A DNA stretch of 37,430 nt, taken from positions 1 through 37,430 of the forward strand of contig DVID01000021.1 in NCBI GenBank assembly GCA_018711625.1, in the 5' to 3' direction. This DNA is from Candidatus Limicola stercorigallinarum (GTDB lineage: Bacteria > Actinomycetota > Coriobacteriia > Coriobacteriales > Coriobacteriaceae). A program made the position numbers and the translations under genes. A model generated the notes under the pieces. That model made no database searches. It was not told where the DNA came from and was given only the letters and a program-made list of their open reading frames with translations. Of the stretch, positions 1 through 37,430 are shown in pieces. Positions within the stretch are counted from its first letter, which is position 1, and every line of letters starts with the position of its first letter.

Positions 1-192
1 TATTGCATGAACAACGGTCGCTACACCACCAACCCGAGTGAGTTCCAGTATGGTGACCTCGTTTTCTACAACGGCCATGTTGCATTCTACGTAGGTAACA
101 ACACCGTGTTTGGTGCTCAGACCTTTGGAACCCCGGCTGGTTACGGAAACATGTACTGGTACGGCACGCCGCTTGGAGCCGGTCGCCCCTAA
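1..192 (+). CDS. C-terminal end of an NlpC/P60-type cell-wall hydrolase (partial)
   Basis: The reading frame is open from the first base of the window, so only about 63 C-terminal codons are seen and the true start lies upstream. The fragment contains GDLVFYNGHVAFYVGN, which fits the segment around the catalytic histidine of NlpC/P60 cysteine peptidases (a GDLVFF-type strand followed by HVxxYVG). The rest is rich in Gly, Tyr and Asn. Family members cleave peptidoglycan stem peptides outside the membrane. The catalytic cysteine and any signal peptide would be off the window. A CHAP amidase is an alternative because the His motif is similar. The gene ends at TAA and is followed 30 bp later by a strong terminator, so it is the last gene of its transcript. 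Confidence 0.6.
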   Translation, partial: YCMNNGRYTTNPSEFQYGDLVFYNGHVAFYVGNNTVFGAQTFGTPAGYGNMYWYGTPLGAGRP

Positions 193-221
193 ACACCACA
201 CTTCGACAGCTTGTAACAATT

Positions 222-246
222 AAGGCCCGGCATTGCCGGGCCTTTT
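222..246 (+). terminator. Rho-independent terminator of the hydrolase gene
   Basis: A perfect 10-bp stem, AAGGCCCGGC and GCCGGGCCTT, encloses the 3-nt loop ATT and runs straight into TTTT. It lies 30 bp after the stop of the partial hydrolase gene. Confidence 0.93.
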
Positions 247-310
247 CTCGTTGATGCTATATGGCGCGTAAGGGCATAAGAGGAGCGGGACTTGCGTACC
301 CCATCAAACA

Positions 311-934
311 CTAGGCCCGCTTGTTCTCATCAAAGCCAATATAGCGAAGGTATCCCACCAGGTAAATCTTAGACACAAAGGCCGTTACGGCACTACGCAC
401 CAAAAGTGATTCGCGTGTGGTTTGACGAGCAGAATCGGGGAAGACTTCCTGTTTGGGCGCAAAGGCAGCATGGAGCGTCCCCTCAAGCTCACACGCCACA
501 TAATCGTAAGCAATATCAGTCATGTAGGTCATCTTTTGAATGCGAAAGAGCATTTGAATGGATGGGATATCAAGGACCTGTTTAAACACGCAGACCACGA
601 GAAGCCTTGCGATTTGTTCGCGACCATAGAGCTTCTTCTTTGGCGGCGCCACAAGCCCTATCTTTACGTAGTTGTTCACCATGGAAGGGGAGAGCCATAC
701 CCCGTCAATAGCGATATTCATGGGGCCGAGCGTCTGCTCTACAAAGGCAATCACCTGATCGCGGTATAAATCAACCGCAGGCAATTCATTATAACGTGGC
801 ATATGGAAGGCCCGGAAACTGTCGGCAACAGCCGACTTCAGGTAGTCATCCGGCAAGATGGTGGGCGTAATGTCCTCACGTGAGATGCGCTTGGAGTCAT
901 CAGCCATGGGAATGACCGTAGGGTGCATCGTCAT
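311..934 (-). CDS. DUF1836 family protein (MerR-like helix-turn-helix)
   Basis: This 207-residue protein matches the DUF1836 pattern. A region with AVDLYRDQVIAFVEQ (about residues 53-67) is followed by a winged-helix-like core, SPSMVNNYVKIGLVAPPKKK (82-101), then YGREQIARLL. This is the order of a MerR-type DNA-binding helix pair. The family is mostly uncharacterised and is presumed to be regulatory. The start at 934 follows GAGGAGG with 5 nt spacing; a second ATG six bases downstream is equally possible. The gene is divergent from degV and converges on the hydrolase gene upstream. No ligand-binding domain is visible beyond the HTH and a helical C-terminus. Family assignment is by remembered motif similarity. 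Confidence 0.75.
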   Translation of the reverse strand: MTMHPTVIPMADDSKRISREDITPTILPDDYLKSAVADSFRAFHMPRYNELPAVDLYRDQVIAFVEQTLGPMNIAIDGVWLSPSMVNNYVKIGLVAPPKKKLYGREQIARLLVVCVFKQVLDIPSIQMLFRIQKMTYMTDIAYDYVACELEGTLHAAFAPKQEVFPDSARQTTRESLLVRSAVTAFVSKIYLVGYLRYIGFDENKRA

Positions 935-997
935 GGAGCCCTCCTCAAATCATCGCATTCGTCTCTACCAGGTTGGATTCGGTAGTTGGTAACCCCT

Positions 998-1024
998 ATC
1001 GTACACTACTTGTTATGAAGACAA
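998..1024 (-). promoter_or_regulatory. Possible promoter of the DUF1836 gene
   Basis: On the minus strand TTGTCT (1024-1019) is followed after 15 bp by TACGAT (1003-998). The -10 is good, but the spacer is short, so the call is weak. It lies in the divergent intergenic region 64 bp before the start codon. Confidence 0.3.
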
Positions 1025-1076
1025 GCTGAAGTGGTTTTGAATACCATCTGATACGTACATGAAGCTTTCAAACCCG

Positions 1077-1082
1077 TATAAT
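1077..1082 (+). promoter_or_regulatory. -10 element upstream of degV
   Basis: A perfect TATAAT lies 29 bp before the ATG at 1111 and would give a short leader. No convincing -35 is visible at 16-18 bp upstream, so activity may need an activator or may be weak. Confidence 0.45.
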
Positions 1083-1110
1083 AAAGGCAAGCGATTTGAG
1101 GAGGAACTCT

Positions 1111-1986
1111 ATGAGCTGGGCAATCGTTGCTGACTCAAGCTGTAACCTGCGCGATTACAAGCCGCAGGCACCAGATACCACCTACTGCTTTGCGCCGCTT
1201 AAGATTAATATTGCAGGCGTGGAATACGCGGATGACGCTCAATTAGATGTTGATGAGCTCAATCGCAAGGTTGCTGAGGAAACCTCCGCTTCATCGAGCG
1301 CCTGCCCCAGCGTAGGGGAGTGGTCTGACCTCTTCCGTTCCGCCGACAACGTGATCGCTATCACCATCTCAGCGAACCTCTCGGGCAGCTACGAAGCTGC
1401 CTGTATGGCGCAGCAACTAGTAGAGGAAGAAGGCGGCCATCGCATCTATGTGCTCAACTCGCGTGCAGCTGGCGGCAAGCTGGAGCTCTTGGTAGAACTA
1501 TTAGATAGGTACCTAACTAAGAATCCAACGTTCGATGAGGCTGTTGCGTACATACAGTCCATTGAACAGAATTCAACAGTGCTCTTCTCGCTGAGCAGCT
1601 ATGAAAACCTCACGAAGTCGGGCCGCATGCCGAAGATGGCCGGCATGATTGCCAGCAAGCTCAATATTCGCATCCTTGGCATTGCATCGGATGAAGGCAC
1701 CATTAAAATCCTTGGGCCTACACGTGGCCAGAAGAAGATGCTCACAAAAGTGATTCAGTCGATGCGCGAAAACGGTTACACAGGCGGCATTGTCTATATC
1801 GACCACGTGGACAACGAAAAGGACGCAGAGGAGCTTGCACAGCGTATTAAGGAGCAGTGGCCCACAGCACAGCCGCGCGTGATTCCTTGCGGCGGCCTGT
1901 GCTCGTACTACGCCGAGCGTGACGGTCTTATCATAGGCTTTGCTTGGCCCACTGAAGAGGATCGCTATTTCACCATTGAAGAGTAG
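1111..1986 (+). CDS. DegV family fatty-acid-binding protein
   Basis: This 291-residue protein has the DegV (FakB-type) layout. An N-terminal strand carries VADSSCNL (residues 6-13), TISANLSGSYEAA (85-97) is the characteristic turn, and SYENLTKSGRM (163-173) starts the C-terminal lobe. Proteins of this family bind a single fatty acid; FakB members present it to the FakA kinase for phosphorylation and entry into phospholipid synthesis. The partner kinase is not in the window. The chosen ATG at 1111 follows GAGGAGG at 1098-1104 with 6 nt spacing; an upstream in-frame TTG at 1096 overlaps that site and is rejected. It is a single-gene transcript ending at a bidirectional hairpin. The substrate cannot be read from the sequence. 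Confidence 0.88.
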   Translation: MSWAIVADSSCNLRDYKPQAPDTTYCFAPLKINIAGVEYADDAQLDVDELNRKVAEETSASSSACPSVGEWSDLFRSADNVIAITISANLSGSYEAACMAQQLVEEEGGHRIYVLNSRAAGGKLELLVELLDRYLTKNPTFDEAVAYIQSIEQNSTVLFSLSSYENLTKSGRMPKMAGMIASKLNIRILGIASDEGTIKILGPTRGQKKMLTKVIQSMRENGYTGGIVYIDHVDNEKDAEELAQRIKEQWPTAQPRVIPCGGLCSYYAERDGLIIGFAWPTEEDRYFTIEE

Positions 1987-2023
1987 TTCGTCCTAGCGTT
2001 GACGGATTGTTCGGTCAAACCTG

Positions 2024-2052
2024 AAGGGGAAGCGCATTACATGCTTCCCCTT
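2024..2052. terminator. Bidirectional hairpin between degV and trxB
   Basis: A 10-bp stem, AAGGGGAAGC and GCTTCCCCTT, with a 9-nt loop is located between the convergent degV and trxB genes. Only a short T-tract follows on the plus strand. It probably ends both transcripts. Confidence 0.7.
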
Positions 2053-2113
2053 TCAGTTCAATGTATTTAGTTTACATAAGATATATTATCGTACATATGA
2101 GGAAGAACAGCTA

Positions 2114-3055
2114 CTAAAGCGCGCTGACATACTGATACGCCGCTGTTCCCGCTATTGCACCGTCGGCTGCAGCAGTTACCACCTGACGAAGCGACTTTGA
2201 ACGTACGTCACCAGCGCAGAACAAACCTGGTGTCTTGGTGGCCATCATGTCATCCGTAATGACGCCGCCGTCTGGTCCTAGGTCTACTAAGCCTTCAACT
2301 AAACTCGTCATGGGATTGGTGCCGGCGAATACAAACACGCCAAATGAACCCGGCTCAAGCTCCTCAGTGTGCTCTTGACCCGTCACGTTGTTCCTAAAGG
2401 TAATGCGGCTTGGCATGCCTTCACCCTCAAGCTTAACGATCGACGTTGAGTAGCGCACAGAAATCTTGGGCAGTGCAAGCATACGATCTACAACGCCACG
2501 AGGCGCACGGAACTCATCACGCCGGACGACCATCTCAACATGGTCAGCGAAGCGCGTGAGGAACATGCCCTCTTCGCAGGCAGCATTTCCGCCACCCACC
2601 ACAAACACGGTTTTGCCGCGATAGAACATACCATCACAGGTTGCGCAATACGAAACGCCGCGACCACGGAACGTGTCTTCACCCTCAAAGCCTACCGTAC
2701 GCGGCTGAGCACCCGTGCAAACAATGACAGAAGGTGCCGATACCGTAAAGGAATCTGTCTCAATATCAAACATGCCGTCTTCGCGATGCTTCAACGAAAG
2801 CACCATGGCGTACGCCGTTTGCGAACCAAGACGTTCAGCATGCTCTTGGAAGGTAGAGCCCAGCTCGGAGCCAGAAATGGTTGGAATGCCTGGATAGTTC
2901 TCCACCTCGTCCGTTGTTGCAATCTGACCGCCCGGCATGCCCTGCTCGATAACGAGTGTCTTCAAGCTGGCGCGCGCAGCATAGATTGCCGCCGAATACC
3001 CCGCAGGTCCACCACCAATTATCACCACATCAGGATGTTCCATTATGCCTTCCAT
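2114..3055 (-). CDS. trxB: Thioredoxin reductase
   Basis: This NADPH-dependent flavoenzyme reduces thioredoxin in the cytoplasm. It is about 313 residues, the usual length for the low-molecular-weight family. Visible motifs are the FAD dinucleotide-binding GGGPAGY (residues 14-20), the redox-active CATC (Cys137 and Cys140), the NADPH-binding GGGNAA (154-159) and the C-terminal FAD-contact segment CAGDVRSKSLRQVVTAAADG. The start at 3055 follows AAAGGG with 5 nt spacing. An ATG at 3043 preceded by GGAAGG is a close alternative. A further upstream in-frame start at 3139 would add 28 residues of non-homologous sequence and is rejected. The gene is divergent from the glycosyltransferase gene and no thioredoxin gene is adjacent. 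Confidence 0.95.
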   Translation of the reverse strand: MEGIMEHPDVVIIGGGPAGYSAAIYAARASLKTLVIEQGMPGGQIATTDEVENYPGIPTISGSELGSTFQEHAERLGSQTAYAMVLSLKHREDGMFDIETDSFTVSAPSVIVCTGAQPRTVGFEGEDTFRGRGVSYCATCDGMFYRGKTVFVVGGGNAACEEGMFLTRFADHVEMVVRRDEFRAPRGVVDRMLALPKISVRYSTSIVKLEGEGMPSRITFRNNVTGQEHTEELEPGSFGVFVFAGTNPMTSLVEGLVDLGPDGGVITDDMMATKTPGLFCAGDVRSKSLRQVVTAAADGAIAGTAAYQYVSAL

Positions 3056-3112
3056 TGTTACCCTTTCTCGACATATGCAATTTGGGATCTCTTTGCTCAT
3101 ACCCCAAATAGC

Positions 3113-3140
3113 GACACAGTTTTCTCTAGTGACGTACAAT
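3113..3140 (+). promoter_or_regulatory. Possible promoter of the glycolipid glycosyltransferase
   Basis: TACAAT (3135-3140) is a five-of-six match to a -10. A poor -35, GACACA (3113-3118), lies 16 bp upstream. It is positioned 43 bp before the chosen start codon. Confidence 0.3.
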
Positions 3141-3182
3141 AACGAACGTGCGTGTCAGCCACGTGTGAGTAAGGGGGCTTCT

Positions 3183-4499
3183 ATGGCAACGCAGAAGACG
3201 CAAGCCGAAGAATATGCTGCCAGCCAGCACACCCCCGAGGGCCCTCTGCCGAACGATGAGACAAGCTTGAGCTTGACGAAACAACCACCGGTCATAACCA
3301 TTATGCACGCCTCGGTTGGCTCTGGTCACAAAGCTGCCGCTCAAGCTATTGCCCAGGCGGTTGAAGCGCTACGTGGCACGCATGGCGTACCCGCTAATGT
3401 GCACATTGACGTGCTCGACATTCTCGACTTTGGCCGCGTGCATTTTGATGGCAATAAAACAGCGGCTTCATTTACGGGCGCCACGCGACCCATCTATGAC
3501 ATCTCGTGGCGCTACACGCTCACCGGACGAATTCTATGGGGTGGCGGCTCCAGCTGGTCGCGCATCATGTTCCCGAGCTTCAACGACTATGTGCAGAAGA
3601 ACCGACCACTCGCTATTATTGCAACCCACATCACTGCCGCCAATGTTGCTGTGGGTGCACGCATGATTACCGGCGTTGAATATCCCCTTGTGTGTGTTCC
3701 CACTGATTACGAGATTGAAGGCTGGTGGCCACACCTCGAAACGGACCTCTTCTGCGTGGCAACAGAATTTATGGCAGAAACCTTGCGGCCGCGCAAAGTT
3801 GAAGAATCTCGCATTGCCATCACGGGAATCCCCATACGGCAAGGATTCTCGCATGAGCAGGACACTCATGCCCTTCGAGAGAAACTGGGAATTCCCACCA
3901 ACAAAACCATGGTGCTTGTTATGGCGGGAGCCAGTCTCCCCCAGCCATACGTGCGTTTTCGTGCGGCTATTGAGCAGACCATCCCCTACTTGCGCGGTTT
4001 TGACGATATGCACTTCGTTTTCCTACCGGGTAAGGATGCAAATTACGCCAATCATCTGCAGAGGATTTTCTCAGCCATGAAGCTCGAGAATGTTTCTGTT
4101 CTCAATTACGTAGATGACATGCCGGCGCTTATGCATGCAGCCGACCTTGCTATCCTTAAATCGGGCGGGCTTACCGTAACGGAATGCCTCTGTGCACGGT
4201 TGCCCATGATTCTCTTGGGCAAATCATATGGCCAGGAAAAGGCGAACACCACGATGCTCACTGCTTGGGGCGCAAGCATGCACGTTACAACTCCTCGTGA
4301 GCTCATCATGACGCTGCGCCATCTCCACGACAATCCGGCATCGCTTCAAGCACTCATTATTAACGGCAATGCCCTGCGTCGTCCTCGGGCAGCTCAAGAC
4401 ATTGTGGAACGCACGATGAAGCTTGTGGGCGTTCCTCAAGAGCGAGAGCGCCACTTTGCTGAGTTTTACTGGGGCGGAAAGCCCGCTCACACCCGCTAA
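3183..4499 (+). CDS. MGDG-synthase-like glycosyltransferase (diacylglycerol glycosyltransferase)
   Basis: This 438-residue protein resembles plant MGDG synthase and the bacterial processive diacylglycerol glucosyltransferase UgtP, which transfer a sugar from a UDP-sugar to diacylglycerol on the inner membrane face. The N-terminal MGDG-synthase domain starts with MHASVGSGHKAAAQAI (residues 41-56), where GSGHK is diagnostic. The C-terminal GT28-type lobe carries the nucleotide-sugar-binding KSGGLTVTECLCARLPMIL near residue 325. There is no transmembrane segment, which fits a peripheral membrane enzyme. A hydrophilic 33-residue N-terminal leader precedes the domain. The start at 3183 follows AAGGGGG with 5 nt spacing. 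The sugar and the degree of processivity cannot be told from sequence. A hairpin follows the stop. Confidence 0.82.
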   Translation: MATQKTQAEEYAASQHTPEGPLPNDETSLSLTKQPPVITIMHASVGSGHKAAAQAIAQAVEALRGTHGVPANVHIDVLDILDFGRVHFDGNKTAASFTGATRPIYDISWRYTLTGRILWGGGSSWSRIMFPSFNDYVQKNRPLAIIATHITAANVAVGARMITGVEYPLVCVPTDYEIEGWWPHLETDLFCVATEFMAETLRPRKVEESRIAITGIPIRQGFSHEQDTHALREKLGIPTNKTMVLVMAGASLPQPYVRFRAAIEQTIPYLRGFDDMHFVFLPGKDANYANHLQRIFSAMKLENVSVLNYVDDMPALMHAADLAILKSGGLTVTECLCARLPMILLGKSYGQEKANTTMLTAWGASMHVTTPRELIMTLRHLHDNPASLQALIINGNALRRPRAAQDIVERTMKLVGVPQERERHFAEFYWGGKPAHTR

Positions 4500-4509
4500 G
4501 ACATGAAAT

Positions 4510-4539
4510 GCGGGCGTAGCTCTCATGAACTACGCCCGC
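4510..4539. terminator. Hairpin between convergent genes
   Basis: A perfect 10-bp stem, GCGGGCGTAG and CTACGCCCGC, with a 10-nt loop is located between the convergent glycosyltransferase and purine permease genes. There is no clean U-tract on either side, so its efficiency as an intrinsic terminator is uncertain. Confidence 0.6.
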
Positions 4540-4564
4540 GATACAAGCTTTTCAGCTCACTGCA

Positions 4565-5878
4565 TTACAGCAGCACGAAGTATGCAAGGAATGCGGCTGC
4601 CGCGACCCACATGAGCGGACGAATGGCCTTAACCTTGCCCGTGACGATGGCGACAATCACATAGGTGATGAAGCCAAGGCCAATGCCGTTGGAGATGGAA
4701 TAGGTCATAGGAATGCCTGCGATGATCATGAACGCAGGGAAGCCCTCAAGGCAGTCCGACCAATCGATGTCAGCCACATCACTCATCATGAGGAAGCCCA
4801 CAAATACGAGCGCGCCGCAGGTAGCAGCCGAAGGAATGCAGCTGATGATCGGCGAGAGGAACGCCGCGAGAATGAAGATGATGCCCGCAACAACGGAGGT
4901 GAGACCGGTACGGCCACCATCAGCAGCGCCCGAAGCAGACTCAACAAAGGTGGTGATGGAGGAAGCACCGAAGAAGCCACCAACCGCAGCTGCGATGGAG
5001 TCGACCACAAGGATGGGACGAATGTCCTCAACCTTACCATCGTCGGTAAGGAACTCTCCCTGCTTAGCAACAGCCATAGCAGTACCCATGGTGTCAAAGA
5101 AGTCGCTCATCATAAGCGAGAACGCAAAGAGCAGAAGCGACGGTGTGGTCGCCACCTCGATGATACCCATAACGCCGTTCGTGCTCTCCTGGAAAGGAGC
5201 TGCAATCGTAGCGAAGTCAAGCGGAGCGATAACGCCCGTAGGCATTGGAGTCACACCCAGCGGAATGCCCACAATGGCAGCGATGAGAATGCCCCAGAGC
5301 AGCGCGCCCTTGATGCGCATGGAGTACAAGATGACGGTAAGCACAATGGAAATCAGACCGACGATGAAGGTCATAGAGGTGACATCGCCAAGCGCAACCA
5401 TCGTATCGGCATTAGCGACGATGATGCCGCCGTCCTTGAGACCAATCATGGCAATGAAAAGACCAAGACCAATCGAGATGCCATGGCGAAGCGAGACCGG
5501 AATAGCATCCATAATGGCCTCGCGCAGGCCGCACAGCACGAGAATAAGGATGGCAATGCCCTCAACAAACACCACCGCCATTGCCGTAGGCCAGCCATAG
5601 CCCATAGCGCCGCACAGGGTGAAGGCAACAATGGAGTTGATGCCCATACCCGATGCGCAAGCCAGGGGGCGATTAGCAAAAAGACCCATAGCGATAGTCA
5701 TAATGCCAGCGCCCAAGCACGTAGCGGTAACCGCCGCTGCAGCAGGCACGCCACCTGCAGACAAAATGCTCGGGTTGACCACGATAATGTAGGCCATAGC
5801 CAAAAACGTGGTCAGGCCAGCGCGTAGCTCCGTCGCGGAACTTGATCCGCGCTCGGACATTTTGAAGAACGTATCCAT
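4565..5878 (-). CDS. NCS2 family purine permease (AzgA/PbuG-like)
   Basis: This 437-residue polytopic membrane protein has 12 or more hydrophobic segments and belongs to the nucleobase:cation symporter-2 family, AzgA branch. The N-terminus RAGLTTFLAMAYIIVVNP is characteristic of that branch, as are LACASGMGINS and SDFFDTMGTAMAVA in the substrate-binding helices and SSITTFVESASGAADGGRTG. Branch members take up hypoxanthine, guanine or adenine with protons. The start is preceded by AAAGGGGAG. It lies 53 bp downstream of dut on the same strand and may be cotranscribed with nrdR-dut, which would combine purine salvage with deoxynucleotide control. The exact base transported cannot be inferred. 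Confidence 0.9.
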   Translation of the reverse strand: MDTFFKMSERGSSSATELRAGLTTFLAMAYIIVVNPSILSAGGVPAAAAVTATCLGAGIMTIAMGLFANRPLACASGMGINSIVAFTLCGAMGYGWPTAMAVVFVEGIAILILVLCGLREAIMDAIPVSLRHGISIGLGLFIAMIGLKDGGIIVANADTMVALGDVTSMTFIVGLISIVLTVILYSMRIKGALLWGILIAAIVGIPLGVTPMPTGVIAPLDFATIAAPFQESTNGVMGIIEVATTPSLLLFAFSLMMSDFFDTMGTAMAVAKQGEFLTDDGKVEDIRPILVVDSIAAAVGGFFGASSITTFVESASGAADGGRTGLTSVVAGIIFILAAFLSPIISCIPSAATCGALVFVGFLMMSDVADIDWSDCLEGFPAFMIIAGIPMTYSISNGIGLGFITYVIVAIVTGKVKAIRPLMWVAAAAFLAYFVLL

Positions 5879-5931
5879 CTACTCCCCTTTTCTTTTCAGA
5901 TGTTTACTCTTCTTCATATGTGCTCGGATGT

Positions 5932-6372
5932 CTATTGGACACCGCTTGAGCCAAATCCCCCGGATCCTCGCTCCGTGTCATCAAGCTCATCAACTTCAAC
6001 GAGCTCAACCACGGGAACCTCTTGGATCACCAGCTGGGCGATTCGTTCGCCCTTCTCAATATGAATGGTCTCATGCGTATCAAGATTGACCGCGATAACC
6101 TTAAGCTCACCGCGGTACTGCGCATCAATAAGACCAGGGGTATTTGCTATAGAAAGGCCTTTCTTAAGTGCCATACCACTCCGCGGCTGCATAAATCCGG
6201 CAAAACCGTCAGGAATGGCAACAGCAAGGCCCGTAGAAATTAGAACACGAGCTAATGGGGGAATATCGACCGTCTCGTTCGCGCGAATGTCGAGACCCGC
6301 ATCTCCTGGATAGGCATACCGCGGAAGCTCGACCGTGGGATCCAACCGTTTAATAGGAACCGTTATGCGCAC
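5932..6372 (-). CDS. dut: Deoxyuridine 5'-triphosphate nucleotidohydrolase (dUTPase)
   Basis: The enzyme hydrolyses dUTP to dUMP and pyrophosphate, keeping uracil out of DNA and feeding thymidylate synthesis. It is 146 residues long, normal for the trimeric family. The conserved motifs are present in order: YPGDAGLDIRA (motif 1), MQPRSGMALKKG (motif 2), GLIDAQYRGELKV (motif 3), GERIAQLVI (motif 4) and the glycine-rich C-terminal RGSGGFGSSG arm (motif 5) that closes over the substrate. The start is GTG at 6372. The upstream nrdR stop codon TGA forms part of its Shine-Dalgarno, GAGGTGA, so translation is probably coupled to nrdR with only 4 nt between the genes. Confidence 0.96.
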   Translation of the reverse strand: MRITVPIKRLDPTVELPRYAYPGDAGLDIRANETVDIPPLARVLISTGLAVAIPDGFAGFMQPRSGMALKKGLSIANTPGLIDAQYRGELKVIAVNLDTHETIHIEKGERIAQLVIQEVPVVELVEVDELDDTERGSGGFGSSGVQ

Positions 6373-6376
6373 ACCA

Positions 6377-6820
6377 TCACCTCAACTTATCAAGTTCATC
6401 AAGAAACTCATCGATATCCTGAAAGTCACGATACACCGAAGCAAACCTGATGTAGGCAACCTTATCGATCTTTTCCAAACGTTTAAGTACCATATCGCCA
6501 ATATCGTGCGAAGAAACAGCAGTGAGCGTGCGACCCCTCAGCTCAAGCTCAATATCGTCAATAAGGGTATTGAGCTGAATTAGGTCAATATCGCGCTTTG
6601 CTGTGGCACGCATAAGACCCACCAGCAATTTATTGCGATCAAACGGCTGCGTAGAGCCATCGCTCTTAATAACTTCAATGGGGTCTTCGCATCGTTCGAA
6701 GGTTGTGAAGCGATATCCGCAAGAGCGGCACTCGCGCCGGCGCTTGATAGCGTTAGATGCTTCCTGCAAGCGAGAATCGACGACTCGTGTATCGTCCTTT
6801 CCGCATTTAGGGCAACGCAT
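6377..6820 (-). CDS. nrdR: Transcriptional repressor NrdR
   Basis: NrdR is an ATP/dATP-sensing zinc-ribbon repressor of ribonucleotide reductase genes. At 147 residues it is the standard length. The N-terminal zinc ribbon has Cys3 and Cys6 (MRCPKCG) and Cys31 and Cys34 (CRSCG). An ATP-cone domain occupies about 49-139, starting at VIKSDGSTQPFDRNKLLVGL. GAGGAGG precedes the ATG. It overlaps the start region of dut and probably forms an operon with it. Ribonucleotide reductase genes are not in the window. A NrdR-box-like sequence lies upstream of its own start, so autoregulation is possible. Confidence 0.97.
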   Translation of the reverse strand: MRCPKCGKDDTRVVDSRLQEASNAIKRRRECRSCGYRFTTFERCEDPIEVIKSDGSTQPFDRNKLLVGLMRATAKRDIDLIQLNTLIDDIELELRGRTLTAVSSHDIGDMVLKRLEKIDKVAYIRFASVYRDFQDIDEFLDELDKLR

Positions 6821-6861
6821 GGAACCTCCTCAACGGACTAACTCCGTTAGGATACCACAGA

Positions 6862-6898
6862 TTGATATATCAACGTTTGTAGACACAATATCTAGCGC
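6862..6898. promoter_or_regulatory. NrdR-box-like site and palindrome upstream of nrdR
   Basis: At 6883-6898 the plus strand reads ACACAATATCTAGCGC. By eye it matches 13 of 16 positions of the NrdR box as I recall it (ACACAATATATAGTGT). At 6862-6873 lies the perfect 12-bp palindrome TTGATATATCAA. NrdR boxes usually come in pairs; no good second copy is visible at the normal spacing, so this is tentative. The 163-bp gap between the LysM gene and nrdR holds no gene. Confidence 0.35.
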
Positions 6899-6983
6899 TG
6901 CTTGCTAACGTAACCACAAAGGTGGACACTAAAACCAGAACAATCAAACCAATAAAGCCAGTTTCTTCGGCATAACCTCAGCA

Positions 6984-7403
6984 TCAACTATGCGCGGCAA
7001 CCAGGAGCGTGTCTCCCGGTTGAATCAGCCCGCCAGAAAGATTGTTCCAGTCCTCAATAAGATGGGTGACTTCCTTTGTGGACACACCTGCCACCGGATA
7101 CGACTCAGCAAGAGACCACAGGGAATCGCCTGCAGAAACAGTAACAGCCTGAAGCTCGGTAGATTCGTAAGCAGCCTGATAAGCCTGAGCAGGTGCATCA
7201 AGCACCATGTACGCACCCGCGAGCAGAACGAAAGCAAAGAGGCCCACCATGATAAGTGCGCAGCGTTGGTGCAGCTGGGCCATAAAAGAAGGCCCCTTAG
7301 CGTCAACACGAGCAGAGCCGCCGTCAATAACGGTGAACGATTGATTACCATATACGCGAGGCTTCAGCGCCAGAGAGCCATTAACAGGATACGTAGTCAT
7401 CAT
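6984..7403 (-). CDS. Membrane-anchored LysM protein, SOS-controlled (YneA-like)
   Basis: This small 139-residue protein has a cytoplasmic N-terminus of about 48 residues, one transmembrane helix (about 49-67, ALIMVGLFAFVLLAGAYMVL) and a C-terminal LysM domain (about 86-136: VTVSAGDSLWSLAE ... LIQPGDTLLV) placed outside the membrane. LysM domains bind peptidoglycan. Size, topology and position divergent from lexA match the SOS cell-division inhibitors YneA of Bacillus and the LysM proteins next to lexA in other actinobacteria (Rv2719c/ChiZ type). The promoter TTGACA-N16-CATAAT contains a LexA box in its spacer and another just downstream. Inference: it delays septation during DNA damage. The start at 7403 follows AAGGAG with 6 nt spacing. 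There is no hydrolase domain. Confidence 0.8.
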   Translation of the reverse strand: MMTTYPVNGSLALKPRVYGNQSFTVIDGGSARVDAKGPSFMAQLHQRCALIMVGLFAFVLLAGAYMVLDAPAQAYQAAYESTELQAVTVSAGDSLWSLAESYPVAGVSTKEVTHLIEDWNNLSGGLIQPGDTLLVAAHS

Positions 7404-7470
7404 GAGGAACTCCTTATCTCGATCTGCACGCTTGTTATACCGTCCCGTCCGGACAAATAGTTCTAGCGTG

Positions 7471-7484
7471 AGAACGGATGTTCG
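7471..7484. promoter_or_regulatory. LexA box 1
   Basis: AGAACGGATGTTCG; the reverse strand reads CGAACATCCGTTCT, a near match to the Gram-positive LexA consensus CGAAC-N4-GTTC. It covers the likely transcription start of the LysM gene. Confidence 0.88.
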
Positions 7485-7490
7485 GTTATT

Positions 7491-7518
7491 ATTATGTTCG
7501 AACAGTTGTTCTTGTCAA
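7491..7518 (-). promoter_or_regulatory. Promoter of the LysM gene
   Basis: On the minus strand TTGACA (7518-7513) is followed after 16 bp by CATAAT (7496-7491), a strong sigma-70-type promoter. LexA box 2 lies within the spacer, so LexA binding would block RNA polymerase directly. Confidence 0.75.
7499..7512. promoter_or_regulatory. LexA box 2
   Basis: CGAACAGTTGTTCT, centred exactly 28 bp from box 1 and 28 bp from box 3. It lies in the spacer of the minus-strand promoter and overlaps a weak plus-strand -35 candidate (TTCGAA, 7497-7502, with TAAAAA at 7520-7525) for lexA. Confidence 0.92.
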
Positions 7519-7526
7519 GTAAAAAT

Positions 7527-7540
7527 CGAACAATTGTTTG
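7527..7540. promoter_or_regulatory. LexA box 3
   Basis: CGAACAATTGTTTG, 17 bp upstream of the lexA start codon and immediately after the putative lexA -10. It is suited to autorepression of lexA. Confidence 0.9.
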
Positions 7541-7557
7541 GTTGAGAGGGGATCCGA

Positions 7558-8199
7558 ATGGCACGAAACATTTCTAAGCGCCAGCAACAGATCTACGACT
7601 TCATCCGGTCGTATCAACTTGAGAAGGGCTATCCGCCAAGCGTTCGTGAAATGGCGGCTGCTGTGGGTCTTTCCTCCCCTTCCACGGTTCATGCGCATCT
7701 CAATGCCCTTGAGGAGCGTGGCCTCATAAAGCGTGATGCCACGAAACCGCGTGCACTTGAGGTTTTTAACGAGGATGGCAGCTCCGCCAAGCTGGCAGAG
7801 GTTAACGAATCTCCCGACCGGGGATCTATCACGCTGCCCCTTGTCGGTCGTGTTGCAGCCGGCTTGCCAATTTTGGCCGAGCAAAACGTCGAGGACACGT
7901 TTACCGTTCCCACCGAGATTGCAACCGATTCGTCTTCCTTTGTGCTTGAAGTGCATGGGGAGTCGATGATCAACGCAGGAATCTTTAATGGAGACTACAT
8001 CATTGTTCGTGAGCAAAAGACGGCCATGAACGGCGAGATTGTAGTTGCCCTTATTGATGGCGAGGCAACGGTAAAGACGTTTTACAAGGAGCGGGGCCGT
8101 GTGAGGCTCCAGCCCGAGAACGAAACTATGGAGCCCATATACGCTGAGAATCCCATCATCTTGGGCAAGGTCGTTGCATTGATGAGACGCTTCTCATGA
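7558..8199 (+). CDS. lexA: SOS repressor LexA
   Basis: LexA represses DNA-damage genes and cleaves itself when stimulated by the RecA filament. The 213-residue protein has an N-terminal winged helix (ISKRQQQIYDFIRSY ... YPPSVREMAAAVGLSSPSTVHAHLNALEERGLI, residues 5-57). The self-cleavage site is Ala101-Gly102 (VAAG), and the catalytic pair is Ser136 (GESM) and Lys173 (ATVKTF). The Shine-Dalgarno is GAGAGGGG at 7544-7551. Three LexA boxes lie upstream, indicating autoregulation and shared control with the divergent LysM gene. The stop codon overlaps the next start as ATGA, so the downstream membrane-protein gene should be co-translated and rise with SOS induction. Confidence 0.97.
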   Translation: MARNISKRQQQIYDFIRSYQLEKGYPPSVREMAAAVGLSSPSTVHAHLNALEERGLIKRDATKPRALEVFNEDGSSAKLAEVNESPDRGSITLPLVGRVAAGLPILAEQNVEDTFTVPTEIATDSSSFVLEVHGESMINAGIFNGDYIIVREQKTAMNGEIVVALIDGEATVKTFYKERGRVRLQPENETMEPIYAENPIILGKVVALMRRFS

Positions 8200-8906
8200 G
8201 CAACCATGCTCGCATAGCGCTCTTCGATATCCTGCGGGGATTTACCATAGTCTCTATGGTTGCCTTTCATGCAACCTATGACCTGGTCTACATTTTCCAC
8301 GTTGATATCCCCTGGTTTGGGCTTACGCTTGCTACCGATGTGTGGCGCTGCTCAATTTCGTGGACCTTCTTGCTCCTCGCTGGATGGATGACGAGCTTTT
8401 CACGCAATAACATGCGCCGGGCTGCGACCTACGGAGCGGCTGCCTTAACGGTCTTTCTCGTTACCACTGTTGCGGCTGTGGATACACCCATTTCCTTTGG
8501 CATCCTCTTCTGCATGGCAGCATGCACCCTGATGCACGCACTGTTACAGCCGCTTCTCGATCGCGTCAATCCGAGCATAGTCGTTGTGGTTACGCTCATG
8601 CTTTTTGCTGTAACCTACCAGCTTCCCCGTACAACCTACAGCATCGAGGGGCTTGCATGGCTCGGTTTTCCATCGGCCAGCTTCACCTCGGGAGACTACT
8701 ACCCCATCATCCCCTACTTCTTTATGTATGAGGCAGGCGCTGCGTTGGCACGTCTCTTTGCGAAAACGCATCCCGATGGATACCCATCATGGATGGAACG
8801 CAATTGGTGTCCACCCCTTGCCACGATAGGCAAAATGAGTCTGCCCATCTATCTCATACACCAGCCCGCAGTGCTCGTGATTTTGACCCTCATATTTGGA
8901 GCGTAG
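8196..8906 (+). CDS. DUF1624 / HGSNAT-like membrane protein coupled to lexA
   Basis: This 236-residue polytopic membrane protein has about seven hydrophobic segments. The N-terminus RIALFDILRGFTIVSMVAFHATYDL (quoted in parts: FDILRGFTIV, FHATYDL) is the signature of the DUF1624/heparan-alpha-glucosaminide N-acetyltransferase-like family. The arginine-glycine after the aspartate and the histidine in the first membrane helix are conserved there. A second conserved region, GKMSLPIYLIHQP, near the C-terminus resembles the acyltransferase-3 type tail. Relatives transfer acetyl groups across a membrane to sugars, but most bacterial members have no known substrate. Its ATG overlaps the lexA stop (ATGA). 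It ends 4 bp before the convergent hflX. A possible role is envelope modification during stress; this is inference from position only. Confidence 0.72.
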   Translation: MSNHARIALFDILRGFTIVSMVAFHATYDLVYIFHVDIPWFGLTLATDVWRCSISWTFLLLAGWMTSFSRNNMRRAATYGAAALTVFLVTTVAAVDTPISFGILFCMAACTLMHALLQPLLDRVNPSIVVVVTLMLFAVTYQLPRTTYSIEGLAWLGFPSASFTSGDYYPIIPYFFMYEAGAALARLFAKTHPDGYPSWMERNWCPPLATIGKMSLPIYLIHQPAVLVILTLIFGA

Positions 8907-8910
8907 GAGG

Positions 8911-10206
8911 TTATTCTTCTTCAATTACAAAGGGCGCAAAGCGACTTGCAACACGCCGCGAGACCTTAGCAATAATGTGATACCCCTCAGAAACGTACTC
9001 TTCGCTCAGGAGCGTTCCTTGACCATGCAGCACCTTCACCAGCCGACCCTGCGAGAAGGGAATCGTTACATCAAGTAAGACATCGCTTGCTGAAGCCTCA
9101 TCTGAGATTCGCTCAACAAGCAGAGAGATGCCCTCACCTGTGCGCGCAGAGCACATAATGGCCTCAGGATTATGACGGTAGAGCACACGACGGCCTTCTT
9201 CGTCGACGCAATCAATCTTGTTGAAGACCACCAACGTTGGCACTTCCCCAGCACCAATCTCGTCAAGCACGCGATTGACCGCGCGGATATGGCGCATGGC
9301 ATCTTCATCGGAAGCGTCTACCACGTTGAGGATAAGATCAGCCTCACGTACCTCAGACAAGGTTGAACGGAAGGCGTCAACTAAACCATGGGGAAGCTTC
9401 TGAATAAAACCAACCGTATCGGTAAGCGTGACCTCGCGCCCTCCCGGCAAACGATATGCGCGCGTTGTGGGATCGAGCGTGGCGAACAGCTTATCTTCTG
9501 CAAGCACGTCAGACCCAGTAAGCATGTTGAGGAGCGTAGATTTACCGGCATTGGTGTACCCTGCAAGAGCTACACGGTACGCAGGCGATGCGACACGCTC
9601 TTTGGACTGAACCTTTCGCCGACGATCAACATCCTTTAATTCACGTTTGAGCGTTGATATTCTGTTGCGAATAAGGCGACGGTCGACTTCAAGCTGGCTT
9701 TCACCTTGGCCAAATCGGCTACCAATGCCGCCACGCGTTTGCTCCTTCGCAAGATGACTCCACATGCCGCGCAACCGGGGCAAAAGATACTGCAACTGAG
9801 CCAGTTGAACTTGCAAGCGACCCTCACGGGTCTGAGCATGAAGACCAAAGATGTCGAGGATCAGCGCGGTGCGATCAATGATTTTGATAGGCTCCCCCAC
9901 CGCTCGCTCTAGATTAGTTTGCTGGGACGGCGTAAGGTCATCGTCAAACACGATTACATCAATGGAAAGCCGATGCGCCATAGAGCAAAGCTCTTCAACC
10001 TTGCCGGAACCAATGAAGGTGCGCGGATTAGGTGTTTGCAAACGCTGGGACAAGCGAGCAACCGTGTGAGCTCCCGCCGTGTCAACCAGGCGCTCCAGCT
10101 CGTCAAGCGAACGGTCCACCGGCCACTCAGCATCACGCCATTCCACACCTACCAAGAGAGCGCGCTCGGGCTCCGGCGCGGTGGGCACCAAAGGAAAACG
10201 CGCCAT
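8911..10206 (-). CDS. hflX: GTPase HflX
   Basis: HflX is a ribosome-associated GTPase that splits stalled or stressed 70S ribosomes. The 431-residue protein shows the family order: an N-terminal HflX domain with TFIGSGKVEEL (63-73), a basic coiled segment including RLRGMWSHLAKEQTRGGIG (144-162), then a G domain with G1 GYTNAGKST (216-224), G3 DTVGF (263-267) and G4 NKID (329-332). The start is 2 bp after the miaA stop, and AAAGGTCG lies within the end of miaA, so the two are translationally linked. miaA-hflX is also a conserved pairing in Escherichia coli. It is the last gene of its run and ends against the convergent DUF1624 gene. Confidence 0.96.
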   Translation of the reverse strand: MARFPLVPTAPEPERALLVGVEWRDAEWPVDRSLDELERLVDTAGAHTVARLSQRLQTPNPRTFIGSGKVEELCSMAHRLSIDVIVFDDDLTPSQQTNLERAVGEPIKIIDRTALILDIFGLHAQTREGRLQVQLAQLQYLLPRLRGMWSHLAKEQTRGGIGSRFGQGESQLEVDRRLIRNRISTLKRELKDVDRRRKVQSKERVASPAYRVALAGYTNAGKSTLLNMLTGSDVLAEDKLFATLDPTTRAYRLPGGREVTLTDTVGFIQKLPHGLVDAFRSTLSEVREADLILNVVDASDEDAMRHIRAVNRVLDEIGAGEVPTLVVFNKIDCVDEEGRRVLYRHNPEAIMCSARTGEGISLLVERISDEASASDVLLDVTIPFSQGRLVKVLHGQGTLLSEEYVSEGYHIIAKVSRRVASRFAPFVIEEE

Positions 10207-10208
10207 AG

Positions 10209-11129
10209 CTACGACCTTTCTATATACGCCTGAATGGCATCCACCGCATCGTCACGGCTCAGCTCATCCATATCAAGCCATATAATGCGCGCATCGCGCT
10301 TAAACCACGAGAGTTGGCGCTTCGCATAATTGCGCGAACGTTGTTTGATGCGTTGAATGGCCTCGTCGAGGGAACATAGTCCCCCAAGATAGTCGTAGAG
10401 CTCCTTATAGCCTATTGCTTGCCGCGAAGTAATGGCGTCTGCACAACCAGCGCTTACCAACTGTTCGACCTCATGAAGGAGGCCCTGGGCGAGCATTCCG
10501 TCAACACGAGCATCAATGCGCTCATAGAGCCGCGAACGCTCTCGCGTAAGACCAAAGTAGAGCGCGTGATAATGCTCGGTCGGCGTACTGAAACGCTCTT
10601 TCTGGCGTGCGTATGAAACGCCTTCGTCATGCATTTCAAGTGCACGTACAACACGTCGTACGTTATGGGGGTGTATACATGCAGCACTTTCAGGATCTAC
10701 CTGAGCGAGCAAGGCGTGGATTCCCTCAGCCCCCAGTTCTTCAGCAAGCTCCTGATAACGCGAGCGAGAAGGAGCCTCCACATCTCCTGCTGGAAACGAC
10801 ATCTCGTCAAGAGCCGCCCGGAGGTACAGGCCCGTACCTCCACACAGGATGGGAAGAGTCCCCTTACCAAGCAGCCGGTCAATCTCACGACGTGCGTCGC
10901 GTTGGAACAGCGCCGCAGAATACGATTCTTGCGCGTCAACCACATCTATCAGCACAAGAGGCGCCTGGCGCTCTTCAGGCGGCATTTTACCGGTGCCAAT
11001 GTCCATACCTCGATACACTTGCATCGCGTCAGCAGAGATGACCTCAGATCCTAAACGCCGTGCAAGTTCATCGGCAACATCGCTTTTGCCAACGGCTGTA
11101 GGGCCAACAATCGCGACTGCTTGGATCAT
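10209..11129 (-). CDS. miaA: tRNA dimethylallyltransferase MiaA
   Basis: MiaA adds a dimethylallyl group to N6 of A37 in tRNAs that read UNN codons, giving i6A, which is the substrate of MiaB. The protein has 306 residues from the chosen start. The P-loop is GPTAVGKS (residues 9-16) and the conserved DAMQVYRGMDIGTGK (34-48) forms the tRNA and DMAPP pocket. The start chosen is ATG 11129, whose ATGA overlaps the miaB stop. A GTG at 11165 would add 12 residues with no family resemblance. Together, miaB and miaA form a complete ms2i6A pathway in one operon, MiaA acting first although miaB is transcribed first. Confidence 0.96.
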   Translation of the reverse strand: MIQAVAIVGPTAVGKSDVADELARRLGSEVISADAMQVYRGMDIGTGKMPPEERQAPLVLIDVVDAQESYSAALFQRDARREIDRLLGKGTLPILCGGTGLYLRAALDEMSFPAGDVEAPSRSRYQELAEELGAEGIHALLAQVDPESAACIHPHNVRRVVRALEMHDEGVSYARQKERFSTPTEHYHALYFGLTRERSRLYERIDARVDGMLAQGLLHEVEQLVSAGCADAITSRQAIGYKELYDYLGGLCSLDEAIQRIKQRSRNYAKRQLSWFKRDARIIWLDMDELSRDDAVDAIQAYIERS

Positions 11130-12496
11130 CGAGGTTCGCCCGCAACCGTACCCGAGAGATACCACGTGCGTGCACGGTCAATATGCACGTCTACCATGCG
11201 GCCAACCAACCGCTCAAGATCCCAATGGGCAGGGATGGGAGCATGAACCGTTTGGTTCTTAGGGCTCTTGCCCTGCAGCACATGACTGTCCTTCTTAGAG
11301 ATGCCCTCAACAAGCACCGGCACAACACTATCAAGCTCGTGCTGGTTGAAAGCATAGGCGGTTTGCTCAATCACCTTCACCAGGCGGTCAAAACGGTCCT
11401 GGATAACCGAGCGCGGCGTGGGGTCGTCAATCTTAGCGGCAGGTGTTCCAGCACGCTTGGAGTAAATAAACGTAAACGCTTGCGAATACCCCACGTGCTC
11501 AGCAAGCGAAAGCGTCTGAAGAAAATCTTCCTCAGTCTCTCCGGGGAAGCCCACGATGATATCGGTTGTAAGCGCAATACCGGGGATCTTTTCACGCACC
11601 TGATCAACAAGCGCCAGATAATCCTCGCGCGTGTAGCGACGGTTCATCTGTTTGAGCACGCGCGTTGAACCCGACTGAACAGCAAGATGGAGGTGAGGCA
11701 TGACGGAGGGGACCTCAGCCATCGCATCAATGGTCTCAGGCAAAAGATCCTTAGGATGAGAAGAGGTGAAGCGAATACGCTCAATACCCGTATCACCCAC
11801 ACGGCGCAGCAACTCAGCAAAACGAGGAGCGCCGTAGTTGTCGCGGCCATAGGAGTTGACGTTTTGCCCGAGCAGCGTAACCTCACGCACGCCCGCCCGA
11901 ACAAGCCCTGTCACCTCATCGATGACATCCTCCATAGGACGGCTCTTCTCACGCCCACGCACATAAGGAACAATACAGTAGCTGCAGAAATTGTTGCAGC
12001 CGGTCATAATGGGCACCCATGCGTGGAACGGAACCTCGCGATGCCAAGGAAGCGAAGTGGCATCATCGTTGGCATCTTCGGGCGTAAGGAACGTACGCTC
12101 CTGCTGACGACGCGAACGAGCGATGAGTTCTGCAACATGGCCAAGAACATGCGTGCCAAAAACCACATCAACGTTGTCGAGATTGGTGAGGAGGCCCTCA
12201 CCGTCACGCTGGGCAATGCATCCGCCCACCGCTATGGTACGCCGACCCGAGGGAGGATTGGGCAGACTCTTCATTGAGGAACATTGACCATAGAGTCGCT
12301 GATCGGCAGCCTCACGAACACAGCAGGTCATGAACACCACGATATCAGCCTCAGCTGGTTCCGCCGCCTCAAGGCAACCATACGACTCAAGCAGACCGCT
12401 CACACGCTCTGAGTCGTGCAAGTTCATCTGGCACCCAAAGGTGCGGATGAAATACGTGAGCCCGGAAAGCTCCTCGCGAAGCGATACCTCGTTCAA
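11126..12496 (-). CDS. miaB: tRNA-2-methylthio-N6-dimethylallyladenosine synthase MiaB
   Basis: MiaB is a radical-SAM methylthiotransferase that converts i6A37 to ms2i6A37. The 456-residue protein has an N-terminal UPF0004 domain with cluster cysteines Cys22 (FGCQMN), Cys58 (MTCCVRE) and Cys93 (GGC). The radical-SAM motif CNNFCSYC contains Cys167, Cys171 and Cys174, followed by PYVRGREKSRP. A TRAM domain ends the protein. The start is TTG 12496, with AGGAGG 4 nt upstream; no ATG is available in the right place. Eight bases separate it from spoVS. It is one of three methylthiotransferases in the window. Confidence 0.97.
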   Translation of the reverse strand: MNEVSLREELSGLTYFIRTFGCQMNLHDSERVSGLLESYGCLEAAEPAEADIVVFMTCCVREAADQRLYGQCSSMKSLPNPPSGRRTIAVGGCIAQRDGEGLLTNLDNVDVVFGTHVLGHVAELIARSRRQQERTFLTPEDANDDATSLPWHREVPFHAWVPIMTGCNNFCSYCIVPYVRGREKSRPMEDVIDEVTGLVRAGVREVTLLGQNVNSYGRDNYGAPRFAELLRRVGDTGIERIRFTSSHPKDLLPETIDAMAEVPSVMPHLHLAVQSGSTRVLKQMNRRYTREDYLALVDQVREKIPGIALTTDIIVGFPGETEEDFLQTLSLAEHVGYSQAFTFIYSKRAGTPAAKIDDPTPRSVIQDRFDRLVKVIEQTAYAFNQHELDSVVPVLVEGISKKDSHVLQGKSPKNQTVHAPIPAHWDLERLVGRMVDVHIDRARTWYLSGTVAGEPR

Positions 12497-12504
12497 AATG
12501 CCTC

Positions 12505-12825
12505 CTAGTCAGATACCCGAGCAGAACCAAACACGTCAGCCCCATCAACGGGATATGCTGAAAGATGGTGTACGTACACAGAAAGACGAATAGCGGTGCG
12601 CGATTCCCCATTGATAAGAATGTCGGAGAAAATGGGCGCACATGAAATATCAAACCCGGTAGGAATCAAAAAACCGCGCGCTATAGCCACCGCTTTAATG
12701 GCCTGATTCACCGCGCCCGCGCCAACACACTGCATGTTGACGGGCACGCCATCTTTGACCATGCCAGCAATGGCGCCCGCAACCGATGCGGGTGATGACT
12801 TGCTCGATACTTTGAGGTAATCCAT
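12505..12825 (-). CDS. spoVS: Stage V sporulation protein S homologue
   Basis: SpoVS is a small Alba-like protein that in Bacillus influences septation and sporulation. The 106 residues begin MDYLKVSSKSSPASVAGAIA, followed by VNMQCVGAGAVNQAIKAVAIARGF, the well-conserved family core. The homologue is longer than the typical 86 residues, with about 20 extra C-terminal residues (VDGADVFGSARVSD-type tail). The start follows AGGAG with 8 nt spacing. Its neighbours are the GHKL ATPase and rny upstream and miaB downstream, as in Bacillus, where rny-ymdB-spoVS is the order. A role in sporulation is unlikely in this lineage; nucleic-acid binding is the plausible function. The 86-bp gap upstream shows no clear promoter. 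Confidence 0.9.
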   Translation of the reverse strand: MDYLKVSSKSSPASVAGAIAGMVKDGVPVNMQCVGAGAVNQAIKAVAIARGFLIPTGFDISCAPIFSDILINGESRTAIRLSVYVHHLSAYPVDGADVFGSARVSD

Positions 12826-12911
12826 CTATGTTTCTCCTGCGAGTATGGTACATATGCTCTTCGCGGCAGCTCTTTGACTTTATCGCAGCTACCAGCAGTT
12901 AGGCAAGAACG

Positions 12912-13994
12912 TCATTCGTCCTTGTTAATGTGGAAGGTAACGGTGACCTTGTCCCCCGCAACACGAATACTGGGGTCACCCGTCAAGGTGAGAAAATAAC
13001 GCTCGGCAAGCTCGTTGAAATCCCGCTCCAATGCACGCGAGAACTGCTGCAGGTCTTCGCGAGCAATACGCAAACCCCGACGATCGCGCGAAAGATCAAC
13101 TGCCTTGGGCCCTGCCGGCTCTTCGCGCAGGCGCAACATCCGCGCCGTAGCGCTTCGCTGCGGTTTAATAGCGCCCGACAAAATGCGATGTGCTGAGCGT
13201 TCAGAAATATCAATGCCTAAGGCATGTGCCACCTCAATAAACTCCGCAGCATCATTGGCATACCCTAAACGATCAACAACCGGAAGCTCTTCTGCCTGAT
13301 CGATAAACAGGAGCCGCGACGCATCTAGCCGCGAGCGCGCCTGCATGTACATCGTGGCAGCAATCTCGGTAGGACTTCCCAGATAAACATTACAGACACG
13401 TCGCTCCTCAAGCGAAAACTCGCAAGCGCAGCGAATGATATTGTGAGGTCCACGAACGCATTCGTAGGTGCCATCTTCAGTTTTGGCAGCCTGAGGCCAG
13501 GTGGACTGATCGGCACGCTCAGGAAGCTCATCAAGATCAACGACAACCCGAAACGCCGAACCGAGTCCAGGGGCAGATGACACAACATAGGCCTCACGCG
13601 TGTTCTGCTTCACCGAGAAAAGCGCCATGCCGCGCCCATGAACGCCCCATCGATCCATCTTCATCGATTCAAGCTTTGAGGTGACACGCGCGTCAAAAAT
13701 ACGCTCGTGCATATCAGACGGAATGCCACAGCCGTCATCGAAGAAAAGGAGGGTGCGAACACCCTCCTCCTTTGATGTTGCTAGATAAATATTGGCAGCA
13801 CCGGCATCACGCGCGTTGCGCAGCATTTCGATAACGATATCCTCAACATGCTGAATGTCATGCTTTGCCTGACGACGCTCCGCCTCAGCAACACGAAGAC
13901 GAACAAAGCCCTCACCAAGATTTTCCTCAACGCGAAGGTTTGACTCGCCCGACATAGACGCAATGAATGAGATGAGATCGTTGGTATCGTTCAT
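12912..13994 (-). CDS. GHKL (Hsp90/MutL/histidine-kinase-type) ATPase of unknown role
   Basis: The 360-residue protein has an N-terminal GHKL ATP-binding domain. The N box is IVIEMLRNARDAG with Asn60, the G1 box is DDGCGIP (86-92) and the G2 box is GVHGRGMAL (117-125). The domain contains THSKL-like spacing typical of stand-alone ATPases rather than a sensor kinase. No histidine phosphoacceptor, receiver or membrane segment is visible. About 200 C-terminal residues are unrecognised, with several Arg-rich helices (ERSAHRILSGAIKPQRSATARMLRLRE in two parts). The start chosen is 13994, one base after the rny stop (TAGCATG), so it is tightly coupled to rny. In Bacillus this position is held by the phosphodiesterase gene ymdB. 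A role in RNA turnover or cell-cycle control is inference. Confidence 0.6.
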   Translation of the reverse strand: MNDTNDLISFIASMSGESNLRVEENLGEGFVRLRVAEAERRQAKHDIQHVEDIVIEMLRNARDAGAANIYLATSKEEGVRTLLFFDDGCGIPSDMHERIFDARVTSKLESMKMDRWGVHGRGMALFSVKQNTREAYVVSSAPGLGSAFRVVVDLDELPERADQSTWPQAAKTEDGTYECVRGPHNIIRCACEFSLEERRVCNVYLGSPTEIAATMYMQARSRLDASRLLFIDQAEELPVVDRLGYANDAAEFIEVAHALGIDISERSAHRILSGAIKPQRSATARMLRLREEPAGPKAVDLSRDRRGLRIAREDLQQFSRALERDFNELAERYFLTLTGDPSIRVAGDKVTVTFHINKDE

Positions 13995-13995
13995 G

Positions 13996-15546
13996 CTACT
14001 TGGCGACTCCAACGGCACGGCTCTCGCGGATAACTACGACCTTCACCTGGCCGGGGTACTCCATCTCTTCCTCGATCTGGTGTGCGATATCGTGGGCAAG
14101 AACAACCGACTCGGCGTCAGAGATCTTGTCCGGCTGAACCATGACGTGCACCTCGCGGCCAGCTTGCATGGCGTACGTGCGCTCCACACCCTCGTGAGCA
14201 TTTGCGATCTCTTCGAGCTTCTCGAGACGCTTGATATACGTCTCGGCGGATTCACGACGGGCACCCGGACGGGAAGCAGAGATGGCATCTGCGGCCATAA
14301 CGAGTACAGCCAAGACCGAAGATGGATCAACGTCACCGTGGTGTGCCTCAATAGCGTGGACAATGGCGGGTTTCTCACCATACCTGCGCGCAAGATCGGC
14401 ACCAATGACGGCATGCGGGCCCTCAACCTCATGGTCGATAGCCTTGCCCAGGTCGTGCAACAAGCCAGCGCGACGTGCAGTTACCGCGTCGAGACCAAGC
14501 TCGGAGGCCATGATGCCGCAGAGCTCCGCAACCTCACGCGAGTGCTGAAGAACATTCTGGCCAAAAGAGGTACGGTAACGAAGCGCGCCCAAGGTCTTGA
14601 TAAGCTCAGGATGCAGGTCGTGAATACCCGTATCAAACGCAGCCTGCTCGCCCGCCTCGCGAACGCGCTGTTGCACAAGATTGGCAGCCTTCTGATACAT
14701 CTCCTCAATGCGGGCTGGATGAATACGACCGTCGGCAATGAGATTCTCAAGGGCAACACGAGCCGTCTCGCGACGAACCGGATCAAAGCTCGAAAGCACA
14801 ACAGTCTCCGGCGTATCGTCAATAACAAGATTCACACCCGAAACCTGTTCGAAAGTGCGAATGTTGCGTCCCTCGCGGCCGATGATGCGGCCCTTCAGGT
14901 CGTCTGAAGGGATGTGGACCGACGTAACGGTAACCTCAGCGGTATGATCAGCCGCCAGACGCTGAATAGCAAGCGAGATAACGCGCTGAGCGGTCTTTTG
15001 GCACTCCGCCTTCACACGCTGCTCAGACTCACGGATGATAGCGGCCGCCTCGTGCGTGACATCACCACGCACCCGATCAAGTAGCTCCTTATGAGCATCG
15101 TCGCGGGAAAGCTCGGCGATGCGCTCGAGCTCAGCCGTCTGCTGCACATAGAGGCCTTCAAGCTCGCGGCTGCGCTTCTCAACCTGACCAGCTTGGCTGG
15201 AGAGCTGATGCTCGCGCTTATCGAGTGCATCATTACGACGATCAAGAGACTCCTCGCGCTGCATCACACGATTCTCAAGAGCGCGAAGCTCGCGCTTGCG
15301 CTGCTTCTCCTCAGCCTCGGCAGCCTGCTTGTTTTGAATAATCTCCTCTTTAGCCTCGAGAAGAGCTTCTTTCTTAAGTGTCTCTGCCTGGCGCTGCGCG
15401 TCGTCAATAACCTGAGATGCCTGCGCACGTGCCGACTCAAGCTGAGCATCGGCTTCGCGGAGGCTTCCCTGTTTCGACGAGCGCATGACGATAACGGCGA
15501 CAATTGCGCCGATGACCAGGCCAATGGCACCGATCACAATCTCCAT
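13996..15546 (-). CDS. rny: Ribonuclease Y
   Basis: RNase Y is the membrane-bound endoribonuclease that starts mRNA decay in many Gram-positive bacteria. The 516 residues begin with a single transmembrane anchor ([17 protein letters not shown], about 5-21). A long charged coiled coil follows to about residue 195. A KH RNA-binding domain contains [17 protein letters not shown], and the HD hydrolase domain has the metal-binding pair in [14 protein letters not shown] plus IEAHHGD. GGAG precedes the ATG. Its own promoter, TTGACA-N17-TAGGAT, lies upstream, separating it from recX. The GHKL ATPase gene follows after one base. Confidence 0.97.
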
Positions 15547-15699
15547 GGCTTCTCCTTGTCAAATCTATAGCAGGTATGGCGGCGTCGCGCTGGACGTCGG
15601 ACATTTGCGTGGTATGGTCACACTCCTATGAAAATGAATATACGAACACTATCAATCTCATCGATGATGAGCGCATATCACATAACAAATGACATGTTC

Positions 15700-15728
15700 A
15701 TCCTACGTGTTAGATTGCATACTGTCAA
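15700..15728 (-). promoter_or_regulatory. Promoter of rny
   Basis: A consensus -35 TTGACA (15728-15723), a 17-bp spacer and -10 TAGGAT (15705-15700) point toward rny. This implies a leader of about 145 nt. The 273-bp gap between recX and rny holds no convincing gene. A 6-bp inverted repeat (CACGCA and TGCGTG) just after the recX stop is too weak to call a terminator. Confidence 0.6.
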
Positions 15729-15819
15729 TTATGCGCTGCATCTTCCAAGCGTTGGTACACCAGCTGAATTTGATTCTAGAACACGCACCCGTAGCTACAT
15801 GTATGCGTGAAGAACCAAG

Positions 15820-16515
15820 CTATAGAAGCTGATCGGTATCGTTAGCGAGACGCTCCTTTACGGCATCGGAAGCAGCCCCATAGGAGAAGCCCTTACCCAT
15901 AAGATGCTTCACCAGTTTTTCGAATGCACGCGTTTCTGGAATGTGCTTGCGAGCGAGCACGGCACGGGCACGCTCCACCTCATCATCAACTGAGAAAAAA
16001 TCATCAGGGTAGCCGGGGATAGCATCGACATCCACACCCTTATGTCGAAGCTCCTGCTCAATCTTGCGTCTCCCCCACCCACGTGCTTTACGAGATGAGA
16101 CAAATCGTTGTGCGAAGGTGGCATCATTCAGGTAGCCATACGATTGGGCACGAGTAATGGCGCTCTCAACAGAAGAGGGAAAGTAGCCTGCGAGCGAGAG
16201 CTTGCGCGAGGCCTCATCGATGCTGTGATCACGCCGCGATAGCATCTCGATTAGCACGGCCATGCACGTGCGCTCCTCCAAACCTAAGAGAAGGGCACGT
16301 GCATGCTCGAACAAACAGGGAAGCTCAGGCTCGTCCTGAGCAAACAGACGAGCAACACGAACGGGCACGGTGTACGTAATCTCGCGCTTTGAATCGAGCG
16401 TCATGACAATCGTGGCCCGCGGGCGCTTTGCCTGAGGGCTCATCGCATACGCCGAGCTCCGCTTCTCGGGAAAAGTGATTGCAATAGCAACCACCTCAGC
16501 CATTTGCGTATCCAT
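15820..16515 (-). CDS. recX: Regulatory protein RecX
   Basis: RecX modulates RecA filaments. The 231-residue protein is made of three-helix repeats: LLIGLEERTC-like helices (about 75-100), then LSRRDHSIDEASRKLSLAGY, AQSYGYLNDATFAQRFVSSRKARGWGRRKIEQELRHKGV (quoted parts YLNDATFAQ and GRRKIEQELRHKG are diagnostic) and a C-terminal repeat with KHLMGKGFSYGAASDAV. The N-terminal 70 residues are less conserved. The start is 5 bp after the recA stop, as in most bacteria, and it should be co-induced with recA during SOS. ATG at 16503 is an alternative start because no Shine-Dalgarno is obvious. It is followed by a 273-bp gap containing the rny promoter. Confidence 0.93.
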   Translation of the reverse strand: MDTQMAEVVAIAITFPEKRSSAYAMSPQAKRPRATIVMTLDSKREITYTVPVRVARLFAQDEPELPCLFEHARALLLGLEERTCMAVLIEMLSRRDHSIDEASRKLSLAGYFPSSVESAITRAQSYGYLNDATFAQRFVSSRKARGWGRRKIEQELRHKGVDVDAIPGYPDDFFSVDDEVERARAVLARKHIPETRAFEKLVKHLMGKGFSYGAASDAVKERLANDTDQLL

Positions 16516-16520
16516 AGGTC

Positions 16521-17609
16521 TTACTGTTCAGTCTCTTCAAGCAGAACTGCATCTCCGGTAGGCTCATCGGAAAGCTCAAGACCACAGGCAACGCGCACGC
16601 GATGCTCAATCTCTTCAGAAAGGTCGGGGTGCTTGCGCAGAAACTCTTTTGCTGCCTCACGCCCCTGACCCAGGCGCTCCGCGTCATAGGTATACCAGGC
16701 GCCCGAGCGCGTCACAATGCCATAGTCAACTGCCATGTCGATAATCGAGCCCTCCTTAGAGATGCCCGTACCATACATGATGTCAAACTCGGCGGTTTTG
16801 AAGGGGGCTGCAACCTTATTCTTTACGACCTTACAGCGTACACGGCTACCAACAATATCGGAACCAGACTTAATGCTGTCGATACGACGAATATCGATGC
16901 GCACCGTCGAGAAGAACTTGAGTGCGCGGCCACCCGTAGTTGTCTCGGGGTTGCCAAACATCACACCGATCTTCTCACGAAGCTGGTTAATGAAGATGCA
17001 CGTGGTATTGGACTTCGCAAGAGAACCAGCCAGCTTGCGCAGCGCCTGGCTCATAAGACGTGCCTGAAGGCCGACCGTCGTGTCGCCAATCTCGCCCTCA
17101 ATCTCGGCACGCGGCACGAGCGCCGCCACCGAGTCGATAACAATGGCATCAATGGCGCCCGAGCGAACCAGCATGTCACAAATCTCGAGTGCTTGTTCGC
17201 CCGTATCGGGCTGAGAAATAAGCACTTCATCGATATCGACACCAATGCGCGCGGCATAGGCCGGATCAAGCGCATGCTCGGCATCGATGAAGGCAACAAC
17301 ACCGCCAGCCGCCTGTGCCTCGGCAAGGATTTCAAGCGAAAGCGTTGTTTTACCAGAAGACTCAGGGCCATAAATCTCAATGATGCGCCCGCGAGGAACG
17401 CCGCCAATGCCCAGTGCCGCGTCGAGCGCCAGAGCACCCGTAGGAATGGCCTCAATCTCAAGCTCGGGACCGCCATCACCAAACCGCATGATGGATCCCG
17501 AACCAAACTTTTTCTCAATCTCGGCCTTAGTGGCCTCAATCATTTTGTCGCGCTCTTTACCCGTAGTACGCTCATGAATCACGCGGGCGGGAGCGTTGTT
17601 TTTTGCCAT
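16521..17609 (-). CDS. recA: Recombinase RecA
   Basis: RecA forms ATP-dependent filaments on single-stranded DNA for strand exchange and induces LexA self-cleavage. The 362-residue protein has Walker A GPESSGKT (81-88), the hydrolysis glutamate in IDAEHALD, Walker B in [12 protein letters not shown], loop L1 in [18 protein letters not shown], loop L2 including [14 protein letters not shown], and the QLREKIG element. The chosen start, 17609, has AAGGAGG with 5 nt spacing. An upstream in-frame start at 17696 crosses the promoter and LexA box and is rejected. It is expressed from its own SOS-controlled promoter and cotranscribed with recX. Confidence 0.99.
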
Positions 17610-17633
17610 AAGAGCCTCCTTAGCATCACCATA

Positions 17634-17662
17634 ATAGTAGGCGAACAGCTGTTCGCCGTCAA
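17634..17662 (-). promoter_or_regulatory. Promoter of recA
   Basis: TTGACG (17662-17657), a 17-bp spacer and TACTAT (17639-17634) form a strong promoter on the minus strand, with the start codon 25 bp downstream of the -10. The rest of the 284-bp gap to cinA shows nothing else convincing. Confidence 0.85.
17642..17655. promoter_or_regulatory. LexA box of recA
   Basis: CGAACAGCTGTTCG, a perfect 14-bp palindrome, fills almost the whole recA promoter spacer. It matches the boxes at lexA. Confidence 0.96.
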
Positions 17663-17893
17663 GCGAGCTACAGGAATCATACTGAGGTAATCTCATCTAT
17701 ATGATGACAATCGGTCGCGAAAGCGTCCCAAAATCTCACCGCGGGCAGAACACCTGGAACCACGGGCAATCATGCAGTGCACAACGAGATAAACGCGCCG
17801 TTCAGACCCTATTTAAACACTGAGTCAAGCGAAACGTATCACGAAGTCACCTGTCATTGATGAGGGAACCCAGGAGCACGGCCGGGCGCATAC

Positions 17894-18412
17894 TCAAGCA
17901 ATCTCCACACAGGCCTTCTGCAAGAGCTGGAGCGCTCGAGCGCAAGCCTGTCGGCGGACATCATTGCGGTCGCCCGCAAACGCGAAGCGTTCAACCACTG
18001 TGCCCTGAGGCGCAGCCAGCCCAATATAGACGGTACCCACGGGATCATCATCGGTACCACCACCAGGGCCAGCATAGCCTGTTAAACTCACCGCAAGATC
18101 AGATCCAAACACCGACCGGGCACCTTCCGCCATCTCAAAAGCGGTCTGATGAGATACTGCCGTGTAGTGCGCAAGCGTGTCGAGCGAAACACCCAATACC
18201 TTATGCTTGATCTCGTCCACATAGGTAACGGCACCGCCTCGAAGTACATCGGAAGCACCCGAGACCTCAGCTATTGTTGATGCCACAAGACCCGCTGTGC
18301 AGGATTCTGCCGTAGCGACCGTCACCCCACGCTCAGAAGCTGCATGAACGAGCGCTGCAGCAAGCGCCTCCAACGTCGCCGCCTCATCAACGTAGTCCCC
18401 CATGTAGGTCAC
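17894..18412 (-). CDS. CinA C-terminal domain protein (nicotinamide-nucleotide amidohydrolase type)
   Basis: The 172-residue stand-alone CinA domain has TVATAESCTAGLVASTIAEVSGASDV (TAESCTAGL and SGASD are diagnostic), then SLTGYAGPGGGTDDDPVGTVYIG. PncC-type members deamidate nicotinamide mononucleotide to nicotinic acid mononucleotide. The N-terminal molybdopterin-like COG1058 half of full CinA is absent. The start is GTG 18412, whose GTGA overlaps the pgsA stop; ATG 18403 is an alternative with AGGG 10 nt upstream. The order pgsA-cinA-recA is widely conserved, but the downstream recA has its own promoter. Confidence 0.93.
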   Translation of the reverse strand: MTYMGDYVDEAATLEALAAALVHAASERGVTVATAESCTAGLVASTIAEVSGASDVLRGGAVTYVDEIKHKVLGVSLDTLAHYTAVSHQTAFEMAEGARSVFGSDLAVSLTGYAGPGGGTDDDPVGTVYIGLAAPQGTVVERFAFAGDRNDVRRQACARALQLLQKACVEIA

Positions 18413-19026
18413 GCCCTAAAAACAACAGACCGTGCATTCCAGAAGTACTGCACGCCAGAAACCACCGTAAGCACCACGGCCGCAATCATCAAAGCCTGTG
18501 AAATGCCGAAGATCCAGGTACAAGCGGACATGAACCCACAGGAAGCAGCACTGAACGACAGGTAGTACCCGCACAGCGAAACCATGGTTACCGCCGTCTT
18601 GGCCTTTCCAAGCTTGTCTGCGGCGATAACCTCACCCGAGGCGCTCGCAACCATGCGAAGCGCGCTCACCAAGAACTCGCGAAGCAGAATGATGAAGACG
18701 AACCAAACATTCACGAAGCCCTCATCGAGCAGAAGAAGAAGCGCCGAAAACACCAGGAGCTTATCTGCAATGGGATCCAGGAACTTACCAAAATCGGTAA
18801 CCTCATTGCGAGAACGCGCCAGATGCCCATCAACCTTATCGGTAAGGCTCAACACAAGGTAGACCACAAAGGCCATGATAGAGAGCATAGGGTCAAACAC
18901 AAACCCACTGCCGGTGTGCGCCAAAGAAGCTAGCACCATGAAAACCGGCATGAACACAATGCGCACGCAGGTAACAATGTTCGCAGGAGTCCAGATCGAC
19001 TCAAGTTTTTTGGTTTGTTGCGCCAT
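18409..19026 (-). CDS. pgsA: CDP-diacylglycerol-glycerol-3-phosphate 3-phosphatidyltransferase
   Basis: PgsA makes phosphatidylglycerol phosphate, the committed step to phosphatidylglycerol and cardiolipin. The 205-residue membrane protein carries the CDP-alcohol phosphatidyltransferase motif D-x2-DG-x2-AR-x8-G-x3-D-x3-D, seen here as DKVDGHLARSRNEVTDFG followed by KFLDPIADK. Four to six hydrophobic helices surround it, and the N-terminal NIVTCVRIVFMPVFM is typical of PgsA. It lies 11 bp after the rimO stop and overlaps cinA. Some related enzymes use inositol or serine acceptors, but the length, N-terminus and context favour PgsA. Confidence 0.92.
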   Translation of the reverse strand: MAQQTKKLESIWTPANIVTCVRIVFMPVFMVLASLAHTGSGFVFDPMLSIMAFVVYLVLSLTDKVDGHLARSRNEVTDFGKFLDPIADKLLVFSALLLLLDEGFVNVWFVFIILLREFLVSALRMVASASGEVIAADKLGKAKTAVTMVSLCGYYLSFSAASCGFMSACTWIFGISQALMIAAVVLTVVSGVQYFWNARSVVFRA

Positions 19027-19037
19027 GGATAAACCAC

Positions 19038-20378
19038 CTATTTCACAACATGTCCAACAAGCTCATAGCAGAAGCTATCGGTGAACTCAACGGTGAGGAT
19101 ATCACCAACCGAAGCCTCATCAAGGTCAAGATGGACGGCACCATCGCTGTCGGGGGCCTGAAACCAGGCATGGCCGATAAGCTCAGGACCGTCATCGGTC
19201 TCCTCGATTCCGTCCACAATCACCTCTGCTGTGGTGCCCACATGGGAGGCTGTGGCTGCAAAACCAAGTGATTCGGCAAGATCCATCGCCGCCTGAGCAC
19301 GTTCAAGCTTAACGTCCTCGTCAATCTGCCCCTCCATACGGGCGGCAGCGGTTCCATCTTCACGCGAGTAGGCAAATACACTCGTGTAATCGAAACCCAC
19401 GCGGTCCATGAACGACATGAGCTCTTCAAACTCTTCATTGGTCTCGGTGGGAAAGCCAACAAGAGCCGTAGAACGAATGACCATACCAGGAATCTCTGCG
19501 CGCAGCCGAGCAATCAGCGCCTCGTACTCTTCAGTAGAGCCTTCGCGCCGCATAGCTTTCAAGATGCGCGGCGAGCAATGCTGTACCGGAATATCGATAT
19601 ACGGCAAAACCTCAGGAACGTCGCGAATGGTAGCAATAAGCTCATCGGTCATGCCTTCAGGCTGAAGGTAGAGCACGCGAATCCACACGTGAAGTGGACG
19701 TACCGCCTCGGCAACCGCACGCATAAGATGCGCCAGGTTGTGCGGGCCTTCGCCCTCTTGCGGCAAATCGCGACCCCAAATACCCGTATCCTGGCCGATG
19801 AGCACAAACTCACGAACACCACCGCGGGCAAGATCTTGCACCTCGGCAATGATGTCTTCTGCAGAACGCGAATGATAGCGGCCGCGGATATAGGGAATGG
19901 CGCAGAAGCTGCACATGCGGTCGCAGCCATCAGAGATCTTCACATACGCAACAGCGCCCTCTACGGTACGCTTGATCTCGGGCGCGGACGCGGGCGCAAG
20001 ACGCTCCACGTTGAGCACGCGGTCAACTACGGCAACAATGCCGTCCTCTTCATCGGTGCGCACAAAGGCAGAAACCTCCGGAAGCTCCTGTGGCAGGTCG
20101 TCGCCGTAGCGTGAAGGAACGCAACCGCACATGATAATCGGAGCCGTGCGAACACCCGTCTGAACCTCATCGGCAAGCTCAAGTGTGGCCTCAATGCTCT
20201 CAGATGTAGCGGATGCCAAAAACGAGCAGGTGTTGACGATCGCCGCATCGGCCTCTTCGACGGAAGAAGCCTCCTCGTAGCCTGCGTTCAAAAGCAACGA
20301 ACGCATACGGTCGGTATCAACCTCGTTTTTAGCACAACCAAGGGTGATGAACAGAATCTTGCCCGCGGGCGTATCCAT
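19038..20378 (-). CDS. rimO: Ribosomal protein S12 methylthiotransferase RimO
   Basis: RimO adds a methylthio group to an aspartate of ribosomal protein S12. From the chosen start the protein has 446 residues. The UPF0004 cluster cysteines are Cys15 (TLGCAKNEVD), Cys51 (NTCSF) and Cys86 (CGC). The radical-SAM motif CDRMCSFC has Cys152, Cys156 and Cys159 and is followed by AIPYIRGRYHSR. The SDGCDRMCSFC and LGCAKNxVD forms separate RimO from MiaB. A TRAM-like region ends the protein. ATG 20378 has GAAGGAG about 9 nt upstream; TTG 20405 is an alternative. It is flanked by yajQ upstream and pgsA downstream. Confidence 0.95.
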   Translation of the reverse strand: MDTPAGKILFITLGCAKNEVDTDRMRSLLLNAGYEEASSVEEADAAIVNTCSFLASATSESIEATLELADEVQTGVRTAPIIMCGCVPSRYGDDLPQELPEVSAFVRTDEEDGIVAVVDRVLNVERLAPASAPEIKRTVEGAVAYVKISDGCDRMCSFCAIPYIRGRYHSRSAEDIIAEVQDLARGGVREFVLIGQDTGIWGRDLPQEGEGPHNLAHLMRAVAEAVRPLHVWIRVLYLQPEGMTDELIATIRDVPEVLPYIDIPVQHCSPRILKAMRREGSTEEYEALIARLRAEIPGMVIRSTALVGFPTETNEEFEELMSFMDRVGFDYTSVFAYSREDGTAAARMEGQIDEDVKLERAQAAMDLAESLGFAATASHVGTTAEVIVDGIEETDDGPELIGHAWFQAPDSDGAVHLDLDEASVGDILTVEFTDSFCYELVGHVVK

Positions 20379-20408
20379 GAATGTTTTCTCCTTCACAAAC
20401 CGCAAGAA

Positions 20409-20906
20409 CTAGCGGTAGTTGGTGAACTGAAGCGGCTGGCCATAATCCTGATCCCGCAGGAACTGGATAACAGCCTGAAGAGCATCCTTAGAAGCAGAGG
20501 TCACACGCAGCTTATCGGCCTCAATCGTCACCTTGACCTTAAGCTTAAGGTCTTTGATGTCTTTGTTGATCTTCTTAGCGCATGCCTGGTCGATGCCCTC
20601 AACCACGCGTCCCACCACACGCACCGAGCCACCAGATGCAGCCTGGGGAGCATCCCACGAAATCGCCTTGATGTCCACGCCGCGCTTAATGAGCTTGGAG
20701 TTGAACACATCGGTGATCTGACGCGCCACGAAATCGGCTGGAGCCACAATAGTGACCGTGCGCTCCGCCTTGGACAAATCGATGGTCGACCCAGAATCCT
20801 TCAGGTCGTAGCGCTGAGAAATCTCGCGCGCTGTTTGCTGATAAGCGTTATCAACCTCCTGCATGTCCACCTGGGACACAACGTCAAAGCTCGAATCTTT
20901 AGCCAT
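20409..20906 (-). CDS. yajQ: YajQ family nucleotide-binding protein
   Basis: The 165-residue protein has the YajQ signature: SSFDVVSQVDMQEVDNAYQQ at the N-terminus, EISQRYDLKDS, and a C-terminal KVTIEADKLRVTSASKDALQAVIQFLR. The fold is two RNP-like domains. Relatives bind cyclic-di-GMP or nucleic acids, and some act with transcription factors; the role here is unknown. AGGAGG lies 6 nt before the ATG. A longer in-frame start at 20924 overlaps the ribosome-binding site and is rejected. It is located between the RodZ-like gene and rimO in a compact run. Confidence 0.93.
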   Translation of the reverse strand: MAKDSSFDVVSQVDMQEVDNAYQQTAREISQRYDLKDSGSTIDLSKAERTVTIVAPADFVARQITDVFNSKLIKRGVDIKAISWDAPQAASGGSVRVVGRVVEGIDQACAKKINKDIKDLKLKVKVTIEADKLRVTSASKDALQAVIQFLRDQDYGQPLQFTNYR

Positions 20907-20927
20907 AGCTAACCTCCTGATCATGCA

Positions 20928-22241
20928 CTACGCAGTGGCCTGCGCCCCATTTTCGTCGGACGAAGCATCGTTACCAGACTCGGTGGTTGCTGCAGAAGGC
21001 TGCGGCGCCGTAATGTCTACGCGCGCAACGCCTGCAATCGAGGTATCCCACCGCACATCTTCGCCATTTTGCTTCACATGCACGTTCGCCGGCTCATCGG
21101 CCGTAATCTCGATGCTTGAAGTGACGGTATATTCCTGCTCAAGCGGGCCCGTCACATTGTTGGCAAAAATGGACTGGCCGTTGAGCTTAATCTCAAGCCA
21201 CGATTGCATACCGTCATCAACAGATATGGTGACCACGGTCTGCTCGGGTTCTTCCGGAGTTGTCGCGTTCTCGGGATCTGCATCATCACCCGTTGTGGGG
21301 TCTTCGTCATCGGAAGCAGTAGCATCCTCATCCCCTGAGGTGTCGTCTGAATCGGTATCAGGAGACTCGGGCGGGGTGACAGCAGAGGTAACCTGCGGCG
21401 TGGTGGCGCTGTCGCCCTCACGTGCAGCCGAGCAGCTCCTCATACCCATGAAGACCACCACAACTACAAGGATGAGAACAATAATCACGCCGGCGATAAT
21501 CAGACGGGGATCAATGCCCCCACCTGAACCTTGTCCGCGCTCGGGGCCGCGTCCATAGGATCCGCCTCGGTTGGGAGAGCCACCGCGGTAAGGTGCCACG
21601 GCGCCTCCACGGCGGGGAGGAACGGACCCTCCACCATAGGAGCGAGACCGCTCTACCGAAGCAGAGCGCGGATCTGCGCCCATGGAGGTACGCACACGAG
21701 GCTGCAGCTGGGTGCGATCAAGTTGTGCCGTCATTCCAGCCGATGGGGGAAGACGACGCTGTCCAGGCGCTCCTGCAAGCGGAGCAGAGGAGCGCGGACG
21801 CCCGCCTCCCGTAATGCGCACCGGCTCATGGCCAGAGGTTGCCTCGGACACATAGCCGGCTTGCGGCGGACGCTGTCCATAACGTGGATTCGCACGTGGC
21901 GTATCCACAATCATGAAACGCCCTGTTGCGCTCGAAGAGCGCGGGCTCACATACCCCGCCGCATCTTGGAAACGACCTCCCGCGTGGTCGGTGGAACGTT
22001 CGTACTCATACAGGTCGTCAAAGTACGCCTGAACCACCTCGCGAGGATTAAGACCGAGGTAGCGGGCATAGCTCGAAATCATGCCCTGGGCATAACCCCG
22101 CGGAGGCATGGAGGCGAAGTCGCCCATTTCAAAGTATTCGATGATCTGAGGGCGGATTTTGATGACATTGGCAACCTGCTGAATGGAAAGCCCCATATGC
22201 CGACGCCGGTTCAACAGCATCTCGCCAAATCTTGCTGCCAT
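20928..22241 (-). CDS. RodZ-like membrane protein with long disordered segments
   Basis: The 437-residue protein begins with a RodZ-type helix-turn-helix (about 3-80: FGEMLLNRRRHMGLSIQQVA and SMPPRGYAQGMISSYARYLGL). RodZ homologues link MreB or the cell-shape machinery to the envelope. It is followed by about 160 residues rich in Gly, Arg, Ser and Pro, a transmembrane helix (about 247-267), and an extracellular acidic Ser/Thr/Asp/Glu-rich stretch (280-335). The C-terminal beta-domain resembling DUF4115 covers about 337-411. The low-complexity stretches are much longer than in the Bacillus YmfM homologue. Its ATG overlaps the ftsK stop (TGATG), and GGGAGG lies upstream. Confidence 0.85.
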   Translation of the reverse strand: MAARFGEMLLNRRRHMGLSIQQVANVIKIRPQIIEYFEMGDFASMPPRGYAQGMISSYARYLGLNPREVVQAYFDDLYEYERSTDHAGGRFQDAAGYVSPRSSSATGRFMIVDTPRANPRYGQRPPQAGYVSEATSGHEPVRITGGGRPRSSAPLAGAPGQRRLPPSAGMTAQLDRTQLQPRVRTSMGADPRSASVERSRSYGGGSVPPRRGGAVAPYRGGSPNRGGSYGRGPERGQGSGGGIDPRLIIAGVIIVLILVVVVVFMGMRSCSAAREGDSATTPQVTSAVTPPESPDTDSDDTSGDEDATASDDEDPTTGDDADPENATTPEEPEQTVVTISVDDGMQSWLEIKLNGQSIFANNVTGPLEQEYTVTSSIEITADEPANVHVKQNGEDVRWDTSIAGVARVDITAPQPSAATTESGNDASSDENGAQATA

Positions 22242-25030
22242 CAGAAACCTCCCATCACGTCATCAGCGCTCAACTGCGCCTCAACAGCCTCAAGTGCGGC
22301 CAGGCCCTCTTCGTCGAGAAGCACCTCACGCGGCTTAGATCCGTCCGGCGGACCAACCACGCCCTTCTCTTCAAGCATATCCATAATTCTACCAGCTCGC
22401 GCATACCCCACCTTAAGGCGACGCTGCAGGCCCGAGGTAGAACCCAGTTGTGACTCAACCACAATATGTGCTGCTTCCCACATAAGCGGGTCGTCGTCAG
22501 AGGCCTCATGGCCTCCTGCCCCACCCGCCATCGTTGCAGGCGCCACGGCGGAAAGAATCTCCTCGTGATAGTCGGGCTCACCGTGCGACTTCACAAACTC
22601 AACCACCTGGTTAATCTCGTCGTCAGAAACAAAGCAGCCTTGAATACGCTTTGGCTTACCCCAGTCCACCTTTGAGAAGAGCATGTCACCATAACCGGTA
22701 AGCTTCTCCGCACCCACTTGATCGATAATGACGCGCGAGTCGATGCCCGTAGCAACGTTGAACGCAATGCGGTTGGTGATGTTGGCCTTAATAAGGCCCG
22801 TCACCACGTTGGAGCTGGGGCGCTGGGTTGCCACGATGAGATGGATACCAGCGGCACGACCGAGCTGCGCGATGCGAACGATAGACGCCTCAACATCCTT
22901 GCCTGCGACCATCATGAGGTCGGAGAGCTCGTCGATGATGATCACGAGATAGGGCATCTTAGCGGGCGGGTTGTCGTATTGTTCAAAAACGCCAGCGGCT
23001 TGCTTCTCGTTGAAGGTCGAGATCTTGCGCATGCCCACGCGTTCAAACACCTTCAGGCGGCGCTCCATCTCGGACACAGCCCATTGCAGCGCACTCGCCG
23101 CCTGCTTAGGCTCAGTCACCACCGGAACATAGAGGTGCGGCAAGCCGTTATAGCCCGCAAGCTCCACGCGCTTGGGATCAACCATGATAAGGCGGACATC
23201 GTCGGGATGCGTGCGCATCAAAAGCGACATCACGATAGAGTTGATCATGACCGACTTACCAGAGCCGGTGGTACCGGCAATGAGAAGGTGCGGCATCTTG
23301 GCCAGATCGGCCACAATGGGGGCTCCTTCGGCATCGCGACCAATGGCAAGCTCAAGCGGGCCACCCTGCACATAGGGCAATACGTCACCCAGGTTGACGT
23401 TTTGACGCTTGCGGTTGGGGATCTCAATGCCCACAAGCGAAGTATTGGGGATGGGCGCGAAGATACGGACCGACTGAGCCGCCAACGAGAGTGCGATGTC
23501 ATCTTCCAAGCTGGAGATACGGCTTACGCGCTCACCCTCACCCGGCTGCACCTTAAAGGTGGTAACCGTGGGACCAGAAATCCAGCCCACCACCTTAGAA
23601 TGCAGATTGAACTCAGCAAGGGTGGACTGCAACGAGGACGCTGTCTGCTCAAGCTCCTTGTTGGACGAAGCCGACGTGGCAGAATGCGGATTGTGGCGCA
23701 GCATCGAGGCAGGCGGCAGTGGACGCTCGGCGTCCTCCTCCCCTTTTTCTTCGCGTGCGCGGGAAACGCGAGCGGGTGCCGCAGAGGCCGCGCTTGCGCG
23801 GGCAGCAGCCGCTTCCTTCTCGACGGCTGCAGCCGCAGCAACGGCATGCGATACGCCATCCACAGACGAGCCATCAACAGATGCCGCTCCCCCGGCATGC
23901 GGATGCTGCAAAAACGCCGGAATAGGCGGCACTGCCACATGATCGGCGACCGCAGCATCTGACGCAGTCTTTTTCGTGTGCGCCTCGGTATCGCCCTCAT
24001 TGTGCGGAAGGAGCGTTGTGCGCGCCTGATCCGCCGGGAGAGACACCGTAGCTCCCCGCTCGTCACCTAGCTCAGCATCAGAAGCTGCCGAGAACGTTTC
24101 CTCAATAGGAATAAGCGTTGTAGGTGCGGCATCCGAGGTCACGCGCTCGCTCACATCCACAAAGGGGTTTTCATCGGCCTCGTCATCCGCATCGTCAAGA
24201 ACGCTCGTCTCCCGGTTGCCCAAAAAGGTGGTTGGAGCCGCATCATCAGCGTTAAACAGCGATGCCTGCTGCGGACGCGCCTTACGCGCAGGACGAGCCG
24301 CGTCGGCCGGAGTTACAGCCTCCGCATCGCCCCAAGGGTGCTCGTTCACATCCACATGACGGCGTTCCGCCAGCTTGGCAGCACCCGCCGCAGCGCGACC
24401 AATCACATCGGAAACCGAGAAGCCAATAAGCACCAGAGCGGCCAACAGCACGCCCACCAGAACCACCATAGAGATGGTCTTACCCAAAGCGCCCGCAAGC
24501 ACCGATGCGAGGGCGTATCCCACATAGCCGCCAGATACAACCAAATCCTGCACCGTCACGGTAACGCCCCAATAGAGCATGTCGGGCGTCATGGCAAGCA
24601 CAAGCATCGCGAGCACCGTTACAAACAACAGCACCGCACCCGCTACGGTACGCACATCAAGCGGCATACGGTCGCGTACGAAGACGCGCGCCGCAAGCGC
24701 GAGAATGCCGAGCGGCAGCACATAGGCACCGAGGCCAAACCCTTGGTGGAAGAAGTTCGACAGGGCAAGCGTAAGCGGAGCCGAGGCAGGCGAGACAACA
24801 GCGATGAACGACGCCACCGCAAAGACCGCAATCGCCACACCTGCAATGTCGCGGGCAACCGACGTGGTCATGAGCGGATCAGCCTCAACAGGCGCGGGCT
24901 TAGCGCTGGCGTTGGCGCGCAGCTTCGCACCGGCATTCTTCGCGCCGCGCTTGGCCGCCGCCTTACCAGACGCTTTCGCCTGCCCCTTACGGGCGTTAGA
25001 GTTCTTGGTTGTCTCCGCCTGCCGTGCCAC
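22241..25030 (-). CDS. ftsK: DNA translocase FtsK/SpoIIIE
   Basis: FtsK pumps chromosomal DNA through the closing septum. From the chosen start it has 929 residues. The N-terminus is Lys/Ala-rich and then holds four transmembrane helices (about residues 60-210). An acidic, low-complexity linker follows to about residue 440. The motor has Walker A LIAGTTGSGKSVMIN, Walker B YLVIIIDELSDLMM and the ATQRPSSNVVTG segment. The C-terminal winged helix (gamma domain) ends in RLKVGYARAGRIMDMLEEKGVVGPPDGSKPREVL-type sequence. The start is GTG 25030, with GGAGG inside the rnj end and a 4-bp gap. TTG 25051 overlaps rnj and is less likely. Confidence 0.95.
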   Translation of the reverse strand: MARQAETTKNSNARKGQAKASGKAAAKRGAKNAGAKLRANASAKPAPVEADPLMTTSVARDIAGVAIAVFAVASFIAVVSPASAPLTLALSNFFHQGFGLGAYVLPLGILALAARVFVRDRMPLDVRTVAGAVLLFVTVLAMLVLAMTPDMLYWGVTVTVQDLVVSGGYVGYALASVLAGALGKTISMVVLVGVLLAALVLIGFSVSDVIGRAAAGAAKLAERRHVDVNEHPWGDAEAVTPADAARPARKARPQQASLFNADDAAPTTFLGNRETSVLDDADDEADENPFVDVSERVTSDAAPTTLIPIEETFSAASDAELGDERGATVSLPADQARTTLLPHNEGDTEAHTKKTASDAAVADHVAVPPIPAFLQHPHAGGAASVDGSSVDGVSHAVAAAAAVEKEAAAARASAASAAPARVSRAREEKGEEDAERPLPPASMLRHNPHSATSASSNKELEQTASSLQSTLAEFNLHSKVVGWISGPTVTTFKVQPGEGERVSRISSLEDDIALSLAAQSVRIFAPIPNTSLVGIEIPNRKRQNVNLGDVLPYVQGGPLELAIGRDAEGAPIVADLAKMPHLLIAGTTGSGKSVMINSIVMSLLMRTHPDDVRLIMVDPKRVELAGYNGLPHLYVPVVTEPKQAASALQWAVSEMERRLKVFERVGMRKISTFNEKQAAGVFEQYDNPPAKMPYLVIIIDELSDLMMVAGKDVEASIVRIAQLGRAAGIHLIVATQRPSSNVVTGLIKANITNRIAFNVATGIDSRVIIDQVGAEKLTGYGDMLFSKVDWGKPKRIQGCFVSDDEINQVVEFVKSHGEPDYHEEILSAVAPATMAGGAGGHEASDDDPLMWEAAHIVVESQLGSTSGLQRRLKVGYARAGRIMDMLEEKGVVGPPDGSKPREVLLDEEGLAALEAVEAQLSADDVMGGF

Positions 25031-25034
25031 GCGT

Positions 25035-26702
25035 TTAAACCTCCATGACAACCGGAATAATCATGGGACGAGTATGCGTGCGATTCCAGATGAAGTTAGA
25101 GAGCGAATCGCGCAGCGCCTTGTTGAGAGCACCCGTACCGCTGCTAGAGAAGTTGAAGGAACCACCTTCGATGGACTTCATGATGGCAGCCGTAGCGTCG
25201 GCAGAGAAGACATCGTCAATGGTGAACGAAACACCGCGGCTAGAGAATTCCACCGCGTCGATCTTCTTACGCTTCAGCGAAACCACGGCCACGGCCGTCA
25301 CCATGCCGTCGTTGGCAAGCTTTTGACGATCGCGGAGCACGATGGGGTCGGTGTCGCCGATGCGCAAACCGTCCACGTACACCACGCCGGATTCCACCGA
25401 AGGACCGACCTTGACCTCGCCTCCGCGCATCTCAAGCGACTCGCCGTTATCGAGCACAAAGATATGATCCTCAGGAATGCCCATCTTACGAGCCAGTGCG
25501 GCGTGCGCACGCAGATGCACTGCCTCGCCATGGACAGGCATGAAGTAGGTGGGCTTCGCCATAGCCAGCATGAGCTTGAGCTCTTCTTGGCTGCCGTGGC
25601 CCGAAACATGCACGAGCGCGCGCGACTTGTCGTATACATCGCAGCCGAGCTTCGCCAGGCTATTGATGACCTGCTGGACGGCCTTCTCGTTACCCGGAAC
25701 GGGGGTGGCCGAGATAATCACCGTATCACCATCATGGATGGAGAGCGTCTTGTGCTCACCGTTTGCCATGCGCGAGAGCGCCGAGAGCGGCTCACCCTGG
25801 GAACCGGTGCACATAACTACAATCTGGTCCTCAGGGATATTGTTGATCTCGTACGCATCGATAAGGTCAGAATCCGCAATGTTGAGGTAGCCCAGCTCGC
25901 GCGCGACGCGAGTGTTGGTGAGCATCGAGCGGCCCGTCACCACCACCTTGCGATGGCAGGCACGCGCCGCATCGCAAATCTGCTGGAGGCGGTGGATATG
26001 GCTCGAGAACGCGGCAACAAACACGCGACCAGGAGCATTTTTGATGGCATGAAGGATCGACGGACCCACCTCTGCCTCGGACTTGGTAAAGCCCGGGACC
26101 GTAGCGTTGGTGGAGTCGGAAAGCAAAAGGTCGACACCCGACTTGGCAAACTTGTTGATAGAGGCGTAATCAGGCGTGACGCCATCGATGGGCGTCTGGT
26201 CGAGCTTGAAGTCGCCCGTATGCATCACCGTGCCCTGCGGCGTGCGAATGTAGACACCCAAGGCACCCGGGATGGAATGCGTCATCGAGAAGAAATCAAC
26301 CGAGATGCTTCCCAGCTGAATATGCGAGCCGCCCTGAACCTCACGGAACTTAGGGGCGCGCAGTTTAAACTCGGCCAGTTTACCCTCAATGAAACCAAGG
26401 GTGAGCTTGCTCGAGAATATGGGAACTTTGTTATTGAGGTCTTGCAGCAAATACGGTAGTGCACCCGTATGATCCTCATGGCCATGGGTGACGATGATGC
26501 CGCGGAGCTTGTCCTCGTTCTCAAGCACATAGGTGTAATCGGGCAGCACCAGGTCGATACCCGGCTGCGAATCGTCGGGGAACATGAGACCCGCATCGAT
26601 AAGCAGCATATCGTCGCCGCACTCGACAACGGTCATGTTCTTGCCAATACCATCGAGGCCACCCAAAGGGATGACGCGTAGCGGTGGTTTCTTTTTAGCC
26701 AT
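25035..26702 (-). CDS. rnj: Ribonuclease J
   Basis: RNase J combines endonuclease and 5'-exonuclease activity in mRNA decay and rRNA maturation. The 555-residue protein has the metallo-beta-lactamase motif HGHEDH (residues 73-78), the further metal ligands in TGDFK and DSTNA, and the beta-CASP motif VSGHGSQEELK. The C-terminal domain includes VYVDGLRIGDTDPIVLRDRQKLANDGM (in parts VYVDG and VLRDR), typical of RNase J. It starts with AKKKPPLRVIPLGGLDGIGKN. The start at 26702 has only a distant AAGGAA ribosome site, 12 nt away. The upstream 17-bp palindrome may be an operator. It continues into ftsK. Confidence 0.96.
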   Translation of the reverse strand: MAKKKPPLRVIPLGGLDGIGKNMTVVECGDDMLLIDAGLMFPDDSQPGIDLVLPDYTYVLENEDKLRGIIVTHGHEDHTGALPYLLQDLNNKVPIFSSKLTLGFIEGKLAEFKLRAPKFREVQGGSHIQLGSISVDFFSMTHSIPGALGVYIRTPQGTVMHTGDFKLDQTPIDGVTPDYASINKFAKSGVDLLLSDSTNATVPGFTKSEAEVGPSILHAIKNAPGRVFVAAFSSHIHRLQQICDAARACHRKVVVTGRSMLTNTRVARELGYLNIADSDLIDAYEINNIPEDQIVVMCTGSQGEPLSALSRMANGEHKTLSIHDGDTVIISATPVPGNEKAVQQVINSLAKLGCDVYDKSRALVHVSGHGSQEELKLMLAMAKPTYFMPVHGEAVHLRAHAALARKMGIPEDHIFVLDNGESLEMRGGEVKVGPSVESGVVYVDGLRIGDTDPIVLRDRQKLANDGMVTAVAVVSLKRKKIDAVEFSSRGVSFTIDDVFSADATAAIMKSIEGGSFNFSSSGTGALNKALRDSLSNFIWNRTHTRPMIIPVVMEV

Positions 26703-27039
26703 AACCCAGGCAATTCCTTTCGTTTAGGAGCGAACTATCTTACACGGTTCAACCGTGTTCACATACGAGCAAAAGCCACATACGGGTTATCAGTGTATCC
26801 CAAGGGGATACATGTAGAACGCGCTTCGAGCACAACCACAGGATTGACGGATTGTCGGCAGTGGCGCTGTTGTCTGCCAACTCGTACATGCCGAAGGCGT
26901 AAAGCGCAGCCAGGGTATCCCCACCAGGCGCACCCTTCTCACAGGTGAAAATTGTTGCGCAACTTGCCAGAGGAGACCCTAGTTAGGATGAGGCCGCAAG
27001 GCGACGGAGGACGTCACACCGATGATAGGAAGGCAGACC
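26703..27039. other. Gene-poor leader region of rnj
   Basis: I see no complete gene here. On the minus strand about 26749-26970 is an open stretch of some 76 codons whose first half (around GGDTLAALYAFGMYELADN) has coding-like codon choice, but there is no proper start and I do not recognise it. A TGTATCCC-AAG-GGGATACA hairpin occurs at 26794-26812. No clear rnj promoter was found. Confidence 0.3.
26742..26758. promoter_or_regulatory. 17-bp palindrome upstream of rnj
   Basis: ACACGGTT-C-AACCGTGT, an exact inverted repeat with a 1-base centre, 40 bp before the rnj start codon. The TAAGAT that follows on the minus strand would be a -10 candidate, so this resembles an operator for a dimeric repressor. 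It could also form a small RNA stem. Confidence 0.35.
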
Positions 27040-27315
27040 ATGAAAACCATCGGTCGCTTTCAATCTCTGCAGCGCGAACGGCTCGCTTGACGCCGCCGAA
27101 ACCAAAACCATCGTGCTCGATCCCAATGGCGAGGCGCAGGCGAGCTCGTCATGGGCGAGAAGGATTGGTGGCTGCGCTCGCCGATGCCCACCGGAGACGA
27201 TATGTACTGCACGGTCGCCGGCGAGCAGTGGGCAGATAACGACGGCATTCCAGGTAGCGTCGTATGCCTCAACGCAAACGCCTCGGAATACCTTGTTCCC
27301 GCGTTCTGCATTTAG
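27040..27315 (+). pseudogene. Frameshifted remnant of a DUF6273-like protein gene
   Basis: A good ribosome site, AGGAAGG (27027-27033), is 6 nt before ATG 27040. It opens MKTIGRFQSL in frame 1, which hits a stop at 27088. Frame 2 then gives ANGSLDAAETKTIVLDPNGE. Frame 1 resumes with GEKDWWLRSPMPTGDDM and ends VVCLNANASEYLVPAFCI with TAG at 27313-27315. WWLRSP is characteristic of DUF6273 domains found in many Coriobacteriia and Firmicutes surface proteins. Two compensating frame changes within about 90 codons, and no partner domain, indicate a decayed and internally shortened copy. The overlapping 131-codon minus-strand frame looks like a shadow. Confidence 0.45.
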
Positions 27316-27325
27316 CGCGCTACGC

Positions 27326-27369
27326 AAAAACCTCCCGCCCTGGTACCAACAGGCACCCAGGGCGGGAGG
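27326..27369 (-). terminator. Rho-independent terminator of pnp
   Basis: On the minus strand a perfect 13-bp stem, CCTCCCGCCCTGG and CCAGGGCGGGAGG, with a 13-nt loop is followed directly by TTTTT. It lies 45 bp after the pnp stop. Confidence 0.93.
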
Positions 27370-27413
27370 CCAATTCAAGCAATCAGATGGAGCAAAACGC
27401 CCCGTTCGACATG

Positions 27414-29642
27414 CTACTCAGCGTCGTGATGACGGCGCGGCTTACGGCCACCGTTGTCACCCGGCGCACGATGCGGACGGCCATGACCATGGTCGCGATC
27501 GCGCGACTCGCGACGCGGACGAGGAGCATCGCCAGCGGCACGACCAGGGGCCTCAGGCTTGTCAAGGCGATCAAGCGACACCTTGCCGCGATCATCGACC
27601 TCGATAACCTGCACCTTCACCTCGTCGCCCACGTTGAGCACGTCCTCAACCTTCTCCACGCGGCCCTTGGCCACACGGGAGATGTGCAGGAGGCCGTCTT
27701 TGCCCGGAAGCAGGTTCACGAAGGCGCCGAAGGGCTGGATGGAGACAACGCGACCGGTGTACTCCTCGCCCACCTCGGGCTCCTTGATGATGAGCTGGAT
27801 GCGCTCAATGGCCTGCTCAACAGACTCGCCAACACCGCCCACGAACACGGTGCCATCTTCCTGGATATCCACGGAGGCACCCGTCTCATCCTGGATGCTG
27901 CGAATCGTCTCGCCGCCCTTGCCAATGATCTCGCGGATCTTGTCGGTGGGTACGCTGATGGACTTGATACGGGGCGCCGTGGAGCGCGTAGCCTCGCGCG
28001 GGCCGGGAATGACCTCGAGCATCTTGCCCAGAATGAAGGCGCGGCCTGCCTTGGCCTGCTCGAGAGCGGTCTTCAGGATATCGAAGGTGAGGCCGGTGGC
28101 CTTGTTGTCCATCTGAAGGGCCGTGATACCACGCTCGGTGCCCGTCACCTTGAAGTCCATGTCGCCCAGGAAGTCCTCGAGACCCTGGATGTCGGAGAGC
28201 ACCACCGTCTTGCCCTCTTCCTGGATAAGGCCCATGGCAATGCCCGACACGGGGCGCTTGATGGGCACGCCGCCGTCCATGAGGGCAAGGCAGCTCGCGC
28301 AGGTGGAAGCCATCGAAGAGGAGCCGTTGGACTCCATGACCTCAGACACCACGCGAATGGCGTAGGGGAACTCCACCTCGTCGGGGAGTACCGGCAGAAG
28401 CGCACGCTCGGCCAGGTTGCCGTGACCAATCTCACGACGCTTGGGGCTGCCGATACGGCCCACCTCGCCGGTGCAGTAAGGCGGGAAGTTATACTGGTGC
28501 ATATAGCGCTTGCCATCAACCGGCTCAATGGTGTCAAGGCGCTGGGCCTCGTTAAGCATGCCGAGCGAGAGCACCGAGAGGACCTGGGTCTGACCACGCT
28601 GGAAAAGGCCCGAGCCGTGCACCAGCGGGAGGTAGGAATCCTTCACCATAATGGGGCGAATCTCGTCGGCCGCACGACCGTCAACGCGCTCGCCCGTCTC
28701 AACGACCATGGTGCGCATGGCCTTCTTCTCAAGCTTCTTGAGGTTGACGGGAATCTCGCGCTCCCACTCAAGCTGCTCTTCCTCGGTGAACTCAGCACGA
28801 ATCTGCTCTTTGAGCGCCTCCACCTTGGCGATGCGGCTCTGCTTATCAGCATCGCGAAGTGCGGCAGCCATTTCGTCATAGTGTGCGAACACGCGCTCCT
28901 CAACCTCGGGAACAGGCTGATCAAGCGGGTACTCCTTGGCCACGATGGGGCCGTTAACGCGCTCCCACTCCTCAACGAAGGCAAGCTGAGCATCGCAGAA
29001 GGCACCGATGGCCTCCTGGCCAAACTGCATGGCAGCCAGCATGTCGTCCTCGGTGACCTCGTCGGCACCAGCCTCCACCATGGAGATGAAGTCACGCGTA
29101 CCAGCAAGCTCAAGGTCGAGGTCGGAGTTCTCGCGCTCCTCATAGGTGGGGTTGACGATGAACTCGCCCGTCTCGCGGTTGCGGCCAATGCGCACGCACG
29201 CCAACGGGCCCTCAAACGGCACGCCACCCAGGGTGAGCGCCAGGCTTGCACCCATGGTGCAGATGACGTCGATGGGGTTCACCTGGTCGGCCACAAGCGA
29301 GGTGGCAACAATCTGCACCTCGTTGCGGAAGCCGTCAGGGAAGCTCGGACGGATAGGACGGTCGATCATGCGCGCAGTGAGCGTCGCCTTCTCCGTAGGA
29401 CGGCCCTCGCGCTTGAGGTAACCACCCGGGATGCGGCCCGCAGCATACAGCTTCTCGTTGAAATCAACCGTCAGCGGGAAGAAGTCGTAGTTCTTACGCT
29501 CCTTGGAAACGACGACGGTCACGAGCGCGGTGGTGTCCCCCTGCTTCACAAGGACGGCGCCCGTTGCCTGCTTAGCAAGCTCGCCGCTCTCAAGCACGTA
29601 GGTCTTGCCAAAGAGCTCAAAGGATCTAGATACGAGTGTCAT
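27414..29642 (-). CDS. pnp: Polyribonucleotide nucleotidyltransferase (PNPase)
   Basis: PNPase degrades RNA phosphorolytically from the 3' end. The 742-residue protein has two RNase PH-like cores; the first includes TALVTVVVSKERK and the second GRAADEIRPI, FQRGQTQVLSVLSLG and GSSSMASTCASCLALMDGG. These flank an all-helical linker. A KH domain at about 560-620 includes IREIIGKGGETIRSI, and an S1 domain at about 627-694 includes EYTGRVVSIQPFGAFVNL. The C-terminal tail is rich in Arg, His, Asp and Gly. GAAGGAG precedes the start, and a leader hairpin is just upstream. It lies downstream of rpsO but is separated from it by a terminator. Confidence 0.98.
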   Translation of the reverse strand: MTLVSRSFELFGKTYVLESGELAKQATGAVLVKQGDTTALVTVVVSKERKNYDFFPLTVDFNEKLYAAGRIPGGYLKREGRPTEKATLTARMIDRPIRPSFPDGFRNEVQIVATSLVADQVNPIDVICTMGASLALTLGGVPFEGPLACVRIGRNRETGEFIVNPTYEERENSDLDLELAGTRDFISMVEAGADEVTEDDMLAAMQFGQEAIGAFCDAQLAFVEEWERVNGPIVAKEYPLDQPVPEVEERVFAHYDEMAAALRDADKQSRIAKVEALKEQIRAEFTEEEQLEWEREIPVNLKKLEKKAMRTMVVETGERVDGRAADEIRPIMVKDSYLPLVHGSGLFQRGQTQVLSVLSLGMLNEAQRLDTIEPVDGKRYMHQYNFPPYCTGEVGRIGSPKRREIGHGNLAERALLPVLPDEVEFPYAIRVVSEVMESNGSSSMASTCASCLALMDGGVPIKRPVSGIAMGLIQEEGKTVVLSDIQGLEDFLGDMDFKVTGTERGITALQMDNKATGLTFDILKTALEQAKAGRAFILGKMLEVIPGPREATRSTAPRIKSISVPTDKIREIIGKGGETIRSIQDETGASVDIQEDGTVFVGGVGESVEQAIERIQLIIKEPEVGEEYTGRVVSIQPFGAFVNLLPGKDGLLHISRVAKGRVEKVEDVLNVGDEVKVQVIEVDDRGKVSLDRLDKPEAPGRAAGDAPRPRRESRDRDHGHGRPHRAPGDNGGRKPRRHHDAE

Positions 29643-29657
29643 TGTTCTCCTTCATCT

Positions 29658-29679
29658 CCGTACGCCCCATTGCGTACGG
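29658..29679 (-). other. Leader hairpin upstream of pnp
   Basis: An 8-bp inverted repeat, CCGTACGC and GCGTACGG with a 6-nt loop, ends 5 nt upstream of the pnp ribosome site. Such a structure could affect translation or be cut by a nuclease, as in the autoregulated pnp leader of E. coli. The function here is untested. Confidence 0.4.
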
Positions 29680-29749
29680 GAACGTCTGGTTCGAAGCCCC
29701 ACCACGAGGCTCGAACGGTGTAGCGGCTGCGGTTGCGGCCGCCCACATG

Positions 29750-29774
29750 AAAAGGAGCCCCCGAGGGGGCTCCT
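29750..29774 (-). terminator. Terminator of rpsO
   Basis: On the minus strand a 9-bp or longer stem, AGGAGCCCC and GGGGCTCCT, with a tight loop is followed by TTTT. It lies 18 bp after the rpsO stop, so pnp must rely on read-through or on its own promoter. Confidence 0.85.
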
Positions 29775-29792
29775 GCATGCACAAACTTCGCG

Positions 29793-30071
29793 CTACTGAA
29801 TGTTATCGCGGATGCCAAGCTTGCCGATGAGCTCACGGTACTCAAGAATGTCGTTCTTCTTGATGTAGGAGAGCAGACGGCGGCGGCGACCAACGAGCAT
29901 AAGCAGGCCGCGGCGGGAATGGAAGTCCTTCTGGTGGGACTTCATGTGCTCGGTGAGCTCACGGATGCGCTCGGTCAGGATGGCAACCTGAACACGGGGG
30001 TTGCCGGTGTCCACGGGGCTGTTACCAAACTCAGCGGTCAGCTCAGCCTTGCGCTCTTTAGAAATGGTCAT
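29793..30071 (-). CDS. rpsO: 30S ribosomal protein S15
   Basis: S15 is an early assembly protein that binds 16S rRNA in the central domain. It is 92 residues, close to the usual 89. The conserved core includes [45 protein letters not shown] (quoted parts [10 protein letters not shown] and DFHSRRGLL are diagnostic) and [21 protein letters not shown] lies before the ATG. rpsO upstream of pnp is a widely conserved pair. Confidence 0.98.
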
Positions 30072-30089
30072 GGTTTCACCTTTCTTCTA

Positions 30090-30101
30090 GGACATATGTC
30101 C
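30090..30101 (-). other. Palindrome in the rpsO leader
   Basis: GGACATATGTCC is a perfect 12-bp palindrome and can fold as GGAC-AUAU-GUCC immediately before the AGAAGAAAGGTG ribosome site. S15 often represses its own translation through leader structures, so this may be part of such an element; no known leader class was recognised. Confidence 0.35.
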
Positions 30102-30169
30102 TTATTCGCCTCAAACTGGGAAGTCGCCGGTGGAGCGGACATCCAAGTGAGAGGTACCAACAGCCGCAT

Positions 30170-30175
30170 ATACTA
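30170..30175 (-). promoter_or_regulatory. Possible -10 of rpsO
   Basis: TAGTAT on the minus strand, with a poor -35 (TCGTGA) 16 bp upstream, lies 99 bp before the start codon and implies a leader of about 90 nt. Confidence 0.3.
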
Positions 30176-30259
30176 CCACATCTGCGCTGGTTCACGAGAC
30201 CTGCACAGGAAGCAAGGACGCAATCGATTGCTGCTGGCTCCCCCCCTCTTCGCCCTAGG

Positions 30260-31009
30260 TCAACAGCCCAACATGAATTCAAGCGCGCGCAGACGCACAT
30301 CGAGGTGCGTGGCAGCCCAGACGTGGGCCAACGCAAGCAGGTGCACCGCAGTCGGGCCGTCCACAGGAGCGTTCGCAAGCTCGTCGAAGCGCAGCGCAAC
30401 GAGTGCTTCGAGCCACTGGGAGAGGTGCGCATCGATTGGCTCTGCCCCGGCAACACTTTGCGCGCACGAGGAACAAAGCACTCCACCCGCTGCGGACGAG
30501 AAATACCCAACAGCCGCATCGTCACAAAGGACACAGGTTCCTAGGCCAGGCCGATACCCTTCATGCGACAGCAACTTAAACACGTAGGCTGCAACGATAA
30601 GGTCAAAATGCGCGTTGTCGGTTTCCTCTGCACCGAGCGTATCCAGAGCACGCACCGTGATAGCAAAGGCAAATGGATCCTCGAAGTCCTCATAGCTGCA
30701 ATACTTCGCAACCTCCGCCACAGCACTCGCAGCACAAAGACGCTCATAGGTAGCCTCTGCTCCTAGGGGGGCGTCAACCAGTTCTGCTTGAGAGACCACA
30801 TCGAGATTACGGCCATGCGCAAGCAACAGGTCGACGGTACAAAAGAGCTCACAGCGCGCAGCGGTTCGGGCGCCCGGCTTACGTGCGCCCTTAGCAACCG
30901 CGCGGATTTGACGGCCCGTATCGGCAAGCAGGGTGAGGATCAAATCGGTCTCTTTAAGCTTTACCTTATCAATCACCACAGCTCGCGTGCGGTATGTCTT
31001 GCCCGGCAC
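30260..31009 (-). CDS. recO: DNA repair protein RecO
   Basis: RecO helps RecF and RecR load RecA on gapped DNA. From GTG 31009 the protein has 249 residues. It has the OB-fold N-terminus (KTYRTRAVVIDKVKLKETDLIL) and the GRQIRAVAKGARK segment. A zinc-binding cluster, CVLCDD ... GGVLCSSC, follows near residues 160-185. AAAGGGG stands 6 nt before the GTG. An upstream in-frame start at 31051 would add 14 residues with no resemblance and is rejected. It is the last gene of the era run; no clear terminator is seen in the next 190 bp. Confidence 0.94.
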   Translation of the reverse strand: MPGKTYRTRAVVIDKVKLKETDLILTLLADTGRQIRAVAKGARKPGARTAARCELFCTVDLLLAHGRNLDVVSQAELVDAPLGAEATYERLCAASAVAEVAKYCSYEDFEDPFAFAITVRALDTLGAEETDNAHFDLIVAAYVFKLLSHEGYRPGLGTCVLCDDAAVGYFSSAAGGVLCSSCAQSVAGAEPIDAHLSQWLEALVALRFDELANAPVDGPTAVHLLALAHVWAATHLDVRLRALEFMLGC

Positions 31010-31090
31010 CGAGCACCCCTTTCTGCCCCCGAGCACAGCGTTGCCCCCCAAGGGCAGACGCGATGACTGCCTAAGCGTCCCTGCAGGCCC

Positions 31091-32203
31091 CTACTCTTCT
31101 TCGAAGGCATAGCCCATGCGACGAATCTCGTTGATATCGTCGCGCCAAGCAGCCTTTACCTTCACATCGAGCTCCAAGAACACCTTCCGGCCAAAGAGCT
31201 GCTCAAGGTCATGACGCGCGTCGGTGCCAATATGCTTGATCATCTCGCCGCGCTTACCGATAAGAATGCCCTTTTGGCCCTCGCGCTCAACGTAGATGGT
31301 CGCATGCACGCGCACAAGACGCTTAGTACGCTCAAACGAATCACATACCACACCCACCGAGTGCGGCACCTCCTCGCGCGTACGCAGCAACACCTTCTCG
31401 CGCACAAACTCAGCCGCAAGCGTAGCGTCGTCGGTATCGGTATCCATGCCCTCGGGATACCACCGCGGTCCTTCGGGCAGGTACTTGGCAACCAGCTCGA
31501 TAAACGGCTCCACGTTGAAGCCCTCGGTTGAAGAGACCACAATAACGTCGTCAAAATCAACGAGTTCGCGCGCCGCTTCAATCTGCGCCATCATGCGCGG
31601 CTGGTCAACCTTGTCGGCCTTCGTGAGCACAAGCACCTTCACCGCGCGCGAGGTGCGCACGCGCGAGGCAACCCACTCATCACCACGCCCAATAGGCGCA
31701 CTCGCGTCGATGAGCAACGCAACAACATCCACATCGCCGAGCTCTGCGAGCGCGCTGCGGTTCAGCTCAGAACCCAGGCCATCTTTGGGCTTGTGAATGC
31801 CCGGGGTATCCACAAACACGAGCTGGAAATCAGGGCGGTTCACCACTGCGCGCATGCGGCGACGCGTCGTTTGTGCCACGGGCGAGGTAATGGCGACCTT
31901 GGTACCCATGCAGGCATTGAGCAGGGTTGATTTACCTGCATTCGGGCGGCCAACCAAGGCCACGAAGCCACTGCGGAACCCCTCAGGCGTATCGCCCGCA
32001 ACCAGACCGAGCGATTCTGCCATATCAAGGGGCGAGTCCGCCAGGGCATCAAGCTCCTCGTCGCTCATGCCCTCAAAGGGGTCGAACTCAACCTCCTCGT
32101 CAAGCTCCCCCTCGTCGTAATCCTCTTCCTCAACATCAGACGCATCCAGGACAGAATCATCCAGGTAAGCATCGGTCTCGGCAGTCTTCAACTTGGCATC
32201 CAT
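31091..32203 (-). CDS. era: GTPase Era with acidic N-terminal extension
   Basis: Era binds the 16S rRNA 3' end and supports small-subunit maturation. The 370-residue protein is about 70 longer than the usual 300. The extra part, residues 1-75, is strongly acidic (EEEDYDEGELDEEVEFD). The G domain has G1 GRPNAGKS (85-92), G3 DTPG (132-135) and G4 TKAD (194-197) in place of NKxD. The C-terminal KH domain contains KGILIGKRGEMIKHIG, and the protein ends DDINEIRRMGYAFEEE. AAAGGAG precedes the ATG. It lies 10 bp after dgkA. Confidence 0.96.
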   Translation of the reverse strand: MDAKLKTAETDAYLDDSVLDASDVEEEDYDEGELDEEVEFDPFEGMSDEELDALADSPLDMAESLGLVAGDTPEGFRSGFVALVGRPNAGKSTLLNACMGTKVAITSPVAQTTRRRMRAVVNRPDFQLVFVDTPGIHKPKDGLGSELNRSALAELGDVDVVALLIDASAPIGRGDEWVASRVRTSRAVKVLVLTKADKVDQPRMMAQIEAARELVDFDDVIVVSSTEGFNVEPFIELVAKYLPEGPRWYPEGMDTDTDDATLAAEFVREKVLLRTREEVPHSVGVVCDSFERTKRLVRVHATIYVEREGQKGILIGKRGEMIKHIGTDARHDLEQLFGRKVFLELDVKVKAAWRDDINEIRRMGYAFEEE

Positions 32204-32213
32204 GGGGACTCCT

Positions 32214-32594
32214 TTATGCGATAAACCCCAACGCGCGGGCGAACACGATGACGCCTACGATTGCGGCGGTAATGGACAGGGTGTAAACGCTCGCAGCGGC
32301 AATGTCTTTCGCACGCTTAGCAAGCGGATGAAGCTCTTGCGTCGCCAAATCAACGATAGCTTCCATAGCGGTGTTCACCAGCTCGGCAAAGATAACAAGA
32401 CCAAAGCAGAGCGCAATGAGGCACCACGAGAGCAGGTCAACCTTAAGAACAAGGCCCACCACGACTGCCGCGACACCAATCGCTAGCATGACCTTGATGT
32501 TGCGCTCCGTTTTTACGGCGGTCACAAACCCCTCGATGGCATAGCCAAACGACCGCACAAAGGAAGGATGGTCTCGCTTTGATCCCGGAATCAT
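32214..32594 (-). CDS. dgkA: Undecaprenol/diacylglycerol kinase (DgkA family)
   Basis: The family phosphorylates undecaprenol in Gram-positive bacteria, or diacylglycerol in Gram-negatives. The 126-residue protein has a basic amphipathic N-terminus (SFGYAIEGFVTAVKTERNIKVML), then three membrane helices. The catalytic segment is FAELVNTAMEAIVDLATQELHPLAKRAKD (the parts ELVNTAMEAIVDL and AKRAKD are diagnostic, with the essential Glu and Asp). AGGAGG with 5 nt spacing selects ATG 32594 over GTG 32600. It is 9 bp after ybeY. The Gram-positive setting favours undecaprenol as substrate. Confidence 0.94.
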   Translation of the reverse strand: MIPGSKRDHPSFVRSFGYAIEGFVTAVKTERNIKVMLAIGVAAVVVGLVLKVDLLSWCLIALCFGLVIFAELVNTAMEAIVDLATQELHPLAKRAKDIAAASVYTLSITAAIVGVIVFARALGFIA

Positions 32595-32603
32595 GCGCAC
32601 CTC

Positions 32604-33113
32604 CTAATCGTGAGCATGATTGGTAATGGGGCCCACGGCAACCTTGGAGGGATCCTCGCCGCGCGCTACGGCAAGTTTGCGCAGCAACTCATCCTCGCGC
32701 GCCTCCATAACCTCGGCCTCATCATCTTCAATGTGGTCATAACCAAGCAAATGCAGCATACCGTGCACCAGCATGAGACGGCACTCGTCAGCAGGCGTAT
32801 TCCCAAAGCCAGGTGCCTGACGCGCTATCTGGCCAGGCGCGAGGATGATGTCGCCCAGCTCCACGACCTCCCCTGCGGGAATGCCCTCATCATCGGGGGC
32901 ATCACATTCAAAAGAGAGGACATCGGTCACACGGTCGATGCCACGCCACTCGCGGTTAAGCCCATGCATCTCTTCATCGGATACAAAAGAGACCGAGACC
33001 TCAACCTCGCGCGCCACGCCCTCGGCAGCGAGCACCGTAGCGCAGATATCCTCGATCTCCGCAGGCTCAAGCAAGGTGTCGAGCTCGTCGTCGTTACTGA
33101 TGAGTACGGCCAT
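32604..33113 (-). CDS. ybeY: Endoribonuclease YbeY
   Basis: YbeY is a zinc-dependent endoribonuclease needed for 16S rRNA 3' maturation and ribosome quality control. From ATG 33113 it has 169 residues. The metal-binding motif HGMLHLLGYDH (H-x3-H-x5-H) is intact, and VSFVSDEEMHGLNREWRGIDRVTDVLSF (in parts LNREWRGIDRVTDVLSF) is the family core. AAAGGAG lies 5 nt before the start, which overlaps the end of phoH by 20 bp. phoH-ybeY-dgkA-era is a common gene order in Gram-positive bacteria. Confidence 0.96.
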   Translation of the reverse strand: MAVLISNDDELDTLLEPAEIEDICATVLAAEGVAREVEVSVSFVSDEEMHGLNREWRGIDRVTDVLSFECDAPDDEGIPAGEVVELGDIILAPGQIARQAPGFGNTPADECRLMLVHGMLHLLGYDHIEDDEAEVMEAREDELLRKLAVARGEDPSKVAVGPITNHAHD

Positions 33114-34104
33114 GCCCACTCCTTTCGCGCATTTTTCCTGCCCGCTTGGCCTCATGGGCCTCCTCGTAGGCATCGTACGCCTCAACAATTCTGCCCACCA
33201 GCGCATGGCGTACCACGTCGGTGCGGTCGAGGTGAATAAAGCTCACGTCGTCAACGCCATGAAGTATTTCCTCGATATCAGTTAGGCCACCACGACGCCC
33301 CAGGAGGTCGCGCTGGGTGGTGTCGCCCGTGATAATGAACTTCGAATTAAACCCAAGGCGGGTAAGGAACATCTTCATCTGCTCAGGCGTGGTGTTTTGC
33401 GCCTCATCGAGTACCACAAACGCATCGTTAAGGGTGCGGCCGCGCATGTAGGCCAGAGGTGCAATCTCGATCACACCCTGCTCCACAAGCTCTGCCCCGC
33501 GCTCCATATCGGTAAGGTCGAAGAGCGCATCGAAAAGCGGCCGCACATAGGGATCGATTTTCTCCTGCAGCGTACCCGGCAAAAAGCCCAAGTTCTCACC
33601 TGCTTCAACCACGGGGCGCGTGAGCACGATACGGCCCACCTCGTGGCGCTTGAGCGCAGCAACCGCCATCGCCATAGCAAGATAGGTTTTACCGGTGCCA
33701 GCGGGACCCATGCAAAACGTCACGGTGTTAGCACGAATCGCGTCGATATAACGCTTTTGGCCGACGGTTTTGGGGCGGATGGCGCGGCCGCGATACGTGA
33801 GAAGAATATCGTCGCGGAAGCTGGAAAGATCCGCGGAAGACTCCTGAAGCGACCGCAAAGCACGAATGGCATCTTCGGCACTCACGGTGCTACCAGCGCG
33901 CGCCTCTTGTATGAGATGGGTAAAGAGCCGCGTGAGCATCTCAACTTCATGCGTGGTACCCGTGAGCGTGATGGTATCGCCTCGCACCACCACGTCGCCC
34001 GACCCCGCACCTTCAAGAGCACGAAGAACCGCGTCACCCGCACCAAAGATGCGCGTGGCATCGATGTCCTCCGGAATACTCAATCTCACTTTGGCACGAT
34101 CCAC
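33094..34104 (-). CDS. phoH: PhoH family ATPase
   Basis: The 336-residue protein is a PhoH-like P-loop ATPase. Walker A is GPAGTGKTYLAMAMAV, Walker B is FVVLDEAQNTTPEQMKMFLTRLG, and the downstream SKFIITGDTTQRDL matches the sensor of helicase-like ATPases. A KH-like N-terminal region precedes it. The usual context with ybeY suggests a role in RNA metabolism, with possible RNA helicase activity, but the substrate is unproven. The start is GTG 34104 with GGGGG 7 nt upstream, and it overlaps the mtaB stop by one base. Confidence 0.94.
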   Translation of the reverse strand: MDRAKVRLSIPEDIDATRIFGAGDAVLRALEGAGSGDVVVRGDTITLTGTTHEVEMLTRLFTHLIQEARAGSTVSAEDAIRALRSLQESSADLSSFRDDILLTYRGRAIRPKTVGQKRYIDAIRANTVTFCMGPAGTGKTYLAMAMAVAALKRHEVGRIVLTRPVVEAGENLGFLPGTLQEKIDPYVRPLFDALFDLTDMERGAELVEQGVIEIAPLAYMRGRTLNDAFVVLDEAQNTTPEQMKMFLTRLGFNSKFIITGDTTQRDLLGRRGGLTDIEEILHGVDDVSFIHLDRTDVVRHALVGRIVEAYDAYEEAHEAKRAGKMRERSGHGRTHQ

Positions 34105-35426
34105 TACGCTTCCCCCTCTCCCGTGTGACCATGCGCCTCGCGCCATGCATCATCCACTACCGAGCATGTAAGAGCACCCGACGCATCGATACCCGTGATG
34201 CGTGCCGAAACCAGGCGAGAGGGTCCGTCCTCAGAGGCGTCCGCCACGTATGCACGATGGAACGAGCCCGTGGTGCCCCAGCGGCCCTGTTCGAGCACCA
34301 CCCGCTCAACAGTTCCCACACGAGCCTCAGCGTCGGCGTGAGCAAGCGTATCGGCAAGGTCGCGCATGCGGCGCGAACGTTCCGCCATAACCTCAGGAGC
34401 CACTTGGTTGGGAGCAACGGCTGCCGGCGTGCCCGGTCGCGCACTATAGCGAAACACATGCATGCGGGAAAATCCTACCGTTTGAGCAAGCGCAAGCGAC
34501 TCCTCAAACTCTTCTTCAGTCTCGCCCGGGAAGCCCACAATAACATCGCAGGAGAGTGCGACCGTAGGAAGGGCTGCACGGATGCGCTCACACAGCGCGC
34601 AGAAGTCCTCTGCGGTATAGGGCCTGCCCATGCGCTCAAGCACAGAGGTCGAACCAGACTGAACCGGCAGGTGCAAAAACGGGGCCACGCGCCCGTGCGA
34701 ACGAGCCATGGCGTCAATGAGCCGGTCGCTCACATCCATGGGCTCAAGGGACGAGAGACGCACCTGAGGGATGCTTGTTTCTGCAAGAATGGTATCGAGC
34801 AGCTCGTCAATCTCCACATGAGTGTCTCCCCGGCCCTCGCCATCATAGGCACCCAGGTTCACCCCGGTGAGAACCACCTCGGGTATGCCAGCCTCAGCCG
34901 CTGCACGCACCTGGGCAAGCACAGAATCAACCGGTACCGACCGCTCGGGGCCACGCGCTTTCCACACAATGCAGTAGGTGCAACGGTTATTGCAACCATC
35001 CTGGATCTTCACGCCCAGGCGCGCGCGCCCCAGAAGCGCATCCATGTCAAGCGCAGATGTGTCCTGGGTGTCAGGCTCGTCGTGGTAACCCAGTGCCTCT
35101 GCCGCACGAGCAACCACCGAAACCTTAGAAGGCTCAACGATCACGCGGTCAGACAGGCTCGTAAGCATCTCGGGATGCAAGTTGACCGCGCAGCCCGTGG
35201 CAAGTACCAAGGGGTTGCGCGAACGCGCGAGAGCATGACGAACCGCCTTGCGGGTTTTAGCCTCCGCCTCCCCGGTCACAGCGCAGGTGTTGATAACAAT
35301 CAGCTCAGCCTCGTCGGGGTCTACCAAGGTAAACCCCTCACGGGCAAACTCAAGCGTAATGCGATCAGACTCGACGCGATTAACGCGACATCCGAGGTTG
35401 ATAACGGAAACAAATGGATTTGCCAC
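34104..35426 (-). CDS. mtaB: tRNA (N6-threonylcarbamoyladenosine-C2)-methylthiotransferase MtaB
   Basis: MtaB converts t6A37 to ms2t6A37 in tRNAs that read ANN codons. The 440-residue protein has cluster cysteines Cys13 (LGCRVN), Cys48 (NTCAVT) and Cys79 (TGC). The radical-SAM motif CNNRCTYC has Cys145, Cys149 and Cys152, followed by IVWKARGPERS. The LGCRVNRVES and QDGCNNRCTYCI forms indicate MtaB rather than MiaB or RimO. A TRAM-like tail is present. The start is GTG 35426, with AGGCGG 4 nt upstream. The gene is 8 bp after dnaJ, a conserved association. Confidence 0.93.
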   Translation of the reverse strand: MANPFVSVINLGCRVNRVESDRITLEFAREGFTLVDPDEAELIVINTCAVTGEAEAKTRKAVRHALARSRNPLVLATGCAVNLHPEMLTSLSDRVIVEPSKVSVVARAAEALGYHDEPDTQDTSALDMDALLGRARLGVKIQDGCNNRCTYCIVWKARGPERSVPVDSVLAQVRAAAEAGIPEVVLTGVNLGAYDGEGRGDTHVEIDELLDTILAETSIPQVRLSSLEPMDVSDRLIDAMARSHGRVAPFLHLPVQSGSTSVLERMGRPYTAEDFCALCERIRAALPTVALSCDVIVGFPGETEEEFEESLALAQTVGFSRMHVFRYSARPGTPAAVAPNQVAPEVMAERSRRMRDLADTLAHADAEARVGTVERVVLEQGRWGTTGSFHRAYVADASEDGPSRLVSARITGIDASGALTCSVVDDAWREAHGHTGEGEA

Positions 35427-35434
35427 GGCGCCGC

Positions 35435-36580
35435 CTAATCGAGCATGTCGTCAATGGCGTCGCGAATGCGCTCGCCCACCGACTTACGTTGAGATGTATA
35501 CGATTCTCCAAGCACATCGGCAAGGTGCTCCAGTGCCTCACGCGCCTCGCGCGAAAGCTCGGTGGGAACCTTAACACGCACCTGAGCAACGGCGCGACCG
35601 CGGATGCCGGTCGATGCGGAAGGCATACCCATGCTATCGACCTCAACGGTGTCGCCATACTGGGTACCAGCGGGAATGGTGAACGTAATGGTCTCGTCGG
35701 GCATGATGCCAGGCACTGCGACGGTGCAACCCAGCGCCGCCTGCACCATGGAGACCTCAACCTGGCAATAGAGGTCGTCCCCCGAGCGGTTAAAACGCTC
35801 GTGCGGGGCAACCTGGATGTTGACGATAAGGTCACCCGCCGCTGCTCCGCGCCAACCAGCTTCACCATAGCCACGCACACGCAGCTGACGACCCGAGGCG
35901 ATGCCAGCGGGAATCTCAATGTCAATGCGCTCATGATTGGGCGTGCGACCCTGACCGCCACACATCTCGCACGGCGTATCGATAATGGTGCCTTCGCCCT
36001 CACAATCGGGGCAGGGAGAAGAAGACTGCACCTGGCCAAAGATGGAGCGCTGAACCGTGGTGACAAAACCGGTGCCGTGACAACGCGGGCACTGCTTCTC
36101 ATGCGCACCTTCGGGCATACCAGTGCCATGGCAATCCTCGCAGGGAGCCAAGCGGTCATAGCTGATGGTTTTAGTGCAGCCGAGCGCCGCCTCTTCGAGC
36201 GTGATCGTCATGGAGATGGACATGTCGCGACCCTGGCGACGACGTGCACGACCGCGTGACGAGCCTCCCATGCCACCGCCAAAGAAGGACGAGAAGATGT
36301 CGTCCAGTCCCGACCCACCAAAGATGTCGCTAAAGTCAACGTAACCCGACCCCATGGGGCCATCGGCGGTACCAAAGCGGTCGTAGTTGGCGCGTTTCTG
36401 CTCATCAGAAAGAACCGAATACGCCTCGTTCAGCTCTTTAAACTTGGATTCGGCCTCGGGGTCGTCGGAAACGTCCGGATGCACCTTTCGGGCTTTCTTC
36501 AAAAATGCACGCTTGATGGTACGCTGGTCGGCATCGCGATCGACACCGAGGATTTCGTAATAATCCTTACCTTCCGACAC
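35435..36580 (-). CDS. dnaJ: Chaperone DnaJ
   Basis: DnaJ stimulates the ATPase of DnaK and delivers unfolded proteins. The 381-residue protein is a complete type I DnaJ. The J domain has HPD at residues 34-36, followed by a short Gly/Phe region (IFGGSGLDDIFSSFFGGG). Four zinc repeats follow: CEDCHGTG, CPRCHGTG, CPDCEGEG and CEMCGGQG. Both C-terminal substrate-binding domains are present. The start is GTG 36580, with GAAGG 7 nt upstream; the longer frame to 36658 is not supported. No dnaK or grpE is nearby, and no HrcA or HspR site is visible. Confidence 0.97.
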   Translation of the reverse strand: MSEGKDYYEILGVDRDADQRTIKRAFLKKARKVHPDVSDDPEAESKFKELNEAYSVLSDEQKRANYDRFGTADGPMGSGYVDFSDIFGGSGLDDIFSSFFGGGMGGSSRGRARRRQGRDMSISMTITLEEAALGCTKTISYDRLAPCEDCHGTGMPEGAHEKQCPRCHGTGFVTTVQRSIFGQVQSSSPCPDCEGEGTIIDTPCEMCGGQGRTPNHERIDIEIPAGIASGRQLRVRGYGEAGWRGAAAGDLIVNIQVAPHERFNRSGDDLYCQVEVSMVQAALGCTVAVPGIMPDETITFTIPAGTQYGDTVEVDSMGMPSASTGIRGRAVAQVRVKVPTELSREAREALEHLADVLGESYTSQRKSVGERIRDAIDDMLD

Positions 36581-36630
36581 GTTGAGACCTTCCCCTACGA
36601 ATATCGACAACAGAACACATGAAGTAACTA

Positions 36631-36655
36631 CCAGACGAGATGTACCCTCGCCTGG
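36631..36655 (-). other. Hairpin between the two dnaJ genes
   Basis: On the minus strand CCAGGCGAG and CTCGTCTGG form a 9-bp stem (one G-U pair) with a 7-nt loop. No U-tract follows. It lies 50 bp upstream of dnaJ and could be a weak terminator, a processing site or a leader structure. Confidence 0.4.
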
Positions 36656-36697
36656 CAAACGCTAGTCACCGCGCGGCATCCCTACACGGCAACGTTG

Positions 36698-37430
36698 CTA
36701 AAAGAAAAACATGGGCCGATAGAACATGCCCATAGAGCAGCTCGCAAACCACACGGCGATCAGCGCGTAGAAAAGCGCGTTGCCGCATCCCGTAACAAAG
36801 CGCTGGGCACCGCGACGCCACCACAGTGAGGTGCGATGCAGCACGTCATCACGAAGCACCTGGAAAAGGCCCACCGCGAAAGGAACAAGGCAGATCAGTG
36901 CAAAAAGCGAGAACACGCCAGAGACGAGCGAGAGCACCAAGAACGGAACGACGAAGCCCATGATGTAAAAACCCTGGTACGCAGGTCCCTCAAGGCGCTC
37001 GGCTGCAACATGGGCGCGGCCCACCAAATCACCCGAGCGCGCACCATTGGTGCCGGCATGGCCCATACCCGCCACGCGCACGGTCTCACCGTCGTGTACG
37101 CCCGCAGGAAACTCAACCACAGCCTCGGCATACACCTGACGCCTACCAGAACCGCCGCACTCAGGGCACGGATCGGCCACCACCTTGCCGCTGCCGTTGC
37201 ATTCGGGGCAGACCATCTGGAAGAGGCCGCCGCCAAACAAAAACGACATGTCGACCCCGATGGTACCCGTGCCGCCACAGCTGGGACAGGTGTGAGAGTG
37301 CTCGGACGACACTGACCCTGAGCCGCCACAGTGGCCGCACGGCTCATAGCGGCGATACTTGATGCCCTTGCGAACGCCCTTCTTCACCTCGTCGGCCGTG
37401 AGCTCAACGTCCACAACAACGTCCGAGCCC
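36698..37430 (-). CDS. DnaJ-like protein with C-terminal membrane helices (partial)
   Basis: The frame is open to the window edge, so the N-terminus (presumably the J domain) is missing. About 243 residues are seen. They hold a DnaJ zinc-finger region with CGHCGGSG, CPSCGGTG, CPECNGSG and CPECGGSG (about residues 26-90 from the first in-window Val/Met), preceded by ELTADEVKKGVRK and followed by one substrate-binding lobe (VEFPAGVHDGETVRVAGMGHAG). After RLEGPAYQGFY the second lobe of DnaJ is absent. Instead there are two hydrophobic helices (about 149-187) and another at 210-229, ending GMFYRPMFFF. It would therefore anchor the chaperone in the membrane. The gene lies 117 bp upstream of dnaJ on the same strand. 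Confidence 0.8.
   Translation of the reverse strand, partial: GSDVVVDVELTADEVKKGVRKGIKYRRYEPCGHCGGSGSVSSEHSHTCPSCGGTGTIGVDMSFLFGGGLFQMVCPECNGSGKVVADPCPECGGSGRRQVYAEAVVEFPAGVHDGETVRVAGMGHAGTNGARSGDLVGRAHVAAERLEGPAYQGFYIMGFVVPFLVLSLVSGVFSLFALICLVPFAVGLFQVLRDDVLHRTSLWWRRGAQRFVTGCGNALFYALIAVWFASCSMGMFYRPMFFF

Follow-up and report, generated by a model that had tools for sequence, protein, structure and literature searches.

The region between lexA and a divergent LysM gene in the window (the whole stretch of DNA analysed, 37,430 nucleotides of a Candidatus Limicola stercorigallinarum contig) is probably an SOS control switch between lexA and a YneA-type cell division inhibitor. In the explanation that we favor, and think likely as a whole, two opposed promoters would share one symmetrical −10 block placed midway between two LexA boxes, and the inhibitor gene would have a second, PafBC-type promoter. 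Sites, their conservation, two mutually exclusive lexA promoter types, and a PafB/PafC-like gene pair were computed; from these we infer start points, repression, polymerase competition, PafBC action, and the division-inhibitor function.

The lexA-LysM locus and its LexA boxes

Gene identification placed lexA at 7558 to 8199 on the plus strand (TIGR00498, 231 bits). Its product is 92% identical to LexA of Collinsella sp. An2, and the source genome is that of a Coriobacteriaceae member near Collinsella and Enorma. The LysM gene, a predicted YneA-like SOS division inhibitor, lies at 6984 to 7403 on the minus strand and encodes a protein with a C-terminal LysM domain (PF01476 at residues 88 to 135, 9e-8) and a single predicted membrane segment, hydrophobic at about residues 49 to 66 of the translation as judged by eye. 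The locus thus has the features of YneA-type genes: divergence from lexA with LexA boxes in between, and a membrane segment combined with a C-terminal LysM domain. The protein scored 52.1 bits against the NF010723 YneA equivalog model, short of the 60-bit cut-off; it is therefore described here as YneA-like in its working and not as a strict YneA equivalog. The LysM gene is followed by nrdR (6377 to 6820, minus strand, TIGR00244), an order kept in most relatives. On the other side, the gene for an HGSNAT_cat/acyltransferase-like membrane protein (8196 to 8906, plus strand) has a 4-nt overlap with the lexA stop and probably shares a transcript with lexA.

Three LexA boxes lie between the divergent genes: box 1 at 7471 to 7484 (AGAACGGATGTTCG; core GAACGGATGTTC, 7472 to 7483), box 2 at 7499 to 7512 (CGAACAGTTGTTCT; core GAACAGTTGTTC, 7500 to 7511), and box 3 at 7527 to 7540 (CGAACAATTGTTTG; core GAACAATTGTTT, 7528 to 7539), the last leaving 18 nt to the lexA ATG. 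A preliminary description of this DNA had the boxes exactly 28 bp apart, which we confirmed for starts and centers alike, and it had placed them between a divergent LysM gene and lexA, an assignment borne out by gene and motif identification. Single boxes with at most one mismatch show no excess in the window (14 found, 12.7 expected from shuffles). However, of 300 dinucleotide shuffles, 1 gave a triple of boxes within 45+45 bp and 0 gave an equally spaced triple, so the cluster is not due to chance.

The same genome also has palindromes of the GAACN4GTTC type upstream of recA, ruvCAB (L010), and a Y-family polymerase gene (L012), the gene names having been read from translations and the SOS regulon sampled by pattern search; the motif of the array is therefore the genome's SOS box. 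The box upstream of recA (CGAACAGCTGTTCG, 17642 to 17655) is within the spacer of a TTGACG-N17-TACTAT element on the minus strand. Sequence and gene context together indicate that the sites of the array are probably LexA (SOS) operators of the GAAC-N4-GTTC type. At some other loci (L079, L141, and L180 to L183, among others) an additional LexA box lies downstream of box 3, close to the lexA promoter or within it.

The predicted LysM gene promoter, P1 (7491 to 7518, minus strand), consists of TTGACA (7518 to 7513), a 16-nt spacer, and CATAAT (7496 to 7491), with box 2 inside the spacer. This promoter had been pointed out in the preliminary description and is indeed present, and its counterparts match at 10 to 11 of 12 positions in all 60 relatives, while the same promoter search around box 1, around box 3, or at random places mostly gave 4 to 8 of 12. 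Box 1 lies over the predicted P1 start, in agreement with the earlier proposal that it covers the LysM start point.

A candidate PafBC-type promoter of the LysM gene

The leader of the LysM gene contains, some 50 bp past P1, a predicted second promoter (TTTGTCCGGACGGGACGGTATAAC, 7457 to 7434 on the minus strand) that the first reading of the sequence overlooked. This element, P2 (7434 to 7457, minus strand), reads TTTGTCCG...TATAAC with TGTC-N12-TA spacing; the start of TTGTC is 17 nt from TA, matching the spacing of the PafBC (RecA-NDp) promoter consensus, tTGTCRgtg-8nt-TannnT (PMC5656591). The exact consensus letters TTGTCR...TAnnnT do not occur in P2, which has TTGTCC and TATAAC, and the form TGTCAG...TAnnnT is found in other Coriobacteriia. 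Across loci, TGTC-N12-TAnnn(T/C) was present in 57 of 60 Coriobacteriaceae rows and at 33 of 44 other loci; control spacings of 11 or 13 gave at most 1 of the 60 rows and 0 of the 44 loci. The TGTC-N12-TA motif was absent from all 13 loci of a family that we call Eggerthellaceae-like (f3) from its tree position and was seen at 1 of 14 loci of Bacillota. A conserved TATAYC-N-GGACA block was considered as a lexA element and dropped, as it is present also where lexA has a downstream promoter; its spacing fits the other strand, and we therefore assigned it away from lexA.

The genome of the window encodes two adjacent WYL proteins whose best PDB matches are PafB/PafC chains (6sj9 and 7p5x); the sequence match is remote, and NCBIfam gives the pair no name. 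A tandem PafB/PafC-like WYL pair on the minus strand of a Coriobacteriaceae genome (G000:C47, L151:240 to 1169 and 1159 to 2187) adjoins a helicase-like gene. Among the 51 genomes scored for both motif and tandem pair, a count that excludes G218 and G069 for their doubtful WYL pairs, the motif was present in 26 of 33 with the pair and in 1 of 18 without it (Fisher p 5e-7, the genomes being related). The sole exception, G172, is a Coriobacteriaceae genome without WYL matches, and its site, TGTCTT...TAGAGC, is decayed. P2 presence thus tracks the PafB/PafC-like pair; within Coriobacteriaceae and Atopobiaceae alone the association is not significant (p 0.12), and the losses of the motif in the Eggerthellaceae-like family may be one event. 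Three Atopobiaceae loci, L170 (G193), L172 (G002), and L175 (G060), have neither a WYL pair nor LysM similarity at the locus, and at lexA they have just two close boxes, 18 bp apart.

Five relatives have a TGTCAGA form of the site, with 29 occurrences compared to 0 in the reversed control. These precede genes for LysM, an SbcD-like phosphoesterase, RmuC, an SNF2-type helicase, an HD/OB-fold nuclease, and others; several are at genes unrelated to repair or without identification, so that the gene set is partly one of DNA repair. Inspection by eye found no PafBC site upstream of recA in the window, and the near-mycobacterial pattern TTGTCNG-N10-TANNNT has two sites in the genome, neither at a recognized DNA repair gene. 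In G003, a Cas9-like gene (L186:3 to 1478, minus strand, recognized by eye) starts 22 nt after a PafBC-type motif, TGTCAGACC...TATGCT, and is possibly a damage-linked CRISPR gene.

It could be argued that TGTC-N12-TATAAC is some other conserved feature of the leader and not a PafBC promoter, since the last letter of its −10 is C and the genome has few exact copies of the mycobacterial consensus. We consider this unlikely given the exact spacing, the direction, and the tracking with the PafB/PafC-like pair, and also because other families have the fuller TGTCAGA form and the motif marks a gene set that partly belongs to DNA repair. With P2, the division inhibitor would be inducible both through cleavage of LexA and by PafBC, a regulator activated by ssDNA; if active, PafBC would add LysM gene transcription from P2 independently of LexA.

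Two predicted lexA promoter types and the spacing of the boxes

Transcription of lexA most likely starts from a promoter across box 1 that overlaps P1 and is opposed to it. The predicted lexA promoter (7464 to 7492, plus strand) consists of TAGCGT (7464 to 7469), a 17-nt spacer holding box 1, and TATTAT (7487 to 7492), with box 2 over the predicted start. The −10 block that the two promoters would share (TATTATTATG, 7487 to 7496) reads TATTAT on the plus strand and CATAAT on the minus strand, and its center, 7491.5, falls exactly halfway between boxes 1 and 2. P1 has a perfect −35, whereas that of the lexA promoter is a poor match to TTGACA (2 of 6), weak yet conserved in matching loci.

Comparison of relatives separates two kinds of lexA leader, long (at least 48 nt from box 3 to the ATG) and short (14 to 41 nt; 18 nt in the window). 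At all 50 distinct long-leader loci, four from Bacillota among them, the GTTTG end of box 3 provides a TTGnnn −35 with a −10 at 16 to 18 bp, nearly always 17, and this box-3 promoter is present at none of the 55 short-leader loci of Coriobacteriaceae and the Eggerthellaceae-like family. At 53 of these 55, T(T/A/G)Gnnn stands instead at the upstream edge of box 1, 16 to 18 bp from TAnnnT (40 of 42 Coriobacteriaceae and 13 of 13 Eggerthellaceae-like loci); it was seen at 0 of 50 long-leader loci, the element pattern having been picked after viewing the alignments, so that these counts describe the loci and are no independent test. The two lexA promoter types are mutually exclusive and follow leader length. 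The strongest support for a box-1 lexA promoter comes from the Eggerthellaceae-like set, whose −35 hexamers are better (TTGCAT and TTGCGT).

The preliminary description had set the lexA −10 just before box 3 and probably misplaced the promoter. With a −10 in the A-rich stretch at 7520 to 7526, box 3 would be the lexA start-site operator, and a TAAAAAT-like stretch does lie there at a fitting distance from the ATG. However, the stretch is equally A-rich in Coriobacteriaceae with an obvious lexA promoter downstream (L043 and L046), it has neither a conserved TAnnnT nor a conserved −35 at 16 to 18 bp upstream, and the box-1 element is seen only where the downstream lexA promoter is missing; we therefore regard this placement as quite improbable.

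In the LexA tree, all Coriobacteriaceae fall in one clade, with long-leader members in an unresolved fork; the Eggerthellaceae-like family stands apart from the short-leader Coriobacteriaceae, and long-leader Atopobiaceae lie beside the latter group. This placement suggests that the lexA promoter changed on two separate occasions, although the key branch is not firm (93/88). At L128 to L137 and L144 to L146 of the Eggerthellaceae-like family, the divergent gene between the array and nrdR has no recognizable LysM motif; its product is short, with an N-terminal G(T/S)SAL-type motif (e.g., RYPVNGTSALQP) and a C-terminal hydrophobic segment. Since Coriobacteriaceae LysM proteins have a similar N-terminal motif (GNLAL or GSLAL), the gene in the Eggerthellaceae-like family may have lost its LysM part.

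Each of the 60 Coriobacteriaceae rows examined has the triple array ahead of lexA, and three strict boxes are present in 168 of 398 Coriobacteriia genomes of a class-wide sample. Comparison of the spacing in relatives, proposed earlier as a check, came out in favor of its conservation: both gaps are 28 bp in 53 of the 60 Coriobacteriaceae rows, and the remaining rows are 1 bp off in one gap. All 43 distinct arrays of the Eggerthellaceae-like family have 28 bp between boxes 1 and 2, and 27 to 29 bp between boxes 2 and 3; in other families the gaps are 23 to 32 and 26 to 33 bp, respectively, and the boxes themselves are kept. Grouped by leader, all 55 distinct short-leader loci have 28 bp between boxes 1 and 2, and at 11 of the same 55 loci the gap between boxes 2 and 3 has slipped by 1 bp (27 to 29 bp). 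At long-leader loci the first gap ranges from 23 to 32 bp and is 28 bp in about a quarter. The best explanation is that boxes 1 and 2 are fixed at 28 bp because of the geometry of the shared promoter, which accounts for their spacing better than phasing between LexA molecules does.

The loci are related, and the invariance in Coriobacteriaceae partly reflects descent. Inheritance of the spacing from one ancestral Coriobacteriaceae array, with nothing holding 28 bp, would suit the close relationship of many loci and the single clade in the LexA tree; that it is the whole explanation seems to us rather improbable, since at the same loci the second gap has slipped in 11 of 55 and the first in 0 of 55, and the deep Eggerthellaceae-like group has the same 28-bp lock in 43 of 43 distinct arrays. 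Least probable, and in our view very unlikely, is the proposal carried by the preliminary description that three LexA dimers bind cooperatively or sequentially through 28-bp phasing and induce the two genes at different times. In its favor are the 28/28 spacing, exact in the window and in 53 of the 60 Coriobacteriaceae rows, and the existence of other multibox SOS promoters, E. coli recN and lexA (PMC10714372, PMC5152588). Against it, 28 bp is about 2.7 helical turns, a non-integer number that leaves the boxes without a common helix face; the second gap is 1 bp longer or shorter at 11 of the 55 short-leader loci; both gaps take values between 23 and 33 bp elsewhere although the three boxes are retained; and three boxes added at the E. 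coli lexA promoter lowered the observed Hill coefficient (PMC5152588). Helical phasing of all three boxes was likewise rejected, as the gaps span most of a turn across the class and the boxes are retained.

With the shared −10 block, box 2 would lie in the spacer of P1 and box 1 at its start, and box 1 would lie in the spacer of the lexA promoter and box 2 at its start. Because each of these boxes sits in both promoters, LexA on either would block both genes, and DNA damage would open both promoters. RNA polymerase would serve one direction at a time because the −10 is shared, so that the lexA and LysM gene directions would compete for it. Box 3 would be inherited; it overlaps the lexA −35 in most other Coriobacteriia, and in the window, where the leader is short and the box-3 promoter is gone, it would probably act on lexA alone, as one more block downstream. 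The LysM protein, for its part, would stop septum synthesis in the fashion of YneA (PMC13396833). The chances seem to us evenly balanced for a wider proposal: that lexA lost its box-3 promoter twice, once in Coriobacteriaceae and once independently in the Eggerthellaceae-like family, and each time took the opposite side of the inhibitor's −10, creating a bidirectional promoter with symmetric LexA operators, 28 bp fixed, and polymerase competition, while PafBC would provide the inhibitor with a promoter independent of LexA, one subject to decay in lineages that lose PafBC.

Relation to known systems

Membrane-bound division inhibitors encoded beside lexA are already known (PMC6851548). As in B. 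subtilis lexA-yneA, Staphylococcus sosA, Mycobacterium chiZ/Rv2719c, and Corynebacterium divS, the predicted LexA-controlled inhibitor adjoins lexA, and like YneA and ChiZ it has one membrane segment and a LysM domain (PMC6851548, PMC13396833, PMC3989709). The divergent gene of the Eggerthellaceae-like family resembles SosA and DivS in having no detectable LysM domain. Unlike yneA-type loci, the locus described here has a triple box array, a predicted shared −10, and a lexA promoter that appears to have moved over box 1.

A PafBC motif facing the rv2719c operon has been reported next to lexA in M. tuberculosis (PMC8151990), and other Actinobacteria are also said to have RecA-NDp motifs (PMC8223512). 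The predicted P2 resembles mycobacterial PafBC/RecA-NDp promoters in the spacing of its elements and in the presence of a PafB/PafC-like pair in the genome (PMC5656591); it differs from them in its TGTCCG and TATAAC. Shared −10 promoters are common in E. coli, with divergent starts 10 to 23 bp apart (PMC12825309). The candidate here is similar, with one −10 read both ways and predicted starts about 15 bp apart, whereas the symmetrical flanking of the shared −10 by two LexA operators, read here from the DNA sequence, sets it apart from the E. coli bidirectional promoters. Several LexA boxes at one promoter are found also at E. coli recN, which has three (PMC10714372), and at E. coli lexA, which has two with moderate cooperativity reported (PMC5152588); by comparison, the present boxes are of the GAACN4GTTC type, serve divergent genes, and lie in the spacers of two opposed predicted promoters.

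The literature on LexA with Collinsella and on PafBC with Eggerthella yielded no work on this region, and we found no report of the lexA promoter switch, its link to spacing, or a PafBC-type site in Coriobacteriia in a search that mostly covered papers outside subscription. The lexA promoter switch and its tie to operator spacing thus appear to be new, and the type of locus is known. Here the conservation of operator spacing is accounted for by promoter geometry rather than by repressor cooperativity, with relatives that have the promoter elsewhere serving as natural controls for the argument. If the explanation is true, lexA and the block to division would be coupled because they compete for a single promoter core, and the division inhibitor would be the point where the LexA and PafBC damage pathways, each independent of the other, converge. 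Such dual control would then occur in a deep class of actinobacteria whose members are common in the gut, which would add to the reports on Rv2719c of M. tuberculosis.

Follow-up and report, generated by a model that had tools for sequence, protein, structure and literature searches.

A MutL-type ATP-binding module with a conserved C-terminal region encoded directly downstream of rny in Actinomycetota

In many bacteria the decay of mRNA begins with RNase Y, whose known regulators come from work on Bacillota. The window analysed here, a whole stretch of 37,430 nucleotides from the coriobacterium Candidatus Limicola stercorigallinarum, carries an ATPase gene directly behind the RNase Y gene rny. 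To our knowledge, the MutL-type ATPases have so far been known for DNA, chaperone and signalling work. A literature search (subscription journals and preprints lay outside its scope) found no paper on this ATPase family, and the gene is easily overlooked because its RefSeq name is 'ATP-binding protein' only.

Gene order around the ATPase gene

The following features of the window are required for the description of the locus:

11126-12496, minus strand: miaB (UPF0004, radical SAM and TRAM domains; name taken from a syntenic Collinsella record)
12505-12825, minus strand: spoVS (PF04232, 117 bits)
12912-13994, minus strand: uncharacterised GHL-type ATPase gene, 360 amino acids (open reading frame and translation; class-wide alignment A1)
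13996-15546, minus strand: rny, RNase Y (TIGR03319, 707 bits, cut-off 454)
15700-15728, minus strand: promoter-like site upstream of rny (consensus scan only)
15820-16515, minus strand: recX (RecX_HTH2, 50 bits, cut-off 26)
16521-17696, minus strand: recA (position; homologues in syntenic loci and a named record)

The ATPase open reading frame starts with ATG at 13994, and exactly one base (13995) separates it from the rny stop codon, as the first-pass annotation had stated; an alternative in-frame GTG at 14018 would make the gene overlap rny. A site scan found no terminator-like site between the two genes, which is consistent with their co-transcription. The promoter consensus scan returned 5 sites against 2.2 expected, and no RNA element of the window reached an Rfam gathering score. 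Profile searches of the other neighbours identified RecX as well as MiaB- and MiaA-type domains. The SpoVS protein of the window comprises 106 residues, about 20 more than the 83-position family model, and carries a C-terminal extension.

Among named relatives of the ATPase, the best match is from Collinsella sp. An2 (79%), followed by that from Enorma phocaeensis (76%), which places the window in a Coriobacteriaceae genome. In the annotated syntenic Collinsella record the genes recA, recX, rny, 'ATP-binding protein', spoVS, miaB, miaA and hflX all point the same way, and there, too, a single base separates rny from the ATPase gene. The gene order had also been described as close to that of Bacillus, which holds with two differences: in B. 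velezensis YmdB (TIGR00282) fills the slot between rny and spoVS, but recX is missing there, with a different gene standing between recA and rny, and tdh and a glycine C-acetyltransferase gene separate spoVS from miaB. According to the accessible text of PMC5030255, rny and ymdB form one operon in B. subtilis, so the slot after rny is in use in both phyla, by unrelated proteins.

The ATP-binding module and the C-terminal region

The following segments were delimited within the protein:

13815-13829, minus strand: N box, E56-x-x-x-N60 (76-sequence alignment; aligns with E and N of MutL)
13725-13739, minus strand: G1 box, D86-D-G-C-G90 (D86 in 75/76 sequences with one gap, G90 in 76/76)
13620-13688, minus strand: lid and G2 box, RVTSKL...WGVHGRGMAL, residues 103-125 (TSK aligns with TSK of MutL)
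13530-13859, minus strand: GHKL ATPase domain, residues 46-155 (Pfam HATPase_c above cut-off; 39/39 relatives match)
12915-13523, minus strand: C-terminal region assigned to no family, residues 158-360 (no significant database match; modelled at mean pLDDT 89.5)
13179-13250, minus strand: HTH-like helix-turn-helix, residues 249-272 (helices in both models; sub-threshold winged-helix matches)

The Pfam models HATPase_c (38.1 bits, cut-off 26.4, residues 46-155) and HATPase_c_3 (30.5 bits, cut-off 25, residues 50-130) both matched the N-terminal half, and the N box ExxxN, the G1 box DxGxG and the G2 box HGRG are invariant in 39/39 class members of the alignment; these boxes, together with the curated HATPase_c match, place the protein in the GHKL ATPase superfamily. 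Among 76 sequences from across the phylum, position 56 is E in 74, Q in one and a gap in one, N60 is conserved in 75 with one gap, and T105 is T in all of them. The HGRG of the G2 box is invariant outside family f36, a deep lineage in most of whose members it reads HGAG. A glutamate placed four residues ahead of the N-box asparagine, as found here, is the mark of hydrolysing GHL ATPases.

A profile built from the 39 class members ranked MutL (4.1e-8) and Mlh1 (1.4e-5) at the top of the solved chains, with ExxxN and TSK in register, and one kinase, CckA, appeared among the matches at 0.0048. Structure prediction was confident for the whole protein (mean pLDDT 85.6) as well as for its C-terminal region. 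Its ATPase domain was closest to MutL in the VIA comparison (Z 13.1, 150 aligned, rmsd 4.0), whereas Foldseek ranked histidine-kinase ATPase domains first (E 1.8e-5). Identity as a histidine kinase was rejected, as Pfam detected no HisKA-type dimerisation or phosphoacceptor domain in the ATPase or its 39 relatives; the sole histidine conserved across the family (75/76) is H119, located in the lid. Taken together, the ExxxN and TSK motifs and the best sequence matches point to an ATPase of the hydrolysing MutL type rather than a kinase, with hydrolysis predicted.

The likeness to the N-terminal ATPase of MutL, Mlh1 and PMS2, which supplied the top solved-chain profile match and the best VIA row, has its bounds: the sequence alignment spans only about 85-100 residues, the C-terminal domain of MutL was not matched, and the gene adjoins that of RNase Y. 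Among the best 25 of 34 NCBIfam matches no model reached its cut-off, and the top one, MutL (TIGR00585), stood at 29.1 bits against a cut-off of 180, which leaves the protein outside that family.

Pfam found nothing beyond residue 155, and for residues 158-360 there was no significant match in Pfam, PHROG, PDB sequences or Foldseek. The best PDB profile and Foldseek matches to this region both had E 0.37, and the best VIA match reached Z 5.1 over 54 residues. The S5-fold transducer domain with its catalytic basic residue, expected of GHL ATPases, was looked for in the C-terminal model, which matches no fold significantly. Weak winged-helix rows over residues 206-280 (VanR, DhdR, GntR, ArgR, Pax6, NsrR, MCM; Z 2.0-2.8), all of them sub-threshold, give only a hint of a winged-helix or HTH-like segment. 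Within this segment S264 is conserved in 76/76 sequences and R266 and R270 in 75/76, forming an SxRxxxR element. The first-pass annotation, which had read three intact nucleotide-binding boxes, no phosphoacceptor histidine and an unrecognised C-terminus of about 200 residues, agrees in all these points with the profile searches and structure prediction, and the first of two findings named beforehand as counting against it, a strong similarity to some established family of unrelated function, did not come to light.

Distribution of the gene and its linkage to rny

In Coriobacteriia 294/296 genomes gave a match at E<=1e-3, of which 293 were counted, the match in G125 (1.2e-4) being too weak; the two genomes lacking one were G163, which is 99% complete, and G041, which is 59% complete. 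In a sample of the Eggerthellaceae-type family f3 the gene was present in 58/60 genomes, and both misses, G163 and G305, belong to one genus (g36) and keep rny as well as spoVS. About 230 bases lie between rny and spoVS of G163, and no gene remnant was found in them. These two genomes have thus lost the ATPase gene while retaining rny and spoVS. The fetched stretch from recA to rny in the same two genomes (L229, L230) held no credible RecX match.

Across the phylum sample the gene was detected in 160/396 genomes (E<=1e-20) and rny in 264/396; both were present in 157, rny only in 107, the ATPase gene only in 3 and neither in 129, counts that are not independent observations because the genomes are related, for which reason the accompanying Fisher value does not represent a probability. 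The three genomes with the ATPase gene only are 67-79% complete, and in each of them a contig end truncates the gene on the side where rny would lie. A search of 80 of the 107 rny-only genomes with a profile including f36, run without a positive control, found no divergent copy at 1e-10, and neighbourhood inspection of 20 rny-only loci found no copy adjoining rny. Sampling beyond Actinomycetota covered 15 plasmid-collection records with rny, among which, at tblastn sensitivity, the Collinsella record alone carried the gene. The gene is thus near-universal in Coriobacteriia and also occurs in other actinobacterial lineages; a GHKL ATPase after rny is not a local oddity, as many actinobacteria carry one.

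A plasmid gene was rejected as its identity, the single match being located in a 0.9-Mb Collinsella replicon that bears the chromosomal block, and so was a phage origin, as the 14 pattern matches examined included no relative from a viral contig. A Nonomuraea record labelled plasmid contains an RNase Y match with 54.5% identity (L240, NZ_LT559118.1:3118203-3119480) in unannotated surroundings.

The second finding set beforehand as speaking against the annotation, a lack of linkage to rny in relatives, did not occur wherever the fetched contig reaches far enough. In the class loci, which include repeats of some genomes from two overlapping collections, rny lies directly upstream on the same strand in 136/136, with a gap of 0-30 nt in 124/136, and spoVS lies downstream in 134/136. 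In the phylum, rny lies upstream in 36 of the 37 fetched loci (L167-L204 minus the void L200), and the remaining one, L183, stops at a contig end. All 12 loci of family f36 show recA-recX-rny-GHKL-miaB-miaA-hflX, in either orientation, without spoVS, and SpoVS was absent from all seven tested f36 genomes carrying the ATPase gene, which ties the gene to rny rather than to spoVS. The pair of rny and the ATPase gene therefore stays constant while lineages vary in spoVS, ymdB and spacing. Our data thus show that, in much of Actinomycetota, the gene directly following rny encodes a MutL-type ATP-binding module joined to a conserved C-terminal region; by sequence the protein represents an unnamed, predicted GHL ATPase family whose link to RNase Y is solely one of genomic context.

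A possible role beside RNase Y

The ATPase probably acts with RNase Y in RNA breakdown or processing, and we modestly favour a dedicated ATP-driven cofactor of this enzyme, the basis of this reading being all genomic context. ATP would be bound and hydrolysed through E56 and N60. The GHL ATPases, such as gyrase, Hsp90 and also MutL, dimerise upon ATP binding, and by this analogy binding of ATP may close a dimer of the present protein. Its C-terminal region, with the HTH-like SxRxxxR element, might hold RNA or RNase Y, and the ATP cycle would open and close the resulting clamp, thereby delivering substrates to RNase Y or controlling its activity. If this holds, RNA decay would be energy-coupled by a MutL-type ATPase encoded directly after rny, and the clamp reading would assign to a GHL ATPase a place in RNA decay. 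RNase Y can work without the ATPase, as indicated by the 107/264 rny genomes devoid of the gene and by its loss in g36.

Dedicated RNase Y cofactors have been described in the Y-complex of B. subtilis, where RicA and RicF deliver RicT, and the accessible text of that report (PMC10470536) names no ATPase. The RicT family is shared with Coriobacteriia: PSP1 (RicT) was present in 38/39 class genomes, whereas Com_YlbF, the RicA/RicF family, was found in 0/39, which leaves room for another loader and makes an ATP-driven cofactor plausible. This gap is no proof, since the control genomes, Thermus, Deinobacterium, Bacteroides and Thermotoga, likewise have PSP1 and no Com_YlbF, so that an ATP-driven loader is not a necessity for RicT. 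The ATPase itself shows no sequence relation to these cofactors, with no Com_YlbF or PSP1 match in Pfam. That it works as an ATP-gated, MutL-like clamp loading RicT or RNA onto RNase Y, an actinobacterial answer to the RicA/RicF shuttle, would be a speculative extension, and we regard it as quite unlikely in this specific form.

The closest known parallel to a GHKL ATPase encoded next to a nuclease is provided by the prokaryotic MORC and paraMORC proteins, which, as far as the accessible text of PMC2292703 goes, are encoded beside nucleases in restriction-modification operons and possess a conserved C-terminal extension of their own. Those systems are sporadic, whereas the gene considered here is near-universal in its class and adjoins an RNase gene; the helicases, methylases and endonucleases of MORC neighbourhoods are replaced in the examined loci by recA, recX, rny, spoVS and miaB. 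A defence function was rejected, PADLOC having returned only a weak REase_II match (E 0.008, 12.6 bits).

Adjacency alone could reflect inherited order, since the whole block from recA to miaB is conserved. Hence the ATPase might be an operon passenger with an unrelated role, either in DNA repair or regulation with RecA and RecX or in tRNA modification with MiaB and MiaA, kept in place by conservation of the block, within which miaA is conserved too. The best sequence relatives, the mismatch-repair MutL proteins, would suit such a role, and so would the tree-distance correlation (Spearman), which is highest with MiaB (0.94, 50 loci) as compared to RNase Y (0.87, 59 loci); as the MiaB value is at least as high, co-inheritance is not specific to RNase Y and reflects the whole block. 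Nevertheless, none of the 160 genomes with the ATPase gene clearly lacks rny, whereas 129 genomes lack both, and in L082 and L083 the pair of rny and the ATPase gene is kept although the fetched stretch showed no other neighbour of the query. We consider a passenger unlikely, though it is the foremost of the alternatives to an RNase Y cofactor.

It is improbable that the protein is a stand-alone signalling or regulatory ATPase that acts on SpoVS or, by way of its HTH-like element, on gene expression. The downstream spoVS of nearly all class loci and the conserved SxRxxxR would fit, but the f36 genomes carry the gene without SpoVS, other lineages keep rny and spoVS without the gene, and every HTH match fell below threshold. 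The first-pass annotation had proposed a partner in RNA decay or of SpoVS; its former half gains from the linkage to rny, while a SpoVS partner is weakened by f36.

That the protein might stand in for YmdB where ymdB was lost is very improbable and largely refuted: it does occupy the TIGR00282 slot of Bacillus, as the annotation had noted, and its own genome has no TIGR00282 match, but 43/160 genomes with the ATPase gene contain TIGR00282 as well, against 27/107 rny-only genomes, so that the presence of one says little about that of the other and replacement is rejected; YmdB is moreover a phosphodiesterase to which no sequence relation was seen, TIGR00282 being absent from the best 25 of the 34 NCBIfam matches.

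Other proteins were observed at the corresponding place in lineages without the ATPase gene. Directly after rny, two of them encode proteins of about 309 residues and of no clear family (L208:3817-4743, L210:3741-4667), which weakly resemble DUF4878 near their C-terminus. In several actinobacterial lineages lacking the ATPase gene, a PHP-domain protein resembling RNase RNM or 3',5'-nucleoside bisphosphate phosphatase (152-202 bits, below the cut-offs) is encoded between rny or spoVS and miaB (L205:3493-4359, L209:5112-5975, L211:2062-2988, L213:6896-7765, L222:6082-6924), and this protein is possibly another RNA-decay enzyme in the same slot.
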